64,000 nt of DNA from assembly GCF_000378305.1 (NCBI RefSeq), contig NZ_KB899538.1, positions 1,086,001 through 1,150,000 of the forward strand, written 5' to 3'. Below are positions 1-64,000 of this stretch, in pieces (within the stretch, counting starts at the first letter, position 1; every line of letters begins with the position of its first letter). This DNA is from Thioalkalivibrio sp. ALJ12. Lineage in GTDB: Bacteria; Pseudomonadota; Gammaproteobacteria; Ectothiorhodospirales; Ectothiorhodospiraceae. The notes beneath the pieces were generated by a model. The model saw only the letters and a program-made list of their open reading frames with translations. It was not told the origin of the DNA and did no database searches. Both the position numbers and the translations under genes were made by a program.

Positions 1-2
1 AC

Positions 3-275
3 TTCGTGATCCATCGTTCGGCCCTGGGCCCGCTGGAGGCCGTGCTGGAGGATGACATGCCGACCTGGTGGGGGCGCCACTACCCGGGCGTGGCGCTGCC
101 GGAGGCGGTCCAGGCCCTGACAGGAGGGGTCGATGCCTTTTATGCGCCGGTGCGGGACCAGGGGCAGGTGGTCGGTCTGGTGTATGCCGATCGCCGCAGC
201 CGCCAACATGCCCTCGACGACCGCGCGTTCAAGGGTTTTTGCCGCGTGGTGCAGGCAGCTTCGAGCGGCGGTTAG
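3..275 (+). CDS. C-terminal fragment of a GAF-like signalling protein (cut by window edge)
   Basis: About 90 C-terminal residues of a longer protein whose 5' part lies outside the window; the frame is open from base 3 and ends at TAG 273-275. Visible features are a GxDAFYAPV strand and a GLVYADR strand. That pattern resembles the C-terminal GAF-like domain of gammaproteobacterial HDOD signalling proteins, where an FxxxPVxxxGxxxGLxYADR block is usual. No enzymatic motif is visible in this fragment. The HDOD assignment is an inference from this short pattern. The gene is followed by a candidate chemotaxis promoter, so it is probably a separate transcription unit from the chemoreceptor. Confidence 0.45.
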   Translation, partial: FVIHRSALGPLEAVLEDDMPTWWGRHYPGVALPEAVQALTGGVDAFYAPVRDQGQVVGLVYADRRSRQHALDDRAFKGFCRVVQAASSGG

Positions 276-308
276 TCTTTTCTCGTACACGAGAGGCCGG
301 CCCGTGCC

Positions 309-335
309 TCAAGCTACGACGGCCCCGGCCGTTAT
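309..335 (+). promoter_or_regulatory. Candidate sigma-28 (FliA) promoter of the Aer-like receptor
   Basis: TCAAG at 309-313, a 14-bp spacer, then GCCGTTAT at 328-335. The FliA consensus is TAAAG-N14-GCCGATAA; the spacing is exact and the -10 element matches at six of eight positions. It lies about 97 bp before the receptor ATG, and methyl-accepting receptors are commonly FliA-dependent. Confidence 0.4.
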
Positions 336-431
336 ATCGGGTGGTGCATATATGGTCGCGCATGAAGGCGAGGCCATGTGTCTGCCGCTTCGGCCCCACC
401 CTGACACTGGAACAATAGGACATCGTCCCTT

Positions 432-2003
432 ATGCGCAAGAACCTTCCCGTTACTCAGACCGAGTATTCCCTGGAGGCCCACGGAGACCTGATCTCGGCC
501 ACCGACGAGAAGGGCCGGATCCGCTATGCCAACGATGACTTCGTGACGGTCAGTGGTTTCGACTGTGAAGAGCTGGAGCATTCGCCGCACAACATCGTGC
601 GCCACCCGGACATGCCGGAGGCCGCCTACGCGAACATGTGGGAGACCCTGAAGGCGGACCACCCGTGGATGGGTATCGTCAAAAACCGGCGCAAGGACGG
701 TGACCACTACTGGGTGGATGCCTTTGTAACACCTGCCTACGAGCACGGCCGCAAGACCGGTTACGAGTCGGTGCGGGCCATCCCGGAGCGCGAGCATGTC
801 GCCCGCGCGGAGCAGGTTTATGCCGCGCTCAACCGGGGCCGGAGTTTTGCGCGGCGCTGGTATCACAGCCTCACCTGCCGTCTTGCGGGGACGTGGATCG
901 CGGGCTTTCTGCTGGCGCTGGCCGCTGTGTCCCTGGCACCCCCGCCACTGGTCCTGGCCGGCCTGCTGGCGCTGGTCTTCGTCGCCGGTGGGGTGGTGTC
1001 GCTGGCGTTGACCTCGGGTATCCGGCAGGCGGTTAACCGCGCCCGCGAACAGTTCGACAACCCCGTGATGGAGGCGATCTATACCGGGCGTCGCGACGAC
1101 AGCGCGTCGCTGGAGTTGATCCAGCATTTCAACGAGGCGAAGCTGCGCACGGTGCTGGGCCGTATCGAGGACAAGGCCGATGCGGTGGCCGGTGACGCGC
1201 AGGCGATGGCCAGCAGCGTCGATCAGACGGCCTCGGGCGTGGAGCGCCAGCAAAACGAGATCGACCAGGTCGCCACTGCGATGAACGAGATGAGCTCGAC
1301 TATCCAGGAGATGGCCGGCAATTCCGCGCGCGCGGCCGAGGCCGCGAACCACGCCGAGCAGGAGACCGGGGCCGGGCAGGAGGTCGTGAACGACACGGTT
1401 GCCGTGATCAACCGCATGGCGGCCGAGGTCGAATCGACTGCCGAGAAGCTGGGCAAGCTGGAGGCGAGCACCGAGGAGATCGACAAGATCCTGGGTGTGA
1501 TCCGCGAGATTGCCGAACAGACCAACCTGCTGGCGCTGAACGCCGCGATCGAGGCCGCGCGCGCGGGCGAGCACGGCCGCGGCTTTGCGGTGGTGGCCGA
1601 CGAGGTGCGCTCACTGTCGCAGCGCACCGACGAGTCCACGGTGACCATCCGCAACATGATCGAGAGCCTGCAAAACGGTGCCCGCGAGGCGATGTCCGCC
1701 ATGCGCGCCAGCCAGGAACAGGCGGCCGACGGGGTTGAAAAGGCCCGTGCGGCGGGGGATTCGTTGACTACCATCCGCGAGGCCGTCGCCCAGATCACCG
1801 AGATGAACACCCAGATCGCCACGGCGGTCGAGGAACAAAGCGCGGTCTCCGAGGAGATCAACCGCAACGTGACCTCCATCCGCGATGTCGCCAGCGAAAC
1901 CGGTTCGGTCTCCGCACATGCGCGCGACGCCAGCGCGCGCATGCTGGCCGAGGCCGCCGAACTCAAGGCGCTGATCCAGCGTTTTGAACAAAAGGCCGTA
2001 TAA
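432..2003 (+). CDS. aer: Aer-like PAS-domain methyl-accepting chemotaxis protein
   Basis: A 523-residue energy/redox taxis receptor. Residues about 10-115 form a PAS domain of the Aer type ([14 protein letters not shown], then [14 protein letters not shown] and a [15 protein letters not shown] block), the FAD-binding region in E. coli Aer. Two closely spaced hydrophobic helices at about 155-195 form the membrane hairpin with almost no periplasmic loop. A linker follows, then a long coiled-coil signalling domain with the conserved hairpin tip [19 protein letters not shown] near residues 364-382. It should couple to CheA/CheW and signal internal redox state rather than an external ligand. There is no C-terminal NWxxF CheR/CheB tether. 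The start is the ATG shortly after the candidate FliA promoter. Confidence 0.88.
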
Positions 2004-2020
2004 GAATTTTATTTTCGGGG

Positions 2021-2049
2021 TTGCGAAAGTGAATGGTCGTCACTACAAT
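2021..2049 (+). promoter_or_regulatory. Candidate sigma-70 promoter of the mgtE leader
   Basis: TTGCGA at 2021-2026, a 17-bp spacer, and TACAAT at 2044-2049, a good match to TTGACA-N17-TATAAT. Transcription would start near 2056, giving mgtE a 5' leader of about 555 nt. It lies only 18 bp beyond the stop of the upstream receptor gene. Confidence 0.5.
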
Positions 2050-2417
2050 CGCGCCCATCTTGAGTAGCAGAGGTCTGTCAATGGACTGTTGTCGATGGAT
2101 GCATGAGCGTCGGGCCGGTAGCCGGTACGAGCATGCATATCGTTGCCAGCGGGGTCCCGCCACCCGGTAGTGCGGTGGTGTCCCCCGGTGTCAGCGATAT
2201 GCGTGACTCCGGGGGGTGGCAGAAAGCCTTTCCCCTTGCGCCCCTCGCGGGTGCCCCCCCAGCCCCTCAGCCCGTATTGCGCCCGCCCTTGCGCGTGGCG
2301 CGCTGCCCCATGCCATTCGATGATATTCCGCCTCTGCCCGGATTCCGGGCCGATGCGCACGTTGCCGTGCGCGTAACGGATTGGACTGTATCCATGAATA
2401 ACCAGCAGGAGGCCGCC

Positions 2418-2522
2418 ATGCCAGCGCCTGAAGACGACGACCCCGGGTCTAGACCCGGAACATCACTGCGGGGCAGTGAGAAAAGTAAAAGTGTGTTCGT
2501 CTCGCTGATGGGGGTTTTGTAA
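2418..2522 (+). CDS. Putative mgtE leader peptide (acidic/proline-rich, MgtL-like)
   Basis: A 34-codon ORF with a perfect AGGAGG Shine-Dalgarno at 2407-2412, 5 nt before the ATG, the best ribosome binding site in this region. The peptide begins M-P-A-P-E-D-D-D-P-G, turns basic (Arg12, Arg18, Lys22, Lys24) and ends at TAA 2520-2522, 88 nt before mgtE. In E. coli the MgtL leader peptide (M-E-P-D-P-T-P-L-P...) destabilises the translating ribosome at low Mg2+ through its acidic and proline residues and so switches on mgtA. Proline and Asp/Glu runs at the very N-terminus, followed by basic residues, upstream of a Mg2+ transporter fit the same logic. An in-frame upstream ATG (2394) would add eight residues but has a weaker site. 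Function is inferred. Confidence 0.5.
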   Translation: MPAPEDDDPGSRPGTSLRGSEKSKSVFVSLMGVL

Positions 2523-2591
2523 GAGACCGCCACCAGCGGTCACGGGATTCTTTTGTCTTTTGTAATGCCCCGCGTGCGTTTTTTATTTTTT
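2463..2591 (+). promoter_or_regulatory. Possible attenuator: alternative pairings ahead of a U-tract
   Basis: GCGGGGCA at 2468-2475 is an exact reverse complement of TGCCCCGC at 2566-2573. The second arm lies 5 nt before TTTTTT-A-TTTTTT (2579-2591), so this pairing could terminate transcription. The first arm is also part of the local hairpin 2463-2479, which would exclude the long-range pairing. The hairpin lies within the leader ORF, so translation could decide which structure forms. The 8-bp pairing over about 90 nt is modest; this is a hypothesis. Confidence 0.35.
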
Positions 2592-2610
2592 AAGCACAAG
2601 GAGCATTGCA

Positions 2611-3996
2611 ATGAACGACAAGATTCTGGAAATGATTCATGCCGGTGACGTGGGTGCTGCCCGCGACGAGGTGATCCATCCGGTCCCGGCCATTACCGCC
2701 AACCGCCTGTCCGAGCTGGACCCGCGTTCGCGCTGGGTGATCCTGGAGGGCGTGGATACCAACGAACGTCGCGCCATCTTCCTGGCGATGGATGACGAAG
2801 AGCAGGCGATCCTGTTCGAGCACATGCCCGAGCCGGAGGCCCGCGAGCTGGTCCAGAGCCTGCCGGCCTACACCCTGGCGCGGTCTCTGACGCTGGTGGG
2901 CAAGTCCCTGGCGGACGAACTCCTGGATGCCCTCCCCGGGGCCAAGCGCGACAAGGTGCGCGCCCTGTGGCGTCAGGACGAGGACACCGTGGCTCGTGTG
3001 ATGCGTCGCCCGGTGTTCTGGGTGACCCCGGAAGAGACCGTCAGCGAGGTCACCGCCCGCCTGCGCGACGATCGCAATATGCCGGACGATGTCGGGGCCG
3101 CACTGCTGATTACCGATCGCGACCACCACTACAAGGGGCTGGTGCGCCTGGGCCGGATGTTCCGCGCGGAGTCCGGCCAGACGGTTGGGGATCTGATCGA
3201 ACTGGAGGACTTCTGCACCACGCCCGACGGCGACAAGGTCGAGGCCGCCCGCCTGCTGCAGCGCACGGATCTGCCGTATCTGCCGGTGGTGGATGCCGAC
3301 GGCGTGCTGGTGGGGGTGCTGCGCATCGACGACGCGATGGACGTGCTCGAGGAAGACACCTCGGAGGACTTCTACAAGAAGGCCGGGATCGGCGACCTGC
3401 TGCACCAGAAGGATGTCGTGCGCTCGGAGAAGCTGACCTCCGGCGGGATCGGCTATGCGGTCAAGGTGCGCATGGCCTTCCTGATGGTGACGCTGGCGGG
3501 TGGTCTGGCCGTAGGCGGGGTGATCGACTTCTTCGAGGACACCCTGGCGGCGGTGGTCGCGCTGGCCATCTTCATCCCGCTGGTGATGGACATGGGCGGC
3601 AACGTTGGCACGCAGTCGACCACGATCTTCGCCCGCGGGCTCGCCCTGGGGCATATCAACCTGGGCCGCTTCTTCCGCGCGCATCTGGTCCGAGAGGGGG
3701 GCGTAGGCCTGGCCATGGGGGTTGTGATGGCCGTCATCGCCGGTACCATCGCCCACTTCTGGCAGGGTGCGCCGAACGGCATCCCGGAGCTGGGCATCGT
3801 GGTTGGCGTGGCACTGTTTGTCTCGGTGTTTACCGCGTCGATCCTGGGCTTCCTGCTTCCGTGGGTACTGCTGAAGATCGGTGTGGACCATGCGCCAGGC
3901 GCGGACCCGTTCATCACGACCATCAAGGATTTCACCGGGCTGGCCGTGTACTTCGGCATGGCCGCCTGGCTGCTGAGTGCGCACATGCCGGCCTGA
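2611..3996 (+). CDS. mgtE: Mg2+ channel/transporter MgtE
   Basis: 461 residues, the usual MgtE length. The N-terminal superhelical domain (about 1-130) and paired CBS domains (about 135-260) are the cytosolic Mg2+ sensors that close the pore when Mg2+ is plentiful. The C-terminal five-helix membrane domain (about 285-460) carries the pore motif GGNVGTQ near residue 330 and the conserved DPFITTIKDFTGL segment near 431, whose Asp binds Mg2+ in the pore in Thermus MgtE. The ATG follows AAGGAG at 2598-2603 with 7 nt spacing. The gene sits behind a long leader with a candidate Mg2+-responsive peptide, so expression is probably controlled after initiation. A porin gene follows 83 bp downstream, separated by a strong hairpin. 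Confidence 0.95.
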   Translation: MNDKILEMIHAGDVGAARDEVIHPVPAITANRLSELDPRSRWVILEGVDTNERRAIFLAMDDEEQAILFEHMPEPEARELVQSLPAYTLARSLTLVGKSLADELLDALPGAKRDKVRALWRQDEDTVARVMRRPVFWVTPEETVSEVTARLRDDRNMPDDVGAALLITDRDHHYKGLVRLGRMFRAESGQTVGDLIELEDFCTTPDGDKVEAARLLQRTDLPYLPVVDADGVLVGVLRIDDAMDVLEEDTSEDFYKKAGIGDLLHQKDVVRSEKLTSGGIGYAVKVRMAFLMVTLAGGLAVGGVIDFFEDTLAAVVALAIFIPLVMDMGGNVGTQSTTIFARGLALGHINLGRFFRAHLVREGGVGLAMGVVMAVIAGTIAHFWQGAPNGIPELGIVVGVALFVSVFTASILGFLLPWVLLKIGVDHAPGADPFITTIKDFTGLAVYFGMAAWLLSAHMPA

Positions 3997-4014
3997 ATGC
4001 CGGGGAATCCGAAC

Positions 4015-4045
4015 CGTGTTGCCGGAGACAGAATCCGGCAACACG
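4015..4045 (+). other. Perfect 11-bp stem-loop between mgtE and the porin gene
   Basis: CGTGTTGCCGG (4015-4025) pairs perfectly with CCGGCAACACG (4035-4045) across a 9-nt loop. There is no U-tract after it, so it is more likely an mRNA stabiliser, processing site or Rho-related element than an intrinsic terminator. It starts 18 bp after the mgtE stop. Confidence 0.45.
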
Positions 4046-4079
4046 CCCGTAACGAACGTTTGATAGAAGAGGAATTGAC

Positions 4080-4730
4080 ATGAACCATCGAAACTTCCAT
4101 CGCGGCGTGCTGGCCGCAGCCAGTGTATTCGCCTTCGGCATCTCGGCGGCCCAGGCCGCCGAGGCCGAATTCAACATCGGCGTGTTCACCGACTACATCG
4201 ACGACGGTGCCTCCAAGTCCGACAACGACCCGGTGGTGCAGGGCGGCTTCGAGCTGGGCTTCCCCACCGGCGTGTTCACCGGTGTGCAGGCCTCCAGCCT
4301 GGGCAGTGGCCGTGGCACCGAGATCGTCCCGTTCGTCGGCTATGGCTTCGACGCTGGCCCGATCGGCATCGAATTCGGTTACGAGTACTCCCATTACTCC
4401 AGCCTGGATGACGAAGACGAGGGTGAGCTGTTCCTGGGCGCCGATTGGGGGCCGCTGTTCGCCGAGGTGGCGTATGTCGCGCACGCCGACGATCGCGATG
4501 CCGAGGGCAGCCGCGTCTGGTTCGTCGGGGCCGGGCACGAGGTGGCCCCGCGTACCGAGCTCTTCGGCGGGCTCGGCTATGACGATCCGGCCGATGACAA
4601 CGGCGCGAAGTTCTGGGAACTGGGCGCGGCGCACGCGACCGACTTCGGCACCTTCTCGCTCACCTACGCCTCGCGCGACGAGAGCGGTGCTCAGGACCTC
4701 TTCGTGGCCGGCTACACTCTGAGCTTCTGA
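4080..4730 (+). CDS. TorF-family putative outer-membrane porin
   Basis: 216 residues. An N-terminal signal peptide (basic start, hydrophobic core, AQA-AEA cleavage near residue 23-26) is followed by alternating amphipathic strands and a C-terminal Phe, as in outer-membrane beta-barrels. The early pattern FTDYxxDGASxSDNDPxxQGGFE matches the TorF/TIGR02001 putative porin family, which has a similar N-terminal strand with a QGG motif. It is strongly acidic between strands. The start follows AGAGGA at 4067-4072. It lies just after mgtE and before a strong terminator, so it may be co-transcribed with the Mg2+ channel. The substrate is unknown. Confidence 0.6.
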   Translation: MNHRNFHRGVLAAASVFAFGISAAQAAEAEFNIGVFTDYIDDGASKSDNDPVVQGGFELGFPTGVFTGVQASSLGSGRGTEIVPFVGYGFDAGPIGIEFGYEYSHYSSLDDEDEGELFLGADWGPLFAEVAYVAHADDRDAEGSRVWFVGAGHEVAPRTELFGGLGYDDPADDNGAKFWELGAAHATDFGTFSLTYASRDESGAQDLFVAGYTLSF

Positions 4731-4755
4731 CGCGTCCGCTCCGGACACTGACCAG

Positions 4756-4803
4756 CGGGCCGTCTTCCGGGACTCCGAGCCGGGAGGCGGCCCGTTTTCT
4801 TTT
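4756..4803 (+). terminator. Rho-independent terminator after the porin gene
   Basis: CGGGCCG (4756-4762) pairs with CGGCCCG (4788-4794); the inner arms also pair partly (CTTCCGG with CCGGGAG). TTTTCTTTT follows at 4795-4803. Confidence 0.8.
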
Positions 4804-5020
4804 GCAGGATCCGAGTCCGGAAAGGAGCGTTGTGACTGCCAGGGCGGGCCCGTAGCTGCCGTTCAGATTGCGCAGCGTTCCCTGCTGCCCGAACGGCTGG
4901 CAGATAACCAGCCGCCTGGCAGCGGTGAGCAGACCCGTTTCCCAAAACCGAAGCTCCGGGACAGGGCCCCGGAGCCTGCAAGTACACAAACTGAGCGCGA
5001 ACCGCTGCACAGGTGCCGCG

Positions 5021-6613
5021 ATGGAAATGATCAATCTCGTAGCAGGCGTCCTGCTGATCCTGTTCGGCCTGCGCTTCCTGCGCAAGGGCTTCGCGCGGGC
5101 GATGGGCGGTGACCTGATCGACTGGCTGCAGGGCTTTACCCGCACTCGCCCCCGCGCATGGGTCGGTGGTGTCGCGGGCGGGGTCGTAATGCCCTCGTCG
5201 ACGGCCGCGGCCCTGCTCTCGGTGCAGATGACCCGCCGCGGGAATGTCGCCTGGGAAAACGTGCTCGCGGTTCTGCTGGGGGCGCAACTGGGCACGACGG
5301 CGCTGATCCAGGTGTTGTCCTTCGACCTGCAGGCATTCGCGGGCCTGTTCGTCGCCCTGGGCGCGGCGTTGTTCCTGTACGTCGAGGCCCCACGGCCGCG
5401 GGGAATCGGGCAGGCGCTGCTGGCGTTCGGTTTCATGCTGCTGGGGATGGGGCTGCTGGGCGAGGCCGCTCGCTCGCTGGGCAATGATCCCGCCGTGGTC
5501 AATCTCTTCGCCGCGCTGGGGCAGCTCCCCCTGCTGTTTCTGATCGGCGCTGCGCTGCTGACGCTGCTGATGCAGAGCGCCACGGCGTCGATTGCGCTCG
5601 CGCTTGCGCTGGTCGCAAGCGGGCAGGTGGACCTGACGATGCTTCTGCTGTGGGTACTGGGCGCGAACATCGGTCTGGTGCTGACGGTGTTGGTTGCCGG
5701 CTGGGGCGATCGCCAGGGGCGCCGGCTCGGTCTGGCCAATTTTCTGGTCAAGGGGCCGCTGGTGGTCGCGCTCACCGCCGTGTTGCTGACCGTTCCGCTG
5801 GCATCGCTGGAGTCGCTGCCCGGTACCCTCCCGCAGCAGGCGGCCTGGGGCCATACCCTGTTCAATCTGGCTGCCTGTGCGGCGATCCTGTTCGCGCCTC
5901 TGCTCGGGCGCTGGGTCCGTGTCCTGGTTCCCAAGCCCGCCGCCGAGCCCTCCGCGGCGACCAGTCTCGACCCGCTGCTCCTGCAGAATCCAGCCCTGGC
6001 CCTGAACGCCGTGCTGCGTGAGACACTGAAGGTGTTCGATCAGCTGCACCTGATCCGCGAGCGGGCGATGCTCGCGCTGTCCGAGGGTGCGCTTCCGCCC
6101 GGGCTCAAGACGGAGATGGATCATCGGCGCTGGCAGATCCTGGAGGTTCGCGACGAACTGGTGGAGTTCCTGGACGGCATCCCCGACGACGCGCTGGATG
6201 AGGACGACCAGGTCCTGAAGGAGACTCTGGACGACTTCATGCGCGAACTGCCGGTCATCGTGCGCACGCTGGGTCCGAACCTCTACGAGGATGTCGAGCG
6301 CCTCGTGCGGACACATCCCAACGCGCTGGACGCCGCGCGCCCGGTGTTGGCCGAGGCCGCGACGCGGCTCTCGCAGCAGATGAACACCGTGGCGCGGATG
6401 CTGATGCGCGAGCGCCCCGAGTTCGGGCGCAAGATCCTGGAACGCAAGCAGGAGAACAGCCGCTGGCTGATCCAGGCGAAGCGCACGCAGATCGGCCTGC
6501 CGTACCCGGTCTGGGAGATCCTCGATGACTTCCAGCAGCTCAATCGCCGTCTGAGCGGTGTCGCGTACGTCTACTGCCGCAACGAACCGGAGGTCGAGGC
6601 GCTGGACACGTAA
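5021..6613 (+). CDS. Na+/phosphate cotransporter (NptA/YjbB-like, with PhoU-like tail)
   Basis: 530 residues from ATG 5021; the frame is open further upstream, but that extension is not membrane-like and carries no recognised motif. The first 320 residues hold about eight to nine hydrophobic helices with two inverted Na/Pi-cotransporter repeats, including MPSSTAAALLS near residue 57 and LMQSATASIALALAL near 183; the QSxS/T-type motifs are the substrate-binding signature of the family. The C-terminal 200 residues are helical and charged, like the PhoU-type domain seen in bacterial members. Expected role: Na+-driven phosphate movement across the inner membrane. A GC-rich hairpin (4953-4975) lies in the upstream spacer. 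Confidence 0.82.
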   Translation: MEMINLVAGVLLILFGLRFLRKGFARAMGGDLIDWLQGFTRTRPRAWVGGVAGGVVMPSSTAAALLSVQMTRRGNVAWENVLAVLLGAQLGTTALIQVLSFDLQAFAGLFVALGAALFLYVEAPRPRGIGQALLAFGFMLLGMGLLGEAARSLGNDPAVVNLFAALGQLPLLFLIGAALLTLLMQSATASIALALALVASGQVDLTMLLLWVLGANIGLVLTVLVAGWGDRQGRRLGLANFLVKGPLVVALTAVLLTVPLASLESLPGTLPQQAAWGHTLFNLAACAAILFAPLLGRWVRVLVPKPAAEPSAATSLDPLLLQNPALALNAVLRETLKVFDQLHLIRERAMLALSEGALPPGLKTEMDHRRWQILEVRDELVEFLDGIPDDALDEDDQVLKETLDDFMRELPVIVRTLGPNLYEDVERLVRTHPNALDAARPVLAEAATRLSQQMNTVARMLMRERPEFGRKILERKQENSRWLIQAKRTQIGLPYPVWEILDDFQQLNRRLSGVAYVYCRNEPEVEALDT

Positions 6614-6681
6614 GTATGCTTGTTACCGAGCTGATGCGATTCAGGCACCGAGGCACTGGCCAAACAGAAAGGAGAATCCGG

Positions 6682-8163
6682 ATGACGCCGAACAGCTTGC
6701 CTCCAATTCAGGCCCCTGCGGTGCCCGAGTTTCGCTCTTTTACGGATGCCGACCAGGCGGTCGCCTGCCTGGAAGAGCTCTACGCGACCGCAACACGATT
6801 TCTTGTCGAAGCGTTTGATGGTGTTTCCAGAGGTGAGCTGCCGGCGGCCCGTTTCAGGGCTTGCTATCCGGAAATCCGTTTTTCCACCTCGCGCTTCGAT
6901 CCGATCGATTCGCGCCTGAGCTTCGGCCACGTAACGGAGCCGGGAACGTATACGACAACGGTGACCCGCCCGGACCTGTTCCGGGATTACCTGCATCAGC
7001 AGATCACGTTGCTAATGCAGAACCATGGCGTCCCGGTCAGCGTGGGTCCCTCCACAACGCCGATACCCCTGCAATTTGCCATGGCCGGCAGGGGTGAGGT
7101 GAAGCCGCTGGAGCATGACGGGCAGGAGCGCTCGCTGCGCGACCATTTCGATGTGCCGGATCTGGCCACCATGAATGACGAGGCCGCCAATGGTGACGCC
7201 GTGGCGCGCGAGGACGGCTCCCTGCCGCTGGCCCTGTTCAGCGCGCAGCGGGTGGATTACTCGCTGGCGCGGATTGCGCATTACACGGGCACTGCGCCCG
7301 AGCATTTCCAGAACCACGTCCTGTTTACCAATTACCAGTTCTACATGGACGAGTTCGAGGCCTTCGCCCGTGCACAGCTAAGCGATCCCGGCAGCGGCTA
7401 CACCGCGCTCGTGGCGCCGGGGGATGTCGTGATCACCGACCCTGACGCGCCGATCCCCGCACGGCCCCGCTTGCCGCAGATGCCGGCCTTCCACCTGCAG
7501 CGTCCGGGCGGGGCGGGGGTGACGCTGGTCAATATCGGTGTGGGGCCATCGAATGCGAAAACTGCCACCGACCATATCGCCGTGCTGCGCCCGCGTGCCT
7601 GGCTGATGGTGGGTCATTGCGCCGGGCTGCGAAGCTCTCAGGCGCTGGGGGATTTCGTTCTCGCCCATGCCTACCTGCGCGAAGACCACGTGCTCGATGC
7701 CGATCTGCCCGTATGGGTGCCGATTCCGGCTTTGGCCGAGATTCAGATCGCGCTTCAGGATGCCGTGGCGGAGATCACGCAGCTCGAAGGCTACGACCTG
7801 AAGCAGATCATGCGCACCGGCACGGTAGCCACCATCGACAATCGGAACTGGGAGTTGCGGGAGCAGTCCGGGCCGGTGCAGCGCCTCAGCCAGTCTCGGG
7901 CGATCGCCCTGGATATGGAAAGCGCAACCATCGCGGCCAATGGGTTCCGCTTTCGCGTCCCCTACGGGACGCTGCTGTGCGTATCCGACAAGCCGCTTCA
8001 CGGTGAACTGAAACTGCCAGGCATGGCGTCGAGCTTCTACCGAACACAGGTGTCGCGCCACCTGCAGATCGGGATTCGCGCAATGGAGTCGCTGCGCGAC
8101 ATGCCCATCGAGGAAATCCACAGTCGCAAGCTGCGTTCCTTCAACGAAACGGCGTTCCTGTAG
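6682..8163 (+). CDS. amn: AMP nucleosidase
   Basis: 493 residues. It hydrolyses AMP to adenine and ribose 5-phosphate, controlling the adenylate pool. The N-terminal regulatory domain (about 1-180) is followed by a nucleoside phosphorylase-like catalytic domain containing NIGVGPSNAKTATDH and the conserved glycine-rich LMVGHCAGLR segment near residues 309-318; ALDMESATIAANGFRF near 412-427 is the purine/ribose site with the catalytic Asp and Glu. Close in length to E. coli Amn. The start at ATG 6682 is chosen because AAAGGAG precedes it at the usual distance; an upstream ATG (6616) lacks a site. It is convergent with ispG, leaving a 20-bp gap. Confidence 0.93.
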   Translation: MTPNSLPPIQAPAVPEFRSFTDADQAVACLEELYATATRFLVEAFDGVSRGELPAARFRACYPEIRFSTSRFDPIDSRLSFGHVTEPGTYTTTVTRPDLFRDYLHQQITLLMQNHGVPVSVGPSTTPIPLQFAMAGRGEVKPLEHDGQERSLRDHFDVPDLATMNDEAANGDAVAREDGSLPLALFSAQRVDYSLARIAHYTGTAPEHFQNHVLFTNYQFYMDEFEAFARAQLSDPGSGYTALVAPGDVVITDPDAPIPARPRLPQMPAFHLQRPGGAGVTLVNIGVGPSNAKTATDHIAVLRPRAWLMVGHCAGLRSSQALGDFVLAHAYLREDHVLDADLPVWVPIPALAEIQIALQDAVAEITQLEGYDLKQIMRTGTVATIDNRNWELREQSGPVQRLSQSRAIALDMESATIAANGFRFRVPYGTLLCVSDKPLHGELKLPGMASSFYRTQVSRHLQIGIRAMESLRDMPIEEIHSRKLRSFNETAFL

Positions 8164-8183
8164 CGCCTCGAGATAGTGGTGCG

Positions 8184-9410
<1,227 letters not shown>

Positions 9411-9514
9411 GTTGAGCTATGCGGGGGCGGTATAACGGTGCGCGGAGTGTAACGCAGGCCCCGCCCGCTGCCGAGACGCCGCAGGCGGGACGGGGTTGCC
9501 GTAGCTGCTGCAGT

Positions 9515-10609
9515 TCACGGATTCAGGGCCGCCTTCCACGGCTGGAAGGTCCGGTCGATTGCCTCGCGGCTGGCCGTGTGGCGTGCCTCGACATGCTCGG
9601 CGATGGCCTGTTGCCAGGTCATGCGGGTCTCGGTGTGCAGGGCGTCCAGGGCCTCGTGCAGGGCGGCCTCGAGATCCTCGCGGTGGCGCGCCTCGTCGAT
9701 CCGCAGCAGCACCCAGTCGGTTCCGACCCAGGCGGCGCCGGCGGCCGCGATCCCGCAGCCGAGCGAGACTGGGCCGCTCCAGGCGCAGACCCCCGCGCCC
9801 AGGGCCCCCGCACGCCCGGCCCGGGTCAGTGCCGCGCCGCCACTGCGCGCCGCCTGGGCCGCCAGACGGGCCTGGACCGCACGGGCGATCAGCGGGGTGG
9901 CCAGCCCCGTCCCGGCGGCGGCCGTGGCTGCCAGGCCCGCGCGCTGTTCCAGCCGGGCGAGATCCGCATCCATTGCACTGGCCAGTTGCTGGGCGCGTTC
10001 GATGCGTGCGTGCTGTTCGGTCGGCGACTGCAGGGCCGCCGGCGTGGCGGGTACGCGGGCGTCGGCCATCTCGCGCGTCAGGGCGATGCGCCAGGCATCC
10101 CGGACCTTGCGCTGATCCTCGTCCAGGCCCCATTGCGCCCGTTCGGCAAGCGCCTGCAGAGGACCGTCCCAGAGGTCTTCCGGCAGGAGTCGGTCGCGCA
10201 GGGCCCGTGTGGCCGCGTCGTCTTCGGCCGTGCCCAGCCACTGGGCGCCGCGGAGCAACAGGCGCTGATACTCCGCACCCAGCGAGAAGTACCAGTCCGC
10301 GACCTCGGGCACGCGGTCATGCAGGGTCTGGAAGTGCTGGTCCAGTTCGTGATCGATCCGGGTCTGCCACTGGCTTCGGACCTGCTCGTCACCGGCCTCC
10401 AGCCACTCCAGCGAGAAGCGCTCCAGGCGGCTCAGCCGGTCGCGGTCGAGCCGATAGCGCTCGCCCTCGAACTCCAGCTCGACATGTGCCTGGTCATCCC
10501 ACTGGCGCGGTTCGTGGCGATCGACCTGGGCCAGGAACGCGGCCGCCGCGAGGGCAGTCAGCGCGAACCAGACCAGGGTCCGCAGGAATCTACGGTTGCG
10601 CGGGGTCAT
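9515..10609 (-). CDS. Uncharacterised protein with N-terminal membrane anchor
   Basis: 364 residues from ATG 10609 (a GTG at 10621 would add four). A single N-terminal hydrophobic segment (about 10-30) acts as signal or anchor. A charged, mainly helical region follows, rich in Arg, Glu and Asp. A small Ala/Gly-rich hydrophobic patch at about 235-300 includes GALGAGVCAWSGPVSLGCG, and a helical tail closes it. Not recognised. The start overlaps the preceding gene on the same strand by about 20 bp, so the two are almost certainly co-translated. The Gly/Ala hydrophobic patch may insert in a membrane. Confidence 0.6.
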   Translation of the reverse strand: MTPRNRRFLRTLVWFALTALAAAAFLAQVDRHEPRQWDDQAHVELEFEGERYRLDRDRLSRLERFSLEWLEAGDEQVRSQWQTRIDHELDQHFQTLHDRVPEVADWYFSLGAEYQRLLLRGAQWLGTAEDDAATRALRDRLLPEDLWDGPLQALAERAQWGLDEDQRKVRDAWRIALTREMADARVPATPAALQSPTEQHARIERAQQLASAMDADLARLEQRAGLAATAAAGTGLATPLIARAVQARLAAQAARSGGAALTRAGRAGALGAGVCAWSGPVSLGCGIAAAGAAWVGTDWVLLRIDEARHREDLEAALHEALDALHTETRMTWQQAIAEHVEARHTASREAIDRTFQPWKAALNP

Positions 10610-11420
10610 CGCCGGGATCACGGGGCGGGAGCAGCCCGTTGGCCAGCAGCAGGAAGCCGGCGGCCAAAAATGCCTGTTCGATCAATAGCAGCGACCAGGC
10701 CACCAGCACCGGCAGCGGCTGGGCGCCAGGCGGCAGCCACTGCTGGCCAAGCCACAGGCGCAGCCCGTCCTGGGCCGCGGCCAGTTGCAGCCCGATCTCC
10801 AGCACGGCGCTTCGGGCCCCTTCGTGCTCCACCATGAACCAGATCACCTGTTCCAGCGAGGCGCCGGAAAGGTCCGGATACCAGCCACGCAGGGCCAGCA
10901 TCAGCAACGCCAGTGTCAGCCCGCCGCCGGTGATCCACAAGGCGCCGCGCCGGGCCAGCTCCGGGGCCAGCCGCGGGTGCGCATGACCGGCGATCAGCCG
11001 GGCAAAGGCGGCCTCCAGCACGACCAGTGCCAGCGCGCCCGCGACCAGGACCGCCCACACCGCCGGGGTCTGGATGCGGGCCAAGGCCAGGACCAGCAGC
11101 CCGCCCAACAGAGCCCCCACGACCAGGTGGCGCAATGCCATCAGCGGGCCCCCGCGCAGGCGTTCGCTCCACGGGCTGCCCGCATCCAGATAGCCGCGCA
11201 GGAACGCCGCCCGGCGCAACCGGTGGCGGCGAAAGCCGCCGTAGCCGATCAGCAGGGTCGCCCCGATCCACAGGGCCAGGATCACCGCTTCGGGCGCCAC
11301 GCGCAGGTTCAGGTGGAGCAGCCACAGCCCCATCAGCAGGAGCACCAGCGTGAACAGCTGGCGGGCGGCATTGGCCGGCGCCCGGGTGGGCACCGCGGCG
11401 GCGGGGGCAGTGGCGGACAT
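10590..11420 (-). CDS. Uncharacterised inner-membrane protein, about six to seven helices
   Basis: 276 residues, not recognised. Hydrophobic helices appear at roughly 22-40, 45-62, 93-113, 118-140, 160-178 and 230-262, with no transporter or enzyme motif. It is the first gene of a two-gene unit with the anchored helical protein downstream (overlap about 20 bp), suggesting a paired membrane function. The start ATG (11418-11420) lies at the edge of a spacer shared with a divergent gene (11528). Confidence 0.6.
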   Translation of the reverse strand: MSATAPAAAVPTRAPANAARQLFTLVLLLMGLWLLHLNLRVAPEAVILALWIGATLLIGYGGFRRHRLRRAAFLRGYLDAGSPWSERLRGGPLMALRHLVVGALLGGLLVLALARIQTPAVWAVLVAGALALVVLEAAFARLIAGHAHPRLAPELARRGALWITGGGLTLALLMLALRGWYPDLSGASLEQVIWFMVEHEGARSAVLEIGLQLAAAQDGLRLWLGQQWLPPGAQPLPVLVAWSLLLIEQAFLAAGFLLLANGLLPPRDPGDDPAQP

Positions 11421-11527
11421 GCGTGACTCCGCAAGGGATGTCTCCCGATGGTAGCAAGCGCGGGCGTCGCGCGATGCAGGAAGAAGCCGTTCTGGTGCGG
11501 TTCAGGTGGTCAGGGTATAACCGGGGC

Positions 11528-12166
11528 ATGCCACGCATCGCCGTCATTATTCTCCTTTGTCTGCTCGCCGCGCCGGTAGCGGCGGAGGACTGGCAACTGC
11601 ATGCCGTGTTCGGCAATCAGGTCGTGCTGTCGGTCGACGGCGAGCGCGCGCTGGTCGGCGAGGGCGAGACCGGGCCGGGCGGGGTGCGGGTACTGCGCAT
11701 CTCCGGCAGTGGCGCGGTGGTCGAGCGCGCCGGCGAGCGTCGCGAACTTCAGGTGGAAAGACGCCCCCGCGGCGCCGGTGCGCCCCAGGTCGACCGGCGT
11801 GGCGCCGGGGTCAGCGTACATCGGGATTCGGCGGGCGAGCACGCGGTTACCGGCGGGGTCAACGGTCAGGCGGTGACCTTCGTGATTGATCCCGAGGCCG
11901 AGTGGGTGCTGCTGCGCGAACGCGATGCCCGGCGCGCGGGTCTCGATCCGGATCGCGGGGAGTCGGTCCGTGTTGGACGCGCCCGCGGAAGGGTAGAGGG
12001 GCGTTCGCTGCGCGTTGACCGCTTGCAACTGGGGCATCTGGCCCGCGATGACGTCCCGGTGATCGTCCTGGCCGACGAGGACCTGCCGCGCTCGCGTCTG
12101 GGTCAGGCGTTCCTGGATGCCTTCGAGGTCGAGTTCGATGGCGGGGCTTACACCATCCGGCCGTAA
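11528..12166 (+). CDS. Retropepsin-like (clan AA, TIGR02281-type) protein with degenerate active site
   Basis: 212 residues. A clear signal peptide (hydrophobic IAVIILLCLLAAP, cleaved near AAEDW) is followed by an N-terminal strand-rich region and a C-terminal retropepsin-like fold: VNGQAVTFVID..., xxDARRAGL, then VDRLQLGHLARDDVPVIVL and LGQAFLDAFEVEFDG. This is the order of the periplasmic TIGR02281 aspartic protease family, in which the catalytic motif is F-x-V-D-T-G-A. Here it reads F-V-I-D-P-E-A, so the Thr and Gly of DTG are lost and only the Asp remains. It is probably inactive as a protease. The start is ATG 11528; the open frame extends upstream without a signal peptide. Confidence 0.65.
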   Translation: MPRIAVIILLCLLAAPVAAEDWQLHAVFGNQVVLSVDGERALVGEGETGPGGVRVLRISGSGAVVERAGERRELQVERRPRGAGAPQVDRRGAGVSVHRDSAGEHAVTGGVNGQAVTFVIDPEAEWVLLRERDARRAGLDPDRGESVRVGRARGRVEGRSLRVDRLQLGHLARDDVPVIVLADEDLPRSRLGQAFLDAFEVEFDGGAYTIRP

Positions 12167-12224
12167 GCTCCCTGCCAGGTGGATTCGCGTTAGGATGCCG
12201 CAAGTCCACCACTGCTGATCCCCT

Positions 12225-13559
12225 ATGCCGCTGATCCGGCGTCACCCCGTCGATGCCCCCGCCCCGCGCCGCGAGATCTTTGGCTGGGCGATGTTCGACT
12301 TCGCCAACCAGGCCTACACGCTGCTGATCATCACGGTGATCTTCGGCGATCTGTTCACCCGCATCATCGTCGGTGACGGGCCGGACTACCGGCTGGGCAA
12401 TCTGCTGTGGAGCCTGGCCCTGGCGATCAGCTACGGGATGGTGGTGATCGCTGCCCCGTTCGCCGGTGCGATCATGGATGCCACGGCCTCGCGCAAGCGC
12501 TTCCTGATGGCCTCCTGGATGCTGACCGTGATCGCCACGGCGATGCTCTACTTCGTCGAGCCGGGGCTGGTGGTCTTCGGCATGGCGCTGATTATCGCCT
12601 CCAACTTTGGCTACGCGATTGGAGAGTCCTTTATCGCCAGCTTCCTGCCCAGTCTCGGGCCGCCGGAGAAGCTTGGCTGGATCTCCGGGCTCGGCTGGGG
12701 CATGGGCTATGTCGGCGGGCTGATTGCCACCGCCTTTGCCCTGGGCCTGCTGGGTGACGTCAGCGAGGAGAACTTCGAGCGCATCCGCTGGGTGGGACCG
12801 TTCGCCGCGGCCTTCTTCCTGATCTCCGCGATCCCGACCTTCCTGTTCCTGAAAGAGCGTGGTACGCGTCGGCGCATGCGCCGACGGCTGCAACTGGGGC
12901 TTGGCTGGCGCCGCGTGCGCGAGGCGCTGGTGACCCTGGGCCAGCGCCGCGAGCTGCGCGCGCTGTATGTGTCCATCTTCTTCATGATGGCCGGGATTTA
13001 CATCATCATCTCCTTCACCTTCATCTACGGCTCGCAGGTGATCCAGTGGGAGGAGTCGGTGCGCATCGCGATGTTCGTGATCACCCAGGTCACGGCGATC
13101 ATTGGGGCGATCGGGTTTGGCTTCCTGATGGACCGCGTCGGACCGGTGCGTATCTACCGCATCACCCTCGTGCTGTGGGCGCTGGCGGTGCTGGCGATCT
13201 TCGGCACCTCGGCCATTGCACAGTGGCTGAGCGCGTTGCTGGGCCAGCCGGTCGAGGCGCAGATGGTGTTTCTCGGGGTCGGGATTATTGCCGGGCTGTG
13301 TCTTGGGGCTGCACAGTCGGCCGGGCGCGCTCTGGTGGGCATGATGGTGCCGGTACGCGAGGCGGGGCGCTGGTTTGGCTTCTGGGCGCTGTCGGCGCGG
13401 GCGGCCGCGATCTTTGGCCTGGTCGGGATTGGCCTGTTGCAGGCCTGGCTGGGGCTGGCCAATGCGATCCTGTTCTGTCTGTTCTTGTTCGTGGCCGCGC
13501 TGCTGGCCTCGATTCCGTTGCATCTCGCCCGGCGCAACCGCGAGCCCGATACGGCCTGA
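12225..13559 (+). CDS. MFS transporter, UMF1/Atg22-like
   Basis: 444 residues with about twelve hydrophobic helices. The N-terminal signature EIFGWAMFDFANQAYTLLI is characteristic of the UMF1 (Atg22-like) branch of the major facilitator superfamily; eukaryotic members export amino acids from vacuoles. A basic loop around residue 215-235 (ERGTRRRMRRRLQLG) separates the two six-helix halves. The bacterial substrate is unknown. It is convergent with marC; a GGGCAG/CTGCCC hairpin (13566-13582) between them probably helps end both transcripts. Confidence 0.8.
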   Translation: MPLIRRHPVDAPAPRREIFGWAMFDFANQAYTLLIITVIFGDLFTRIIVGDGPDYRLGNLLWSLALAISYGMVVIAAPFAGAIMDATASRKRFLMASWMLTVIATAMLYFVEPGLVVFGMALIIASNFGYAIGESFIASFLPSLGPPEKLGWISGLGWGMGYVGGLIATAFALGLLGDVSEENFERIRWVGPFAAAFFLISAIPTFLFLKERGTRRRMRRRLQLGLGWRRVREALVTLGQRRELRALYVSIFFMMAGIYIIISFTFIYGSQVIQWEESVRIAMFVITQVTAIIGAIGFGFLMDRVGPVRIYRITLVLWALAVLAIFGTSAIAQWLSALLGQPVEAQMVFLGVGIIAGLCLGAAQSAGRALVGMMVPVREAGRWFGFWALSARAAAIFGLVGIGLLQAWLGLANAILFCLFLFVAALLASIPLHLARRNREPDTA

Positions 13560-13565
13560 CTCGAA

Positions 13566-13582
13566 GGGCAGTCGCGCTGCCC
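13566..13582. terminator. Hairpin between convergent UMF1 and marC genes
   Basis: GGGCAG (13566-13571), TCGCG loop, CTGCCC (13577-13582). No strong T-tract on either side; placement in a 22-bp convergent gap suggests a weak or Rho-assisted terminator. Confidence 0.4.
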
Positions 13583-14289
13583 TAATCGTGGTCACGGGCC
13601 GGGATGCGCGGGTCCTCCACCTCGTTTTCGTCCAGCATTTCGGTGTCCAGCATGAAGCCGATTGCGGCGTCGCTGATGCCGTTGATCACGAATTGCACGG
13701 CCAGTACCGCCAGGATCAGGCCGAAGACCTTGGTCAGGATGTCCTTCCCGGTGTCGCCCAGGTACTGGACGATGTAGCGCGAATAGATCATCGCGTAGTA
13801 GCAGGCCACCATGCAGGCCAGTACGCCGAGGAACACGAGCCCCGTGTGATAGACCGTCGGGGCCTCGCTGGTCAGGATCATCACCGTGGCGATCGCACCC
13901 GGACCGCTCATGAACGGGATCGCCAGCGGGATCACCGAGATATCCTCGGTCACGTGCCCCTTGTCGGCCTTCACCTCTTCGGCGGTCTCCTTTTCGGTCG
14001 CTCCCTTCTGCCGAATCATGCCGATCGCGATGCCGAACAGGATGATGCCGCCGGCGATGCGAAACGCGGCCAGGGTGATTCCGAACAACTGGAAGATCAC
14101 CCCGCCCAGCAGGGCGAAGGCGAACAGCAGGGAGGTGGCTACCTTCACCGAACGCAGCGCGATCGCGCGCCGTTTCTCCTCAGAGGCGCGTGGCAGCATC
14201 GCCGTGAAGATGAACGCTGTGGTCAGCGGGTTCACGATCACGAACACCGCCAGGAAGGTGACGACGAGGTATTCCAGCAGTACGAGCAT
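13582..14289 (-). CDS. MarC-family integral membrane protein
   Basis: 235 residues with six predicted helices. The FVIVNPLTTAFIF segment near residue 16 and IPFMSGPGAIATVMIL near 125 are the paired NP / GPG motifs typical of the MarC/YchE family. The family was once linked to multiple antibiotic resistance, but that link was withdrawn and the function remains unknown. There is an acidic, His-ending C-terminal tail. The start ATG (14287-14289) borders a repeat-containing spacer. Confidence 0.85.
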   Translation of the reverse strand: MLVLLEYLVVTFLAVFVIVNPLTTAFIFTAMLPRASEEKRRAIALRSVKVATSLLFAFALLGGVIFQLFGITLAAFRIAGGIILFGIAIGMIRQKGATEKETAEEVKADKGHVTEDISVIPLAIPFMSGPGAIATVMILTSEAPTVYHTGLVFLGVLACMVACYYAMIYSRYIVQYLGDTGKDILTKVFGLILAVLAVQFVINGISDAAIGFMLDTEMLDENEVEDPRIPARDHD

Positions 14290-14377
14290 GACTGGATCTT
14301 AGGCCGGAAGCCGGAAGGTTGCGAGATAAGCTTGCGCAGGCGGCCTGATCACACCGATCGCCACGGCACTGCGCACC

Positions 14378-14433
14378 TCGCGATGACGGTGCCCTTTTGG
14401 TGTCATTGCGAGGAGCCAAGCGACGAAGCAATC
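14378..14433. repeat. 56-bp intergenic repeat, copy 1
   Basis: Contains TCGCGATGAC (14378-14387) and GTCATTGCGA (14402-14411), which pair as a 10-bp stem with one G-T, followed by GGAGCCAAGCGACGAAGCAATC. A second copy lies 131 bp downstream. The GTCATTGCGAGGAGC...GCGACGAAGCAATC string is a dispersed intergenic repeat I have seen in unrelated bacteria. Confidence 0.75.
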
Positions 14434-14508
14434 ACCTGACGCTTGCGGGGCGCCCGAAATTCGGTTCCGGTGGTTCCGGACGGAAGTTGCCGCGCCCCCG
14501 GCGGAATC

Positions 14509-14564
14509 TCGCGATGACGGTGCCCCCTTCGCGTCATTGCGAGGAGCAGCGCGACGAAGCAATC
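14509..14564. repeat. 56-bp intergenic repeat, copy 2
   Basis: Same length and order as copy 1 (14378-14433), with the stem arms TCGCGATGAC (14509-14518) and GTCATTGCGA (14533-14542) conserved and differences mainly in the loop and in the AGCCAAG/AGCAGCG segment. Substitutions confined to the loop suggest selection on the hairpin. It lies 75 bp upstream of cysM. Confidence 0.75.
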
Positions 14565-14624
14565 TCCATGGGAAGCCCCGACGCCGGACCGTCGCGTGCA
14601 TGGGCAGGGACAGGGCCCGGTCGT

Positions 14625-14630
14625 TATACT
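14625..14630 (+). promoter_or_regulatory. -10 element (TATACT) very close to the cysM start
   Basis: TATACT ends only 8 nt before the cysM ATG, so transcription from it would begin at or within a base or two of the start codon, giving a leaderless mRNA. No clear -35 hexamer and no Shine-Dalgarno precede the ATG. Confidence 0.4.
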
Positions 14631-14638
14631 CTGCGCGC

Positions 14639-15550
14639 ATGAAGAAACGCCTGCACCCTGAATCCTTCCCGACCCTCGAGCATTTTGTCGGCAATACGCC
14701 GCTGGTGCGCCTGCAGCGCATGGCGGCGGATCTGCCGTCCACCGTGCTGGTGAAGCTCGAGGGCAACAATCCCGCCGGTTCGGTCAAGGACCGGCCCGCA
14801 CTGAACATGATCCAGGCAGCCGAGCGCCGCGGCGACATCCAGCCCGGCGATACCCTGATCGAGGCCACCAGCGGCAATACCGGCATCGCGCTGGCGATGG
14901 TCGCGGCGATGAAGGGCTATCGCATGATCCTGGTGATGCCGGACAACATGTCCGCCGAGCGCCGCGCCTCGATGAAGGCCTTTGGCGCCGAGCTGGTGCT
15001 GGTCTCGCGCGAGGAGAGCATGGAGGGCGCGCGCGATCTGGCCGACCGCATGGAGGCCGAGGGCAAGGGCCGAGTGCTGAACCAGTTCGGCAACCCGGAC
15101 AACCCCGAGGCCCACTACATCGGCACCGGGCCGGAGATCTGGCGCGACACCGAGGGCACGGTGACCCATTTTGTTTCCGCTATGGGGACCACCGGCACCA
15201 TCATGGGCGTGTCGCGCTATCTGAAGGAGCGCGACCCCAGTGTGCAGATCGTCGGCGTGCAGCCCACCGAGGGATCGTCGATCCCCGGTATCCGGCGCTG
15301 GCCGGAGGCGTACCTGCCGACGATCTTCGAGGCCTCGCGGGTGGACCAGACCGTGGACGTGACCCAGGAGGAGGCCGAGGACACCATGCGCCGGCTGGCC
15401 GCCGAGGAGGGCATCTTCGCGGGTGTCTCCTCCGGGGGTTCCGTGGCCGCGGCCCTGAAGCTTGCGGCCGCGATCGAGGGCGGCACCTTCGTCGCGATCA
15501 TCTGTGACCGCGGCGACCGCTACATCTCCACCGGCGTGTTTCCGTCATGA
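14639..15550 (+). CDS. cysM: Cysteine synthase B
   Basis: 303 residues. A PLP enzyme making cysteine from O-acetylserine with sulfide or thiosulfate; the thiosulfate route suits a sulfur oxidiser. The PLP lysine lies in NNPAGSVKDRPA (about residue 47), the phosphate-binding loop is EATSGNTGIALA (about 76), and FAGVSSGGSVAAAL closes the active site. Length and the KDRPAL context fit CysM rather than the longer CysK. The start is the ATG at 14639, which has a -10 hexamer almost abutting it. Its stop overlaps the next ORF (ATGA), so cysM, the exonuclease and rlmD form an operon. Confidence 0.92.
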   Translation: MKKRLHPESFPTLEHFVGNTPLVRLQRMAADLPSTVLVKLEGNNPAGSVKDRPALNMIQAAERRGDIQPGDTLIEATSGNTGIALAMVAAMKGYRMILVMPDNMSAERRASMKAFGAELVLVSREESMEGARDLADRMEAEGKGRVLNQFGNPDNPEAHYIGTGPEIWRDTEGTVTHFVSAMGTTGTIMGVSRYLKERDPSVQIVGVQPTEGSSIPGIRRWPEAYLPTIFEASRVDQTVDVTQEEAEDTMRRLAAEEGIFAGVSSGGSVAAALKLAAAIEGGTFVAIICDRGDRYISTGVFPS

Positions 15551-16353
15551 GTGCCCCGGTCCTGATCTTCGACCTCGAGACCGTCCCCGACATCGACGGC
15601 GCCCGGCGCCTGCACGACTTCGAGGGCCTGAGCGATCACGAGGTGGCGGAGGCGCTGTTCGCCCTGCGCCGCGCGCAGGCCGGCACGGAGTTCCTCAAGC
15701 ACCCGCTGCACCGCATCGTCTCCATCGGCGTGCTCTATCAGGGCGGCGACGCGCTGAAGCTCTCCGCCTTCGGGCGCGAAGGCGAGGACGGACAGGCGCC
15801 CAGCGAGGCCGATCTCCTGCGCCAGTTCTTCGACGTGATCGACAAGCGTACGCCTCAGCTGGTGAGCTGGAACGGCGGTGGCTTCGACCTGCCGGTGCTG
15901 CACTACCGCGCGCTGGTCAACGGCGTGCAGGCCCCGCGCTACTGGGAGCAGGGCGACGACGACCGCGAGTTTCGCTACAACAACTACCTGTCGCGCTTCC
16001 ACTGGCGACACGTGGATCTGATGGACGTGCTCGCGGGCTTTCAGGGCCGCGCGGTTACCAGCTTGGACATGATGGCTAGCCTGCTGGGCTTCCCCGGCAA
16101 GCTGGGCATGGATGGCTCGAAGGTCTGGCCGGCCTGGCGTGACGGTCGCCAGGCCGAGATCCACGACTACGTGGAGCACGACGTGCTGAACACCTATCTG
16201 GTCTGGCTGCGCTTCGAGTACATGCGCGGCAACCTGACCGACGCCGCGCTGGCCAGCCGTCAGCAGCAGCTGGCCGAGTACCTGGGTAGCACCGATACCG
16301 CACACCACCACGAATTCCTCGACGCCTGGCAGCCGGCCGGACGCGCGGACTGA
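15547..16353 (+). CDS. DEDD-family 3'-5' exonuclease (PF10108-like)
   Basis: 268 residues. The exonuclease I motif FDLETVPD starts at about residue 8, Exo II lies in LVSWNGGGFDLPVLHYRAL near 114, and the Exo III Asp is in YVEHDVLNTYLVWLRF near 202-217. This is the layout of the predicted 3'-5' exonuclease related to the DNA polymerase B proofreading domain, often misnamed after polysaccharide biosynthesis because of its neighbours. It stands alone without a polymerase domain. It overlaps cysM by 4 bp and rlmD by 1 bp (TGATG), so it is translationally coupled to both. The nucleic-acid substrate is unknown. Confidence 0.85.
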   Translation: MSAPVLIFDLETVPDIDGARRLHDFEGLSDHEVAEALFALRRAQAGTEFLKHPLHRIVSIGVLYQGGDALKLSAFGREGEDGQAPSEADLLRQFFDVIDKRTPQLVSWNGGGFDLPVLHYRALVNGVQAPRYWEQGDDDREFRYNNYLSRFHWRHVDLMDVLAGFQGRAVTSLDMMASLLGFPGKLGMDGSKVWPAWRDGRQAEIHDYVEHDVLNTYLVWLRFEYMRGNLTDAALASRQQQLAEYLGSTDTAHHHEFLDAWQPAGRAD

Positions 16354-17693
16354 TGGCGCGCATCGACAAGACCCCGTTCGAGGCCACCATCGAGGAGGTC
16401 ACGCTGGACGGTCAGGGCGTGATCCGCCGTGATGGCAAAGCCTGCTTCATCCACGGGGCGCTGAAGGGCGAGCGGGTGATGGCCGTGCAGACCGGGCGCA
16501 AGCGCCGTTTCGATTCCGCCGAGGTGGTCGAGGTGCTGGAGCCGGCCCCGGGCCGGGTCGAGCCGCCCTGCGAGTTCTTCGGCCTGTGCGGCGGCTGCAA
16601 GCTGCAGCATGCGTCGATCGAGACGCAGCGTGCGATCAAGGAGCAGGCCCTGTTCGATGCCCTGGAGCGTATCGGCCACGTGACTGCCGAGGCCCGCTTC
16701 GAGCCGCTGACCGACACGACCCTCGGCTACCGGCGCACCGCGCGGCTGGGGGCGAAGTACGTGCCGAAGAAGGGCGGGGTGCTGGTCGGCTTTCGCGAGC
16801 GCGGCAGCCCGTATCTGGCCGAGATGACCCACTGCGAGGTGCTGCACCCGGCGGTGGGGCAGCGCATCCGGGCCCTGCGGGAGCTGATCGGTGGTCTGGA
16901 GGCACGCGATCGTCTGCCGCAGATCGAGGTCGCGGTGGACGATGACGAGCGCGTGGCGCTGATCTTCCGCAACCTGGATCCGCTGTCGGAGGCGGACAGC
17001 GCGCGCCTGTCCGCCTGGGCGGAGGCCGAGGGCATTCAGGTGTATCTGCAGCCCGGCGGCCCGGACACGGTGGAACCGCTGGCCGGGCCGATCGAGCCGC
17101 TGGTCTATCGCCACCCGGACTACGACGTGTCGGTCCCGTTCATGCCGACGGACTTCATCCAGGTGCATGCCGGGATCAACCGCAAGATGGTCCCGCAGGC
17201 GCTGGCCGCGCTGGACCTGCATCCGGGCCAGCGGGTGCTGGATCTGTTCTGCGGGCTGGGCAACTTCACCCTGCCGCTGGCGCGCAGCGTGTTGGATGGC
17301 GAGGTGGCCGGCGAAGTAGTTGGCGTCGAGGTGGACGACGCGATGCTGGCACGGGCGCGCGCCAATGCCCGCGACCAGGGCATCGCCAACACCCGCTACG
17401 AACGCGCCGACCTGGACGACGTGGAGGCCCTGAAGAACGCCGCATGGCTGCACGAGCGCGCCGACCGCGTGCTGCTGGACCCGCCGCGCACCGGCGCGGC
17501 TGCGGCGATCGAGGCGCTGGCGCCGCAGGGCATCGAGCGCATGGTCTATGTTTCCTGCAACCCGGCCACGCTCGCCCGTGACGCCGAGCGCCTGGTGCAT
17601 CATCATGGCTATCGCCTGGAGCGGGCCGGGATCATGGATATGTTCCCGCATACCGCCCATGTGGAATCCATGGCCGTGTTCCGGCGCGACTGA
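16353..17693 (+). CDS. rlmD: 23S rRNA (uracil-1939-C5)-methyltransferase RlmD
   Basis: 446 residues. An N-terminal TRAM RNA-binding domain (about 1-65) is followed by the iron-sulfur segment CEFFGLCGGCKLQHAS, whose cysteines with an earlier or later one bind [4Fe-4S]. The C-terminal Rossmann methyltransferase has VLDLFCGLGNFTLPLA (SAM binding), LLDPPRTGA, and the catalytic nucleophile Cys in MVYVSCNPATLARD. RlmD (RumA) is favoured over TrmA by the TRAM domain and cluster. It methylates U1939 of 23S rRNA. It overlaps the exonuclease stop by one base. Confidence 0.93.
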   Translation: MARIDKTPFEATIEEVTLDGQGVIRRDGKACFIHGALKGERVMAVQTGRKRRFDSAEVVEVLEPAPGRVEPPCEFFGLCGGCKLQHASIETQRAIKEQALFDALERIGHVTAEARFEPLTDTTLGYRRTARLGAKYVPKKGGVLVGFRERGSPYLAEMTHCEVLHPAVGQRIRALRELIGGLEARDRLPQIEVAVDDDERVALIFRNLDPLSEADSARLSAWAEAEGIQVYLQPGGPDTVEPLAGPIEPLVYRHPDYDVSVPFMPTDFIQVHAGINRKMVPQALAALDLHPGQRVLDLFCGLGNFTLPLARSVLDGEVAGEVVGVEVDDAMLARARANARDQGIANTRYERADLDDVEALKNAAWLHERADRVLLDPPRTGAAAAIEALAPQGIERMVYVSCNPATLARDAERLVHHHGYRLERAGIMDMFPHTAHVESMAVFRRD

Positions 17694-17728
17694 CGCGCCG
17701 GCCCGACGAGCCAAGAGGGAGAGACTGA

Positions 17729-18373
17729 ATGCTGGAGATCGTACAGGCGGGCGGCTGGCTGATGCTGCCGATCCTGCTGTGTTCCGTACTCGCGGTGGCC
17801 ATCGTGCTGGAGCGGCTGTGGACGCTGCGCCGCTCGCGCGTGGTCCCGCCGCGCCTGCTGACCTCGGTGTGGGAGCAGATGCGCACGCAGGGCCTCAAGC
17901 TCGACGACATCCAGCGCCTGCGCGCGGGTTCGCCGCTGGGCGCGATCCTGGCCGCCGGTCTTGCCACCCATGACCGTGCGCGCCAGATCACCCAGGAGAG
18001 CATCGAGGAGGCCGGCCGTCGGGTGGCCCACGAACTCGAGCGCTACATGAATACGCTGGGCACCATCGCGATGATCACCCCGCTGCTGGGCCTGCTCGGC
18101 ACCGTGGTCGGGATGATCGAGGTCTTCACCGTGATCACCGAGATCGGCGTGGGCAGCCCGCGTGATCTGGCCGGGGGCATCTCCCAGGCCCTGATCACCA
18201 CCGCCGCCGGCATCGGCGTGGCGATCCCGGCACTGGCCTTCCATCGCTACTTCCGGGGCCGCATTGACGAGCTGGTGCTGGAGATGGAGCAGGAGGCGAC
18301 CAAGCTGGTCGAGGTGATCCACGGCGAGCGGGACGCAACCGCCGCCACGCCGGAAGGCGGAGTCACCGCGTGA
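17729..18373 (+). CDS. exbB: MotA/TolQ/ExbB-type proton channel protein
   Basis: 214 residues, three membrane helices: about 10-30, 108-135 and 150-180. The GLLGTVVGMIEVF and GISQALITTAAGIGVAIPALAFHRYF segments are the conserved TolQ/ExbB pore helices. It forms an inner-membrane proton channel with the ExbD-like protein encoded next (GTGA overlap). No tonB or tolA lies nearby; the pair sits ahead of lpxK and kdsB, an arrangement seen in other gammaproteobacteria where the energised partner is not always obvious. AGGGAGAG precedes the ATG. Confidence 0.88.
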   Translation: MLEIVQAGGWLMLPILLCSVLAVAIVLERLWTLRRSRVVPPRLLTSVWEQMRTQGLKLDDIQRLRAGSPLGAILAAGLATHDRARQITQESIEEAGRRVAHELERYMNTLGTIAMITPLLGLLGTVVGMIEVFTVITEIGVGSPRDLAGGISQALITTAAGIGVAIPALAFHRYFRGRIDELVLEMEQEATKLVEVIHGERDATAATPEGGVTA

Positions 18374-18795
18374 ACTTTCGCAGGCCGCACCATGACGAGC
18401 CGGGCGTCAATCTGACGCCGCTGATCGATGTGGTGTTTCTGCTGCTGATCTTCTTCATGGTCTCGACCACCTTCGATCAGCACGCGGACATCGAACTGAC
18501 CCTGCCCTCGGCCGACCGCGAGGCCGAAGTGGTCGAGCGGGCCTGGCTGGATATCGTGGTGGATGCCGACGGCAACTACTTCGTGGATGGCCAGGAGCTG
18601 GTCAACCGCCGCGCCGAGACCCTGGAACGCGTGCTGTCCGAGGCGCGCGAGGGGCGCGAGGATGATCCCGTGCTGATCCGCGCCGACGCCAATACCTCGC
18701 ATCAGTCGGTGGTGCGCGCGCTCGACGTGGTCGGGCGCCTGGGCATTACCTCGGTCTCGATCGCGACCCTGGGTGAACGCGACGACGATGACTGA
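18370..18795 (+). CDS. exbD: ExbD/TolR-type protein
   Basis: 141 residues starting with GTG that overlaps the exbB stop. A short cytoplasmic N-terminus precedes a single helix (VNLTPLIDVVFLLLIFFMV) with the essential proton-carrying Asp of the LIDVVFLLLIFFM motif. A periplasmic domain follows, ending in DVVGRLGITSVSIATL as in ExbD/TolR. It uses the proton gradient with ExbB to power an outer-membrane or envelope process. Confidence 0.88.
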   Translation: MNFRRPHHDEPGVNLTPLIDVVFLLLIFFMVSTTFDQHADIELTLPSADREAEVVERAWLDIVVDADGNYFVDGQELVNRRAETLERVLSEAREGREDDPVLIRADANTSHQSVVRALDVVGRLGITSVSIATLGERDDDD

Positions 18796-18809
18796 GGGGC
18801 CACGCGAAG

Positions 18810-19970
18810 ATGCCGCCTTCGGGGCTGCGCATGGGAGATGAGGCGGCGGGCTACGGTGATCGCCCGCTGCCGGTCTGGCGTGCCGTCTGGCGCGATTATC
18901 GCCAGGGCAACGGAGCGCGGGCGCGGGCGCGCCGCGGTTTTCTGAGCCCGCCCGCCGAGCGCGGGCGTCTGGTCTGGATCAAGGCTGGTGGCACCGCCGA
19001 GGATGTACGTCTGGGCATCGAGCTGCTGGGTGCGGTGCGCGACAAGCGTCAGGACGTGCGCATCGTGCTGACCTTCGAGCAGGACTACCCCGAGCTGTTC
19101 GAGCGCCACATGCAGCCATTCAAGAAGGTCGGCGTGGGCTATGGGCCCAGCGATCGCCCGCGCGTGGTGCGCCGTGTCCTGGATCGCTTCCAGCCCCACG
19201 GCATCCTCCTGGCCGGGGGCGGTGCCCCGCGCAGCCTGCTGGCACAGGCCCGATGCCCGGTGACCGCAGTCAATACGCGACCCCCGCAGTGGCAACCCGC
19301 GCGGCCAGTGGACCAGTGTTGGCCCCTGAACACATCCACGAGCTGGGCGGACGGTGCGGCGGCCGATGTCCTGCCGGTCGCCGACCCCCAGGCGCGTTTT
19401 GTCGAGGCTCAGGCGGACGTGGTCCTGCGCGCCCTGGTCGGCGGGGAGGTGCAGCGGCTTTGGTGGTGGCATGGACGTGACGACCAGTGGTCGGCATGGC
19501 GCGCGGCCTGGGAGGCATCCGGCATGGGGGCGACCGATATCCTGCTGGCCAGCCGCCGGGGTGGGGCGGCGGCGACCGCGCGCGATCTCCCGGGGGCCGG
19601 GCTGCGGGTCTCGGACTGGGATCGCTCGGCTCTGGCGCCGGGGACCGTCCTGCATCTGGATGACCGGCGCTGGTTTGCGGCAGCGGCCAGCGCCGCGCAT
19701 GCGATACACCTGGCCGCCCCCGACCGTCAGGCCCTCTGGCAGGGACTGGCGGGGGGTGCGGCCGTGAGCCTGGGAGAGGCGCCGGCCACCGAGGTGCCAT
19801 GCCCGGTGCTGGAAGATGCCTCCGCCGTGCTGGAGGCCTGGGCGCGCCTGCGGGACGACCCTGCCGCCCGGCGCCAGCAGGGTGACGCGGCCCGTCGGCG
19901 CTTCTGGGAGGAGCGCCGGCAGGTGGACGCCAACTTCGATGCCGTGCTGCGGCGGGTCTGGGACTGGTAG
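18810..19970 (+). CDS. Divergent Kdo-transferase-like (WaaA-like) GT-B protein
   Basis: 386 residues, weakly recognisable. The RGRLVWIKAGGTAEDVRLGIELLGAVRD segment resembles the WaaA start (VWIHAVSVGEVxAALPLI), and the order of domains and context (exbD, then lpxK and kdsB) fit a Kdo-transferase relative. The usual catalytic Glu of VSVGE is not obvious (Gly-Thr-Ala-Glu instead), and no TTTTxTG motif is seen. It may be a non-catalytic or altered glycosyltransferase acting on lipid A-Kdo. The start could be ATG 18810 or 18831; neither has a strong site. The stop is 2 bp before the lpxK ATG. Confidence 0.4.
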   Translation: MPPSGLRMGDEAAGYGDRPLPVWRAVWRDYRQGNGARARARRGFLSPPAERGRLVWIKAGGTAEDVRLGIELLGAVRDKRQDVRIVLTFEQDYPELFERHMQPFKKVGVGYGPSDRPRVVRRVLDRFQPHGILLAGGGAPRSLLAQARCPVTAVNTRPPQWQPARPVDQCWPLNTSTSWADGAAADVLPVADPQARFVEAQADVVLRALVGGEVQRLWWWHGRDDQWSAWRAAWEASGMGATDILLASRRGGAAATARDLPGAGLRVSDWDRSALAPGTVLHLDDRRWFAAAASAAHAIHLAAPDRQALWQGLAGGAAVSLGEAPATEVPCPVLEDASAVLEAWARLRDDPAARRQQGDAARRRFWEERRQVDANFDAVLRRVWDW

Positions 19971-19972
19971 CC

Positions 19973-20998
19973 ATGGGCCGGTTCAAGGCGTGGCTGGGCG
20001 CCCGCATCTGGGATCAGTGGTGTCATCGCGGGCCGTTCGCGGCGGCGATGTATCCGCTGTCGCTGGCCTATGCCGGAGCGGTGGAGTGGAATCGCCATCG
20101 GCTGGAGCAGGCCCGGCGGGGCATCACGATCCCGGCCAAGGCCGTGATCGTGGTCGGCAACCTGACGGTGGGTGGCAGCGGCAAGACCCCGATGACCATC
20201 TGGCTGGCGAAACGGCTGGCGGATGCCGGGTATCGGCCGGGGATCGTCAGCCGGGGCTACGGCGGGCGCGGGGATGTCGCAGGGATTCGCGTGACCCCGC
20301 TTTCCGACCCCGTGGTGGTCGGGGACGAGCCCCTGCTGATCGCACAGCGCACCGGGGTTCCGGTACAGGTCGACCGCGATCGCGTGCGCGGGGCTCAGGC
20401 GCTGACCGACCAGGGCGTGGATGTGGTGATCGCGGACGACGGGATGCAGCATCACCGTCTGCCGCGTGACATTACTATCCTGATGATCGACGGCAAGCGC
20501 CGGCTGGGCAACGGTCTGTGCCTGCCCTCCGGGCCGTTGCGCGAGCCGAAGACCGCACGGGAGCGGGCGGACTTTGTGCTGGTGACCAGTGGCGAGCCTG
20601 GCCCCGGCGAGTTTGCGATGGAGCTGGTGCCGTCCAGTCGCCTGCAGCGCGTGGATGGCCAGGGCGAGGGCTACAAGCCGCACCGCTTTGCCCGTCGCGA
20701 TGCCCATGCGATTGCCGGCATCGCCGACCCGGAGCGTTTCTTTCGCATGCTCGAGGCGGCCCATATCGACATCATCCGCCACCCGTTTCCGGATCATCAC
20801 CGCTTTCGTTCGCACCAGATCCGCTTCGGTGACGGGTTGCCGGTTCTGATGACCGAGAAGGATGCCGTAAAATGCCGGGCGTTCGCGCAGGAGAATCACT
20901 GGTACTGGCCGATTGCGGCCCGCGTGCCGTCCGCCTTCGAGTCGGCTTTGCTGGCCCGTCTGGAGACGGTCGCCCGAATCAAGAAGACGCTGATCTGA
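19973..20998 (+). CDS. lpxK: Tetraacyldisaccharide 4'-kinase LpxK
   Basis: 341 residues. It phosphorylates the 4' position of the lipid A disaccharide at the inner membrane. An N-terminal hydrophobic/amphipathic segment is followed by the P-loop [20 protein letters not shown] (about 60-80), the SRGYGG motif, [14 protein letters not shown] and the [13 protein letters not shown] catalytic block near residue 156, where the Asp and His residues act. It sits between the WaaA-like gene and ycaR/kdsB, the common lipid A/Kdo arrangement. Confidence 0.95.
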
Positions 20999-21027
20999 CC
21001 GCGTCGCAACTACTATTGGGGTATTAC

Positions 21028-21222
21028 ATGGACAAGCGTCTGCTCGATATTCTCGTCTGCCCGGTGACCAAGGGCCCGCTCAAGTACGACCGCGAGAACC
21101 AGGAACTGATCTCCGTCTCCGCCGGTCTTGCCTATCCGATCCGCGATGAGATCCCGGTGATGCTGGAGGACGAGGCCCGCGCGCTGTCGGACGAGGAAAA
21201 GGAACGCTGGCGCGAGGCCTGA
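21028..21222 (+). CDS. ycaR: Trm112-family protein (YcaR)
   Basis: 64 residues, the usual YcaR size. It begins [18 protein letters not shown] and contains [17 protein letters not shown], the family signature. Trm112 proteins are small partners of methyltransferases in eukaryotes; the role of bacterial YcaR is not settled. Only one of the usual zinc cysteines remains (C-P-V-T), as in gammaproteobacterial YcaR. It is placed between lpxK and kdsB as in E. coli. Confidence 0.9.
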
Positions 21223-21229
21223 GGGTTCC

Positions 21230-21997
21230 ATGGCCGCCTTCCACGTCGTGATCCCGGCCCGGATGGCCTCCAGCCGCCTGCCGGGCAAGCCGCTGGCAGC
21301 CGTCGCCGGGCGCCCCCTGATCGCCCATGTGATCGCCCGGGCGAAGGAGAGCCGGGCCTCGCGGGTGATCGTCGCGGCGGACGACGAGCTTATCCTCGAT
21401 GTCGCGCGCCAGTGCGGGGTCGAGGCGTTTGCCACCGAGGCGGATCTGCCCTCCGGTACCGACCGCATCGCGGCAGTGGCGGCCGCCGAGGGCTGGGGCG
21501 ACGAGTCCATCGTGGTCAATCTGCAGGGTGACGAGCCGCTGACTCCGGGACCGCTGCTGGATGACCTGGCCCGCCTGCTGGCTGACACCCCGGACGCGGA
21601 CATGGCGACCTTCGGCGTTCCGATCGTCCGCCCAGAAGACCTTGCCGACCCGAATCAGGTGAAGCTGGTCACCGATGCGTCAGGGCGCGCCCTGTATTTC
21701 TCGCGTGCCCCGATCCCCTGGGATCGCGAGGCCCATCGGGAAGGCCGTGCCCCGGCGCTGGATCAGGCGACCCGGCATCTCGGCGTCTATGCCTACCGTG
21801 CCGGCTTTTTGCGCCGAATGAGTGCGGAGGCACCCGCTGCACTCGAGCAGCTCGAGCAACTCGAGCAACTGCGGGCCCTGGCCATGGGTGCCTGGATCCA
21901 GGTCGGCCGTCGCGGCGAGGCGCATCCGCCGGGTGTCGATACCCCGGAGGACCTCGACCGGGTAGATGCCCTGCTGTCGGGGCGGGCGCGTGTCTGA
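21230..21997 (+). CDS. kdsB: 3-deoxy-manno-octulosonate cytidylyltransferase KdsB
   Basis: 255 residues. It activates Kdo with CTP to CMP-Kdo for lipopolysaccharide core. Seen: VIPARMASSRLPGKPLA (nucleotide-binding P-loop-like segment), LPSGTDRIAAV, VNLQGDEP (metal and substrate binding), ALYFSRAPIPWDR and HLGVYAYRAGFLRR. An unusual feature is three tandem copies of a 9-bp unit at 21842-21868 encoding LEQLEQLEQ; related enzymes have a shorter version. The start follows ycaR by 7 bp. Confidence 0.94.
   Translation: MAAFHVVIPARMASSRLPGKPLAAVAGRPLIAHVIARAKESRASRVIVAADDELILDVARQCGVEAFATEADLPSGTDRIAAVAAAEGWGDESIVVNLQGDEPLTPGPLLDDLARLLADTPDADMATFGVPIVRPEDLADPNQVKLVTDASGRALYFSRAPIPWDREAHREGRAPALDQATRHLGVYAYRAGFLRRMSAEAPAALEQLEQLEQLRALAMGAWIQVGRRGEAHPPGVDTPEDLDRVDALLSGRARV
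21842..21868 (+). repeat. Triplicated 9-bp unit inside kdsB
   Basis: CTCGAGCAG-CTCGAGCAA-CTCGAGCAA, coding Leu-Glu-Gln three times in frame. Copy-number change would keep frame. Confidence 0.8.
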
Positions 21998-22114
21998 CCA
22001 CGGATTCTCCGGGTTTCCGCAGACTTGGGGCGCCGCTCCTGCTACCATCGTTGATTGATTCTGAAACCCCCGGCACCAAGCGCCGGGGCGACCCCGGAGC
22101 ACGCAGAGACCACC

Positions 22115-24016
22115 ATGCTGCAAGCAATTCGCGACCGGGCGAGCGGCTGGCTCGCCTATGTGATTATCGGCCTGATTACCATCCCCTTTGCTGTCTGGGG
22201 GCTCGGGGAATATTTCGGTGGCTCCGGCCCGCTCGTCGCGGCCGAGGTCAACGGGACCGATATTCAGGTACGTGACGTGCACAACGAGGCGCGTGCACAG
22301 CGGGACCAGATGGCCCGCATGTTCGGTGGCCAGATCCCGGATGACCTGCTCGACGAGGAGGGCATCCGCATGCAGGCGCTGGAGACCCTGATTCGCCAGG
22401 AACTGCTGCGCCAGGCAGCCGATTCGGCGGGCTTCAAGGCCGCAGGGGACAGCATCTTGCGCGAGATTCGCGGGATGCCGGTGTTCCAGGAAGGTGGCCA
22501 GTTCAGTCGCGAGCGCTATGCCCAGTTGCTCAATGCCCAGCGCCTGAGCCCGTCGGACTTCGAGCGCGACATCGGCCGGTCGATCATCCTGTCGCAGCTC
22601 CAGGGTGGCATCCAGGCCACCGGCTTCCCGGCCGATGCAGTGGTGGACGACTTCAGCCGCTTGCGCAACCAGACGCGTGTGGCCAGCTGGCGCCTCTTCC
22701 CGGTCGATGACTTCGACCAGCCGGACGTGGTCGACGACGAGGCGATCGAGGCCTATTACGAGGCCAACCAGGACGATTTCACCACCGAAGAGCGCGTGCG
22801 CATCGCCTACCTGCAGCTCGACCCCGAGTCCCTGGAAGACGCGGTGGATGTGTCCGAGGACGATATTCGCCAGCACTACGAGGTGAACCGCAGCCGCTAC
22901 GAAGAACCGGAGCTGCGTGCGGTGCGCCAGATCCGGATTCAAGACACCGGCGAGGAAGGCGAGGCGAAGATCAACGAATTGCGCGATCGCCTGGACGACG
23001 GCGAGGACTTTTCCGAGCTGGCCGAAGCGTATTCCGAGGACAGCCTCAGTGCCGACCGAGGCGGCAGCCTTGGCGAGATCGCCCGGGGCGACCTGGATCG
23101 CACGCTCGAGACCATCATCTTTACACTGCCCGAGGGGCTGATCAGCCGCCCGGTGCGTACCGACCGGGGCTGGTTCATCCTCGAGGTGACCTCGATTCAG
23201 GAGGCCCGCCCGCAACCGTTCGAGGACGTGCGGGACGAGGTTGAACGCGATCTGCGCGACCGCAGCGCCGAACAGATGCAGATCGACGCCCTGGATGACC
23301 TGATGGGACAGGCCGCCGAATATCCGGACAGCCTGGAGCCGGCCGCCGAGGCGACCCGTCTGGAGATCCAGACCAGCGACTGGTTTACCCGCGGCTCCGG
23401 CGACGGTATCGCTCAGCACCGTTCGATCCGCAATGCGGCCTTCGATCCCCGCGTGCTGGAGGATGGTCACAACAGCGAGGCGATCGACCTGCAGGATGGT
23501 TCGACCATCGTGCTGCGCATCGAGGAGCACGAGCCGTCCGAGGTCCGTCCGCTGGCCGAGGTCGAGGACGAGATCCGCGAGCGTCTGCGGCGGGAGGCGG
23601 CCGCCGATGCCGCCCGCGAAGCGGGTGAGGAGCTGATCGCACGGCTGCGCGACGCCGACGACTGGGCGGATGCCATCGAGGACGACGACGCCTGGCAGAT
23701 GGAGCGCGAGGTGCGCCGGGATTCGCCGGTAGATGGCGATAACGGCGTGCCCGGTGGCTTGCAGCAGCACCTGTTCCGCCTGTCGGCTCCGGGCGAGGAC
23801 GCCGTCGAGATCAGCGGCACGAGGCTGGGGAGTGGCGACTTTGCCGTCGCGATCCTGCATGAAGTCCGGCTGGACGAGCAGGAGGCGGACGAGGCGATGC
23901 GCCAGCAGGCCCGCGAGCTGATGCGCAATGCCTATGCCAGCGCCGAGTTCCGCGCCTATCTGGCCTGGCTGGAGTCCGAGGCGGATATCAAGCGTTATCC
24001 GGAGAACCTGGACTAG
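22115..24016 (+). CDS. ppiD: Peptidyl-prolyl isomerase/periplasmic chaperone PpiD
   Basis: 633 residues. An N-terminal membrane anchor (AYVIIGLITIPFAVWGLGEYF, about 13-33) is followed by a SurA_N-like chaperone arm (VNGTDIQVRDV...). A parvulin-type rotamase domain lies at about 265-370 (ELRAVRQIRI, GGSLGEIARGDLDRTLETIIFTLPEG, GWFILEVTSI), and a long acidic C-terminal chaperone region follows. It helps fold newly exported proteins at the periplasmic side of the Sec translocon. The length matches PpiD. The start at ATG 22115 puts the anchor at the N-terminus; upstream residues in the frame are unlikely to be translated. A stem-loop lies at 22068-22088 in the leader. Confidence 0.92.
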   Translation: MLQAIRDRASGWLAYVIIGLITIPFAVWGLGEYFGGSGPLVAAEVNGTDIQVRDVHNEARAQRDQMARMFGGQIPDDLLDEEGIRMQALETLIRQELLRQAADSAGFKAAGDSILREIRGMPVFQEGGQFSRERYAQLLNAQRLSPSDFERDIGRSIILSQLQGGIQATGFPADAVVDDFSRLRNQTRVASWRLFPVDDFDQPDVVDDEAIEAYYEANQDDFTTEERVRIAYLQLDPESLEDAVDVSEDDIRQHYEVNRSRYEEPELRAVRQIRIQDTGEEGEAKINELRDRLDDGEDFSELAEAYSEDSLSADRGGSLGEIARGDLDRTLETIIFTLPEGLISRPVRTDRGWFILEVTSIQEARPQPFEDVRDEVERDLRDRSAEQMQIDALDDLMGQAAEYPDSLEPAAEATRLEIQTSDWFTRGSGDGIAQHRSIRNAAFDPRVLEDGHNSEAIDLQDGSTIVLRIEEHEPSEVRPLAEVEDEIRERLRREAAADAAREAGEELIARLRDADDWADAIEDDDAWQMEREVRRDSPVDGDNGVPGGLQQHLFRLSAPGEDAVEISGTRLGSGDFAVAILHEVRLDEQEADEAMRQQARELMRNAYASAEFRAYLAWLESEADIKRYPENLD

Positions 24017-24054
24017 TCGCGCCCAGCGGGCGGTTCACCGGAACCGCCGAACGT

Positions 24055-24092
24055 AAAAAGGCCCGGTCCGCGAAAGCGGGCCGGGCCTTTTT
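24055..24092. terminator. Bidirectional terminator between ppiD and fabI
   Basis: AAAAAGGCCCGG at 24055-24066 pairs with CCGGGCCTTTTT at 24081-24092, with an inner CCGC/GCGG arm around a GAAA loop. A-tract and T-tract flank the stem, so it works for both convergent genes. Confidence 0.9.
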
Positions 24093-24131
24093 CGTGGGTC
24101 GCGTACCCCGCCAGCCGGCCGGGGCGGGAGC

Positions 24132-24938
24132 TTAACTGTCCTTGTCGAGTCCGATCTCGGCGGCGCCCAGGCCGACGGTGTTGTAGCCCGAGTCGACGTA
24201 CATCACCTCGCCGGTGATGCCGGAGGCCAGGTCGGAGCAGAGGAAGGCCCCGGCATTGCCGACCTGCTCGGTGGTCACGTTGCGGCGCAGCGGCGCGTTC
24301 GCCTCGACGTGGTCGAGGATGCGCTTGAATTCGCCGATGCCCGAGGCGGCCAGCGTGCGGATCGGGCCGGCGGAGATCGCATTCACGCGCGTGGTTTCCG
24401 GGCCCAGGGTGTAGGCGAGATAGCGGACATTGGCCTCGAGGCTGGCCTTGGCCAGGCCCATCACGTTGTAGTTGGGCATGGAGCGTTCGGCGCCGAGGTA
24501 GCTCAGGGTCAGGATGGAGGCGTCGCGGTCCTTCATCATGCCGCGTCCGGCCTTGGCCAGGGCCGCGAGGCTGTAGGAGCTGACGTCGTGGGCGATGCGG
24601 AAGCCGTCGCGGGTCATGTTGTCGAGGAAGTCGCCGTCCAGTTGCTCCTTCGGGGCGAAGGCGACCGAGTGCACCAGGATATCGACGCCGTCCCAGTAGT
24701 CGTCCAGGCGCTCGAAGACCTGTTCGATCTCGCGGTCGTCCTCGACGTTGCAGGGCACGAGGATGTCGGAGTCGAAATCGGCGACCAGTTTCTCCACGCG
24801 GTCACGCAGCCGCTCGTTCTGATAGGTGAACGCGAGCTCGGCGCCCTCGCGATGCATGGCCGACGCAATGCCGTAGGCGATGGAGCGGTTACTGGCTACG
24901 CCGACAATCAGCGCGCGCTTGCCCTTCAGAAAACCCAT
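24132..24938 (-). CDS. fabI: NADH-dependent enoyl-ACP reductase FabI
   Basis: 268 residues. It catalyses the last step of fatty-acid chain elongation. The modified Rossmann motif [15 protein letters not shown] (about 13-27) is typical of FabI, and the catalytic Tyr-x6-Lys lies in [36 protein letters not shown] follows. Length and motif match the triclosan-sensitive FabI class. Candidate -10 TATGAT at 25040-25045 on the minus strand lies about 100 nt upstream of the ATG. Confidence 0.95.
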
Positions 24939-25108
24939 GTGAATCTCCTTGAATCTGGTTCGTGCCGGCGCCCTTGAAAAGGACCGCCCCGTGGCGGCCG
25001 GACCGGGCGGGAACCCAGTGCCGACGCGACTGTCTCGGGATCATACCGATGTGCCGCGGGTCGGGCCAGCAAGAATGGGACAACGCCGGTGAGACCGGCT
25101 GACGGGAT

Positions 25109-25117
25109 TGCTATAGT
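25109..25117 (+). promoter_or_regulatory. Candidate extended -10 promoter of the peptide ABC operon
   Basis: TG-C-TATAGT at 25109-25117 is an extended -10 (TGnTATAAT). No good -35 is visible at the expected distance. The first likely start codon is GTG 25191. Confidence 0.35.
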
Positions 25118-25190
25118 GCGCGAAGTGCGGTCTGCATCGTTTGTCCCTGGGGGAGTGCGGACGTCGGTGCCACTCAAGAGCGGAGGCCTT

Positions 25191-27050
25191 GTGAGTCGTC
25201 ATTTTGGTTGGATTGTCACCCTGATCGTGCTGGGCATCCTGCTGTTGCTGGTCATGGTGCAGGTGGATCGCCAGTGGCAGCGCATGGCCGCCATGCAGAA
25301 CATGATGAGCGAGCAGGCGCGCGACCTGCGCGCTCTCCGCCGCAGTCTGCAGAGCCTGGAATCGGATCTGGCCGAGGGACGTTTTACGACCGGCGACGGC
25401 GAACGCGCACCGCGGGTTACGGAAGTGCCCTCGGCATTCGAGCGGGCGGCCGAGGTGGCGGGGCGCGAGGATTACGCGGAGGGCGACTGGCTGGTGCAGG
25501 CCTTCGGTACCGGGCTGGCGACGATCACGCCCTACGTCTCAAGCGACGCCTATGCCTCCGAGGTCCAGAACTACGTTCTGGAGTCGCTGGTGCAACGCCA
25601 TCCGGAGACACTGGAATGGCAGGGCCTGCTGGCCGCGTCCTGGGACTTTGATGAATCCGGTCAGGAGCTGACCTTCCAGCTGCGCTCGGGCCTGCAGTTC
25701 TCCGACGGAGAGCCGCTGACTGCCGAGGATGTGGAGTTCACCTTCAACTTCCTGATGACCGATGCAATTGCGGTGCCGCGCGCGCGGGCGTTTCTGGAGA
25801 AGGTCGAGAAGGTGGAAGCGGTGGACGAGCGCACCGTCGTATTCACCTTCGAGGAACCGTACTTCGACGCCCTGCGAGTCGCCGGTGGCCTGGATGTCCT
25901 GCCGAAGCATTTCTACCAGCGCTATCTTGACGAGCCCGAGACCTTCAACGAGTCGCGCGGGATCCTGCTGGGTTCCGGCCCCTACCGGCTCGAGGACCCG
26001 ACCGGCTGGACGCCGGATGCCGGGCGGATCGAACTGGAGCGCAATCCGCGCTACTGGGGGCCGGTGGAGCCCTCGTTCGACCGGCTCGTCTGGCGCGTGA
26101 TCCAGAATGACTCGGCGCGCCTGACGACCTTTCGCAACCGCGATATCGATGTCTACGGCGCCCGGCCGCGCGAATATGCCCGGTTGCGTGATGACGAGGC
26201 CCTGCGCGAGCGGGCGGATACCCATGAGTACATGAGCCCCACCGCCGGGTATTCCTACATCGGCTGGAACCAGAAGCGCAATGGCGAGCCGACCCGCTTT
26301 GCCGATCCCCGTGTGCGCCGGGCGATGAGCTATCTGACGGATGTCGATCGCCTGATCGAGCAGGTGATGCTGGGGTATGCCGAGCGCGCGATCAGCCCGT
26401 TCAGCCCGCGCAGTGACCAGCACAACCCCGACCTCGAGCACATCCCCTTTGACGTCGATCGCGCGCTGGAGCTGCTGGCCGAGGCCGGCTACTCCGAGAA
26501 GAACCGCGACGGGGTGCTGGTCAACGAGGAGGGTGAGCCGTTCTCGTTCGACCTCGTGTACTTCCAGGACAACGAGGACACCCGCCGCATCGCCTTGTTC
26601 CTGCGCGATCTGTACGCGCGCGCAGGGGTCCATATGCGGCCGCAGCCGACCGAGTGGTCGGTGATGCTGGAGAAGCTCAGCCGCCAGGACTTCGATGCCA
26701 TTACCCTGGGCTGGACCAGCGGCGTGGAGGTGGATATCTACCAGATGTTCCACTCCAGTCAGACGGTCTCAGGTGGTGACAACTTCATCAACTACGAAAA
26801 CCCCGAGCTGGATGCCGTGATCGAGGCCGCGCGCGGCGAGGTGGACGAGGACGCGCGCATGGAACACTGGCGCGAGGCCGAGCGGATTCTGGTGGAGGAT
26901 CAGCCGTATACCTTCCTGATGCGGCGCCAGACCCTCGCCTTCATCGACCGACGCATCCAGAACCTGGAGCAGACGGCGCTCGGCCTGAACCTCGGGTTTG
27001 TGCCGGTGGAGATCTACGTCCCGTTCGACCAGCAGCGGTACGGGCAGTAG
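25191..27050 (+). CDS. Peptide ABC transporter substrate-binding protein, membrane-anchored
   Basis: 619 residues from GTG 25191, which has GGAGG at 25182-25186. A single hydrophobic helix (about 7-27) is not followed by a signal-peptidase or lipobox site but by a coiled-coil region (about 28-63, MAAMQNMMSEQARDLRALRR), so the protein looks anchored rather than released. A family-5 extracellular solute-binding domain follows (DWLVQAFGTGLATITPY, LRSGLQFSDGEPLTAEDVEFTF, SGPYRLEDP, FADPRVRRAMSYLTDVDRLI). It should present oligopeptides to the permease pair encoded next. The partners resemble the Yej (microcin C) transporter. The anchored form is unusual for Gram-negative binding proteins. Confidence 0.8.
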   Translation: MSRHFGWIVTLIVLGILLLLVMVQVDRQWQRMAAMQNMMSEQARDLRALRRSLQSLESDLAEGRFTTGDGERAPRVTEVPSAFERAAEVAGREDYAEGDWLVQAFGTGLATITPYVSSDAYASEVQNYVLESLVQRHPETLEWQGLLAASWDFDESGQELTFQLRSGLQFSDGEPLTAEDVEFTFNFLMTDAIAVPRARAFLEKVEKVEAVDERTVVFTFEEPYFDALRVAGGLDVLPKHFYQRYLDEPETFNESRGILLGSGPYRLEDPTGWTPDAGRIELERNPRYWGPVEPSFDRLVWRVIQNDSARLTTFRNRDIDVYGARPREYARLRDDEALRERADTHEYMSPTAGYSYIGWNQKRNGEPTRFADPRVRRAMSYLTDVDRLIEQVMLGYAERAISPFSPRSDQHNPDLEHIPFDVDRALELLAEAGYSEKNRDGVLVNEEGEPFSFDLVYFQDNEDTRRIALFLRDLYARAGVHMRPQPTEWSVMLEKLSRQDFDAITLGWTSGVEVDIYQMFHSSQTVSGGDNFINYENPELDAVIEAARGEVDEDARMEHWREAERILVEDQPYTFLMRRQTLAFIDRRIQNLEQTALGLNLGFVPVEIYVPFDQQRYGQ

Positions 27051-27095
27051 CCGCATGCCAACCGGGGCCGGAGTGCCAGAGAACCCGTGCACGCC

Positions 27096-28475
27096 ATGCT
27101 GACCTACATCCTGCGCCGCCTGATGCTGATGGTGCCGACGCTGTTCGGCATCACGATCGTGGTCTTTGCCGTGATGGCGGCCGCGCCCGGTGGCATCAGC
27201 GCGCTGACCCTGATCGAGGGGCAGGGCCTGGAGCCGCAGGCGCAAAAGGCGATGGAGGAGTACTACAACCGCCTCTATGGCCTGGACCAGCCACCGCCGG
27301 TGCAGTACGGGCGCTGGTTGAACAACATCTCGCCGGTCGGCTTTGCCCAGGATGAGGACGGCTCGCTGACCGGCTGGCCCAAGCTGAAGGCCCCCAATCT
27401 CGGGACCAGCTTTCGCTTTGGCCGGCCGGTGTCCGACCTGATTGCCGAACGTCTGCCGATCACCCTGCTGTTGAATGTGCTGTCGATACCACTGATCTAC
27501 ATCGTGGCGGTGGCTGTCGGGGTGCGGGCGGCCACCCAGCAGGGACAGGCCTTCGATTCCCAGTCCGGGGTGGTGCTGCTGGCCCTGTGGTCGGTGCCCA
27601 CGATGCTGGCGGGCGTTCTGCTGATCGGTTTCTTCGCCTCCGATCAGTTCTGGCAATGGTTCCCGACCGGGGGGTTGAGCCAGCGTGCGGCGCTGGACAT
27701 GACCTTCCTGCCAACGGTGGAGGTGGCCTGGGCCATACCGCTGCTGCTGGTGCTGCCGTTTCTGGGGGCGGCGCTCGGCATTTATCTGGCGCGCTACCTG
27801 CCGGCGCTGATCCGGGGCGGGCTCGGTGCGGCTGTCGGGGCCTTCTGCGGTTGGCTGATGTTCAGTGACCTGGCGCCTGCGGGCTGGATCAGCACGACGG
27901 TTGCCATGGCGATCGGTGTGGTGCTGGGCTGGCTGATGGCGCACAGTGACTGGGGCGTGCTGCGTGGCTTCTACCTGGGCACGGTGGGCCTGGCCGCGGG
28001 GTTCGCGATAGCGCTGGGCCTGGCGCCGGGCAGCATGGTCCCGGGTTTCCTGCTCGATCGCGCCTGGCACCTGGTGCTGCCGGTGCTGTGCCTGTCCTAT
28101 GGGGGGCTCGCCTTCCTGGCCAAACTCTCGCGTTCGTCGGTGCTGGAAAACCTGAACTCGGACTACGCCCGCACCGCGCGTGCCAAGGGCGTGCCCGAGC
28201 ACGAGGTGCTGTGGCGGCATGTGTTCCGCAACAGTCTGTTACCGCTGATCACCGTCTCGGCCACCCTGCTGCCGTCGCTGCTGGCCGGCTCGGTGATCGT
28301 GGAGGCAATCTTCTCGATCGACGGGATGGGCAAGCTCGCGGTGGAGGCGGTGCAGACCCGCGACCGTGAACTGGTGCTGTCGATCACCCTGATCTCCGGC
28401 GTGCTGACCCTGGTTGGCTATCTACTGGCGGACCTGGCCTATGCCATTGTCGACCCGCGGGTGAGCTATGACTGA
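27096..28475 (+). CDS. Peptide ABC transporter permease (OppB/YejB-like)
   Basis: 459 residues from ATG 27096 (GTG 27087 also possible). N-terminal ML-YILRRLMLMVPTLFGITIVVF is the classic DppB/OppB start; the EAA loop is RTARAKGVPEHEVLWRHVFRNSLLPLI near residue 363. It is about 100 residues longer than YejB (364) because of an extra region of about four hydrophobic helices (about 200-320) between the early helices and the EAA motif. It forms the pore with the OppC-like subunit, whose frame overlaps its stop by 8 bp. Confidence 0.88.
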   Translation: MLTYILRRLMLMVPTLFGITIVVFAVMAAAPGGISALTLIEGQGLEPQAQKAMEEYYNRLYGLDQPPPVQYGRWLNNISPVGFAQDEDGSLTGWPKLKAPNLGTSFRFGRPVSDLIAERLPITLLLNVLSIPLIYIVAVAVGVRAATQQGQAFDSQSGVVLLALWSVPTMLAGVLLIGFFASDQFWQWFPTGGLSQRAALDMTFLPTVEVAWAIPLLLVLPFLGAALGIYLARYLPALIRGGLGAAVGAFCGWLMFSDLAPAGWISTTVAMAIGVVLGWLMAHSDWGVLRGFYLGTVGLAAGFAIALGLAPGSMVPGFLLDRAWHLVLPVLCLSYGGLAFLAKLSRSSVLENLNSDYARTARAKGVPEHEVLWRHVFRNSLLPLITVSATLLPSLLAGSVIVEAIFSIDGMGKLAVEAVQTRDRELVLSITLISGVLTLVGYLLADLAYAIVDPRVSYD

Positions 28476-29721
28476 GTCGGTGCAGCAGGTCGAGGGCCGT
28501 CGCAGCCGCTCCTGGGCACGCCGCGTGGTCGGAGAGGTACTGCTGCGCTGGGGGGCGCGGCTGGGGATCGGCTGGATCGCGCTGCTGACGCTGGTCGCGA
28601 TCCTGGCGCCCGTGCTGGCCAGCTCGCACCCGCTGCTGGTACAGACGGCGGACGGCTGGTCCATGCCGTTTCTGCGCTACCTGACCGCGGCGGATGTCAC
28701 GCTGTTCGGGATGCTGGTACTGGCGGGCGTGTTCTGGCTGTTGCCCGGCCGGCCCTGGCGGCGCTTTGTGCTCTGGGGGGTGCTGAGTGCGATTCTGGGG
28801 GCGGTCGCCTGGCAGACGGTCTCGCCCCCCTCGCTGGTGATCTACGAGCAGTACCGCGAGGCCGAGGCGCAGGGCGAATACCAGACCGTGATCCGAGCGC
28901 CGATCCCGTATTCGCCGCGCGACTACCTGCGGGATTACGCGGACACCGGGCTCGAGGCCCCGCGCGAGGCCCCCGATCGCGTGCACTGGTTCGGTACCGA
29001 CGACAATGGCGCGGATGCCCTTTCGCGCATGATCCATGCCTCGCGCATCGCCCTGTCCATCGGCTTCATCGCCACCGGGATCGCACTGGGGATCGGGGTG
29101 ATCCTGGGCGGGTTGATGGGCTATTTCTCGGGAATCGTGGACATCATCGGCATGCGCCTGGTGGAGATCTTCGAGGCCATCCCGACGCTGTTCCTGCTGC
29201 TGACCTTTGTCGCCTTCTTCGGGCGATCGCTGTACCTGATGATGCTGATCATCGGCCTGACGTCGTGGTCCGGCTATGCGCGCTATGTGCGCGCGGAGTT
29301 CCTGCGCCTGCGCCAGCAGGACTTCGTGCAGGGGGCGATCGCCTCCGGGCTGTCGCTGCCCTCGATCCTGTTCCGCCATATGCTGCCGAACGGGATCGCG
29401 CCGATCCTGGTGGCGGCCAGCTTTGGCGTGGCCTCCGCGATCCTCGCCGAGGCCACGCTGTCGTTCCTGGGCCTGGGGCTGGTGGACGAGCCCTCCTGGG
29501 GGCAGATGCTGAACCAGGCGGTGCAGAGCTCGACCTTCAATTGGTGGATGGCGGCCTTCCCGGGGGGCGCGATCTTCCTGACCGTGTTTGCCTACAACCT
29601 GATTGGCGAGGCCCTGCGCGATGCGGTGGATCCGCACTCGCGCTCGGCTGCCAAGGCGGCCAGCCATGCCGCGCCGGCCCGCCCGGCCGCCTCGGGCGCC
29701 ACCAGCGGGGGGGTGCGCTAG
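28468..29721 (+). CDS. Peptide ABC transporter permease (OppC/YejE-like)
   Basis: 417 residues, about 75 longer than YejE. The N-terminal half contains extra hydrophobic helices before the conserved FGTDDNGADALSRMIHASRIALSIGFIA block. The EAA loop is RAEFLRLRQQDFVQGAIASGLS, and the C-terminal end has the NLIGEALRDAVDP motif of OppC proteins. A 25-residue Ala/Pro-rich tail follows. It partners the OppB-like subunit; the ATPase gene begins 4 bp after the stop. Confidence 0.88.
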   Translation: MTESVQQVEGRRSRSWARRVVGEVLLRWGARLGIGWIALLTLVAILAPVLASSHPLLVQTADGWSMPFLRYLTAADVTLFGMLVLAGVFWLLPGRPWRRFVLWGVLSAILGAVAWQTVSPPSLVIYEQYREAEAQGEYQTVIRAPIPYSPRDYLRDYADTGLEAPREAPDRVHWFGTDDNGADALSRMIHASRIALSIGFIATGIALGIGVILGGLMGYFSGIVDIIGMRLVEIFEAIPTLFLLLTFVAFFGRSLYLMMLIIGLTSWSGYARYVRAEFLRLRQQDFVQGAIASGLSLPSILFRHMLPNGIAPILVAASFGVASAILAEATLSFLGLGLVDEPSWGQMLNQAVQSSTFNWWMAAFPGGAIFLTVFAYNLIGEALRDAVDPHSRSAAKAASHAAPARPAASGATSGGVR

Positions 29722-29724
29722 GCC

Positions 29725-31344
29725 ATGCTCGAGGTACGCAACCTCCGCATTCGGCATCGCGACAGCGAGGCACCGCTGGTCGAGGACATCAGCTTCTCGA
29801 TCCGCGCGGGCGAGCTGTTCGCGCTGGTGGGCGAGTCGGGGTCCGGCAAGTCGATCACCGCGCTGGCGATCATGCGGCTGCTGGATGGGGGCTTCGAGCC
29901 TTCCACGGGGGAGGTCTGGCTGGCCGGCCACGGCACTCGTCAGGAACTGCTGGGCCTGCCGGACCGCGTGATGCAGCAGGTCCGTGGGGACCGGGTAGGC
30001 ATGATCTTCCAGGAGCCGATGACTTCGCTGAATCCGGTGCTGACCGTGGGCGACCAGATCGACGAGGTCCTGCGCCTGCACCGTCCGCAGATGACCCCGG
30101 CCGAGCGCGAGGCGCGGGTGCTTGAAGTGCTGCGCGAGGTCCAGCTTCCGAACCCGGAACAGCGGCGTCACGACTATCCGCACAAGCTCTCCGGGGGTCA
30201 ACGTCAGCGCGTGATGATCGCGATGGCGCTGGTGGCGGAGCCGGATCTGCTGATTGCCGACGAGCCGACCACCGCGCTGGACGTGACCATCCAGGCCGAG
30301 ATCCTGAAGCTGATCGATCAGCTTCGCGAAAAGAACGGGATGGCCGTGCTGCTGATCACCCACGACTTCGGCGTGGTGGCCTCGGTGGCGGATCGCGTGG
30401 CGGTCATGCACAAGGGCCGGCTGGTGGAACAGGGCGAGTGCCACCCGCTGCTGCGCGATCCACAGGATGCTTACACACGCAAGCTGATCGGGGCCCTGCC
30501 GGAGAACCTGCCGGCCTTGCCCTCCGTGCCGGGGGCCGGGCGCGAGACGCTGCTGGACGTGCACGATTTGCAGGTGCACTTCCCCGTGCTCAAGGGCCTG
30601 ATGCGCCGCCAGGTGGATGTCGTGCGTGCAGTGGACGGCGTGTCGTTTCAGCTCGAAAACGGCGAGGTGCTGGCCGTCGTGGGGGAGTCCGGCTGCGGCA
30701 AGACCACACTGGGCCGCGCCATCCTGCGCCTGATCGAACCCACCGGCGGCGAGATCCGCTATCGCGACCAGCCGCTGACCGGGATGCCGCGCAAGCCTTT
30801 GCGGCGGCTGCGCCGTCATTTGCAGGTGGTATTCCAGGACCCGGCCTCGTCGCTGAACCCACGCCTGAATGTGATGACCCTGCTGACCGAACCGATGGCC
30901 GTCCACGGGATCGGCGAGGATCAGGAAGATCGCATCGAACGTGCCCGGGCGACCCTGGACCAGGTCGCGCTGCCGCCGGATACGCTGTGGCGCTATCCGC
31001 ACGAGTTCTCGGGCGGTCAGCGTCAGCGTATCGGCATCGCCCGGGCCCTGGTGCTGGATCCGGACGTGATCATTTGCGACGAGGTGACCAGCGCGCTGGA
31101 TGTCTCGGTGCAGGCGGAGGTCCTGCAGATCCTCGGACGGCTGCGGGTCGAGCGCCGCCTGGCGCTGATCTTTATCACCCACGACATGGGGGTGGTCGAG
31201 TATTTCTCCGATCGCATGCTGGTGATGCACGATGGCCGCATGGAGGAGATCGGCAACACCGCCGAGGTGCTGGCCAATCCGCGTGCCGATTACACCCGGC
31301 ACCTGCTGGAGGCCGTCCCCCGGGTCTCGCGCTACGTGCAGTAA
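29725..31344 (+). CDS. Peptide ABC transporter dual ATPase (YejF-like)
   Basis: 539 residues, two fused nucleotide-binding domains, like E. coli YejF (529). Domain 1 has Walker A GESGSGKS, signature [15 protein letters not shown] and Walker [13 protein letters not shown]. Domain 2 (from about 273) has [24 protein letters not shown] and Walker [13 protein letters not shown], where the normal DEPTSALD proline is Val. It drives uptake through the OppB/OppC pair. It converges on folD, with 22 bp between the stops. Confidence 0.92.
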
Positions 31345-31366
31345 CCTGCGCCGCGTCGGAGGGTGT

Positions 31367-32230
31367 TTAACTCGCCTCGTGGGTGCCGAAGGCGCGGGCG
31401 CGCAGGGTGTTGTCCAGCAGCATTGCCACGGTCATCGGTCCGACCCCGCCGGGCACCGGCGTAATCCAGGCGGCCTTCTCGGCGGCCGCGTCGAACTCCA
31501 CATCACCGCACAGGGTGCCGTCCTCGCGACGGTTGATGCCGATGTCGATCACCGTGGCGCCGGGCTTGACCCAGTCACCCTTGACCAGGCCCGGCTTGCC
31601 GGCCGCCGCGATCAGGATGTCGGACTGGCGCGCGATGCCGGCGGTATCCGGTGTGAAGCGGTGGCAGATGGTCGGGGTGGCCCCGGCCAGCAGGAGTTCC
31701 AGGGCCATCGGGCGGCCCACAATATTGGAGGCGCCGATCACGCAGGCGGTGCGGCCCTTGAACGGTTCGTCCAGGTGGCGCAGTAGCTGGATCACGCCCC
31801 AGGGGGTGCAGGGGCGCAGGCGCGGGATCCGGGCGACGAGCCGGCCGACGTTGTAGGGGTGGAACCCGTCGACGTCCTTGGCGGGCGATATGCGCTCGAT
31901 CACCGTCTCCGGATCGATATGGCTGGGCAGGGGGAGCTGCACCAGGATGCCGTCGATGGTGCGGTCGGCATTGAGCTGGTCGATCAGGGCCAGCAGGTCC
32001 GTCTGCGGTGTGCCCGAGGGCAGATCATAGGAATGCGAGACCACCCCCACCTGCTCGCAGGCCTTGCGCTTGTTGCGCACATAGACCTGGGAGGCGGGAT
32101 CGGAGCCGACCAGCACCACGGCCAGGCCCGGCGGACGCAGGTCGCGGGCGGTCATGGATTCGATCTCGGTGGCGATGCGGGCGCGATGGGTCTGGGCAAT
32201 CGCGCGGCCGTCGATGAGCTGGGCGGTCAT
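31367..32230 (-). CDS. folD: Bifunctional methylenetetrahydrofolate dehydrogenase/cyclohydrolase FolD
   Basis: 287 residues. It makes 10-formyl-THF from 5,10-methylene-THF with NADP+. Motifs seen: [15 protein letters not shown] (Tyr and Lys of the active site), [21 protein letters not shown], and [16 protein letters not shown] for nucleotide binding; [14 protein letters not shown] near the C-terminus is the family signature. The usual length. Confidence 0.95.
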
Positions 32231-32321
32231 GGGAGGCTCTGTCTCGGAAACTGGCCGCGATCATCCCACGCGCGCGGGAGCGCCTCAAGCCGGGCGGGTT
32301 GTGTACCGCGTCGGAGCGGCC

Positions 32322-33197
32322 TCAGCCGACCGCCGTGAGGTTCGATCGGTCATTGCCCGCTTCGCAGCGATTGCGGCCGCCGGCCTTGGCACGGTAGAGG
32401 GCATCGTCCGCCCGCTGGATCAGGAAATCCGCGTTGTCGCGGGAGTCGGGCGCAGTATCGAGACTGGCGGTCCCCACCGAAACCGTTACGTACAGTTCGT
32501 CCGGGGCGCAGGGCGGTACATGTTCATGGCCCTTGAGTACGACCGGAGTCCGGGCGATCTCGTTGCGCAGCTTCTCGGCCAGTTGCAGCGCAGCATCCAG
32601 GTGGGTGTGTGGGGCGATGACGACGAATTCCTCGCCGCCGAAGCGTGCTGCCAGGTCTACGCGGCGAAGGTTTTGCTGCAGGCGCAGGGCGATCGATTGG
32701 AGGATGTAGTCGCCCGCCAAGTGCCCCAGGCGGTCGTTGATGGCCTTGAAATGGTCGATGTCCAGCATTATCACCGATAGTGGCTGGCCGTAGCGCCGCG
32801 CGCGCGCGACTTCGTCGTCCAGGCGCCGGTCCATTTGGCGGCGGTTGCACAGGCCGGTCAGGGGGTCGGTAATCGACTCGTGCTCGAGTCGGGTGATGCG
32901 GCGGATACTCTCGACCGAGCTGTAGGACAGACGCACCACGCTGCAGACGAAACAGCCCCCGAGGAGGAAGATGATCGGCACCAGCAGGTCGGGGATGGCC
33001 TGGTACATCCCCCAGTTCAGCGGGATGTACCCGAGATAGCCGAGGGTGAAGACGGGGATCAGCAGGAACATCAGCAGCCAGCCCGTACGGACGCGGCTCT
33101 CTGGCAGCTCGCGCAGCAGGCGGGCGAGGTTCCACTGGGCATAGATCAGCCCCGCTGCACCCAGCACGATGGCCCCGTTGGCGATCCAGTTGAGCAT
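32322..33197 (-). CDS. Membrane-bound diguanylate cyclase (GGDEF)
   Basis: 291 residues from ATG 33197; the frame stays open upstream into the tRNA region, but that part is not coding-like. Three hydrophobic helices (about 5-25, 40-60, 70-95) form a simple membrane sensor. The GGDEF domain starts with HESITDPLTGLCNRRQMDRRL; the active-site loop is RFGGEEFVVIAP (GGEEF, an active variant). An RxxD inhibitory I-site lies 5 residues before it (RRVD), so feedback inhibition by c-di-GMP is expected. It makes c-di-GMP. Its position just before the tRNA genes and the polysaccharide locus makes control of exopolysaccharide a reasonable guess. Confidence 0.88.
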   Translation of the reverse strand: MLNWIANGAIVLGAAGLIYAQWNLARLLRELPESRVRTGWLLMFLLIPVFTLGYLGYIPLNWGMYQAIPDLLVPIIFLLGGCFVCSVVRLSYSSVESIRRITRLEHESITDPLTGLCNRRQMDRRLDDEVARARRYGQPLSVIMLDIDHFKAINDRLGHLAGDYILQSIALRLQQNLRRVDLAARFGGEEFVVIAPHTHLDAALQLAEKLRNEIARTPVVLKGHEHVPPCAPDELYVTVSVGTASLDTAPDSRDNADFLIQRADDALYRAKAGGRNRCEAGNDRSNLTAVG

Positions 33198-33288
33198 GTC
33201 CCTGTCCCCTGCACGCAATCCCGGCTTGCGTGCGTCAACGTACCACGGAAACGTGTATGAAAGAACAACGTTTCTAACCCCTTGTACC

Positions 33289-33317
33289 TTGACCGCGGGC
33301 GGTGGCAGCGCTACCAT
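33289..33317 (+). promoter_or_regulatory. sigma-70 promoter of the tRNA operon
   Basis: TTGACC at 33289-33294, 17-bp spacer, TACCAT at 33312-33317, followed by a GC-rich discriminator (CCTGCGCTCGC). GC-rich discriminators are typical of stable-RNA promoters under stringent control. The first tRNA starts about 35 bp after the expected +1. Confidence 0.65.
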
Positions 33318-33358
33318 CCTGCGCTCGCTGTGTAGGCCCTTTAGCGGGGACGGCTCGA

Positions 33359-33435
33359 CGGGGTATAGCGCAGTCTGGTAGCGCGCCTGCTTTGGGAGCA
33401 GGATGTCGGGGGTTCGAATCCCTCTACCCCGACCA
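33359..33435 (+). tRNA. tRNA-Pro (TGG)
   Basis: 77 nt. The acceptor CGGGGTA/TACCCCG pairs fully; D-arm TAGCGCAGTCTGGTAGCGC; anticodon stem CCTGC/GCAGG with loop TTTGGGA (anticodon TGG); T-arm with GGTTCGAATCC; CCA is encoded. Confidence 0.97.
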
Positions 33436-33503
33436 CCCCTCCCGGCCAATGGTTTGCAGGCAGGCTCGAGATCAGGCGTGGCACCTCGACGTTCGGCGGT
33501 AAC

Positions 33504-33580
33504 GCGCTCGTAGCTCAACCGGATAGAGCATCGGCCTTCTAAGCCGACGGTTGCAGGTTCGAGTCCTGCCGGGCGCGCCA
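33504..33580 (+). tRNA. tRNA-Arg (TCT)
   Basis: 77 nt. The acceptor GCGCTCG pairs with CGGGCGC (one T-G); the anticodon loop CTTCTAA lies between TCGGC and GCCGA (anticodon TCT); the T-loop is GTTCGAGTC; CCA is encoded. Confidence 0.97.
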
Positions 33581-33618
33581 GAGCCGCCCTGTGGCAGTTG
33601 CCTGGACAGTGACACGGT

Positions 33619-33695
33619 GGTGACCGTAGCTCAGTTGGTAGAGTCCCGGATTGTGACTCCGGTTGTCGTGGGTTCGAGTCCCATCGGTCACCCCA
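33619..33695 (+). tRNA. tRNA-His (GTG)
   Basis: 77 nt including the extra G at position -1 that marks tRNA-His, opposite discriminator C. The acceptor GTGACCG pairs with CGGTCAC; the anticodon loop TTGTGAC gives GTG; T-arm GGGTTCGAGTCCC; CCA is encoded. Confidence 0.97.
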
Positions 33696-33710
33696 TCCCC
33701 TTTTTCTTGG

Positions 33711-33786
33711 GGGCCGTTAGCTCAATTGGTAGAGCAGTGGACTCTTAATCCATTGGTTGTAGGTTCGATTCCTACACGGCCCACCA
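33711..33786 (+). tRNA. tRNA-Lys (CTT)
   Basis: 76 nt. The acceptor GGGCCGT pairs with ACGGCCC; the anticodon loop CTCTTAA lies between TGGA and TCCA (anticodon CTT); T-arm TAGGTTCGATTCCTA; CCA is encoded. It is the last of four tRNA genes spaced 15-68 bp apart and probably cut from one transcript. Confidence 0.96.
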
Positions 33787-34115
33787 TCTCCAAGTCTGAC
33801 CTTCCGCGTTTGGTCCGTATTTTGTGTTCCCTCGGGCGGTCTCGTCTGTTTGGGTCCGGCTGTGCCTGTCGGTGCTGACCCGCACTCGATTGTCGGGTGT
33901 ATCGGGCGGTATTCGGTCAACCTTTTTCGGCTGATTTCGTAGCGATCTACCGACAGCGTGATGGCGCCCTCAGTCGTTCGTCTGACAGCGTGATTTCCCC
34001 CCCAATTAGCCTGCCATTCAGGTGCTAGCCTCCCCACACGTTTGCGGTGCAAGGCGAGCCGAAAGGTTCGGCAAGTACACCGCGCCCGGTTGCTGACACA
34101 TTGGAGGCCTGAATC
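33787..34115 (+). other. Upstream region of the CapD/PglF-like gene
   Basis: 329 bp without a gene. Two direct repeats of GACAGCGTGAT lie at 33952-33962 and 33984-33994, with a 32-bp period (about three helical turns), a layout suited to a dimeric or repeated regulator site. A nested stem-loop lies at 34044-34083: outer arms GCGGTG/CACCGC, inner GCCGAA/TTCGGC around AGG. The ATG at 34116 follows TTGGAGG. I do not see a RfaH ops element or a c-di-GMP riboswitch pattern. Confidence 0.4.
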
Positions 34116-36113
34116 ATGGCGGTACTGGATCGTAGTCTGGAGAACTTGCTGCGACTGCCGCGCGGCAAGAAGCAGGGATTGATGGTGCTGGCGGACATCG
34201 TGATGCTGCCGCTGGCGCTGTGGCTGGCCTTTGTGATTCGCACGGGACAGCCGCTGCCGCCCATGATGGTCGAGGCCTGGTGGCTGTTTGCCCTGGTCCC
34301 GGCGGTTGGTGCGCTGGTGTTTGCGCGCCTCGGCCTGTATCGAACGGTCGTGCGTTTCATGGGGGCCCGGGCGGTACGTGCGGTGATCGTCGGGGTCTCC
34401 GCGCTGGCGCTGATGATCTGGGCCTCCGCCGAGCTGACGCAGACGCCCGGATTCTTCGGGGCGGTCGCGGTGAACTTCGCCCTGCTGGCCTTTGCCCTGG
34501 TGGCGGCGGGCCGATTTGCGGTGCGCAGCTGGTACCAGGCCGTGTCCGATGCGCGTACCGGCAGTGAGCGCGTGGTCATCTTTGGCGCCGGCGAGGCAGG
34601 AGTTCAGCTGGCCTCCGGGCTGCAGTCCAGCGGGCGTTTCCGGGTGATGGCCTTCATCGACGAGGACCCGGCGGTCCAGGGCCGCTCGATCGATGACATC
34701 CCGGTCTGTGGCCGCGAGTCCCTGGGTACTCTGGTGGAGCAGTGTGGCGTGGGCCGGGTGTTGCTGGCGGTGCCGTCGGCGAGCCGTGCCGACCGCCGGC
34801 GCATCCTCGAATGGCTGGAGCCCTATCCGCTGCATGTGCAGTCGGTGCCCTCGCTGGAGGCAGTCGTCTCGGGCCGGGCCCCGCTGGATCAGCTGGAGGA
34901 CCTGGATGTCGCCGACCTGCTGGGCCGCGATCCGGTGCCGCCCAACGAGGCCCTGCTGGCGCGGAGCATTCGCGGACGCGTGGTGATGGTCACCGGGGCC
35001 GGGGGTTCTATTGGTTCGGAGCTCTGCCGCCGCATCCTCAGTCTCGAGCCGGCCGCCCTGGTACTGTTCGAGCGTAACGAGTTCGCGCTCTACCGGATCG
35101 AACAGGAGATCACGCAGCGCCGGTCGTCCATGCAGTCGGGTGTCGAGGTGCACGCGGTGCTGGGCTCGGTCGCCAACCAGGCGCGAGTCGAAGAGGTCCT
35201 GCACCAGTATGGCGTGCAGACGCTCTACCACGCGGCGGCCTACAAGCATGTGCCGCTGGTCGAGGGCAATCTGCTGGAAGGCCTGCGCAACAACAGCCTG
35301 GGTACCGCCGTGGTGGCCGATGCGGCGATCGCGGCCGGCGTCGAGCGATTTATCCTGGTGAGCACGGACAAGGCTGTGCGGCCCACGAATGTGATGGGCG
35401 CGAGCAAGCGCCTGGCCGAGATGGTGCTGCAGGACCGCGCACGCCGTCAGAACACAACGGTGTTCAGCATGGTGCGCTTTGGCAACGTCCTGGGTTCTTC
35501 CGGATCCGTTGTGCCCCTGTTCCATCGCCAGATTCGCGAAGGCGGGCCGGTCACGGTGACTCACCCGGAGATTACCCGCTACTTCATGTCGATCCCGGAG
35601 GCCGCCGAGCTGGTGATTCAGGCCGGGGCGATGGCGCAGGGGGGCGAGGTCTATGTGCTCGACATGGGCGAACCCGTGCGCATCATCGACCTGGCCCGAC
35701 GCATGATCCGTCTGCATGGCCATCAGGTCCGGGAGGACGAGGCCGAAGGGGAAGGCATCGCCATCACCTGTACCGGCCTGCGTCCCGGCGAGAAGCTCTA
35801 CGAGGAACTGCTGATCGGGGATAACGTGGAAGAGACCCCGCACAGCAAGATTATGCGTGCACGCGAAACCTGTGCGGAGCCGGCGGTTCTCGCCCGCGCC
35901 CTGCGCACGCTGGAGAAGGCCGACCGCGAGCGCAATGCCCAGGCCGCGTTCGAGGTGCTTCGCGAGATCGTCGATGGTTACGAGCCGGGCCACGACGAAG
36001 AGGCCACGCATAGTACCCCCGCACCGGTCGGTCGGCCCCGTCCGGCTCCGGCGCCGACCGTGCGTCCGGCGGCAGTCGCCTATGCACGGGTGGCCGATTC
36101 GGTTCCACGCTAG
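34116..36113 (+). CDS. Membrane-bound nucleotide-sugar 4,6-dehydratase (CapD/WbpM/PglF-like)
   Basis: 665 residues. Four N-terminal hydrophobic helices (about 20-125), then a nucleotide-binding domain (VVIFGAGEAGVQLASGL), then the extended SDR catalytic domain with VVMVTGAGGSIGSELCRRI near 290-308. The STDKAVRPTNVMGASKR motif has Met at the usual Tyr position, as in PglF/FlaA1/WbpM dehydratases. Expected reaction: UDP-GlcNAc to UDP-4-keto-6-deoxy-GlcNAc, the start of QuiNAc, FucNAc or bacillosamine. No aminotransferase or 4-ketoreductase of this pathway is visible in the window. A low-complexity Pro/Ala tail follows. It is the first gene of the polysaccharide locus and converges with the WecA-like gene. 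Confidence 0.88.
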   Translation: MAVLDRSLENLLRLPRGKKQGLMVLADIVMLPLALWLAFVIRTGQPLPPMMVEAWWLFALVPAVGALVFARLGLYRTVVRFMGARAVRAVIVGVSALALMIWASAELTQTPGFFGAVAVNFALLAFALVAAGRFAVRSWYQAVSDARTGSERVVIFGAGEAGVQLASGLQSSGRFRVMAFIDEDPAVQGRSIDDIPVCGRESLGTLVEQCGVGRVLLAVPSASRADRRRILEWLEPYPLHVQSVPSLEAVVSGRAPLDQLEDLDVADLLGRDPVPPNEALLARSIRGRVVMVTGAGGSIGSELCRRILSLEPAALVLFERNEFALYRIEQEITQRRSSMQSGVEVHAVLGSVANQARVEEVLHQYGVQTLYHAAAYKHVPLVEGNLLEGLRNNSLGTAVVADAAIAAGVERFILVSTDKAVRPTNVMGASKRLAEMVLQDRARRQNTTVFSMVRFGNVLGSSGSVVPLFHRQIREGGPVTVTHPEITRYFMSIPEAAELVIQAGAMAQGGEVYVLDMGEPVRIIDLARRMIRLHGHQVREDEAEGEGIAITCTGLRPGEKLYEELLIGDNVEETPHSKIMRARETCAEPAVLARALRTLEKADRERNAQAAFEVLREIVDGYEPGHDEEATHSTPAPVGRPRPAPAPTVRPAAVAYARVADSVPR

Positions 36114-36144
36114 GGCAAGTGAAGTCCTCTGGAGGAGAGGCGGA

Positions 36145-36177
36145 TGATCCGGGTTTCCCTGGGCGAAACCCGGATCA
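36145..36177. terminator. Hairpin between convergent capD-like and wecA-like genes
   Basis: TGATCCGGGTTTC (36145-36157) pairs perfectly over 13 bp with GAAACCCGGATCA (36165-36177) across a 7-nt loop. It overlaps the stop codon of the minus-strand gene. There is no T-tract, so a strong pause or Rho-assisted end is likely. Confidence 0.5.
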
Positions 36178-37191
36178 GTCGCGTCCGGCGCGTAGGGCGA
36201 TGGCCAGCAGGAGCAGGGGCAGGTAGCCGATCACGACACCGGCAGCACCCGGTAGCTGGTTGGCAACGACCAGGACCGCAATGGGGAGTAACCAGAGCAG
36301 GTTGATCGCGGCGACACCCAGGGCCACCGGGATATGGGACCCGAACCGGTGGGCGGCATGCTGGTAGGCATGGCTGCGATGGGCCTCGTAGACCCGCATT
36401 CCCCGAAACAGGCGTACGGCCAGTGTCGTGGTGGCGTCGACAATGAACACGCCCAGCAGGATCAGCCAGGCGGCCAGGAAGTTCGTGTCCAGCCCCGCTG
36501 CTTGCATCGACAGCAGACCCAGCAGCAATCCGAGCGTGCCACTCCCGACATCCCCCATGAAGATCCGCGCCCGCGGAAAGTTCCAGACGAGGAATCCCGT
36601 ACTTGCCGCGGCCAGCAGCGCCGGCAGCCACCAGGCGTGCGCATCCCCCCACCCAAAGAGCAGGCCGGCCATGGCCAGACAGGCCGTGACCGCCTGAATG
36701 CCGGCCAGACCGTCGATGCCGTCCATGAAGTTGTAGAGGTTCAGCAGCCAGACAACGTAGAAAAGCGCGAGTACATGGCCGATCCAGCCGGCATCGATCT
36801 GGACGCCGACAATCGCCACCGTTGGCAGCCCGCCTAGCCAGGCCAGGCCCCAGGAGGCCGCAAGAAAATGCACCAGCAGTCGCCAGCGTGCGGCCAGGTG
36901 ACCGTGGTCGTCCAGCCAGCCGACCCAGGCGACGGCGCCCGCAGCCCCGATCAGGGCGGCGGCGGTCGGCAGGTCGACCCAGCCGATCCCGGCGGAGAGC
37001 AGGATTCCGAGCAGAAAGACCAGTACCAGTGCCAGGCCGGCACCGCGTGGTGTGGGGGTCTGGTGAGAGCTGCGTGCGCCGGGGATGTCGACCAGCTGCT
37101 GCGCCAGGGCGTAGCGGCGAATCCAGCCCGTGATTACCACCACCAGCGCGAAGGCGGTCAGCAATCCGATGGTCTCGATCACGTAAGGCAT
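36175..37191 (-). CDS. WecA/WbpL-like polyprenyl-phosphate GlcNAc/FucNAc-1-phosphate transferase
   Basis: 338 residues, about ten hydrophobic helices. Family motifs of the MraY/WecA superfamily: VDIPGARSSHQTPTPRGAG, WLDDHG, NLYNFMDGIDGLAG (the Asp-rich catalytic motif), IFMGDVGSGTLG and a HRSHAYQHAAHR His cluster near the C-terminus. It transfers a sugar-1-phosphate from a UDP-sugar to undecaprenyl phosphate at the cytosolic face, starting lipid-linked glycan assembly; close to the WbpL group that works with CapD/WbpM. A second initiating enzyme (PglC-like) is encoded at 39137. Confidence 0.85.
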   Translation of the reverse strand: MPYVIETIGLLTAFALVVVITGWIRRYALAQQLVDIPGARSSHQTPTPRGAGLALVLVFLLGILLSAGIGWVDLPTAAALIGAAGAVAWVGWLDDHGHLAARWRLLVHFLAASWGLAWLGGLPTVAIVGVQIDAGWIGHVLALFYVVWLLNLYNFMDGIDGLAGIQAVTACLAMAGLLFGWGDAHAWWLPALLAAASTGFLVWNFPRARIFMGDVGSGTLGLLLGLLSMQAAGLDTNFLAAWLILLGVFIVDATTTLAVRLFRGMRVYEAHRSHAYQHAAHRFGSHIPVALGVAAINLLWLLPIAVLVVANQLPGAAGVVIGYLPLLLLAIALRAGRD

Positions 37192-37329
37192 CCCCCATGG
37201 GTCCCGGCTGGCGGCCCCGGGCGGGCAATCGGATTGATGCCGCCCCGGGCCGGATGCCGCGCATTGTGGGGGAAGGGGAGATGGGACTCCAGCGCTTGGC
37301 TGGTAACCGTCGAGCTGGTAACCGCCGAC

Positions 37330-38298
37330 CTAGTAACCAGCGACCGGGTCGACCGGGGTCACCGGGGGCTCGCCTTGCGCCATCGCGCGGGCATTGCGGA
37401 TGAAGATCTCCAGCGCACGTTCCATATAGTGCGGCGAGGTGCCCGAGACATGGGGTGTGACGAGGACGTTCTCCCGGTTCCACAGCGGTGACTGGGCGGG
37501 AAGAGGCTGCTGCTCGAAGACATCCACCGCCGCACCGCGCAGGTGTCCGGCATCCAGCGCCCGGGTCAGCGCCTGCTGATCCACAACCCCGCCGCGGGAG
37601 ATGTCCACCAGCACGGCGCCCGGCTGGAGCCGCTGGAACTGGGCTTCGCCGATCCGGTGCCGGGTGTCCCGGGTGAGCGGCAGGCATACGATCAGGTCGT
37701 CCACCTCCGGCAGGCGGTCCTCCACGCTATCCAGGGCAATGACCTCGTCGGCGCAGTCATGGGGGCGCGGGTTGCGCTGGACACCGATCACGCGCATGTC
37801 GAACGCCCGGGCCCGGCGCGCCACCTGGGTACCGATATGCCCCATGCCAAGCACCATGGCGGTGCGCCCGGTCAGCTCCCCGAGCCAGCAGCGCTCCCAG
37901 CGCTTCTCGCGGCTTTGTGCGTTGAAGCGGTCGAAGTGCTTGGCGAAATAGAGCATGGCCCCGATCGCATACTCGCTCATCGGGGCGCCGTGGACGCCAC
38001 TGCTCTTGGTCATCAGCAGGCCATCCTTGGGGAATGGCATGTCCCAGATCTTCTCGACCCCGGCGGACAGAAAGTGCACCCAGCCATAGCGCGACAGGCG
38101 GTCCAGGGCGTCGGGCAGCCAGGGCAGGGTGGGGGCGATCACGGCATCGACCTCAAGCCCCTCGGGTATGGCCTCGGGCTGGCCGGCGAAGGTCAGCGTG
38201 GTGCCGGGCAACGCCTGCTGCAGGCGGGCCTCGATCGTGTCCTGCTGCTTCTCCAGAACCTCCGGTTTCTGCAGGAACAGGGTGTGGCTCAGGCGCAT
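37330..38298 (-). CDS. D-2-hydroxyacid dehydrogenase
   Basis: 322 residues from ATG 38298. NAD-binding GMGHIGTQVARRA near residue 148 and the active-site set Arg (VDISRGGVVDQQAL), Glu/Asp (AAVDVFEQQPLP) and His (LVTPHVSGTSPHY) mark it as a D-isomer-specific 2-hydroxyacid dehydrogenase (glyoxylate/hydroxypyruvate reductase-like). Its start lies inside the end of the upstream aldolase gene (10-bp overlap), so the two are co-translated. In this locus it may make a hydroxy-acid for polysaccharide substitution; the substrate is unknown. Confidence 0.82.
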   Translation of the reverse strand: MRLSHTLFLQKPEVLEKQQDTIEARLQQALPGTTLTFAGQPEAIPEGLEVDAVIAPTLPWLPDALDRLSRYGWVHFLSAGVEKIWDMPFPKDGLLMTKSSGVHGAPMSEYAIGAMLYFAKHFDRFNAQSREKRWERCWLGELTGRTAMVLGMGHIGTQVARRARAFDMRVIGVQRNPRPHDCADEVIALDSVEDRLPEVDDLIVCLPLTRDTRHRIGEAQFQRLQPGAVLVDISRGGVVDQQALTRALDAGHLRGAAVDVFEQQPLPAQSPLWNRENVLVTPHVSGTSPHYMERALEIFIRNARAMAQGEPPVTPVDPVAGY

Positions 38299-39140
38299 GC
38301 ACGGCTCCGGTTGTGCATGCGGGCGGCCAGCCGGAAGATGCGGCTGCGGACCTCGTCGCGGTTCTCCAGCAGTGCTTCCGCGGGGGCTGCGCGAAACTGC
38401 TGTTCCGCGGCCTGTAGCCGCTCCAGCTCGCCGCGCAGGCGCGCCGTCCCGGTGGCCGGGTCTTCCTGGCTGACCACCTCGCGGAAGGCGCGCGAAAGGA
38501 TGACCCATTCGGACCCAAGGCGCACGTGTTCGCCCAGGATGGACTCGGCCGGGACCTCGCCCTTGCCCACCGCGCCGACACCCCCGAACCCGAACGCGAT
38601 GCCCGCCTCGCGGCACAGGGCGGCCGGCACCTCCAGCATGCCGCCGGCCAGCGGTTCGAACAGGAAATCGAGCCCGGACGCCAGGCTGAGATCGTTCAGG
38701 CCGATATGAATCTGGTCCTGTGGCCCGAGCAGGGGCAGGTAGGACGGCAGTCGGATCAGGGCCTGCGGGGTCTCGACCAGCAGGGTCACCGGCACCTGTC
38801 CGCCGACGGCGTCGAGAAAATGCTGCACCTCGTCGATGCGGGTGAACATCGGCAGCATCAGCCGGTCGGCGCCGGCCTCGATCGCCTGACGGACCTCGGA
38901 GGGCGTTTGTGGTGCCGGCGGATTGATGCGGACCATCAGCTCTGCGCTCGTGAGCACGCTGGAGATGCGCCGGACATCGTCGAGCGTGTGGCGCGCCTTG
39001 TGGGTATCCAGATGGCCCTGGCGTTCGGCCTTCCCGCGGGTCTCCATGTCGACAAAGATCCGTGCGATCCCCGCTGCCTCGGCCTGCCGGGCCACATCGG
39101 CGGAGGCCGTAATGAACATGTGTTTCAGGGTGGAAGTCAT
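38289..39140 (-). CDS. HpcH/HpaI-family aldolase/lyase
   Basis: 283 residues. A TIM-barrel enzyme with ARIFVDMETRGK near residue 26, GADRLMLPMFTRIDEV near 89, VTLLVETPQALIRL (the metal-binding Glu) and IHIGLNDLSLASGLD, all hallmarks of HpcH/HpaI/CitE-type lyases, which split or join 2-oxo-acid aldols or acyl-CoA thioesters. It overlaps the sugar-transferase stop by 4 bp and the dehydrogenase start by 10 bp. Placement inside a glycan cluster suggests formation of an unusual acid; no substrate can be named. Confidence 0.8.
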   Translation of the reverse strand: MTSTLKHMFITASADVARQAEAAGIARIFVDMETRGKAERQGHLDTHKARHTLDDVRRISSVLTSAELMVRINPPAPQTPSEVRQAIEAGADRLMLPMFTRIDEVQHFLDAVGGQVPVTLLVETPQALIRLPSYLPLLGPQDQIHIGLNDLSLASGLDFLFEPLAGGMLEVPAALCREAGIAFGFGGVGAVGKGEVPAESILGEHVRLGSEWVILSRAFREVVSQEDPATGTARLRGELERLQAAEQQFRAAPAEALLENRDEVRSRIFRLAARMHNRSRACA

Positions 39141-39787
39141 TCCATGTTCCCTTGCTGTCGGTTACGCAACGAATCGCGATAGGTACGCCAGTTGATCCCG
39201 GCCTCGCCGTAGATCCCCTGACCGGTCAGGACGACGTAGACCGTCTTGATGATGAGCCCCAGGTCGTACAGCAGGTTGTGCTGCGCGGCGTATTCGGTGT
39301 CGGCCTCGAGCTGCTGGATCCAGCCCAGCGTGCGGCGACCGCGGACCTGGGCCAGTCCGGTCAGGCCGGGACGCACCGAAAACCGGGAGGCGTAGGAGGG
39401 GGGCACGACCTCTACCTGTTCCGGCAGGATCGGGCGGGGACCGACCACGCTCATGTCGCCGCGCAGGATGTTCCACAGCTGCGGCAGTTCGTCGAGACTG
39501 GTCGCCCGCAGCCAGCGCCCTACGCGGGTAATGCGCGGGTCGACCCCGGTGCTGACCACCTGTTCCTGGTGCTGGTCGATCGCGTCCGGATCGCGATCCA
39601 CCATGGTGCGGAACTTCAGTACCCGAAACGGCTGTCCGTTGAAGCCGATGCGTCGCTGACGAAAGAGGGTCGGCCCGGAGCTGTCGAGGCGAATCGCAAT
39701 GGCGATCAGCAGCAGCAACGGGGCCAGCACGAGCAGCACCGCCATGCTGGACAGGATGTCGAACAGGCGTTTGAGGGTGGCGTTCAT
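39137..39787 (-). CDS. Initiating sugar transferase (PglC/WcaJ C-terminal type)
   Basis: 216 residues. A monotopic phosphoglycosyltransferase: N-terminal re-entrant hydrophobic helix (about 12-34), FRQRRIGFNGQPFRVLKFRTM, the catalytic Asp-Glu in TSLDELPQLWN and DMSVVGPRPILPEQ. It lacks the long N-terminal membrane part of WcaJ/WbaP, so it is of the PglC size. It moves a phosphosugar to undecaprenyl phosphate and probably begins the repeat unit with the GT4 enzyme encoded just upstream (4-bp overlap). Confidence 0.9.
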   Translation of the reverse strand: MNATLKRLFDILSSMAVLLVLAPLLLLIAIAIRLDSSGPTLFRQRRIGFNGQPFRVLKFRTMVDRDPDAIDQHQEQVVSTGVDPRITRVGRWLRATSLDELPQLWNILRGDMSVVGPRPILPEQVEVVPPSYASRFSVRPGLTGLAQVRGRRTLGWIQQLEADTEYAAQHNLLYDLGLIIKTVYVVLTGQGIYGEAGINWRTYRDSLRNRQQGNME

Positions 39788-40998
39788 GCGAGCTCCATCG
39801 TTCGAAGAATGACGCGGTTGACCTGCCCCACCTCGTACTTTGCCTCCACCCGATCGCGCGAGGCCCGGGCCATGCGGGGCAGCAGCTCAGGGTGGTCGAG
39901 GAGCCTCTGCATGGCATCCGCCAGGGGCGCGGAGGTCCGGGGCGGGACGAGGAGGCCGTTCTCGCCGTCGACGACGGTCTCGCGGCAGCCCGGGGCATCG
40001 GTGGTGATGATCGGGCGGCCCACGCTCATCGCCTCCAGCACCGAACGCGGGGTGCCTTCGCGGTAGGAGGGCAGGACGAACGCGGAGGCCTTCTGGAGCC
40101 AGGGTCGAACATCGGCCACGCCGCCGACGAACTCGACGATGCCTTCGCGCTTCCAGGACTCGACCTGCTCCGCCGAGATCGTGTGCGGAAGGTCCGGGTT
40201 ATGGGGGCCGACCACCACGAAGCGGGCATTGGGGTGTTGCGTGTGAACCTGGCGCGCGGCCTCCACGAACTCGAGGATGCCCTTCTCGGTGAGCAGCCGG
40301 CCGACAAACAGGAACAGCGGGTCGCCTTTGGGAAGGGGATGCTGGGCGAAGCGGTCCACGTCCACCCCGGAGCCGTTAATGCGGACGACCCGCTCGGTAT
40401 CCGGCAGCACACCTCGATCGAGGAAATCCTGGAGGTCATCCGGGTTCTGGAAGAACACGCGATCGCAGCGGGCCAGGGCCTGGCGATACAGGCCGGAACT
40501 GATCGTGCGCAGGATGCGCGTGCGCCAGGACTCGGTGGTAAAGGCATGCCCGAGACCGGTAATCATCGCGTAGACCCGCGGGACCCCGGCCCAGCGGGCG
40601 GCCAGAGAACCGTACACCACGGGCTTCACGGTATAGCTGAACACGGCCTCCGGCCGCAGGCGGCGCATCAGTTGGGTCAGGGCGAAGGTCGTGCGCAGGT
40701 CTTCAATCGGGTTCACACCGGTACGGCCCAGGTCGAACGGGTAGATCGGGATGCCCAGCTCCTCGACTTCGGGCAGGTAGTCCTTGCGCGGGACGGCAGC
40801 GGCCACCGTTTGGCCGCGGCGGCGGATCTCGCGGATCAGGTCCCCGCGGTTGGCGATCAGCGACCGGGCATTGGCCGCCACGATCAGGAGATCGATACCG
40901 CTGTGTTCCCGCGACTCGCTTTCCCGTGCGGCCCGTTCTGTATGGGGGTGGTCCCCACGCAGGGTGGTGGCCATCCTGCGGTGCTCGGTGTTCTGCAT
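39784..40998 (-). CDS. GT4-family glycosyltransferase
   Basis: 404 residues. GT-B fold with PLFLFVGRLLTEKGI in the donor domain and the EX7E motif in REGTPRSVLEAMSVGRP, whose glutamates bind the nucleotide-sugar phosphate. The VFSYTVKPVVYGSLAARWAGVPRVYAMITGLG segment is like PglA/WbpH-type transferases that add the second sugar. A roughly 30-residue polar extension precedes the fold. AGGAG at the right distance supports the start at 40998. A spacer of 183 bp separates it from the dehydrogenase gene. Confidence 0.87.
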   Translation of the reverse strand: MQNTEHRRMATTLRGDHPHTERAARESESREHSGIDLLIVAANARSLIANRGDLIREIRRRGQTVAAAVPRKDYLPEVEELGIPIYPFDLGRTGVNPIEDLRTTFALTQLMRRLRPEAVFSYTVKPVVYGSLAARWAGVPRVYAMITGLGHAFTTESWRTRILRTISSGLYRQALARCDRVFFQNPDDLQDFLDRGVLPDTERVVRINGSGVDVDRFAQHPLPKGDPLFLFVGRLLTEKGILEFVEAARQVHTQHPNARFVVVGPHNPDLPHTISAEQVESWKREGIVEFVGGVADVRPWLQKASAFVLPSYREGTPRSVLEAMSVGRPIITTDAPGCRETVVDGENGLLVPPRTSAPLADAMQRLLDHPELLPRMARASRDRVEAKYEVGQVNRVILRTMELA

Positions 40999-41181
40999 GT
41001 CTTTTGCTCCTGTTCCCGAGGGGTGCCGGGTGGTCTCCGCCTATGCTGGAGAGGCCTCTCGGAAGTCCTTGTGCATAGGTGCAAAAGGTAAACAGGACAA
41101 TGATTTATCGCCATGCTTCGGGGTGCTCAAAGTGTGCGAGACACCCCGAAAAGGCAGACCGGCTCAGGGGGGATGGCCGGT

Positions 41182-42471
41182 TTATAGACGCAGGTCACTC
41201 GCCTCGGGCGGGAGTACGGATTTCACGTCGAAGACCACCGCGCGCTCGCGTCCGAACCTCTGCAGGCCCTGGGCCCCAAGTTCGACGAACTCGTGGTGCG
41301 GGACCGCAAGGATGATGGCATCGTACGCGCCCTGCTTCGGCGACTCGGTCAGCAGGTCCAGTCCATACTCGTGACGGGCCTCGGCGGTATCCACCCAGGG
41401 GTCCCAGACATCGACCTCGGCGTTGTAGCCGTGCAGGTCATGGATGATGTCGACCACGCGCGTATTGCGCAGATCCGGGCAGTTCTCCTTGAACGCGAGC
41501 CCCATCACCAGGACGCGCGAGCCTACGACCGGGAACCCCTTGCGGATCATGGCCTTGATCGTGCGATCCGCGATGTAGCCGCCCATGCCGTCATTGGTAC
41601 GGCGTCCGGCAAGGATCATCTCCGGGTGGTAGTTGGCGGCCTGTGCCTTGTGCGTCAGGTAGTACGGGTCGACGCCAATGCAGTGCCCGCCCACCAGACC
41701 GGGCCGAAACGGCAGGAAGTTCCACTTGGTCCCGGCCGCGGCCAGCACGGCCTCGGTATCGAGATCGAGTCGCTCGAACAGCATTGCGAGTTCGTTGATC
41801 AGCGCGATATTCACGTCGCGCTGGGTGTTCTCGATCACCTTGGCCGCCTCGGCCACGCGAATGCTGGGGGCCGGATGGGTGCCGGCACGGATGATGCGGG
41901 CGTACAGCGCGTTGACGAAGGTCGCGACCTCGGGGGTCGAGCCGGACGTGACCTTGACGATATCGGGGATGCGATGCTCCTTGTCGCCGGGGTTGACCCG
42001 CTCCGGGCTGTAGCCGAGGAAGAAATCCCGGTTCAGCTCCAGGCCGGATTCGCGGGCCAGCACCGGGGCGCAGTCTTCCTCGGTCGCGCCGGGGTAGACG
42101 GTGGACTCGTAGATCACCACGTCCCCTGGCTTCAGGGCACGACCCACCGTGCGGCTGGCCGCCAGTAGCGGGCCCAGGTCCGGGCGCCGGTGGGCATCGA
42201 TCGGTGTGGGGACCGTCACGATGAACACGTTGCAGTCCTGCAGTCGCTCCAGATCGGCGGTCAGTTCCAGATGCTCGGCGGCGGCGAGTTCCTCACGGGA
42301 AACCTCGCGTGTGCGGTCGTGTCCCCCGCGCAGTTCCTCGACGCGGCCCGTATCGATATCGAAGCCCAGTGTGGGCAGGACCCGTCCGAACTCGGCTGCC
42401 AGAGGCAGGCCGACATAACCCAGACCAATTATGGCCAGACGCGGGGCGTCCGGTGCCGCAAATTCCGCCAT
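41182..42471 (-). CDS. UDP-sugar 6-dehydrogenase (TviB/WbpA-like)
   Basis: 429 residues from ATG 42471. N-terminal LAIIGLGYVGLPLAAEFGR binds NAD; the substrate domain includes YSPERVNPGDKEH and IENTQRDVNIALINEL; the catalytic Cys is in GLVGGHCIGVDPYYLTHKA. These features match TviB/WbpO-type UDP-GlcNAc (or GalNAc) dehydrogenases, which make UDP-HexNAcA uronic acids, more than UDP-glucose dehydrogenase. With the uronate epimerase at 50073 it could supply acidic sugars. The open frame extends upstream (to 42666) but lacks family similarity. Confidence 0.88.
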   Translation of the reverse strand: MAEFAAPDAPRLAIIGLGYVGLPLAAEFGRVLPTLGFDIDTGRVEELRGGHDRTREVSREELAAAEHLELTADLERLQDCNVFIVTVPTPIDAHRRPDLGPLLAASRTVGRALKPGDVVIYESTVYPGATEEDCAPVLARESGLELNRDFFLGYSPERVNPGDKEHRIPDIVKVTSGSTPEVATFVNALYARIIRAGTHPAPSIRVAEAAKVIENTQRDVNIALINELAMLFERLDLDTEAVLAAAGTKWNFLPFRPGLVGGHCIGVDPYYLTHKAQAANYHPEMILAGRRTNDGMGGYIADRTIKAMIRKGFPVVGSRVLVMGLAFKENCPDLRNTRVVDIIHDLHGYNAEVDVWDPWVDTAEARHEYGLDLLTESPKQGAYDAIILAVPHHEFVELGAQGLQRFGRERAVVFDVKSVLPPEASDLRL

Positions 42472-42545
42472 CTTCCAATCTCCTGTGTGAATGTTGGTAA
42501 TGGCCCCGGGAGCGGGGCGGGTGCGCGCGAGTCGCGCGCGGCCGA

Positions 42546-43892
42546 TCAGGGCGCGGCACGCCGTGGTTGCGGCAGTTCCGCGCCGGAAATCTCCGGTGGA
42601 TCCGTGGTGCTGTTCGGGGCTGACGAGCGACTGGCGCCAAGGCGTCGCAGTCGTTCCCAGCGCCACAGGCGGCGCCCGGCCAGGCCCGCCGCCAGGGCAA
42701 TCAGGATCCCGAGGAACTTGGCCCGGTGACGGGCGGCGGTCCCGAAGTTACTGGTGCCCCAGGCGAAGATGATCGCCAGGACGATGAACACGACGACCAG
42801 CACGCGAAAATCCGAGCGATGCCACCAGTGGCGGCGATACACCGCCAGCAGCAGGACCAGTGTCAGATAGAACAGACCCTCCACCATGCCGATCAGATGC
42901 ACGGGCGAGCGCACTTCCCACAGCGGGGGACCGAACAGCAAATAGCCCACCCGGATTGGTGTCAGGACCAGTGCCTGGAGGTCATTGGACGGGATCAAAA
43001 AGGACGGGTAGGCGGCCCCGCCGCGGGCGCTGCGCTCGGCCCGCTGGTCCAGCGTCTCGGTCTGTTCCATCACGTCGCCCAGTTGCCCGATCGACGAGAA
43101 GCGCATGTCGTCCATCACCACGAATCCGAGGACCCCGGCCGTGCCGAGCAGCATGCCGCCGAGCATCAGCCCGGGACGCATATGCCCCAGATCCGATGCG
43201 CGCAGGAATTCCTTGATCGACCAGCCGACCAGCACGACCGCGATGCCCGCGATCGCAAAGACTGCCGCGCCGTGCACGACCGCCGCGCCCAGCAGTACCC
43301 CGACGGCAGCCACCAGGAAACCGGTGCGCTGACTCTGAACCCAGCGCACCAGCCAGAGCACGCCCAGCAGGAAGAAGGCAGTAAACCAGACCTCGCGTAG
43401 TGGCACGGCCGCGTTCACGATCAGGATCGGGAACAAAGCAGCGATCCAGGCCGCACGCACGGCGGCCTGGCGGTCCCAGAGCTGCTCGGCGATGCGCGCA
43501 ATCAGATAGACCGTCAGCATGCCCAGGGCGATGTTCACGGCCTGGAAGGCCAGGGGGGCGCGGTCGGCACATGCGTAGACGTTCGCGATCAGCCAGCTGT
43601 GCAGGTACGAGCTGCCCATGCTGAAGTGGTCGCCGAGATTGCCGCAGCCACTCTGGGCCCAGAACCAGGCCCGGCGCTCGAAGCTGATCGCATCGGCTCC
43701 ACCCTGAGGCAGGGGAAACAGGAAGCGCTGTACCAGCGCCGCCCCGATGCGGGCCAGCAGGGCCGCCAACAGCGGCCACAGATAGCCCTCGCGTCTTGCC
43801 CCGGTCCACAGCACGGCGACCAGCACCACCATCAGGAAGCTGGCCGACAGGAGCAGCTCCATCGTCGTGAACGGGATCGAGGTGTAGCTCAT
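42546..43892 (-). CDS. Polysaccharide polymerase-like integral membrane protein
   Basis: 448 residues with ten to twelve hydrophobic helices and a large soluble loop near residues 265-310. No sharp sequence signature is seen, but size, helix count and location (between two GT genes, before the flippase and export genes) fit a Wzy/EpsG-type polymerase; a membrane glycosyltransferase is the alternative. A Pro/Ser tail ends the protein. It overlaps the GT4 gene by 4 bp. Confidence 0.5.
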   Translation of the reverse strand: MSYTSIPFTTMELLLSASFLMVVLVAVLWTGARREGYLWPLLAALLARIGAALVQRFLFPLPQGGADAISFERRAWFWAQSGCGNLGDHFSMGSSYLHSWLIANVYACADRAPLAFQAVNIALGMLTVYLIARIAEQLWDRQAAVRAAWIAALFPILIVNAAVPLREVWFTAFFLLGVLWLVRWVQSQRTGFLVAAVGVLLGAAVVHGAAVFAIAGIAVVLVGWSIKEFLRASDLGHMRPGLMLGGMLLGTAGVLGFVVMDDMRFSSIGQLGDVMEQTETLDQRAERSARGGAAYPSFLIPSNDLQALVLTPIRVGYLLFGPPLWEVRSPVHLIGMVEGLFYLTLVLLLAVYRRHWWHRSDFRVLVVVFIVLAIIFAWGTSNFGTAARHRAKFLGILIALAAGLAGRRLWRWERLRRLGASRSSAPNSTTDPPEISGAELPQPRRAAP

Positions 43893-45025
43893 GGCGAGAC
43901 GGGCGCGGTATCGACCATCGCATCCTGGAACAGGGTCTGGTAGTGCGCGGCCACGGCCTCGAGGGCGTAATGCGATTCCATGCGTGCGCGCGCCTCGTCG
44001 CCCAGTTCGCGCAGGCGTTCACGGCCCTGGCCGATGGCCCGGGCAATGGCGTCGGCCAGATCCAGCGGCTCGGGGCTTGTGGCGACAAAGCCGGTGGACC
44101 CGACCACGCGGGCGGCATCACCGATATCCGTTACCACGGCTGGTCTGCCGCAGGCCATGGCCTCGCCCACGACATTGGGGAAGCCTTCGCCCCAGCGCGA
44201 GGGCAGCACTAGCAGGTCCAGGCCCGGGTAGAGGGCCTCGGGTTCGGGGGTGGGCGGCAGCAGCGTGACATGCCGGTCCATTCCGTGTTCGCGGATGGCC
44301 CGGTCCAGCGGGTTGTCATCCGCGGATACCCCGGTGCCTACCATTACGCAGTGAACGTCGGCTCCACCCCGGACCAGATGCGCCAGCGCGGCCACCAGTC
44401 CGGCATGGTTCTTCATCGGGTGAGCGCGTCCGACCATGCCCAGCAGCCAGGTATCCGCGCCAATACCCAGTTGGGTGCGCAGCCCGGGGGCGGCGTCCGG
44501 TGCCGGATGGAAGCGCGCCAGATCAAAGCCGTTGGGCAGGACCATGCGGCGATCCGCGGAGAATCCCAGTGCCTCGTGCTGGGCGGCCGCGGTTGCGCTG
44601 TTGTAGACGATGCGGGTCGGATACCGCGACAGCCAGGCGCCGCTGCGGATCACCCAGCGGGTCCCGCGTTTCTCGTGCGCCAGGTCATGCACCGAGTGGC
44701 GCACGTTCCAGAACACCGGTCCCTGATGCCCGAGGCGTCGGGTCAGCGAGGCCGCCAGATTGCCGTGGTACATCCAGCCCATCACGCCATCGGGCTGATA
44801 GGCGGCCAGCGCGCGGCGCAGGGCGACAATCCACCCCGTGGAGAGCGGGTTGCGCAGTCGTCCGGTATAGACCGGGATGCCCTGCGCGCGGATGTCGCCG
44901 GCCATCACGCCGGGCTCCTTGAGCGCGAACACGGCGCCGGCGTCCGGTGCCGCGTGCAGCAGGTTGCCCAGCTGGCGCTCCGCGCCGCCCTGGCCGAGCC
45001 CGTTGATCACGTGCAGGATCTTCAC
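43889..45025 (-). CDS. GT4-family glycosyltransferase
   Basis: 378 residues. N-terminal HVINGLGQGGAERQLGNLL is the acceptor-side glycine-rich loop of many GT4 enzymes; the donor side has LGMVGRAHPMKNHAGL and the EX7E motif within RWGEGFPNVVGEAMACGRP. It overlaps its neighbours on both sides by 4 bp (ATGA), so it is tightly coupled. The sugar is not predictable. Confidence 0.87.
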   Translation of the reverse strand: MKILHVINGLGQGGAERQLGNLLHAAPDAGAVFALKEPGVMAGDIRAQGIPVYTGRLRNPLSTGWIVALRRALAAYQPDGVMGWMYHGNLAASLTRRLGHQGPVFWNVRHSVHDLAHEKRGTRWVIRSGAWLSRYPTRIVYNSATAAAQHEALGFSADRRMVLPNGFDLARFHPAPDAAPGLRTQLGIGADTWLLGMVGRAHPMKNHAGLVAALAHLVRGGADVHCVMVGTGVSADDNPLDRAIREHGMDRHVTLLPPTPEPEALYPGLDLLVLPSRWGEGFPNVVGEAMACGRPAVVTDIGDAARVVGSTGFVATSPEPLDLADAIARAIGQGRERLRELGDEARARMESHYALEAVAAHYQTLFQDAMVDTAPVSP

Positions 45026-46359
45026 TGCCGGTTCTCCTGCAACTCGCTGATCACATGCAGGTGCTTGCCGCTGGGCGATGGCGGGATCTCGTTTACACGA
45101 TCAATATCCAGGCGTGTGCCCGCGCCGAGTTGCTCGCGGATCTCGGGCGCCAGACGTGCCTGCAGGCGCTGTTCGCGTTCTCCCTGCGGGGCACGGTCGA
45201 TGGGGATCAGGCGCAGGCGGATATGATCTGCCGCGTGCTGGACCCACTGGTACTGTCCGATCCAGTCTTCCGGGTACAGCAACTGGCGCAGCCACCCGCC
45301 GAACACGACGGCACCGTTGGCGCCGCGGATGTGGTCGGTCACGCGTCCCCATACCCCCTCCAGCAGCGGCCATTCCCGGCCGCAATCGCAGGTCTGGCCG
45401 GACCAGCTGGCCAGGTCGCCGATTGCATAGCGCAACAGGGGCATGCTGTGGTTCGTCAGCGAGGTGACCACGACCCGCCCGGGGGTTCCGGGTGGCGTCG
45501 GACGGCCGTCGTCGTCGAGGATCTCCAGGTACTGGGTCAGCGGATTCACGTGCAGCCCGCGGTGGTGCTCGCATTCGCAGGCGATGTCCCCAACCTCGCG
45601 CGAGCCGTAGCGGTTGAACACGGGGGCATCGAATGCCTTCTCGATGGTCTCGCGCATATCGGGAAAGAGGGTGCCGGCCGAGCTCAGGACACTGCCGATA
45701 CCCGGCACACGGACCCCCCGGCGCAGGGCGTGCCGGGCGAGTTCGTGGCCACTCTCCGCGTAGATCTGCAACTGTCTGGGCGGTGCGGCGCGCAGCTGCT
45801 CGAGGTGCGCGTCCATCGTCTCCGGATCCATGCGGTAGGCGTTCAGCAGGGTGCGATTCTTCAGGCGTTCGGCGAGGCGGCGGGTGCCCCGGGGTGCGGT
45901 CAGGTCGCGCGAAGCCGCCCACAGCACGGCCTTGGGCTGACCCGGGCGGTAGCCGGTCCAGCCGTCGAACAGGGCCTTGGTGGCGCGACCCCAGCGGCGA
46001 TAGGCGGTGTCCTGGTAGAACGTGGCGGGCTCGCCGGTGGAGCCCCCCGAGGTGTTGCGCCGCAGCCCGGGGCGGGGTTGCTGTGCGCACAGGCGCTCGC
46101 CTTCGCGACGGATGGTGTCCTTGTCGAGGATGGGCAGCGACAGCAGCGTGGCCAGCGGATCGGCGGCGATGGTGTCCGCATCTGGCAGGATTTCGCGGTA
46201 GTACGGCACGTCGTCGCGCGCGTGTACCAGCAGGCTTGCGATCCGCTCGGCCTGCAGGCGCTGCAGGGCGGGCAGGGACAGCCGCTCGGCCCGGCGCAGC
46301 GCGGCATATTCGCGCGGGCCGGAGAGCCAGGGGAGGAGGGCACCAAAGGCCAGGGACAT
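45022..46359 (-). CDS. Adenylate-forming enzyme, CapK/PaaK-like
   Basis: 445 residues. It shares the phenylacetate-CoA ligase (PaaK)/CapK fold: the phosphate loop NTSGGSTGEPATFYQD near residue 103, FNRYGSREVGDIACECEHH, the SLTNHSMPLLRYAIGDLASW ATP-binding block and a zinc-like C-x-C-G-x-E in TCDCGREWPL. CapK proteins occur in capsule loci, where they are thought to activate a carboxylic acid as an adenylate. It is followed within 12 bp by the PP-loop gene and then the ATP-grasp gene, suggesting one activating pathway. Confidence 0.82.
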   Translation of the reverse strand: MSLAFGALLPWLSGPREYAALRRAERLSLPALQRLQAERIASLLVHARDDVPYYREILPDADTIAADPLATLLSLPILDKDTIRREGERLCAQQPRPGLRRNTSGGSTGEPATFYQDTAYRRWGRATKALFDGWTGYRPGQPKAVLWAASRDLTAPRGTRRLAERLKNRTLLNAYRMDPETMDAHLEQLRAAPPRQLQIYAESGHELARHALRRGVRVPGIGSVLSSAGTLFPDMRETIEKAFDAPVFNRYGSREVGDIACECEHHRGLHVNPLTQYLEILDDDGRPTPPGTPGRVVVTSLTNHSMPLLRYAIGDLASWSGQTCDCGREWPLLEGVWGRVTDHIRGANGAVVFGGWLRQLLYPEDWIGQYQWVQHAADHIRLRLIPIDRAPQGEREQRLQARLAPEIREQLGAGTRLDIDRVNEIPPSPSGKHLHVISELQENRQ

Positions 46360-46371
46360 GACGGTTGTGCC

Positions 46372-47091
46372 TCAGGCGCTGGCGGTGCGCGTCGAGCGCA
46401 GGCTGGAGCGCGCCCGGCGGGCCAGCTCCAGGAACGGACCCAGACGCGAGTACTGGATCGTGCGTCGCGACTCGCGCGAGAAGCGGCAGGGCTGGCAGTG
46501 ACCACAGGGCTGTCCGAGGATCGGCGAATGACAGAACCACGACTGTTCGAGCAGCGGCAGGAAGCCCTTGGCCTCGGCGTCGTACTTCATCGCCTCCTTC
46601 GTCACCGACAGCAACGGGAAGCGGTAGTACTGGAACAGCTCCCAGGCGAAGTCGTCCTCGCGGAAGCGGAAGTCCCCGTACTGCGGGTTGCGGAACAGAC
46701 GTTCCTGCAACTCGGTGCCGGCCTCGTGGCCGGTGAGCGACAGTTCCAGGTCGCGCAGGACTTCCTGTTCGCACAGGCGGGCGAGCCAGTCGTACTGGGT
46801 ACCCACATGCACCTCGCTCGCCAGGCGCTGGTAGAGCTCGGTGATGTTCGGGTCCTCGAGGATGTCGCTGCGCAGATAGACACGAACCGGCGCTACGCGC
46901 CCGCGGGCCTCCGCCCGCGCCTCGATGCCCGCGCGGATATTGGCCATGGCCCGGAGCTCGTACACATAGGATTTCCGGCGCGGGTCCAGCACGTAGATTG
47001 GCTGCACCTTGCGGTTGCGATAAAGCGCCAGGTCCAGCAGGCGGTAGCTGGAGTCCCAGCCACCGGTCCACAGCAGTTTGATCGTGTTCAT
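46372..47091 (-). CDS. QueC-like PP-loop ATP pyrophosphatase
   Basis: 239 residues from ATG 47091. N-terminal KLLWTGGWDSSYRLLDLAL is the PP-loop (SGGxDS-type) that binds ATP pyrophosphate. The C-terminal WFCHSPILGQPCGHCQPCRF places four cysteines in the C...CxxCxxC zinc arrangement of QueC. QueC makes preQ0 from a carboxylate via adenylation and ammonia, but here the gene is in a glycan cluster with no queuosine genes, and the middle region is not QueC-like. It may make an amide or nitrile on an acidic sugar or acid. Not a named family. Confidence 0.65.
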   Translation of the reverse strand: MNTIKLLWTGGWDSSYRLLDLALYRNRKVQPIYVLDPRRKSYVYELRAMANIRAGIEARAEARGRVAPVRVYLRSDILEDPNITELYQRLASEVHVGTQYDWLARLCEQEVLRDLELSLTGHEAGTELQERLFRNPQYGDFRFREDDFAWELFQYYRFPLLSVTKEAMKYDAEAKGFLPLLEQSWFCHSPILGQPCGHCQPCRFSRESRRTIQYSRLGPFLELARRARSSLRSTRTASA

Positions 47092-47117
47092 GTCGTTCTC
47101 CTGATGGCAGTGGCGGA

Positions 47118-48230
47118 TCAACGCGGATAGCCGCGCGGGACCGAGGGCAGCAAGGGTCCGAAGCAGGACTCGTTGCGCGACCAGGCCACCTGCTCCGCAT
47201 TCCACTCGAGGATTACGGGCTCGCTGTTGGCCTGAATGCAGACGTCCCAGCCAATGAAGCGCAGATAGGGGATGCGGCGATGGGCGTTCAGGCACAGCTC
47301 GCGTACCGCCCCGAAGTTGGGGATCCGGCAGTCCTTCACGTCCACGCCGCTGTCCGGGTGGACCGAGCCGATGCTGACGCAGACCGGGTCGCGCAGATGG
47401 CCGTCCAGCCAGCCCTCGCCATCGACACCGACGAAGTAACCACCGGTGGAGACGTTGTCGGTGCGCTGCCCCTCGCGGCCCAGGCGGAGGAAATGGTTCA
47501 GGATGCGCAGCTCGCCGGATTCCGGATCGAGGAAGGTCAGAACCCGCAGCGTATTGACCGAGCTGGCGTTGATCCGCGCGATATCCGGATGCTGCTCGAT
47601 CAGGGGCTGTACGATGCAGTTTCCGGGGACCTTGCCGAGTTCCTCGGCCACCTGTTCGGCGGCGGTGAAGGTCACGCCGAGGCCCTGGCGACCCTCGTCG
47701 GGCTTGATCACATAGCTCTTGCCGGACTCGAGTCGGGAGAGGGCGGTTTCCAGTGGTTCCGGCGTCCCCTGGGCATCCAGGTACTGGCCGCCCACGCGCA
47801 CGAAGACCGGGGGCACGACGCTGTCCGGGAACAGGCGCGAATCCATGGTCTTGAGCCCGCTCAGGCGGCGGATGTCCTGCCGGTTCCAGAGCGGGTTCAG
47901 GGACTCGGTGTAGTAGTCGTCGCCGATCCATCCCTCGACAAACTCGCGCCGCACCTCGGTGTAGGCGGCCAGCCACGGCCACCAGGACTCGCTCCCGTAG
48001 GTGTCGGTCGCATAGCGCTTGATCCGCTGCAGGACCGGGCGCGTGACCGCGGACTCGCCGTGGGCGCGGATCAGCTTCTCGCGCCACTGGATGGCGATCT
48101 TGCGCGACTTTTGCAGGTGGCGCAGATAGACCGCGCGCGCAATGGTGCGGGCGATGCGGCCGCTGTTCTTGATCTGCAGCGGCTGGGATTGAACGTGCGT
48201 CACGGGCAACTCCTCGTGTGGTGTCGGCAT
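47118..48230 (-). CDS. Sugar-transfer-associated ATP-grasp protein
   Basis: 370 residues from ATG 48230, 7 bp after the flippase stop. ATP-grasp signatures: KSYVIKPDEGRQGLGVTF (the Lys loop), NASSVNTLRVLTFLD and FIGWDVCIQANSEPVILEWN near the C-terminus (metal-binding Glu and Asn). This order matches the sugar-transfer-associated ATP-grasp family (PF14397 type) seen in polysaccharide loci. Such enzymes activate a carboxylate as an acyl-phosphate and join it to an amine or thiol; a ligase for an amino-acid or amide decoration is plausible. Confidence 0.8.
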   Translation of the reverse strand: MPTPHEELPVTHVQSQPLQIKNSGRIARTIARAVYLRHLQKSRKIAIQWREKLIRAHGESAVTRPVLQRIKRYATDTYGSESWWPWLAAYTEVRREFVEGWIGDDYYTESLNPLWNRQDIRRLSGLKTMDSRLFPDSVVPPVFVRVGGQYLDAQGTPEPLETALSRLESGKSYVIKPDEGRQGLGVTFTAAEQVAEELGKVPGNCIVQPLIEQHPDIARINASSVNTLRVLTFLDPESGELRILNHFLRLGREGQRTDNVSTGGYFVGVDGEGWLDGHLRDPVCVSIGSVHPDSGVDVKDCRIPNFGAVRELCLNAHRRIPYLRFIGWDVCIQANSEPVILEWNAEQVAWSRNESCFGPLLPSVPRGYPR

Positions 48231-48237
48231 GGCGGGT

Positions 48238-50073
48238 TCAGCCATGGGTGCCGGAGGCCGCGGGGCCGGGGACGGACTGGACCTGGGGGTTATCTGCCTC
48301 GGTGTGAGTGACCAGCTCGTCGAAGCGGCCAACGGAGGCGAACGATCCCCGTTCCAGGTGGGCGACCTGATCGCAGGCGCGCACGGTACTCAGGCGGTGC
48401 GCGATCAGGATGATGGTCTTGCTGCGTGACAGGGACTCGATCGCCTCCATCACGGCGCGTTCGGTTGCGGTGTCCAGGGCACTGGTGGCCTCGTCGAACA
48501 CCAGGACGTCGGGGTCGTGGTAGAGGGCGCGGGCGATCCCGATGCGCTGGCGCTGGCCCCCGGACAGGCGCACGCCACGCTCGCCCACCATCGTGGCGTA
48601 CTGCTCCGGCATGTCCTGAACGATGAAGTCATGCACCTGTGCCATGCGCGCGCAGCGCTCGACGCGATCGTGGTCGATCTGCGCGGCGGGAATCCCCAAG
48701 GCGATGTTCTCGGCCACGGTCGAGTCGGTCAGGAAGATGTCCTGGGGGACGTAGCCCAGGGACTGCTGCCAGGCGCGCAGGTTGGCATCCGTGACCGGCT
48801 GGCCATCCACCGAGATGGCGCCCTCGGTCGGGCGCAACAGGCCCAGCAGGACATCGACCAGCGTGGTCTTGCCGGAGCCGGTGGTGCCGATGATCCCGAC
48901 CGATGTACCGACCGGGATCTCCAGGTTGATGGACTGCAGCGCGGGGCGGTGGCCGCCCGGATAGGTAAAGTCGATGCCCTTGAGCGCGATGGTCTTGCGC
49001 GGGACGAGCGGCTGGGGGGCCCGGCGATGCAGTTCCGCCAGGGCCTCGCGTTCGCGCAGGTCCTCGGTCACGCTTTCCACGGCGGCGGCGCCGAAGCGAA
49101 GCTTCGCCAGGCCCGCGTAGATGTGCTGCGCGGCCGGCAGCAGGCGGTAGCCGGCAAAGGCGTACAGCCCGAGGATCGGCAGGATCTCGCCCAGCGCATC
49201 CGTACCGGTGCCGCCCTGGGTATGCAGCAGGATCAGGGTGAGCCCGATGATGCCGCCGAAGCCGATCGCCTCGATCAGGAATTTGGGGACCTGGGAGATG
49301 GTCTGGTTGGTCGCCTGGTGCCGGGCCTGGCGCTTGGAGGGAGCATCGAAGCGCGACAGGTATGCGTGTTCGCGACCCAGCAGCTTGATGTCCTTGATGC
49401 CGCCGAGGGCCTCGCCGGCGGCCGTGAAGCGTTCCTTGTTGGCGAGCGAGCGATCACGGCCGATGCGCCCGAGCAGGCCGCGCACGAACACGAAGATCGT
49501 CCCGTATACCCCACCGATCACGACCGCGACCCCCAGCGCGAGCCACGGATCCACAACGATCAGCAGTGCCACGATGGCGATGGTTACGACCAGGTAGGCG
49601 ATCATCGTGATCCCGGGACGGAAGACGTTCAGCACCAGCTGGTCGACCTCGGACAGGATGCTCTTGGCCATGTCGCCGCTATGACGGTTCAGGAAGAACG
49701 CATACGGCTGGCGCAGGTAGGTCTCCAGCAGACGCTTGCCAAGGCTGTGACGGCGCATCTCGATGAAGCGGTTCATCGCGTAGTGCGTGAGCGTGCGGAA
49801 TACCGCCGAGAACAGGATCAGCGCGAAGGCCGCCGCACCCAGGGCGAAGATGAACTGATCCACCGAGTTGAATCCCAGCCCCCTATAGAGCTGGTTCAGT
49901 ACGGGGTTGGTGTTGACCAGCTCCGGGTTACCCAATACGGACAGGAACGGCATGATCGATGCGACCCCGGCGGTCTCCAGTACCGCCATGATCATCATCA
50001 GCCCCAGCACGAGCCCACCCCGGCGCTTTTCCGCCGGGGTGAGCAGCTGCAGCGTCTTGCGGTAGACCCCCAT
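48238..50073 (-). CDS. ABC-type lipid-linked oligosaccharide flippase (PglK/MsbA-like)
   Basis: 611 residues. A half-transporter: six-helix membrane domain (about 20-320) and an ATPase domain with Walker A GTTGSGKTT, signature [17 protein letters not shown] and Walker B DVLVFDEATSALD. The short first loop and overall pattern are like PglK/WlaB, which flips undecaprenyl-linked glycans. The start ATG 50073 shares its T with the stop of the epimerase (TGATG). No MOP-family Wzx is seen in the window, so this is the likely flippase. Confidence 0.85.
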   Translation of the reverse strand: MGVYRKTLQLLTPAEKRRGGLVLGLMMIMAVLETAGVASIMPFLSVLGNPELVNTNPVLNQLYRGLGFNSVDQFIFALGAAAFALILFSAVFRTLTHYAMNRFIEMRRHSLGKRLLETYLRQPYAFFLNRHSGDMAKSILSEVDQLVLNVFRPGITMIAYLVVTIAIVALLIVVDPWLALGVAVVIGGVYGTIFVFVRGLLGRIGRDRSLANKERFTAAGEALGGIKDIKLLGREHAYLSRFDAPSKRQARHQATNQTISQVPKFLIEAIGFGGIIGLTLILLHTQGGTGTDALGEILPILGLYAFAGYRLLPAAQHIYAGLAKLRFGAAAVESVTEDLREREALAELHRRAPQPLVPRKTIALKGIDFTYPGGHRPALQSINLEIPVGTSVGIIGTTGSGKTTLVDVLLGLLRPTEGAISVDGQPVTDANLRAWQQSLGYVPQDIFLTDSTVAENIALGIPAAQIDHDRVERCARMAQVHDFIVQDMPEQYATMVGERGVRLSGGQRQRIGIARALYHDPDVLVFDEATSALDTATERAVMEAIESLSRSKTIILIAHRLSTVRACDQVAHLERGSFASVGRFDELVTHTEADNPQVQSVPGPAASGTHG

Positions 50074-51098
50074 CAGGCGGCCGCCCGGTAATACCCCAGG
50101 TACCACTCGACGAAGCGGGCGACGCCCTCCTCGACCGAGGTGGTGGGTTCATAGCCGGTGTCGGCGCGCAGCGCCTCGACGTCGGCGTAGGTGTCCGGCA
50201 CGTCGCCCGGCTGCAGCGGCAGGAGATTCTTCTCCGCCTTGCAGCCCAGGCAGTCCTCCAGCACCTCGATGTAGTGCATCAGCTCCACCGGGCGATGGGC
50301 CCCGATGTTGTACAGCCGGTAGGGTGCCGCACTGGTGGCCGAGTCGGGCTCGGCGCCGGTCCAGTCGAGGTTGGGCTGCGCCGGACGATCCAGCGTGCGG
50401 ATCACGCCCTCGACGATGTCGTCGATGTAGGTGAAGTCACGGCGGTGGTGGCCGTAGTTGAAGACGTCGATCGGCTCGCCCGCCAGGATCTTCTTCGTGA
50501 ACAGGAACAGCGCCATGTCCGGCCGGCCCCAGGGGCCGTAGACGGTAAAGAAGCGCAGGCCCGTCACCGGGAGCTGGTACAGATGCGCATAGGTATGCGC
50601 CATCAGCTCGTTGGCCTTCTTGCTCGCCGCGTAGAGGCTCAGCGGGTGGTCGACGTTGTCGTGCACCGAGAACGGCATCGTGGTGTTGGCGCCGTAGACG
50701 GAGCTGGAGCTGGCGTAGACCAGGTGCTCCACACCGTTGTGCCGGCAGCCCTCCAGGATATTGCCGAAGCCGACCAGGTTGGTGTCGACATAGGCCGCCG
50801 GGTTTTCCAGCGAGTAGCGCACCCCGGCCTGAGCCGCCAGGTTGACCACCCGCTCCGGGCGATGCTCGCGAAACACCCGCTCCATCGCCGCGCGGTCGGC
50901 GATGTCTTCGTGTTCGAACACGAAGCGCTGGCGGGATGCCGGCAGGGCGCGGATGCGGTCCAGCCGGGCCCGCTTCAGGCTCGGGTCGTAGTAGTCGTTC
51001 ATGTCGTCGACACCGATCACGGTGTCGCCACGCTCCAGCAGGCGCAGGGCCAGATGGGAGCCGATAAAACCTGCCGCGCCGGTGATCAAGACTTTCAT
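50073..51098 (-). CDS. UDP-uronate 4-epimerase (CapI/LpsL-like)
   Basis: 341 residues. Extended SDR with [36 protein letters not shown], the Ser-Tyr-Lys active site (ASSSSVYGA and YAASKKANE) and [15 protein letters not shown]. These strings are typical of UDP-glucuronate 4-epimerases (UDP-GlcA to UDP-GalA); the related TviC acts on UDP-GlcNAcA. With the TviB-like dehydrogenase (41182) either product is possible. First gene of the minus block; it is divergent from wza over a 390-bp spacer. Confidence 0.88.
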
Positions 51099-51488
51099 GT
51101 CGCCTCTTCCTTGTCGGATGGATGGGACCGGTGTGTCCGGACGTTTCGCTTGCCCAGGGGCGTTGTGACGAGGGTCCGGGTCACTCGTTCATGGGGTGAA
51201 CGCGATGGATTCAAGCATCGGCCGGAATGGCCCCGCAACGCCGGTTCCGGGAAACGTGAGGTCGATCCGTCGAAGCTGTGACCAGCCCCGTAAGTTTCGG
51301 ATCGCGGCATTGCCCGCAAGGGGTTGGCTGCCGATATTTTGCGCCAGTTCGACGACGATCCGGCCCATTCATGACATGGTCGGCCCGCTTGAGGCGGACC
51401 CGGTGGGGCTCGCCAGGATGAATCGCAAGGTGACGACGCGGCCGTGGGCGCCAGGGGCGTTGCGGCCATGCGCAAAAGAGGAAGATCC
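51099..51488. promoter_or_regulatory. Divergent promoter region between the epimerase and wza
   Basis: 390 bp with no convincing gene. One small inverted repeat, CGTTCA-TGGGG-TGAACG at 51186-51202, could be an operator. I see no clear sigma-70 pair and no sigma-54 site with correct spacing. Both the minus polysaccharide block and wza-wzb-wzc should be controlled from here. Confidence 0.35.
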
Positions 51489-52619
51489 ATGAACGTGATT
51501 CCCCCCGTACGCTGGGTCCTGTTACTGATCCTGCTGGTGACATTGGGTGGGTGTGCCTGGGCCCCTGGCGGGCACATTGCCGAGCGCACCTCCAGTGCCC
51601 CGGTGGAGGACCTGGTCGATATCGAGCCCATAACCTTTGGCCTGATCCGAGCCCAGGAGACTCGCTCGGTCCCGCCGGACCTTCGCCGTGTAAGCGACGA
51701 GATGGCACAGGACGTCGCTGAATACGACTACCGCATCGGTCGCGGCGACGTGCTGGCGGTCATCGTGTACGAGCACCCCGAGTTGACCATCCCCGCCGGG
51801 AGCGAGCGATCGGCCGTGGAGTCGGGGAATACCGTGCACCCGGACGGCACGATCTTTTACCCCTATATCGGGCGCGTGGAAGTCGAGGGGTACACGGTGT
51901 CGCAGGTGCGCGACCGTATTGCGCGCGATCTCGCCACCTTCGTGAACGAGCCCCAGGTCGAGGTGCGAGTGGCGGCCTTCAACTCGCAGAAGGTCCAGGT
52001 GACGGGCTCGGTACGCGAGCCCGGTGTGCAGCCGGTGACCAATGTCCCGCTGACGGTGCTGGATGCGATCCATCACTCGGGTGGGCTTTCCGACGATGCC
52101 AACTGGCACGAGGTGATCCTCACGCGGGAAGGCGAGGAGATCGTCATCTCGCTCTACGACATGCTGCGCTATGGCGACATGTCGCAAAACCGGCTCCTGC
52201 GTGACGGCGACGTGCTGCATGTCCCGGATACCGCCGGCCAGCAGGTCTACGTGATGGGCGAAGTGGGCGACCCGCAACGGCTGCCCCTGGGCCGCGGTCA
52301 GCTGACACTGATGGATGCGCTCAGCCAGGCCGGAGGGTTTAACGAGAACCGGGCGGACGCCAGCGGCATCTTCGTGATCCGCCGTGCGCCACCGGAGAGC
52401 GACAAGCTTGCGACCGTCTACCAGCTGGATGCGCGCAATTCCGCAGCGCTGATGCTGGGAGCCGAGTTCGAGCTGGAGCCGCTGGACATCGTGTATGTGA
52501 CAACGACGTCGCTGGGCCGCTGGAATCGCGTGATCAGCCAGCTGCTGCCCACGGTCAGTGCCGTTTATCAATCCTCCCGTACCACGCGCGACGTGCGTCG
52601 CCTGTCGGATGACTTCTAG
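51489..52619 (+). CDS. wza: Outer-membrane polysaccharide export lipoprotein Wza
   Basis: 376 residues from ATG 51489 with GAGGA before it. A lipoprotein signal with lipobox LGGC (Cys about 22) is followed by the poly_export motif YRIGRGDVLAVIVYEHPELT, HPDGTIFYPYIGRVEVEGYT and two SLBB-like domains. The last helix (RWNRVISQLLPTVSAVY) forms the outer-membrane barrel in Wza. The octamer exports group 1/colanic-type polysaccharide with Wzc. The stop is 2 bp before wzb. Confidence 0.93.
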   Translation: MNVIPPVRWVLLLILLVTLGGCAWAPGGHIAERTSSAPVEDLVDIEPITFGLIRAQETRSVPPDLRRVSDEMAQDVAEYDYRIGRGDVLAVIVYEHPELTIPAGSERSAVESGNTVHPDGTIFYPYIGRVEVEGYTVSQVRDRIARDLATFVNEPQVEVRVAAFNSQKVQVTGSVREPGVQPVTNVPLTVLDAIHHSGGLSDDANWHEVILTREGEEIVISLYDMLRYGDMSQNRLLRDGDVLHVPDTAGQQVYVMGEVGDPQRLPLGRGQLTLMDALSQAGGFNENRADASGIFVIRRAPPESDKLATVYQLDARNSAALMLGAEFELEPLDIVYVTTTSLGRWNRVISQLLPTVSAVYQSSRTTRDVRRLSDDF

Positions 52620-52621
52620 CC

Positions 52622-53065
52622 ATGTTTAACCGGATTCTGGTGGTTTGTACCGGCAATATCTGCCGCAGTCCCGTGGGCGAGGCACTGCTGCGCGAGCGCC
52701 TGCCCGATCGCTCGGTGGAATCCGCGGGCCTTGGGGCGGTGGTCGGGGAGGGCGTCCACCCCGAGGCACGGCGCCTGGCCGAGGCCGACGGTCTGGACGT
52801 TACGGCGCACAAGGCCCGCCAGATCGAGGCGGACTGGCTGCATCACGCCGATCTGGTACTGGTGATGAGCGAGGGCCAGCGCCAGGCCGTCGGCGGGCGC
52901 CACCCCGAAGTGCTCGGCAAGACGATGCGATTTGGTCACTGGCTGGAAGGCGGCCGGGGCCGAGATATTCCCGATCCCTATGGCAAGAGCCCCGAGGTCT
53001 TTGCGCAGGCTCATGCCCTACTCGTGGAGGCTGCCGATGCCTGGGCACGGCGGCTGAACCGATGA
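52622..53065 (+). CDS. wzb: Low-molecular-weight protein-tyrosine phosphatase Wzb
   Basis: 147 residues. The catalytic P-loop C-T-G-N-I-C-R-S (CX5R) starts at residue 9 and the general-acid motif DPYGKS lies near 121. It dephosphorylates the tyrosine tail of Wzc. The gene position between wza and wzc is standard. Confidence 0.95.
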   Translation: MFNRILVVCTGNICRSPVGEALLRERLPDRSVESAGLGAVVGEGVHPEARRLAEADGLDVTAHKARQIEADWLHHADLVLVMSEGQRQAVGGRHPEVLGKTMRFGHWLEGGRGRDIPDPYGKSPEVFAQAHALLVEAADAWARRLNR

Positions 53066-53087
53066 TCTCCGACACAGGTAAGTCCCG

Positions 53088-55268
53088 ATGACAAAGAACC
53101 ATTCCCCCGGGGTGCCGGAAGGCGAACTGGATATTGGCCGACTGCTCGGCCAGTTGCTGGACCACAAGTGGCTGATCATTTTCATAACGGCACTGTTTGC
53201 CATTGCGGGCGCGGTATACGCCACGGTGTCCACCCCGATCTACCGCGCCGATGCACTGGTGCAGGTGGAGGACATGGGACGCTTCAGCAGCCCGTTGTCC
53301 AGTGTGCGCGAGATGCTGGGGCAGGAGCCGCGCGTCGAGGCCGAGCTGCAGATCCTGCGTTCACGCATGGTCCTCGGGCGCACGGTCGATCAGGAGGCAC
53401 TGGATCTGGTGGTACGCCCGCACCGTATGCCGGTGGTGGGCGATTACCTCGTTCGCCGGGGCATGGAGCGCCCCGCCTTTGCTCAGTCCAGTGTCTGGGC
53501 GGGCGAGTCGATCAACGTGGGCGAGTTCCAGGTGGCCCGAGCCTACGAGGGGCGCACCTTTACGCTGGAGGTCCTGGATGACGATCGTTATCGCCTGATC
53601 AACGGGGATCACGAACTGGGCGAGGGGCGTATCGGCGAGGACGTGGAGTTCTTCGAGGGTGACGTGCGCCTGCGTGTGGCCGAAATGGATGCGGGGCCGG
53701 GTGCGCGTTTTGATATCCAGCGGCGTTCGCGCCTGGCGGCGATCAACAGCCTGCGTGGGCAGTTCGAGGTGGGGCAGCAGGGCCGCGAGAGTGGCGTGTT
53801 CAGCCTGACCCTGACCGATCCGGACCCGCAGCACGCCCAGCGCATCCTGAACACCATCAGCCAGATCTATCTGACGCAGAATGTTCAGCGCAAGGCCGCC
53901 GAGGCCGAGAAGAGCCTCGAGTTCCTCGAGGAGAAGGTCCCGGATGTGCGCGATCAGCTGCAAACCGCCGAGGATGCGCTGAACGAGTACCGCACGGAGC
54001 GCGACAGCGTGGATCTCTCGCAGGAGACCCGTGCCGTGCTCGACCGCCTGGTCAACCTGGAACGTCAGCTCAACGAGCTGGAGTTCGAGGAGGCCGAGAT
54101 CTCCCGGCGGTACACGGCCAGCCATCCGACCTATGCGGCCCTGATCGACAAACGCCAGAAGCTGCAGGAGGAGCGCAACCGGCTGAACCAGGAGGTCAGC
54201 GCGCTGCCGGAGACCCAGCAGCAGATCCTGCGTCTCAACCGGGATGTGGAGGTCAACCAGGACATCTACGTCCAGCTGCTCAATCGCATGCAGGAGATGG
54301 ATATCGCCCGCGCCAGCACGGTGGGCAATGTCCGCATCCTGGACGACGCCCAGGCGGGGCTGTCCGCGGTCGAACCGCAGCGCAACCTGATCGTGATGCT
54401 GTCCACGGTATTTGGTGGTGGCCTGGCGATCGCGCTGGTGCTGGTGCGCGGGATGTTCAACCGCGGGGTGGAATCGCAGGAGGAAATCGAGGCGATCGAC
54501 CTGCCGGTGTATGCCAGCGTGCCGCGTTCCAGGGCGCAGGAGAACCTGCTGCGCCGCGTGAAACGGAGCAACCAGCCGCGCGGCTACGATGTCCCGGGGG
54601 GCGTGCTGGCCTCGATCGATCCGGCCGACGATTCAATCGAGGCACTGCGTGGCCTGCGCAGCAGCCTGCATTTCGCGATGCTGGAGGCCGAAAACAACCG
54701 CCTGGTGATTACCGGTCCGAGTCCGAATGTGGGCAAGAGCTTTGTCTCGGTTAACCTGGCGACCGTCTGTGCCCAGGCGGGGCAGCGCGTGCTGATCATC
54801 GACGCCGATCTGCGCAAGGGGCATGTACACCACGCCTTCGGTCAGCGCAGCGACGGGGGACTCTCGGAGTTTCTGGCGGGCCAGGAATCCCTGGAAGGCG
54901 TGCTGCGCCGCACGGACATCCAGGGGCTGGACTACATCGCCCGTGGCAGCGCGCCACCGAACCCGTCGGAGTTGCTGATGAGCGACCGTTTCAGCCGCAT
55001 GCTGGAACAGCTCAGCCGGGATTACGACCTGGTGCTGATCGACACGCCGCCGATCCTGGCGGTCACCGATGCGGCCGTGGTCGCACGCCAGTGCTCGACC
55101 ACCTTGATGGTGGTGCGCTTCCAGTTGAACCCGCTGCGCGAGATCGAATCGGCACGGCGCCGTCTCGATGCGGCGGGGGTCGATGTGCGTGGCTGTATCC
55201 TGAACTCGATCGAGTACAAGGCCTCGACCAGCTACGGCTACGGCTATTACCACTACTCCTACAAGTAG
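53088..55268 (+). CDS. wzc: Polysaccharide co-polymerase/tyrosine autokinase Wzc
   Basis: 726 residues. Two membrane helices (about 27-50 and 430-450) flank a periplasmic coiled-coil domain (about 260-400). A C-terminal BY-kinase follows: Walker A GPSPNVGKSFVSVNL, Walker A' VLIIDADLRKGHVHH and Walker B DLVLIDTPPILAVTDAA. It ends in a tyrosine cluster (SYGYGYYHYSYK), the autophosphorylation tail controlled by Wzb. It sets chain length and export with Wza. A terminator follows. Confidence 0.95.
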   Translation: MTKNHSPGVPEGELDIGRLLGQLLDHKWLIIFITALFAIAGAVYATVSTPIYRADALVQVEDMGRFSSPLSSVREMLGQEPRVEAELQILRSRMVLGRTVDQEALDLVVRPHRMPVVGDYLVRRGMERPAFAQSSVWAGESINVGEFQVARAYEGRTFTLEVLDDDRYRLINGDHELGEGRIGEDVEFFEGDVRLRVAEMDAGPGARFDIQRRSRLAAINSLRGQFEVGQQGRESGVFSLTLTDPDPQHAQRILNTISQIYLTQNVQRKAAEAEKSLEFLEEKVPDVRDQLQTAEDALNEYRTERDSVDLSQETRAVLDRLVNLERQLNELEFEEAEISRRYTASHPTYAALIDKRQKLQEERNRLNQEVSALPETQQQILRLNRDVEVNQDIYVQLLNRMQEMDIARASTVGNVRILDDAQAGLSAVEPQRNLIVMLSTVFGGGLAIALVLVRGMFNRGVESQEEIEAIDLPVYASVPRSRAQENLLRRVKRSNQPRGYDVPGGVLASIDPADDSIEALRGLRSSLHFAMLEAENNRLVITGPSPNVGKSFVSVNLATVCAQAGQRVLIIDADLRKGHVHHAFGQRSDGGLSEFLAGQESLEGVLRRTDIQGLDYIARGSAPPNPSELLMSDRFSRMLEQLSRDYDLVLIDTPPILAVTDAAVVARQCSTTLMVVRFQLNPLREIESARRRLDAAGVDVRGCILNSIEYKASTSYGYGYYHYSYK

Positions 55269-55315
55269 TGGTCCAGGGGGGCCGCTAAACAGTGGCCCCA
55301 TCTGACGCACCCCTG

Positions 55316-55341
55316 GCCCCGGCAAATGCCGGGGCTTTTTT
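55316..55341 (+). terminator. Rho-independent terminator of wza-wzb-wzc
   Basis: GCCCCGG and CCGGGGC arms around CAAATG, followed by six T's (55336-55341), 48 bp after the wzc stop. Confidence 0.88.
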
Positions 55342-55721
55342 GTGGCGCGGATCGGGTGCCGCCAGCCATGGGCCACGCCTTTGCCCTGGCCGGTTCTGCG
55401 TGACCCCCGCTGCGCGTGTGCAGTCTTTCAGTCGATTGCCAGGCGAATGACCCGGGCGGCCCGCACTGGCTGCTGGCCAGCGGACGTTGGGGTGCCCAGT
55501 CTGCCGGCGGGTTTCAGTGGGTTTCCTGCGCGGCGCGGAGAGTCGAAAGCCAGCTAACGGGTGTGTACCCGGGGGCGAACGATGCCGTGCGGTCCGGTTG
55601 GGGATGCGCGGCCGTGGCGGGCTTCCCGATTCAGAGGGGGGCTGGTTGTGTCGAATCTGGCAGGCGAACAAGGGCAGGCGACGCGGGTGCGTGCAGGCAC
55701 GCAGGGTGTCTGGAAGGAAGG
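55342..55721. other. Spacer between wzc and yjbH with no visible gene
   Basis: 380 bp lying after the wzc terminator and before the hairpin that ends yjbH. Short open frames here lack ribosome binding sites and recognisable sequence. I see no repeat or RNA. Confidence 0.4.
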
Positions 55722-55750
55722 GGTGTCCGGGGCGCGACGCCCCGGACACC
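55722..55750 (-). terminator. Strong stem-loop just after the yjbH stop
   Basis: A 13-bp perfect stem, GGTGTCCGGGGCG (55722-55734) with CGCCCCGGACACC (55738-55750), CGA loop. On the minus strand it is followed by TTCCTTCC, a weak U-rich tail, 6 bp after the yjbH stop. Confidence 0.65.
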
Positions 55751-55756
55751 GGGGGA

Positions 55757-57871
55757 TTAACGCCAGGTGGCGTCGGGCTCGTCCCAGTAGCGGCCGACCT
55801 GACGTTCTTCGGTGATGTCGAACAGCTGATGACGCCGGTTCAGGCGCGCACCACCGTCGCGGGTCAGCGGCTGCCAGGCGATGTTGGCCCGGTTGCGGCT
55901 GGAGGTGGAGAAGAAGGAGTCGTAGGGGACCGACAGGTACAGGCCCTTGTCGAAGCTGCCTTCGCCGAAATCGTCACCAGCATCGGTGAAGGTCGACCAG
56001 GCGCCGACCCGCACGCCATTGGCGAATTCGCGCGAGAAGTCGAGGGTGGTCCCGAGGTCGCCCGCCAGATAGCGGCCTACGCTCACCCGTGCATGGATGT
56101 CCTGCACGCCGGTGTCGATGTAGGTGGTCACATGCCCGGTCACCTGCTCGTAGTCCCGCAGGCCGAACTGCTGGTTAAACTCGCGCTGGCGTACCCAGTT
56201 GGCATCGACGCCGATGGCCCAGCGGCTGTTGAACGGCCGGTACAAGACCTCGGCCCCGACACCCGCGTACATCATCTCCAGAAGGCCACCGTAGCCCATC
56301 GCGTACCAGTTCTTGCCCAGTCGCTTGGTGTGGGTGGCCTGCAGGTTGGAGATGCCTACGCTGGTCTCGGCGAGATAGTCGCCGATGTGGGTGCGCACGC
56401 GGGGCAACTCGGAATCGGCGATGTATTCGTAGTTCTCGAGGTTGTCGGCCAGGGTTGTCGTGAGCATGGACGAGATCCAGGTGCCCTGGGCGAGGTGATA
56501 GCTGGCATCGAGATAGGCGGACAGCCGGTACAGATAGCCGTCGGGGCCGCCAAAGTTCTGTTCCAGAGAGGGGCCTGCGCCCCATTCGAAGCGCCGGGGT
56601 TCGGCCTCGTAAAGGACCTCGCCGCGATCATTGTTCGTCGTAGGTTCGATATCGCGTACCCGCACGCTGTGCCGGTAGTCGGTCTCGTGATCCGCGGAGG
56701 CCAGTGCGCGGCCAAAGGCCTCCCGGTCGTGCAGGCTCTCGCGCAGGTCGAGCCCCAGTGTCTGCCAGCGGTACTGGAAGGTGTGGATGCCGGCATCGGC
56801 CTGCGCCTCAAGCAGACGGTTGGCCCGCCCTTCGGACTGCTTCAGGTTGCGGTAACGGGCCGGTTCGCCCGTGACCTCGATGGTGTCGCCGACCTGGCGG
56901 ATCTCGGTCACGTAGATCCCGGCATTGGTATTGAGGTCCGTGGCCACCGCATCCCAGTCGCGGCGCTCCACATGGGCGGGGTCGACTGGGGCCGGGTCGT
57001 CGGCCTTGGGCTGCGAGAGCCGCGCCAGGTTGGTCGTGAAATGGAGGCCCACCATCGCGGTATTGCCGCGCTGCCAGCCGGTATGCAGCTCAATGCTGTT
57101 GGTCAGTTTCAGCCGCGCGCCGAAATTAAAGCGGGAATCCTGTTCCTGGGCGTTGTCCTGAGGTTCTTGCTGATAGGTGTTGCCCTCGTATTCGACTTGA
57201 AGCAGCAGGCGGTCCCAGGGCGTCTGGTACTCGACCCCCCCGAACAGGGCCGCCGGGCCACGGAACATCTGGTGCGTGGCGACCTCGCCGCCTTGACCAC
57301 CCCCGGCGGACCGTGGGCGTTCGTCAAAGCTGTCGTCAATCCAGCCAAGCGGTGATTCGATATCGCCGTGATTGCCCAGGTAACCCCAGCCAATCCCCAG
57401 GGAGAAGTCGAAGTTGTTCCAGCGCTTGTTGGCAACCAGGTACTCGCCACCGAACAGGGTCGTGCCGCCCAGGTCCTGAAAACCGACGGCCACTTCCGGG
57501 ATATAGCGGCTCTCCTCGACCAGGCGGAGTTTGATGTCCGCGCCTTTGTCGATGTTGTAACGGTCGTCATCGCCGGCGGCCAGATATGGTCGGTTCTCGA
57601 CCTGTATATAGCGAAAGCCGAGTTCCATCCAGTCGAGCGGCTGTACGAAGACGCTCCAGCGACGGTAGGGGTAGGTGCGGTTCCAGCCGGCGGCGAAGTG
57701 ACCGGCATCACCGGTGCGGGCCGTGGGGGTCTGCATCAGACCGATCCCGCCGGTATCCCGCTGGCCCTGGCCGAGTCCGAATTCCTCGGCCTGTGCCGTG
57801 GGCAGGCCCAGGCCGAGGAGCACGGCGACCACCAGGCTGCGGCGGCGCATGCGCAAAGGTGTAGCGTTCAT
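55757..57871 (-). CDS. yjbH: Exopolysaccharide outer-membrane protein YjbH
   Basis: 704 residues. Signal peptide (LVVAVLLGLGLPTAQA), then GGIGLMQTPTARTGDAGHFAAGWNRTYPYRRWSVFVQPLDW, the diagnostic YjbH opening. The rest is many beta strands, as for two linked outer-membrane barrels with a periplasmic domain between; the C-terminal part includes GVGAEVLYRPFNSRWAIG and WQPLTRDGGARLNRRHQLFD. YjbH/GfcD proteins form the outer-membrane part of an exopolysaccharide secretion system. It overlaps yjbG by 4 bp, supporting the start at 57871. Confidence 0.9.
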   Translation of the reverse strand: MNATPLRMRRRSLVVAVLLGLGLPTAQAEEFGLGQGQRDTGGIGLMQTPTARTGDAGHFAAGWNRTYPYRRWSVFVQPLDWMELGFRYIQVENRPYLAAGDDDRYNIDKGADIKLRLVEESRYIPEVAVGFQDLGGTTLFGGEYLVANKRWNNFDFSLGIGWGYLGNHGDIESPLGWIDDSFDERPRSAGGGQGGEVATHQMFRGPAALFGGVEYQTPWDRLLLQVEYEGNTYQQEPQDNAQEQDSRFNFGARLKLTNSIELHTGWQRGNTAMVGLHFTTNLARLSQPKADDPAPVDPAHVERRDWDAVATDLNTNAGIYVTEIRQVGDTIEVTGEPARYRNLKQSEGRANRLLEAQADAGIHTFQYRWQTLGLDLRESLHDREAFGRALASADHETDYRHSVRVRDIEPTTNNDRGEVLYEAEPRRFEWGAGPSLEQNFGGPDGYLYRLSAYLDASYHLAQGTWISSMLTTTLADNLENYEYIADSELPRVRTHIGDYLAETSVGISNLQATHTKRLGKNWYAMGYGGLLEMMYAGVGAEVLYRPFNSRWAIGVDANWVRQREFNQQFGLRDYEQVTGHVTTYIDTGVQDIHARVSVGRYLAGDLGTTLDFSREFANGVRVGAWSTFTDAGDDFGEGSFDKGLYLSVPYDSFFSTSSRNRANIAWQPLTRDGGARLNRRHQLFDITEERQVGRYWDEPDATWR

Positions 57872-58632
57872 GGCAGTTTCCGAAGTGTGCAGTTGTCGCC
57901 CGGCAAACGGGTCGCAAGAAAGCGGGGTAGGCGCTGGTTGAGCAGGTCACCCTCTACCGACCCCCCCAGGTCACGGACATGGAGGTGCGTCATCACCCGG
58001 GTCCCGGGGGCGATCGCGGTGTCCTCACGGTTCCAGGGCGCGGCGCCGAATACGTGGACCTCGCCGACCGGCGAAACCACGGCGGCCGTGTCCGTGCCGC
58101 GCAGCGCCGTGCGCGAGGGCTTGGCGAGCAGGTCCTGCAGGGTCATCCCCGGGGTCCATTCATGGCGGTCCACACCATCCAGGGACCACAACTCCACCCA
58201 GTCGGGCGGGGTGCAGTAGCCAATGTGCTTCATGCCGGTGGGGTCGGGCGCTTGGCGCAGATTGGCCAGGAGCCAGGGCAGGTCGAGGCGCTCGGCACTG
58301 CGTACATTGGGTGCCGTCTCCATCGCGTCGACGGTTTCGCTCCAGGAATCGAGTGCCCGGGCCACCTCGGGGCGTCCGCCGATGTCCATCGTCTGTCCGA
58401 TCAGTTCGATTTCGGCCAGGAGCCGTCGGCGTTCGTGGTCGATGGGGCGTACATCGCGGCTACGCAGGGCGAAACCGTAGGCCCAGTCGATGGGTTCGGA
58501 CAGTTCTTCCTGCCAGGTCACCCAGGTTTCGGCGAGCGAGGGCGGGGCCGGCGTGTCGTCGGTCGAGCCCACCGTTGGGGCCAGGGCCAGCAAGCCCACG
58601 GCCAGCCACATGGGATGAAAATGGCGTTGCAT
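57868..58632 (-). CDS. yjbG: GfcC/YjbG-like periplasmic polysaccharide protein
   Basis: 254 residues from ATG 58632, the second of two adjacent ATGs and 4 nt past AGGAGG. Signal peptide (LAVGLLALAPTVGST), then a GfcC/YjbG-like domain with TWVTWQEELSEPIDWAYGFALRSRD and a SLBB-like C-terminal half (WTPGMTLQDLLA, VHVFGAAPWN). GfcC is a periplasmic helper in capsule assembly. Part of the yjbEFGH-type operon. Confidence 0.78.
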   Translation of the reverse strand: MQRHFHPMWLAVGLLALAPTVGSTDDTPAPPSLAETWVTWQEELSEPIDWAYGFALRSRDVRPIDHERRRLLAEIELIGQTMDIGGRPEVARALDSWSETVDAMETAPNVRSAERLDLPWLLANLRQAPDPTGMKHIGYCTPPDWVELWSLDGVDRHEWTPGMTLQDLLAKPSRTALRGTDTAAVVSPVGEVHVFGAAPWNREDTAIAPGTRVMTHLHVRDLGGSVEGDLLNQRLPRFLATRLPGDNCTLRKLP

Positions 58633-58649
58633 CATGCCTCCTGCGAGGG

Positions 58650-59327
58650 CTACCACCAGGGGCGAGCCACCTGCCAGGCGATCGAGGGGCCATCCGGCCA
58701 GGCCTGGCCGTCGTATGCCCATAGATCGCGGGTTTCGGGGTCACGCCAGAAATCGGCGCGAGTCGTTCCGGCACCTTCCCAGTCGATACGCTCGCGGCAG
58801 CGCTCGAGTTCCAGAGTCACGAGGGGGAGGTCCCGCGATGTGCGAGTCCCGCAGTCCAGGGTGCCCTCGCCGACATGGCGGACAATGGCGCCGGAGGGTG
58901 CGCGGACATGCCGTTCGACCTGGTAGGTGGCGGGGCTTGCCTGGCGCCAGGGGGGGGCATCGGCATCGGGGTGGTGGGTTCCCAGAAGGTCCTGTTCGAG
59001 ACCGGACGTGGCAAACAGCCCCCCGTCGCGCAGCTGCAGCGAAAGGCCCTCGGCACTCGGCCAGAAGGTGTGTTCGTCGGAGAGGGCCCCAAGGATCAGC
59101 AACCCCTGATGGTGTTCGGTGCGAACCGCGAGCGACGCATAGGGGATCTCCTCTGCCCGGGAGCTCACATCCGGCCCGCCCGTGACCATGCCTTGCAGGG
59201 ATGCCCCCAGCGGCGTGGGCCCCCCGCTACCGCAGCCCGTGACCAGGCTCACGAAAACTCCAAGGCCCAGACATGCGAAAGCCGCCCGGAGGCGGCCTTC
59301 GCGAAGGAAGTGCGAATTGGTTCGCAT
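58650..59327 (-). CDS. yjbF: GfcB/YjbF-like lipoprotein
   Basis: 225 residues. Signal with lipobox SLVTGC (Cys about 32). A beta-rich domain follows, with SLAVRTEHHQGLLILGAL and ADFWRDPETRDLWAYDGQAW, which match the GfcB/YjbF family of surface-polysaccharide lipoproteins. It sits between the yjbE-like and yjbG genes, as in E. coli. Confidence 0.78.
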   Translation of the reverse strand: MRTNSHFLREGRLRAAFACLGLGVFVSLVTGCGSGGPTPLGASLQGMVTGGPDVSSRAEEIPYASLAVRTEHHQGLLILGALSDEHTFWPSAEGLSLQLRDGGLFATSGLEQDLLGTHHPDADAPPWRQASPATYQVERHVRAPSGAIVRHVGEGTLDCGTRTSRDLPLVTLELERCRERIDWEGAGTTRADFWRDPETRDLWAYDGQAWPDGPSIAWQVARPWW

Positions 59328-59336
59328 GGGCGTTCG

Positions 59337-59639
59337 TTACCGAGTGCCGGTAGCGGGGGTGGTACCCGTGCCCGGGGTGGTACCGGTACCCGGAGTCGTA
59401 CCGGTGGAGGCAATCAGGCCCACCAGGCGACCGGAGCGGGTCGCAATACGCGACACCGCGCCCGGTTCCGAACGCGCGGCTGCGGAGATGCCACCCGAGG
59501 GGGTGCCACCGGCGACCGGCGAGCTGGGGTTCCCCTGCGGGGCACTGGCGCTGGCGCCCGCGCCGGCGGACTGCGCCATCACCGGGCCGGCTACGAACAC
59601 ACTGGCAACAATGGCTGTGGCGAATATCTTCTTGATCAT
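59337..59639 (-). CDS. yjbE: YjbE-like small secreted protein with Thr/Gly/Pro repeat tail
   Basis: 100 residues from ATG 59639 with GAGGAA before it. Signal peptide (IFATAIVASVFVAGPVMAQS), a small Ala/Ser/Gly-rich body, and a tail made of T-G-T-T-P-G repeats (three copies of an 18-bp unit, 59355-59408 approximately). E. coli YjbE likewise is a small secreted protein ending in a Gly/Thr-rich tail and is the first gene of yjbEFGH. Role in exopolysaccharide production is known only genetically. The protein is short and low-complexity, so the family call rests mainly on position and form. Confidence 0.6.
   Translation of the reverse strand: MIKKIFATAIVASVFVAGPVMAQSAGAGASASAPQGNPSSPVAGGTPSGGISAAARSEPGAVSRIATRSGRLVGLIASTGTTPGTGTTPGTGTTPATGTR
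59355..59408. repeat. Tandem 18-bp repeat in the yjbE-like gene
   Basis: About three degenerate copies built around GTGGTACC(C/G)GT(G/A)CCCGG, encoding a T-G-T-T-P-G unit on the minus strand. Change in copy number keeps the frame. Confidence 0.65.
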
Positions 59640-59914
59640 GGTCACGTTCCTCACTTCACCGGGGGGGTGTCTTGTACCGGAGGACAGTCTAGGAAGGGAT
59701 GCCTGAAAGCGACAGCGGAGGGGGGCGATTCTGAGACATGAATACGAGGTTTCTCATACGTGTTTTGAACGGCTTGGAAGTTTTGCGGCCTGGAGGTCAC
59801 ATTCAGCCGCCGGCTTTGCGTGCCCGGATTTTCACGCAGCGTTCAGGTCTTCGCCGCTAACTTGAATGATGCAGTTGTGCAGTGCGGTCCGGTGGCCGCG
59901 CAACGGAGGCAGAG

Positions 59915-60370
59915 ATGAAGAAGACAGTGTTGTTAGCGGCGGTGGCGAGCGTGACCTTTCTGCTCGCCGGTTGCCAGACGCCGCCCACCAAACAGCAGAC
60001 CGGTGCAGTGATCGGTGGTGCGGCCGGCGGCGTCATTGGTTCCCAGATCGGCGGTGGTCGGGGGCGGACCGCGGCGATCATCGCGGGTACGCTGGCCGGC
60101 GCAGCGATCGGCGGCTCCGTTGGACGCACCATGGACCAGGTCGATCGCCAGCAGGTCTCGCATGCCCTGGAACACAATCCGGATCATCGGGCATCCACCT
60201 GGCAGAACCCCAATACCGGGTACCAGTATCAGGCCACCCCCACGCGCACCTATCAGGCGTCCGGGCAGGACTGCCGCGAGTACCAGGTGCAGACGACGAT
60301 GAACGGACAGCCGGAAACGGTGAACGGTACGGCGTGCAGGGATGCGCAGGGACGCTGGGTCAATCAGTAA
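59915..60370 (+). CDS. Glycine-zipper outer-membrane lipoprotein (17-kDa antigen-like)
   Basis: 151 residues from ATG 59915, with GGAGG upstream. Lipobox LLAGC (Cys about 20), then a glycine zipper (TGAVIGGAAGGVIGSQIGGGRGRTAAIIAGTLAGAAIGG, in two stretches) that can pack in the outer membrane, then a small domain with CREYQVQTTMNGQPETVNGTACRDAQGRW, the RT0821/Lpp0805-type surface antigen signature with two cysteines. Function in the family is unclear. Confidence 0.85.
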   Translation: MKKTVLLAAVASVTFLLAGCQTPPTKQQTGAVIGGAAGGVIGSQIGGGRGRTAAIIAGTLAGAAIGGSVGRTMDQVDRQQVSHALEHNPDHRASTWQNPNTGYQYQATPTRTYQASGQDCREYQVQTTMNGQPETVNGTACRDAQGRWVNQ

Positions 60371-60387
60371 GACCGGTCATCTCCCAC

Positions 60388-60416
60388 AAAAAAGCCCCGC
60401 GATCGCGGGGCTTTCT
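60388..60416. terminator. Bidirectional terminator between the lipoprotein gene and soxB
   Basis: AAAAAAGCCCCGC, a GATC turn, GCGGGGCTTTCT: an 8-bp GC-rich stem with an A-tract on one side and T's on the other, in a convergent gap. Confidence 0.85.
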
Positions 60417-60438
60417 CGTTCCTGGACCTGCGGCAGGA

Positions 60439-62250
60439 TCAGGAGGGACGGTACATGTCCTCGGTCGTCGGGACATAGCCGAGGTTGTCCTCGCCGATAC
60501 CCTTGACCTTCGGCTCGTTGAGTTTGCTGATGCGAACACCGTCGGACTGGTTGCGCAGGTACTCGGCGACGTTGTCCCAGATCATCGTGCCGGTACCGCC
60601 CGCCGGCTCCTGCTGGACGCTGGCCCAGCCGGCGACGACGTATTCCTTGTCCGGATCGATCTTCTCGCCGCCCAGCTCCATCTCGGAGATGCGGCTACCG
60701 ATCTCGGCTTCCGGATCGATCGCATAGCGGAGGCCGCCCACGCGGACCATGTCGCCCCCCTGCTGGTAGAACGGGTCGGCGTTGAACAGGTTGTCGGCGA
60801 CGTCTTCCAGGATGTCCTTGATCTGCGCGCCGGTCATGGCGTTGCGGGTCGTCTCCGGATAGGTCAGGCCGGTCTGGTCCATGATGTGCTCGAAGGTGAT
60901 CGGCATGCCCGGGAGTACGGTAGTGCCCCAGCGGAAGCCCGGCGAGAACGCGATCTGGGCATCGTGGACCTCCATCAGCGCATCACAGATCAGCTGGTCG
61001 AAGGTGCCGTTGAAATTGCCGCGACGGAACAGCAGGTCCTCGGCCACGGCCAGCTCTTCGGAGAGCTTCTCTTCCATGTTGAAGGTGTCGCCGTCGTAGG
61101 TGACTTCCTGGCTGCGCATGTTGTCGACGAACTCGGCCATCTCCGGATCTTCGTCCAGGAGGTTGGCGAACACCGGGACCAGGCGGTATTCCCAGTCCTT
61201 GATCTCGCCGTCGCGGAAATCGAAGTCCAGCACGCCAACGAACTTGGCATTGGAGCCGGCGTTGGTCACCAGGCAGGTGCCACCATCGGGGCGTTCTACC
61301 GGCAGCGGCTGCGGGACGGCATCGTGCGTGTGACCGCCCATGATCGCGTCGAGACCCTCGACCATGCCCGCCATCTTGATGTCCACGTCCATGCCGTTAT
61401 GCGACAGCGCGACCACGATCTCGGCGCCTTCTTCGCGCGCGGCGTTGACCTGGCGTTGCATGTCGTCCGGACGAATGCCGAACGACCACTGCTCGACCAT
61501 CCAGCGCGGGTTGGCGATCGGGGTGTAGGGGAACGCCTGGCCGATCACGGCGACGTTGACACCGTTCAACTCGCGGATCACGTACGGCTTGAAGATCAGG
61601 TCCCCCCAGTCCACGTCGCGCACGTTCTGGGCGACGAAGTCGATCCCGGCATCGGCGAAATCGCCGTTGACGACTTCTTCCACACGGTCGGCTCCGTAGG
61701 TGAATTCCCAGTGGCCGGTCATGATGTCGATGCCCAGCAGCTTCTGTGCATCGACCATGTCCTGGGCATTGGTCCACAGCGCGGTGCCCGAGCCGCCACC
61801 CCAGGTGTCGCCACCGTCCAGCAACAGCGAGTTCGGGCGCGAGTCGCGCAGCTTCTTGACCAGTGTCTTCAGCTGCGGGAAGCCGCCGACACGACCGTAC
61901 TGTTCGGCCGCCTCCATGAAGTTCAGGTTGGTGTAGGCGTGGGCAAAGATGCTGTCGCGTTCGACGTCATAGTGCTTGAGGAAGTGCTCGCCGACGATGT
62001 GCGGCGGGCGGTTGCGCATATCGGCTACGCCCAGGTTCACGTTGGGCTCGCGGAAATAGATCGGCTTGAGCTGCGCATGGCAGTCGGTGTAGTGCAGCAG
62101 ATGCACATTGCCGAAGCGATCCAGCATGTCGTACGGGTCTCCCGAGGTGCCGTACTTGCCATTGGTGGCCTTGGCGCAGCCCGCCAGGGGGAAGCCGGCC
62201 ACGCTGGCGGCGGCCAGCAGCTGCATGAATTCGCGGCGTGAGATATGCAT
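60439..62250 (-). CDS. soxB: Sulfur-oxidation protein SoxB (sulfate thiohydrolase)
   Basis: 603 residues. Tat signal SRREFMQLLAAAS followed by FPLAGC, which also fits a lipobox. The mature part is a 5'-nucleotidase-like metallophosphatase: LHYTDCHAQLKPIYFREP (metal ligands Asp and His), LLDGGDTWGGGSGTALW, TGHWEFTYG, SHNGMDVDIKMA and GGHTHDAVPQPL. These are the SoxB versions of the dimanganese site. It hydrolyses the sulfone group from SoxY-bound intermediates during thiosulfate oxidation in the periplasm. No other sox gene is next to it. Confidence 0.95.
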   Translation of the reverse strand: MHISRREFMQLLAAASVAGFPLAGCAKATNGKYGTSGDPYDMLDRFGNVHLLHYTDCHAQLKPIYFREPNVNLGVADMRNRPPHIVGEHFLKHYDVERDSIFAHAYTNLNFMEAAEQYGRVGGFPQLKTLVKKLRDSRPNSLLLDGGDTWGGGSGTALWTNAQDMVDAQKLLGIDIMTGHWEFTYGADRVEEVVNGDFADAGIDFVAQNVRDVDWGDLIFKPYVIRELNGVNVAVIGQAFPYTPIANPRWMVEQWSFGIRPDDMQRQVNAAREEGAEIVVALSHNGMDVDIKMAGMVEGLDAIMGGHTHDAVPQPLPVERPDGGTCLVTNAGSNAKFVGVLDFDFRDGEIKDWEYRLVPVFANLLDEDPEMAEFVDNMRSQEVTYDGDTFNMEEKLSEELAVAEDLLFRRGNFNGTFDQLICDALMEVHDAQIAFSPGFRWGTTVLPGMPITFEHIMDQTGLTYPETTRNAMTGAQIKDILEDVADNLFNADPFYQQGGDMVRVGGLRYAIDPEAEIGSRISEMELGGEKIDPDKEYVVAGWASVQQEPAGGTGTMIWDNVAEYLRNQSDGVRISKLNEPKVKGIGEDNLGYVPTTEDMYRPS

Positions 62251-62274
62251 GAGGGTCCTACCTCTCTCTACAGT

Positions 62275-62303
62275 AGTTTATTGTGATTTTTGGGTTTCTC
62301 GAA
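62275..62303 (-). promoter_or_regulatory. Candidate soxB promoter
   Basis: On the minus strand, TTCGAG (62298-62303), 17-bp AT-rich spacer, TAAACT (62275-62280), about 25 bp before the soxB ATG; AGGTAGGA lies just upstream of the start. Confidence 0.35.
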
Positions 62304-62503
62304 GCAGCAATCTAGACGCTATTTCTTTGTGGAACATTCCCTGGGTATGGAGCTTCCTTGCCGACCGGCGCGACGCCCGGCTGGTATGAAGCCGTAGTCA
62401 GCCCGCAGCGCCTCAAGAACCGGATCCCCCGGTTTCTGGCCGTGACGGATGCTGATGTCTGCCCTTGACCGAGCCCCGAATCTTCGTGGGGGGCGGCGTC
62501 ACC

Positions 62504-63946
62504 CTAGCGGCGCTGTTCGCGCGCCTGCCGCGCGGTTTCCTTGGCCGTGTCGCGCTTGTCCTCGATCCGCTGGATATCGCGCTCGCTGGCATCGCGTGCT
62601 TCGATGGCGGCCTCGAACTGGCGTACTGACTCTTCGTATTGCGCGCGGTGGAAGAAATATTCCGCCATGGCCTCGCGGCTGACCGCAATATAGCCGGCCC
62701 CATCCGCGATGTCTGCCTTCAGTCGCAGCAACTCGGGGTTGGGCGCGCGTTCATTGCGGATCATCTCGTTGACGATGCGGATGGCGCGGTCGGGGTTGTC
62801 GAGATCTCGGTGCACGCGGGCCAGCACTTCGCGGATGACCGGGTGCCCGGGGTAGACCGCGTCCAGGTCATTCAGGATCTCGAGCGCCGCTTCGTGGTTG
62901 CCGCGTTCGCGCTCCAGTGCGACGCGCGCCAGCTCCAGCGTCATCCCGGGGGCCTCCTCGACCGGGATTTCCTCCAGCCGTTCGGCGGCGCGGTCCAGTT
63001 CGCCGCGCTCCAGGTGAGCCACCATTGCGCCGTAGATCTGGTGCGGGGCCGGGTCCGAGGCCCCGCGATGGATCTCGATCGCACGGCGCGGGTCCTTCAG
63101 GGCCCGGGTGCGGGCCTGCATCCACTGGAACTCGGGGCCGCGGTTGCGCGTATCGACCGCCGGCAGGCCGGCCGCGCGATTGCGGGCGTCGGTGATGCGG
63201 TCGAGCGTGACCGGGTGGGTGCGCAGGTACTCGGGCACCGCGTCGCCAACGCCGCGCGAGAGTTCCTGTAGACGCTCGAAGAAATCCGCCATCGCGTTCG
63301 GGTCGAAGTCGGCGCTGGCCAGTATGCGCATGCCGGCGCGGTCGGCCTCGGCCTCGTTGGCGCGGGTGAAGTTGATCTGTTGCTGGATACCGCCCGCGAC
63401 ACCGCCGGTGATGATGGCCGAGCCCAGGGTGGGATCCGCCATCGATGCCAGGACCCCGGCGAGGATGGCCAGGCCGGTGGTGAAGTTGACCTCGCGCCCG
63501 CGCGCGAACATTCGGGCCAGGTGGCGTTGGGTGACGTGTGCAATTTCGTGGGCCATGACGGCGGCCAGTTCGGCCTCGTCGCGCACCTCGAGCATCAGTC
63601 CGGAGTGCACCCCGATGATTCCGCCGGGCATCGCAAAGGCGTTGACCTGACCGTTGTCGATCGTCAGGAAGTAGAACGGGCCATCTGCGTCAGGGGCATT
63701 GGCGAGCAGCTGCCGGCCAAGGGAGTCGACGTAGAAGGAAACTTCCGGATCGGTCACCAGTGGCAGGGACCGTCGGATCTCTCGAAGCAGTGAGCGGCCG
63801 AGCTCGCGCTCTTCCGCGGGGGTCAGTACGCCACCGGAGGCCTCGCCCAGATCGGGCAGGGCGGTCCCGGAGGCCGAAACCGTTGGAGCCCCCAGCGTGA
63901 GTACCAGGAGCAGGGTCGAAAGTAGCGTGAGAAGCCGTGTCTTCAT
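62504..63946 (-). CDS. bepA: Periplasmic M48 metalloprotease/chaperone BepA (YfgC)
   Basis: 480 residues. Signal peptide (LLTLLSTLLLVLTLGAPTVSA), M48 protease domain with the zinc motif HEIAH (VMAHEIAHVTQRH near residue 130-142) and a downstream Glu in ANEAEADRAGMR, then a C-terminal TPR helical domain (about 300-470). BepA matures or degrades LptD and stabilises the BAM complex in E. coli. The size and domain order match. A very GC-rich hairpin (63952-63978) lies just upstream of its start. Confidence 0.93.
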   Translation of the reverse strand: MKTRLLTLLSTLLLVLTLGAPTVSASGTALPDLGEASGGVLTPAEERELGRSLLREIRRSLPLVTDPEVSFYVDSLGRQLLANAPDADGPFYFLTIDNGQVNAFAMPGGIIGVHSGLMLEVRDEAELAAVMAHEIAHVTQRHLARMFARGREVNFTTGLAILAGVLASMADPTLGSAIITGGVAGGIQQQINFTRANEAEADRAGMRILASADFDPNAMADFFERLQELSRGVGDAVPEYLRTHPVTLDRITDARNRAAGLPAVDTRNRGPEFQWMQARTRALKDPRRAIEIHRGASDPAPHQIYGAMVAHLERGELDRAAERLEEIPVEEAPGMTLELARVALERERGNHEAALEILNDLDAVYPGHPVIREVLARVHRDLDNPDRAIRIVNEMIRNERAPNPELLRLKADIADGAGYIAVSREAMAEYFFHRAQYEESVRQFEAAIEARDASERDIQRIEDKRDTAKETARQAREQRR

Positions 63947-63951
63947 ACGAC

Positions 63952-63978
63952 GGAGGCCGGCCGTTGGGGCCGGCCTCC
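63952..63978. other. Perfect 11-bp stem-loop upstream of bepA
   Basis: GGAGGCCGGCC (63952-63962) pairs with GGCCGGCCTCC (63968-63978), GTTGG loop. No T-tract is seen on either strand within the window, so it may be a terminator of an upstream gene or an mRNA leader structure. Confidence 0.4.
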
Positions 63979-64000
63979 GAAGGGTCTTGGCATCGCGGGC

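Follow-up and report, generated by a model that had tools for sequence, protein, structure and literature searches.

The leader of the Mg2+ transporter gene mgtE of Thioalkalivibrio sp. ALJ12 contains a short open reading frame, uORF2, that begins with a cluster of proline and acidic codons and probably gates the translation of mgtE: sequence comparisons point to a switch in which low Mg2+ would cause ribosomes to drop off within uORF2, so that an RNA rod (rod 2) could form and mgtE would be turned on. More tentatively, at slightly less than an even chance, the leader as a whole may represent a ribosome-gated Mg2+ sensor that applies the logic of MgtL convergently to an unrelated transporter and is arranged in tandem with a similarly built Cys-Cys-Arg leader peptide (uORF1) that would read another signal. 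The DNA analyzed here, termed the window, comprises 64,000 nucleotides, and a sequence-only reading of it had proposed an MgtL-like peptide ahead of mgtE. The comparison of related leaders supports this interpretation, which is extended here by a second conserved uORF and by two competing predicted folds at the mgtE ribosome binding site (RBS). The elements concerned are the following.

2021-2049, + strand: promoter-like sequence TTGCGA-17-TACAAT, from a consensus scan only; similar in several relatives
2081-2170, + strand: uORF1, Cys-Cys-Arg leader peptide of 29 residues, MDCCRWMHERRAGSRYEHAYRCQRGPATR (MDCCRWMHERR...), present in 9 of 9 close Thioalkalivibrio leaders
2129-2209, + strand: rod 1, arms 2129-2154 and 2183-2209, apical hairpin loop with the uORF1 stop codon (2168-2170); RNAalifold consensus of nine leaders
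2230-2309, + strand: C-rich, G-poor tract between the uORFs (42 C and 21 G in 80 nt), putative Rho loading site
2407-2412, + strand: Shine-Dalgarno (SD) sequence AGGAGG of uORF2, with 5 nt from its end to the ATG; GGAGG in 18 of 18 leaders
2418-2522, + strand: uORF2, predicted acidic/proline leader peptide of 34 codons, assigned by position and by codon-level selection in relatives
2421-2444, + strand: putative ribosome-destabilising codons 2-9, PAPEDDDP, resembling EPDP of MgtL; this N-terminus is kept as peptide, the remainder is not
2464-2576, + strand: rod 2 (predicted; minimum free energy fold of 18 of 18 leaders), arms 2464-2518, within uORF2, and 2523-2576, with the uORF2 stop codon in the apical loop
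2468-2475 with 2566-2573, + strand: predicted pairing at the base of rod 2, GCGGGGCA with UGCCCCGC
2560-2611, + strand: predicted stem burying the mgtE SD, 2560-2577 with 2594-2611; 97.8% of cells paired in nine leaders
2599-2603, + strand: SD sequence AGGAG of mgtE, from the sequence
2611-3996, + strand: mgtE, Mg2+ transporter of 461 residues (Pfam MgtE, CBS and MgtE_N; PDB match)

The downstream gene had been taken for mgtE in the sequence-only reading, and this assignment was confirmed by the three Pfam domains and by the top PDB match of its product, MgtE 2yvx (6.3e-52, residues 6-457). The protein shares 94-98% identity with those of five Thioalkalivibrio strains (L040-L044). Equally, the ORF at 2418-2522, noted for its strong SD and its MPAPEDDDP start, was found as described, with AGGAGG placed 5 nt before the ATG; its translation is MPAPEDDDPGSRPGTSLRGSEKSKSVFVSLMGVL, with the N-terminus MPAPEDDDPGSRPG (MPAPEDDDPGS...). 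Among 81 SD-preceded starts on both strands of the 64-kb window (SD of at least 5 nt placed 3-12 nt upstream, nine open codons), uORF2 was the only one whose residues 2-9 include at least five Asp, Glu or Pro and among these at least three acidic ones. Another in-frame ATG, at 2394, was rejected as its start because it has no SD and is absent in L005 and L006, leaving 2418 as the likely start. A leader of about 555 nt, as noted earlier, agrees with the promoter-like sequence at 2021-2049, a start predicted by consensus scan only. The region from 2060 to 2620 is more stably folded than shuffled versions of itself (z = -5.16, reached by 0 of 100).

For comparison, we assembled 18 leaders, namely the window, eight close Thioalkalivibrio leaders and nine divergent orthologs, originating from Thioalkalivibrio, Ectothiorhodospira, Halorhodospira and one metagenome-assembled genome from another family, all with untruncated mgtE starts. 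The named loci L040-L053 mostly represent organisms already in this set and were counted once, with L052 added. All 18 leaders carry uORF2 as an SD followed by 29-41 codons with an acidic/proline start, down to about 59% MgtE identity, and its place relative to mgtE is kept as well (start at -177 to -207, end at -75 to -105). The close relatives begin with MPAPEDDDP, MPAPENDDP, MPAPDDDDP or MPAPVDDDP, and L009 with MPQDDDDP, while the nine divergent N-termini read MPDDPGP, MPDDPEP or MPDEPEP. Four divergent leaders (L033, L034, L036 and L052) use a TTG start. The uORF2 of L004 and that of L007 each have one acidic residue fewer, and a 1-nt deletion past the acidic run in L007 and L008 alters the C-terminus and leaves the N-terminus intact; the C-terminal part diverges freely among leaders. 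The sequence-only reading had suggested looking for a conserved short ORF and ribosome binding site in related mgtE leaders and had named lack of conservation as the outcome that would speak against it. Since all 18 leaders retain the SD, the position and the acidic/proline N-terminus, this objection falls.

The association of uORF2 with mgtE was equally tight. At E ≤ 1e-80, the family yields 16 ortholog matches, of which 15 have uORF2; the exception, L038, has a truncated mgtE. The L038 gene is a degenerate copy in which a small upstream protein is fused in frame to the mgtE remnant and uORF2 is lost; the mgtE of G024 ends at a contig edge. A search for the pattern SD-NTG-Pro-Asp-Asp/Glu-Pro-x-Pro in 47 family genomes gave seven matches, all seven upstream of mgtE, and the backward control gave zero. 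The Thioalkalivibrio form of the pattern, which G013 escapes through an Asn codon, yielded eight matches in 30 genus genomes, again all at the mgtE leader. No match was obtained in 369 genomes of the class, where the carrier G125/L039 escapes the pattern by its SD spacing of 12, nor with a loosened pattern in 398 genomes of the phylum, a draw that overlaps in part with the former. Among 80 named MgtE loci, the motif was flagged by script in 13 of the 14 closest (L040-L053) and recognized by hand in L051, which the script had missed because it took the start of the upstream gene. The 66 more distant loci, four of which (L069, L085, L092 and L105) offered less than 120 nt of upstream DNA, gave one weak flag (L067). 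Convergent invention of the sensing logic, which the sequence-only reading had called independent, would fit this narrow distribution.

Codon comparisons indicate that uORF2 is under selection at the peptide level in its first codons only. In codons 2-7 of eight divergent leaders, synonymous and nonsynonymous differences stand at 53:31 in frame versus 0:84 and 14:74 in the other frames, and the nonsynonymous changes are Asp/Glu and Glu/Gly exchanges. First and second positions change only at codon 6 (Glu/Gly) and at the start (ATG/TTG), and most third positions vary. This third-position pattern shows that the first residues of uORF2 are conserved as protein and the remainder is not; codons 14-28 of the same leaders gave a ratio of 38:354. 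The signal within eight close leaders is weak (12:20 in frame versus 5:25 and 0:32) because their DNA is too similar.

The second half of uORF2 pairs with the RNA between its stop codon and mgtE, forming rod 2 in the minimum free energy structure of 18 of 18 leaders when the first uORF2 codons are held open and the transcript is ended before the mgtE SD. Energies relative to dinucleotide shuffles ranged from z = -1.45 to -6.43. The number of pairs across the uORF2 stop stood out less in six divergent leaders: L012, L052, L033, L037, L035 and L124, where 54, 25, 19, 13, 12 and 10 of 200 shuffles, respectively, attained it. When the nine divergent leaders were aligned together, RNAalifold returned small hairpins only, and folds were therefore computed per leader and per subgroup. 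In the alignment of the nine close leaders (A3), 96.8% of the cells of rod 2 are paired versus 49-57% in slid controls. Covariation on A3, tested on a structure derived from those same sequences, was mixed: three pairs show two-sided change (reached by 24 of 500 shuffles), the covariation score was reached by 4 and further pair types by 321 of 500, the counts for all five measures being 1, 24, 4, 321 and 4. Four subgroups, the last of which overlaps the A3 set, gave 2, 3, 0 and 2 compensatory pairs and 8, 0, 0 and 6 broken pairs (8/40 and 6/40 in the two affected subgroups), with L012/L124 having no compensatory pair.

The stem predicted to bury the mgtE SD shares the stretch 2566-2576 with rod 2, so the two predicted folds are mutually exclusive. 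Its segment reaches z values of -1.2 to -5.6, and the 97.8% of paired cells in nine leaders compare with 23-50% in slid controls; in these leaders we found no two-sided change and no covariation beyond shuffles (393/500). Predicted stems covering the mgtE RBS recur in other genera. Locking rod 2 exposes the mgtE RBS more than ribosome transit does in 16 of 18 leaders, L035 and L124 behaving in the opposite way. In unforced folds, the ribosome-free RBS exceeds its openness in transit by at least 0.04 in seven of 18 leaders, differs by no more than 0.03 in ten, the window included, and is less open in L124; the switch would therefore need a co-transcriptional folding order. The unforced minimum free energy structures of L001 and L008 have the uORF2 SD itself paired. 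In Thioalkalivibrio, GCGGGGCA...UGCCCCGC followed by a U-run was also considered as an intrinsic terminator and rejected: the divergent leaders have no U-run after the equivalent helix, and the U-run is thus taken to form the loop of the RBS stem.

From these elements, the most probable course of regulation can be drawn. Ribosomes recruited to uORF2 by its strong SD would encounter the proline and Asp/Glu codons before the tenth residue, while hardly any peptide fills the exit tunnel. At low Mg2+, many of them would drop off early, through the intrinsic ribosome destabilisation described for MgtL; this would leave the second half of uORF2 free of ribosomes to pair with the RNA ahead of mgtE, and rod 2 would thereby take the 5' arm of the SD-burying stem, permitting translation of mgtE. 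At high Mg2+, ribosomes would arrive at the uORF2 stop codon, rod 2 would not form, and the SD-burying stem would shut mgtE off. Mg2+ is the presumed signal because of the identity of the transporter and the analogies to MgtL and mgtQ. For haloalkaliphiles, to which the named carriers belong, little free Mg2+ is expected to be available. If the proposed regulation holds true, Mg2+ sensing by the stability of the translating ribosome would be a general logic with more than one origin and no fixed link to P-type Mg2+ ATPases, and the leader would supply acidic codons, fold and transporter as separately mutable parts.

Instead of gating the RBS, the same sensor could terminate transcription through Rho, a mode reported for Salmonella mgtA; we judge this alternative unlikely but weigh it seriously. 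It draws on the C-rich, G-poor tract between the uORFs, which recurs in 9 of 9 close leaders with best windows of C 36-43 and G 16-23. As far as the available text goes, MgtL is described as Rho-acting (PMC11282234), yet Rho termination is reported as undetected for E. coli mgtA. The tract lies upstream of uORF2, however, and uORF2 translation would thus not obviously cover or expose it; the recurrence of stems over the mgtE RBS across genera likewise argues for RBS gating.

The peptide itself might instead sense proline by stalling, whether through charged tRNA-Pro, EF-P or osmotic stress, in the manner of Salmonella mgtP. The named hosts are halophiles, and prolines are conserved at residues 2, 5 and 7 (9 of 9 divergent leaders) or 2, 4 and 9 (8 of 9 close ones), both of which count in favor of this idea. 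We nevertheless hold it to be quite improbable: Asp/Glu is conserved about as well as Pro, and PP occurs in the uORF2 of only five of 18 leaders (L012, L033, L034, L036 and L124), the window not being among them. According to the accessible parts of PMC3641672, mgtP answers proline limitation ahead of mgtC and does so with three consecutive Pro codons, whereas the uORF2 of the window has no consecutive Pro codons.

A metal- or metabolite-binding riboswitch, with uORF2 merely incidental, would account for the highly structured leader (z = -5.16) and the almost invariant stem of rod 1. It would also be in line with Narunsky et al. (2024, PMC11109978), whose accessible text lists an mgtE motif, SRC-65-1, as a strong riboswitch candidate that has no ligand; its 32 representatives all come from Thioalkalivibrio. 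Selection on the peptide over codons 2-7 makes this explanation very improbable, as does the observation that, beyond the first codons, the RNA can barely be aligned across genera, while the peptide start and the rod topology persist. Furthermore, the leader gave no Rfam match at the gathering score; at E ≤ 10, three matches appeared (E 2.2-9.3), all far under the family cut-offs. The impression of the sequence-only reading that no M-box pattern is present was borne out, the Rfam covariance model of the M-box (ykoK) riboswitch being absent from the window and from 12 related loci.

Judged by its text description, SRC-65-1 resembles the present leader in its occurrence in Thioalkalivibrio, its position upstream of an mgtE and a large imperfect stem whose foot holds the SD and AUG. 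It differs in that it is classed as a riboswitch, with no uORF named in that description, and in being confined to Thioalkalivibrio, the range of uORF2 extending to further genera. The description fits two leaders alike, and SRC-65-1 may correspond either to the uORF2 leader or to that of a tandem mgtE paralog, the latter being conserved and structured, too. The tandem pair consists of divergent mgtE paralogs (about 30% identity) at G000 C3:51595-54215 (L002 and L003). The leader of the first paralog is conserved over about 240 nt and structured, with L002, L022, L024, L027 and L028 alike and L015 not. The top-scoring uORFs of the own mgtE paralogs (L002, L003) and of corA (L135) included no SD-preceded acidic/proline uORF. 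If the published motif is the uORF2 leader, what was listed as a candidate riboswitch would in fact be a switch operated by a leader peptide. Finally, a chance origin of uORF2 in conserved RNA, for which the weak codon signal within the close group (12:20 versus 5:25 and 0:32) could be cited, is contradicted by the third-position pattern across genera and the tie to mgtE and can be practically dismissed.

Upstream of uORF2, uORF1 repeats a similar architecture. The second half of uORF1 takes part in rod 1, as the second half of uORF2 does in rod 2. The long stem of rod 1 is near-invariant and shows little covariation, and the apical hairpin is partly broken in L009. Over 27 aligned codons, uORF1 of the window and of L009 have 14 identical, two synonymous and 11 different codons, so that the frame is kept. 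Similar uORFs of the MD..CCR type were seen in L033, L034/L053 and L039/L051, and MDSSCRC in L052; the counterparts in relatives begin with MMGCCCRY, MDSDCCRN, MDSSCCRC, MDSDSSCCRT and MDSSCRCS. The signal read by uORF1 is perhaps the supply of cysteine.

Regarding known systems, one of the closest in design is the leader of mgtA in E. coli and Salmonella. Like MgtL, uORF2 is a short, SD-preceded ORF leading a Mg2+ transporter gene (18 of 18 leaders) and its acidic and proline residues fall within the first ~10 codons, where the peptide is under selection. The two exclusive folds of the mgtA leader may have a counterpart in the predicted rod 2 and SD-burying stem. uORF2 is about twice as long as MgtL. 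Unlike MgtL, it precedes mgtE and not the P-type ATPase gene mgtA, the proposed output is an RBS stem, and the lineage is distant. In the available text of PMC11282234, the EPDP of MgtL is described as a ribosome drop-off site favored by low Mg2+. The eight-codon mgtQ of Salmonella mgtB also has acidic codons, and PMC8092293, as far as accessible, reports that these raise mgtB translation through alternative stems that free the mgtB RBS when translation is impeded in low-Mg2+ medium. With 29-41 codons, uORF2 is longer than mgtQ and belongs to another transporter family and other species. A further likeness to mgtQ is the intergenic position of uORF2 in L012, L035, L037 and L039, owing to a small MgtE_N-like gene that lies upstream. 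This gene was noticed in L049 (2389-2751, upstream of uORF2; 22.2 bits, under the cut-off of 25.9) and, by eye, also in L012, L035, L037 and L039/L051. Two tandem uORFs in one Mg2+-related leader are likewise known from the mgtM/mgtP attenuators of Salmonella mgtCBR, for which the accessible part of PMC3641672 gives ATP and proline as signals, whereas uORF1 is Cys-rich. The corL-corA leader also has a uORF inversely tied to a Mg2+ transporter, but the N-terminus of corL is reported to have a single Pro and the transporter is another one. The mycobacterial M-box, which controls a uORF, is of a different design, judging from the available text of PMC12810186. In the open-licence literature on mgtE leaders and MgtL-type destabilization, as far as its text was accessible, we found no report of an acidic/proline leader peptide of mgtE.

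Other elements were noticed around these genes. A second acidic/proline uORF with a TTG start, MPEDPGPAEPPSS, was spotted by eye in L033 at about -593 from mgtE. Mn2+ riboswitches (RF00080) occur near mgtE at L049 925-1095, L050 151-310, L039 3647-3815 and L051 5585-5753, and those of L049 and L051 precede a gene that by eye resembles the UPF0016/GDT1 Mn2+ exporter. In the window, mgtE is directly followed by a Gcw_chp family gene (4080-4730) with a sub-threshold porin match, and secreted-looking proteins were seen by eye after mgtE in L049 and L051, too.
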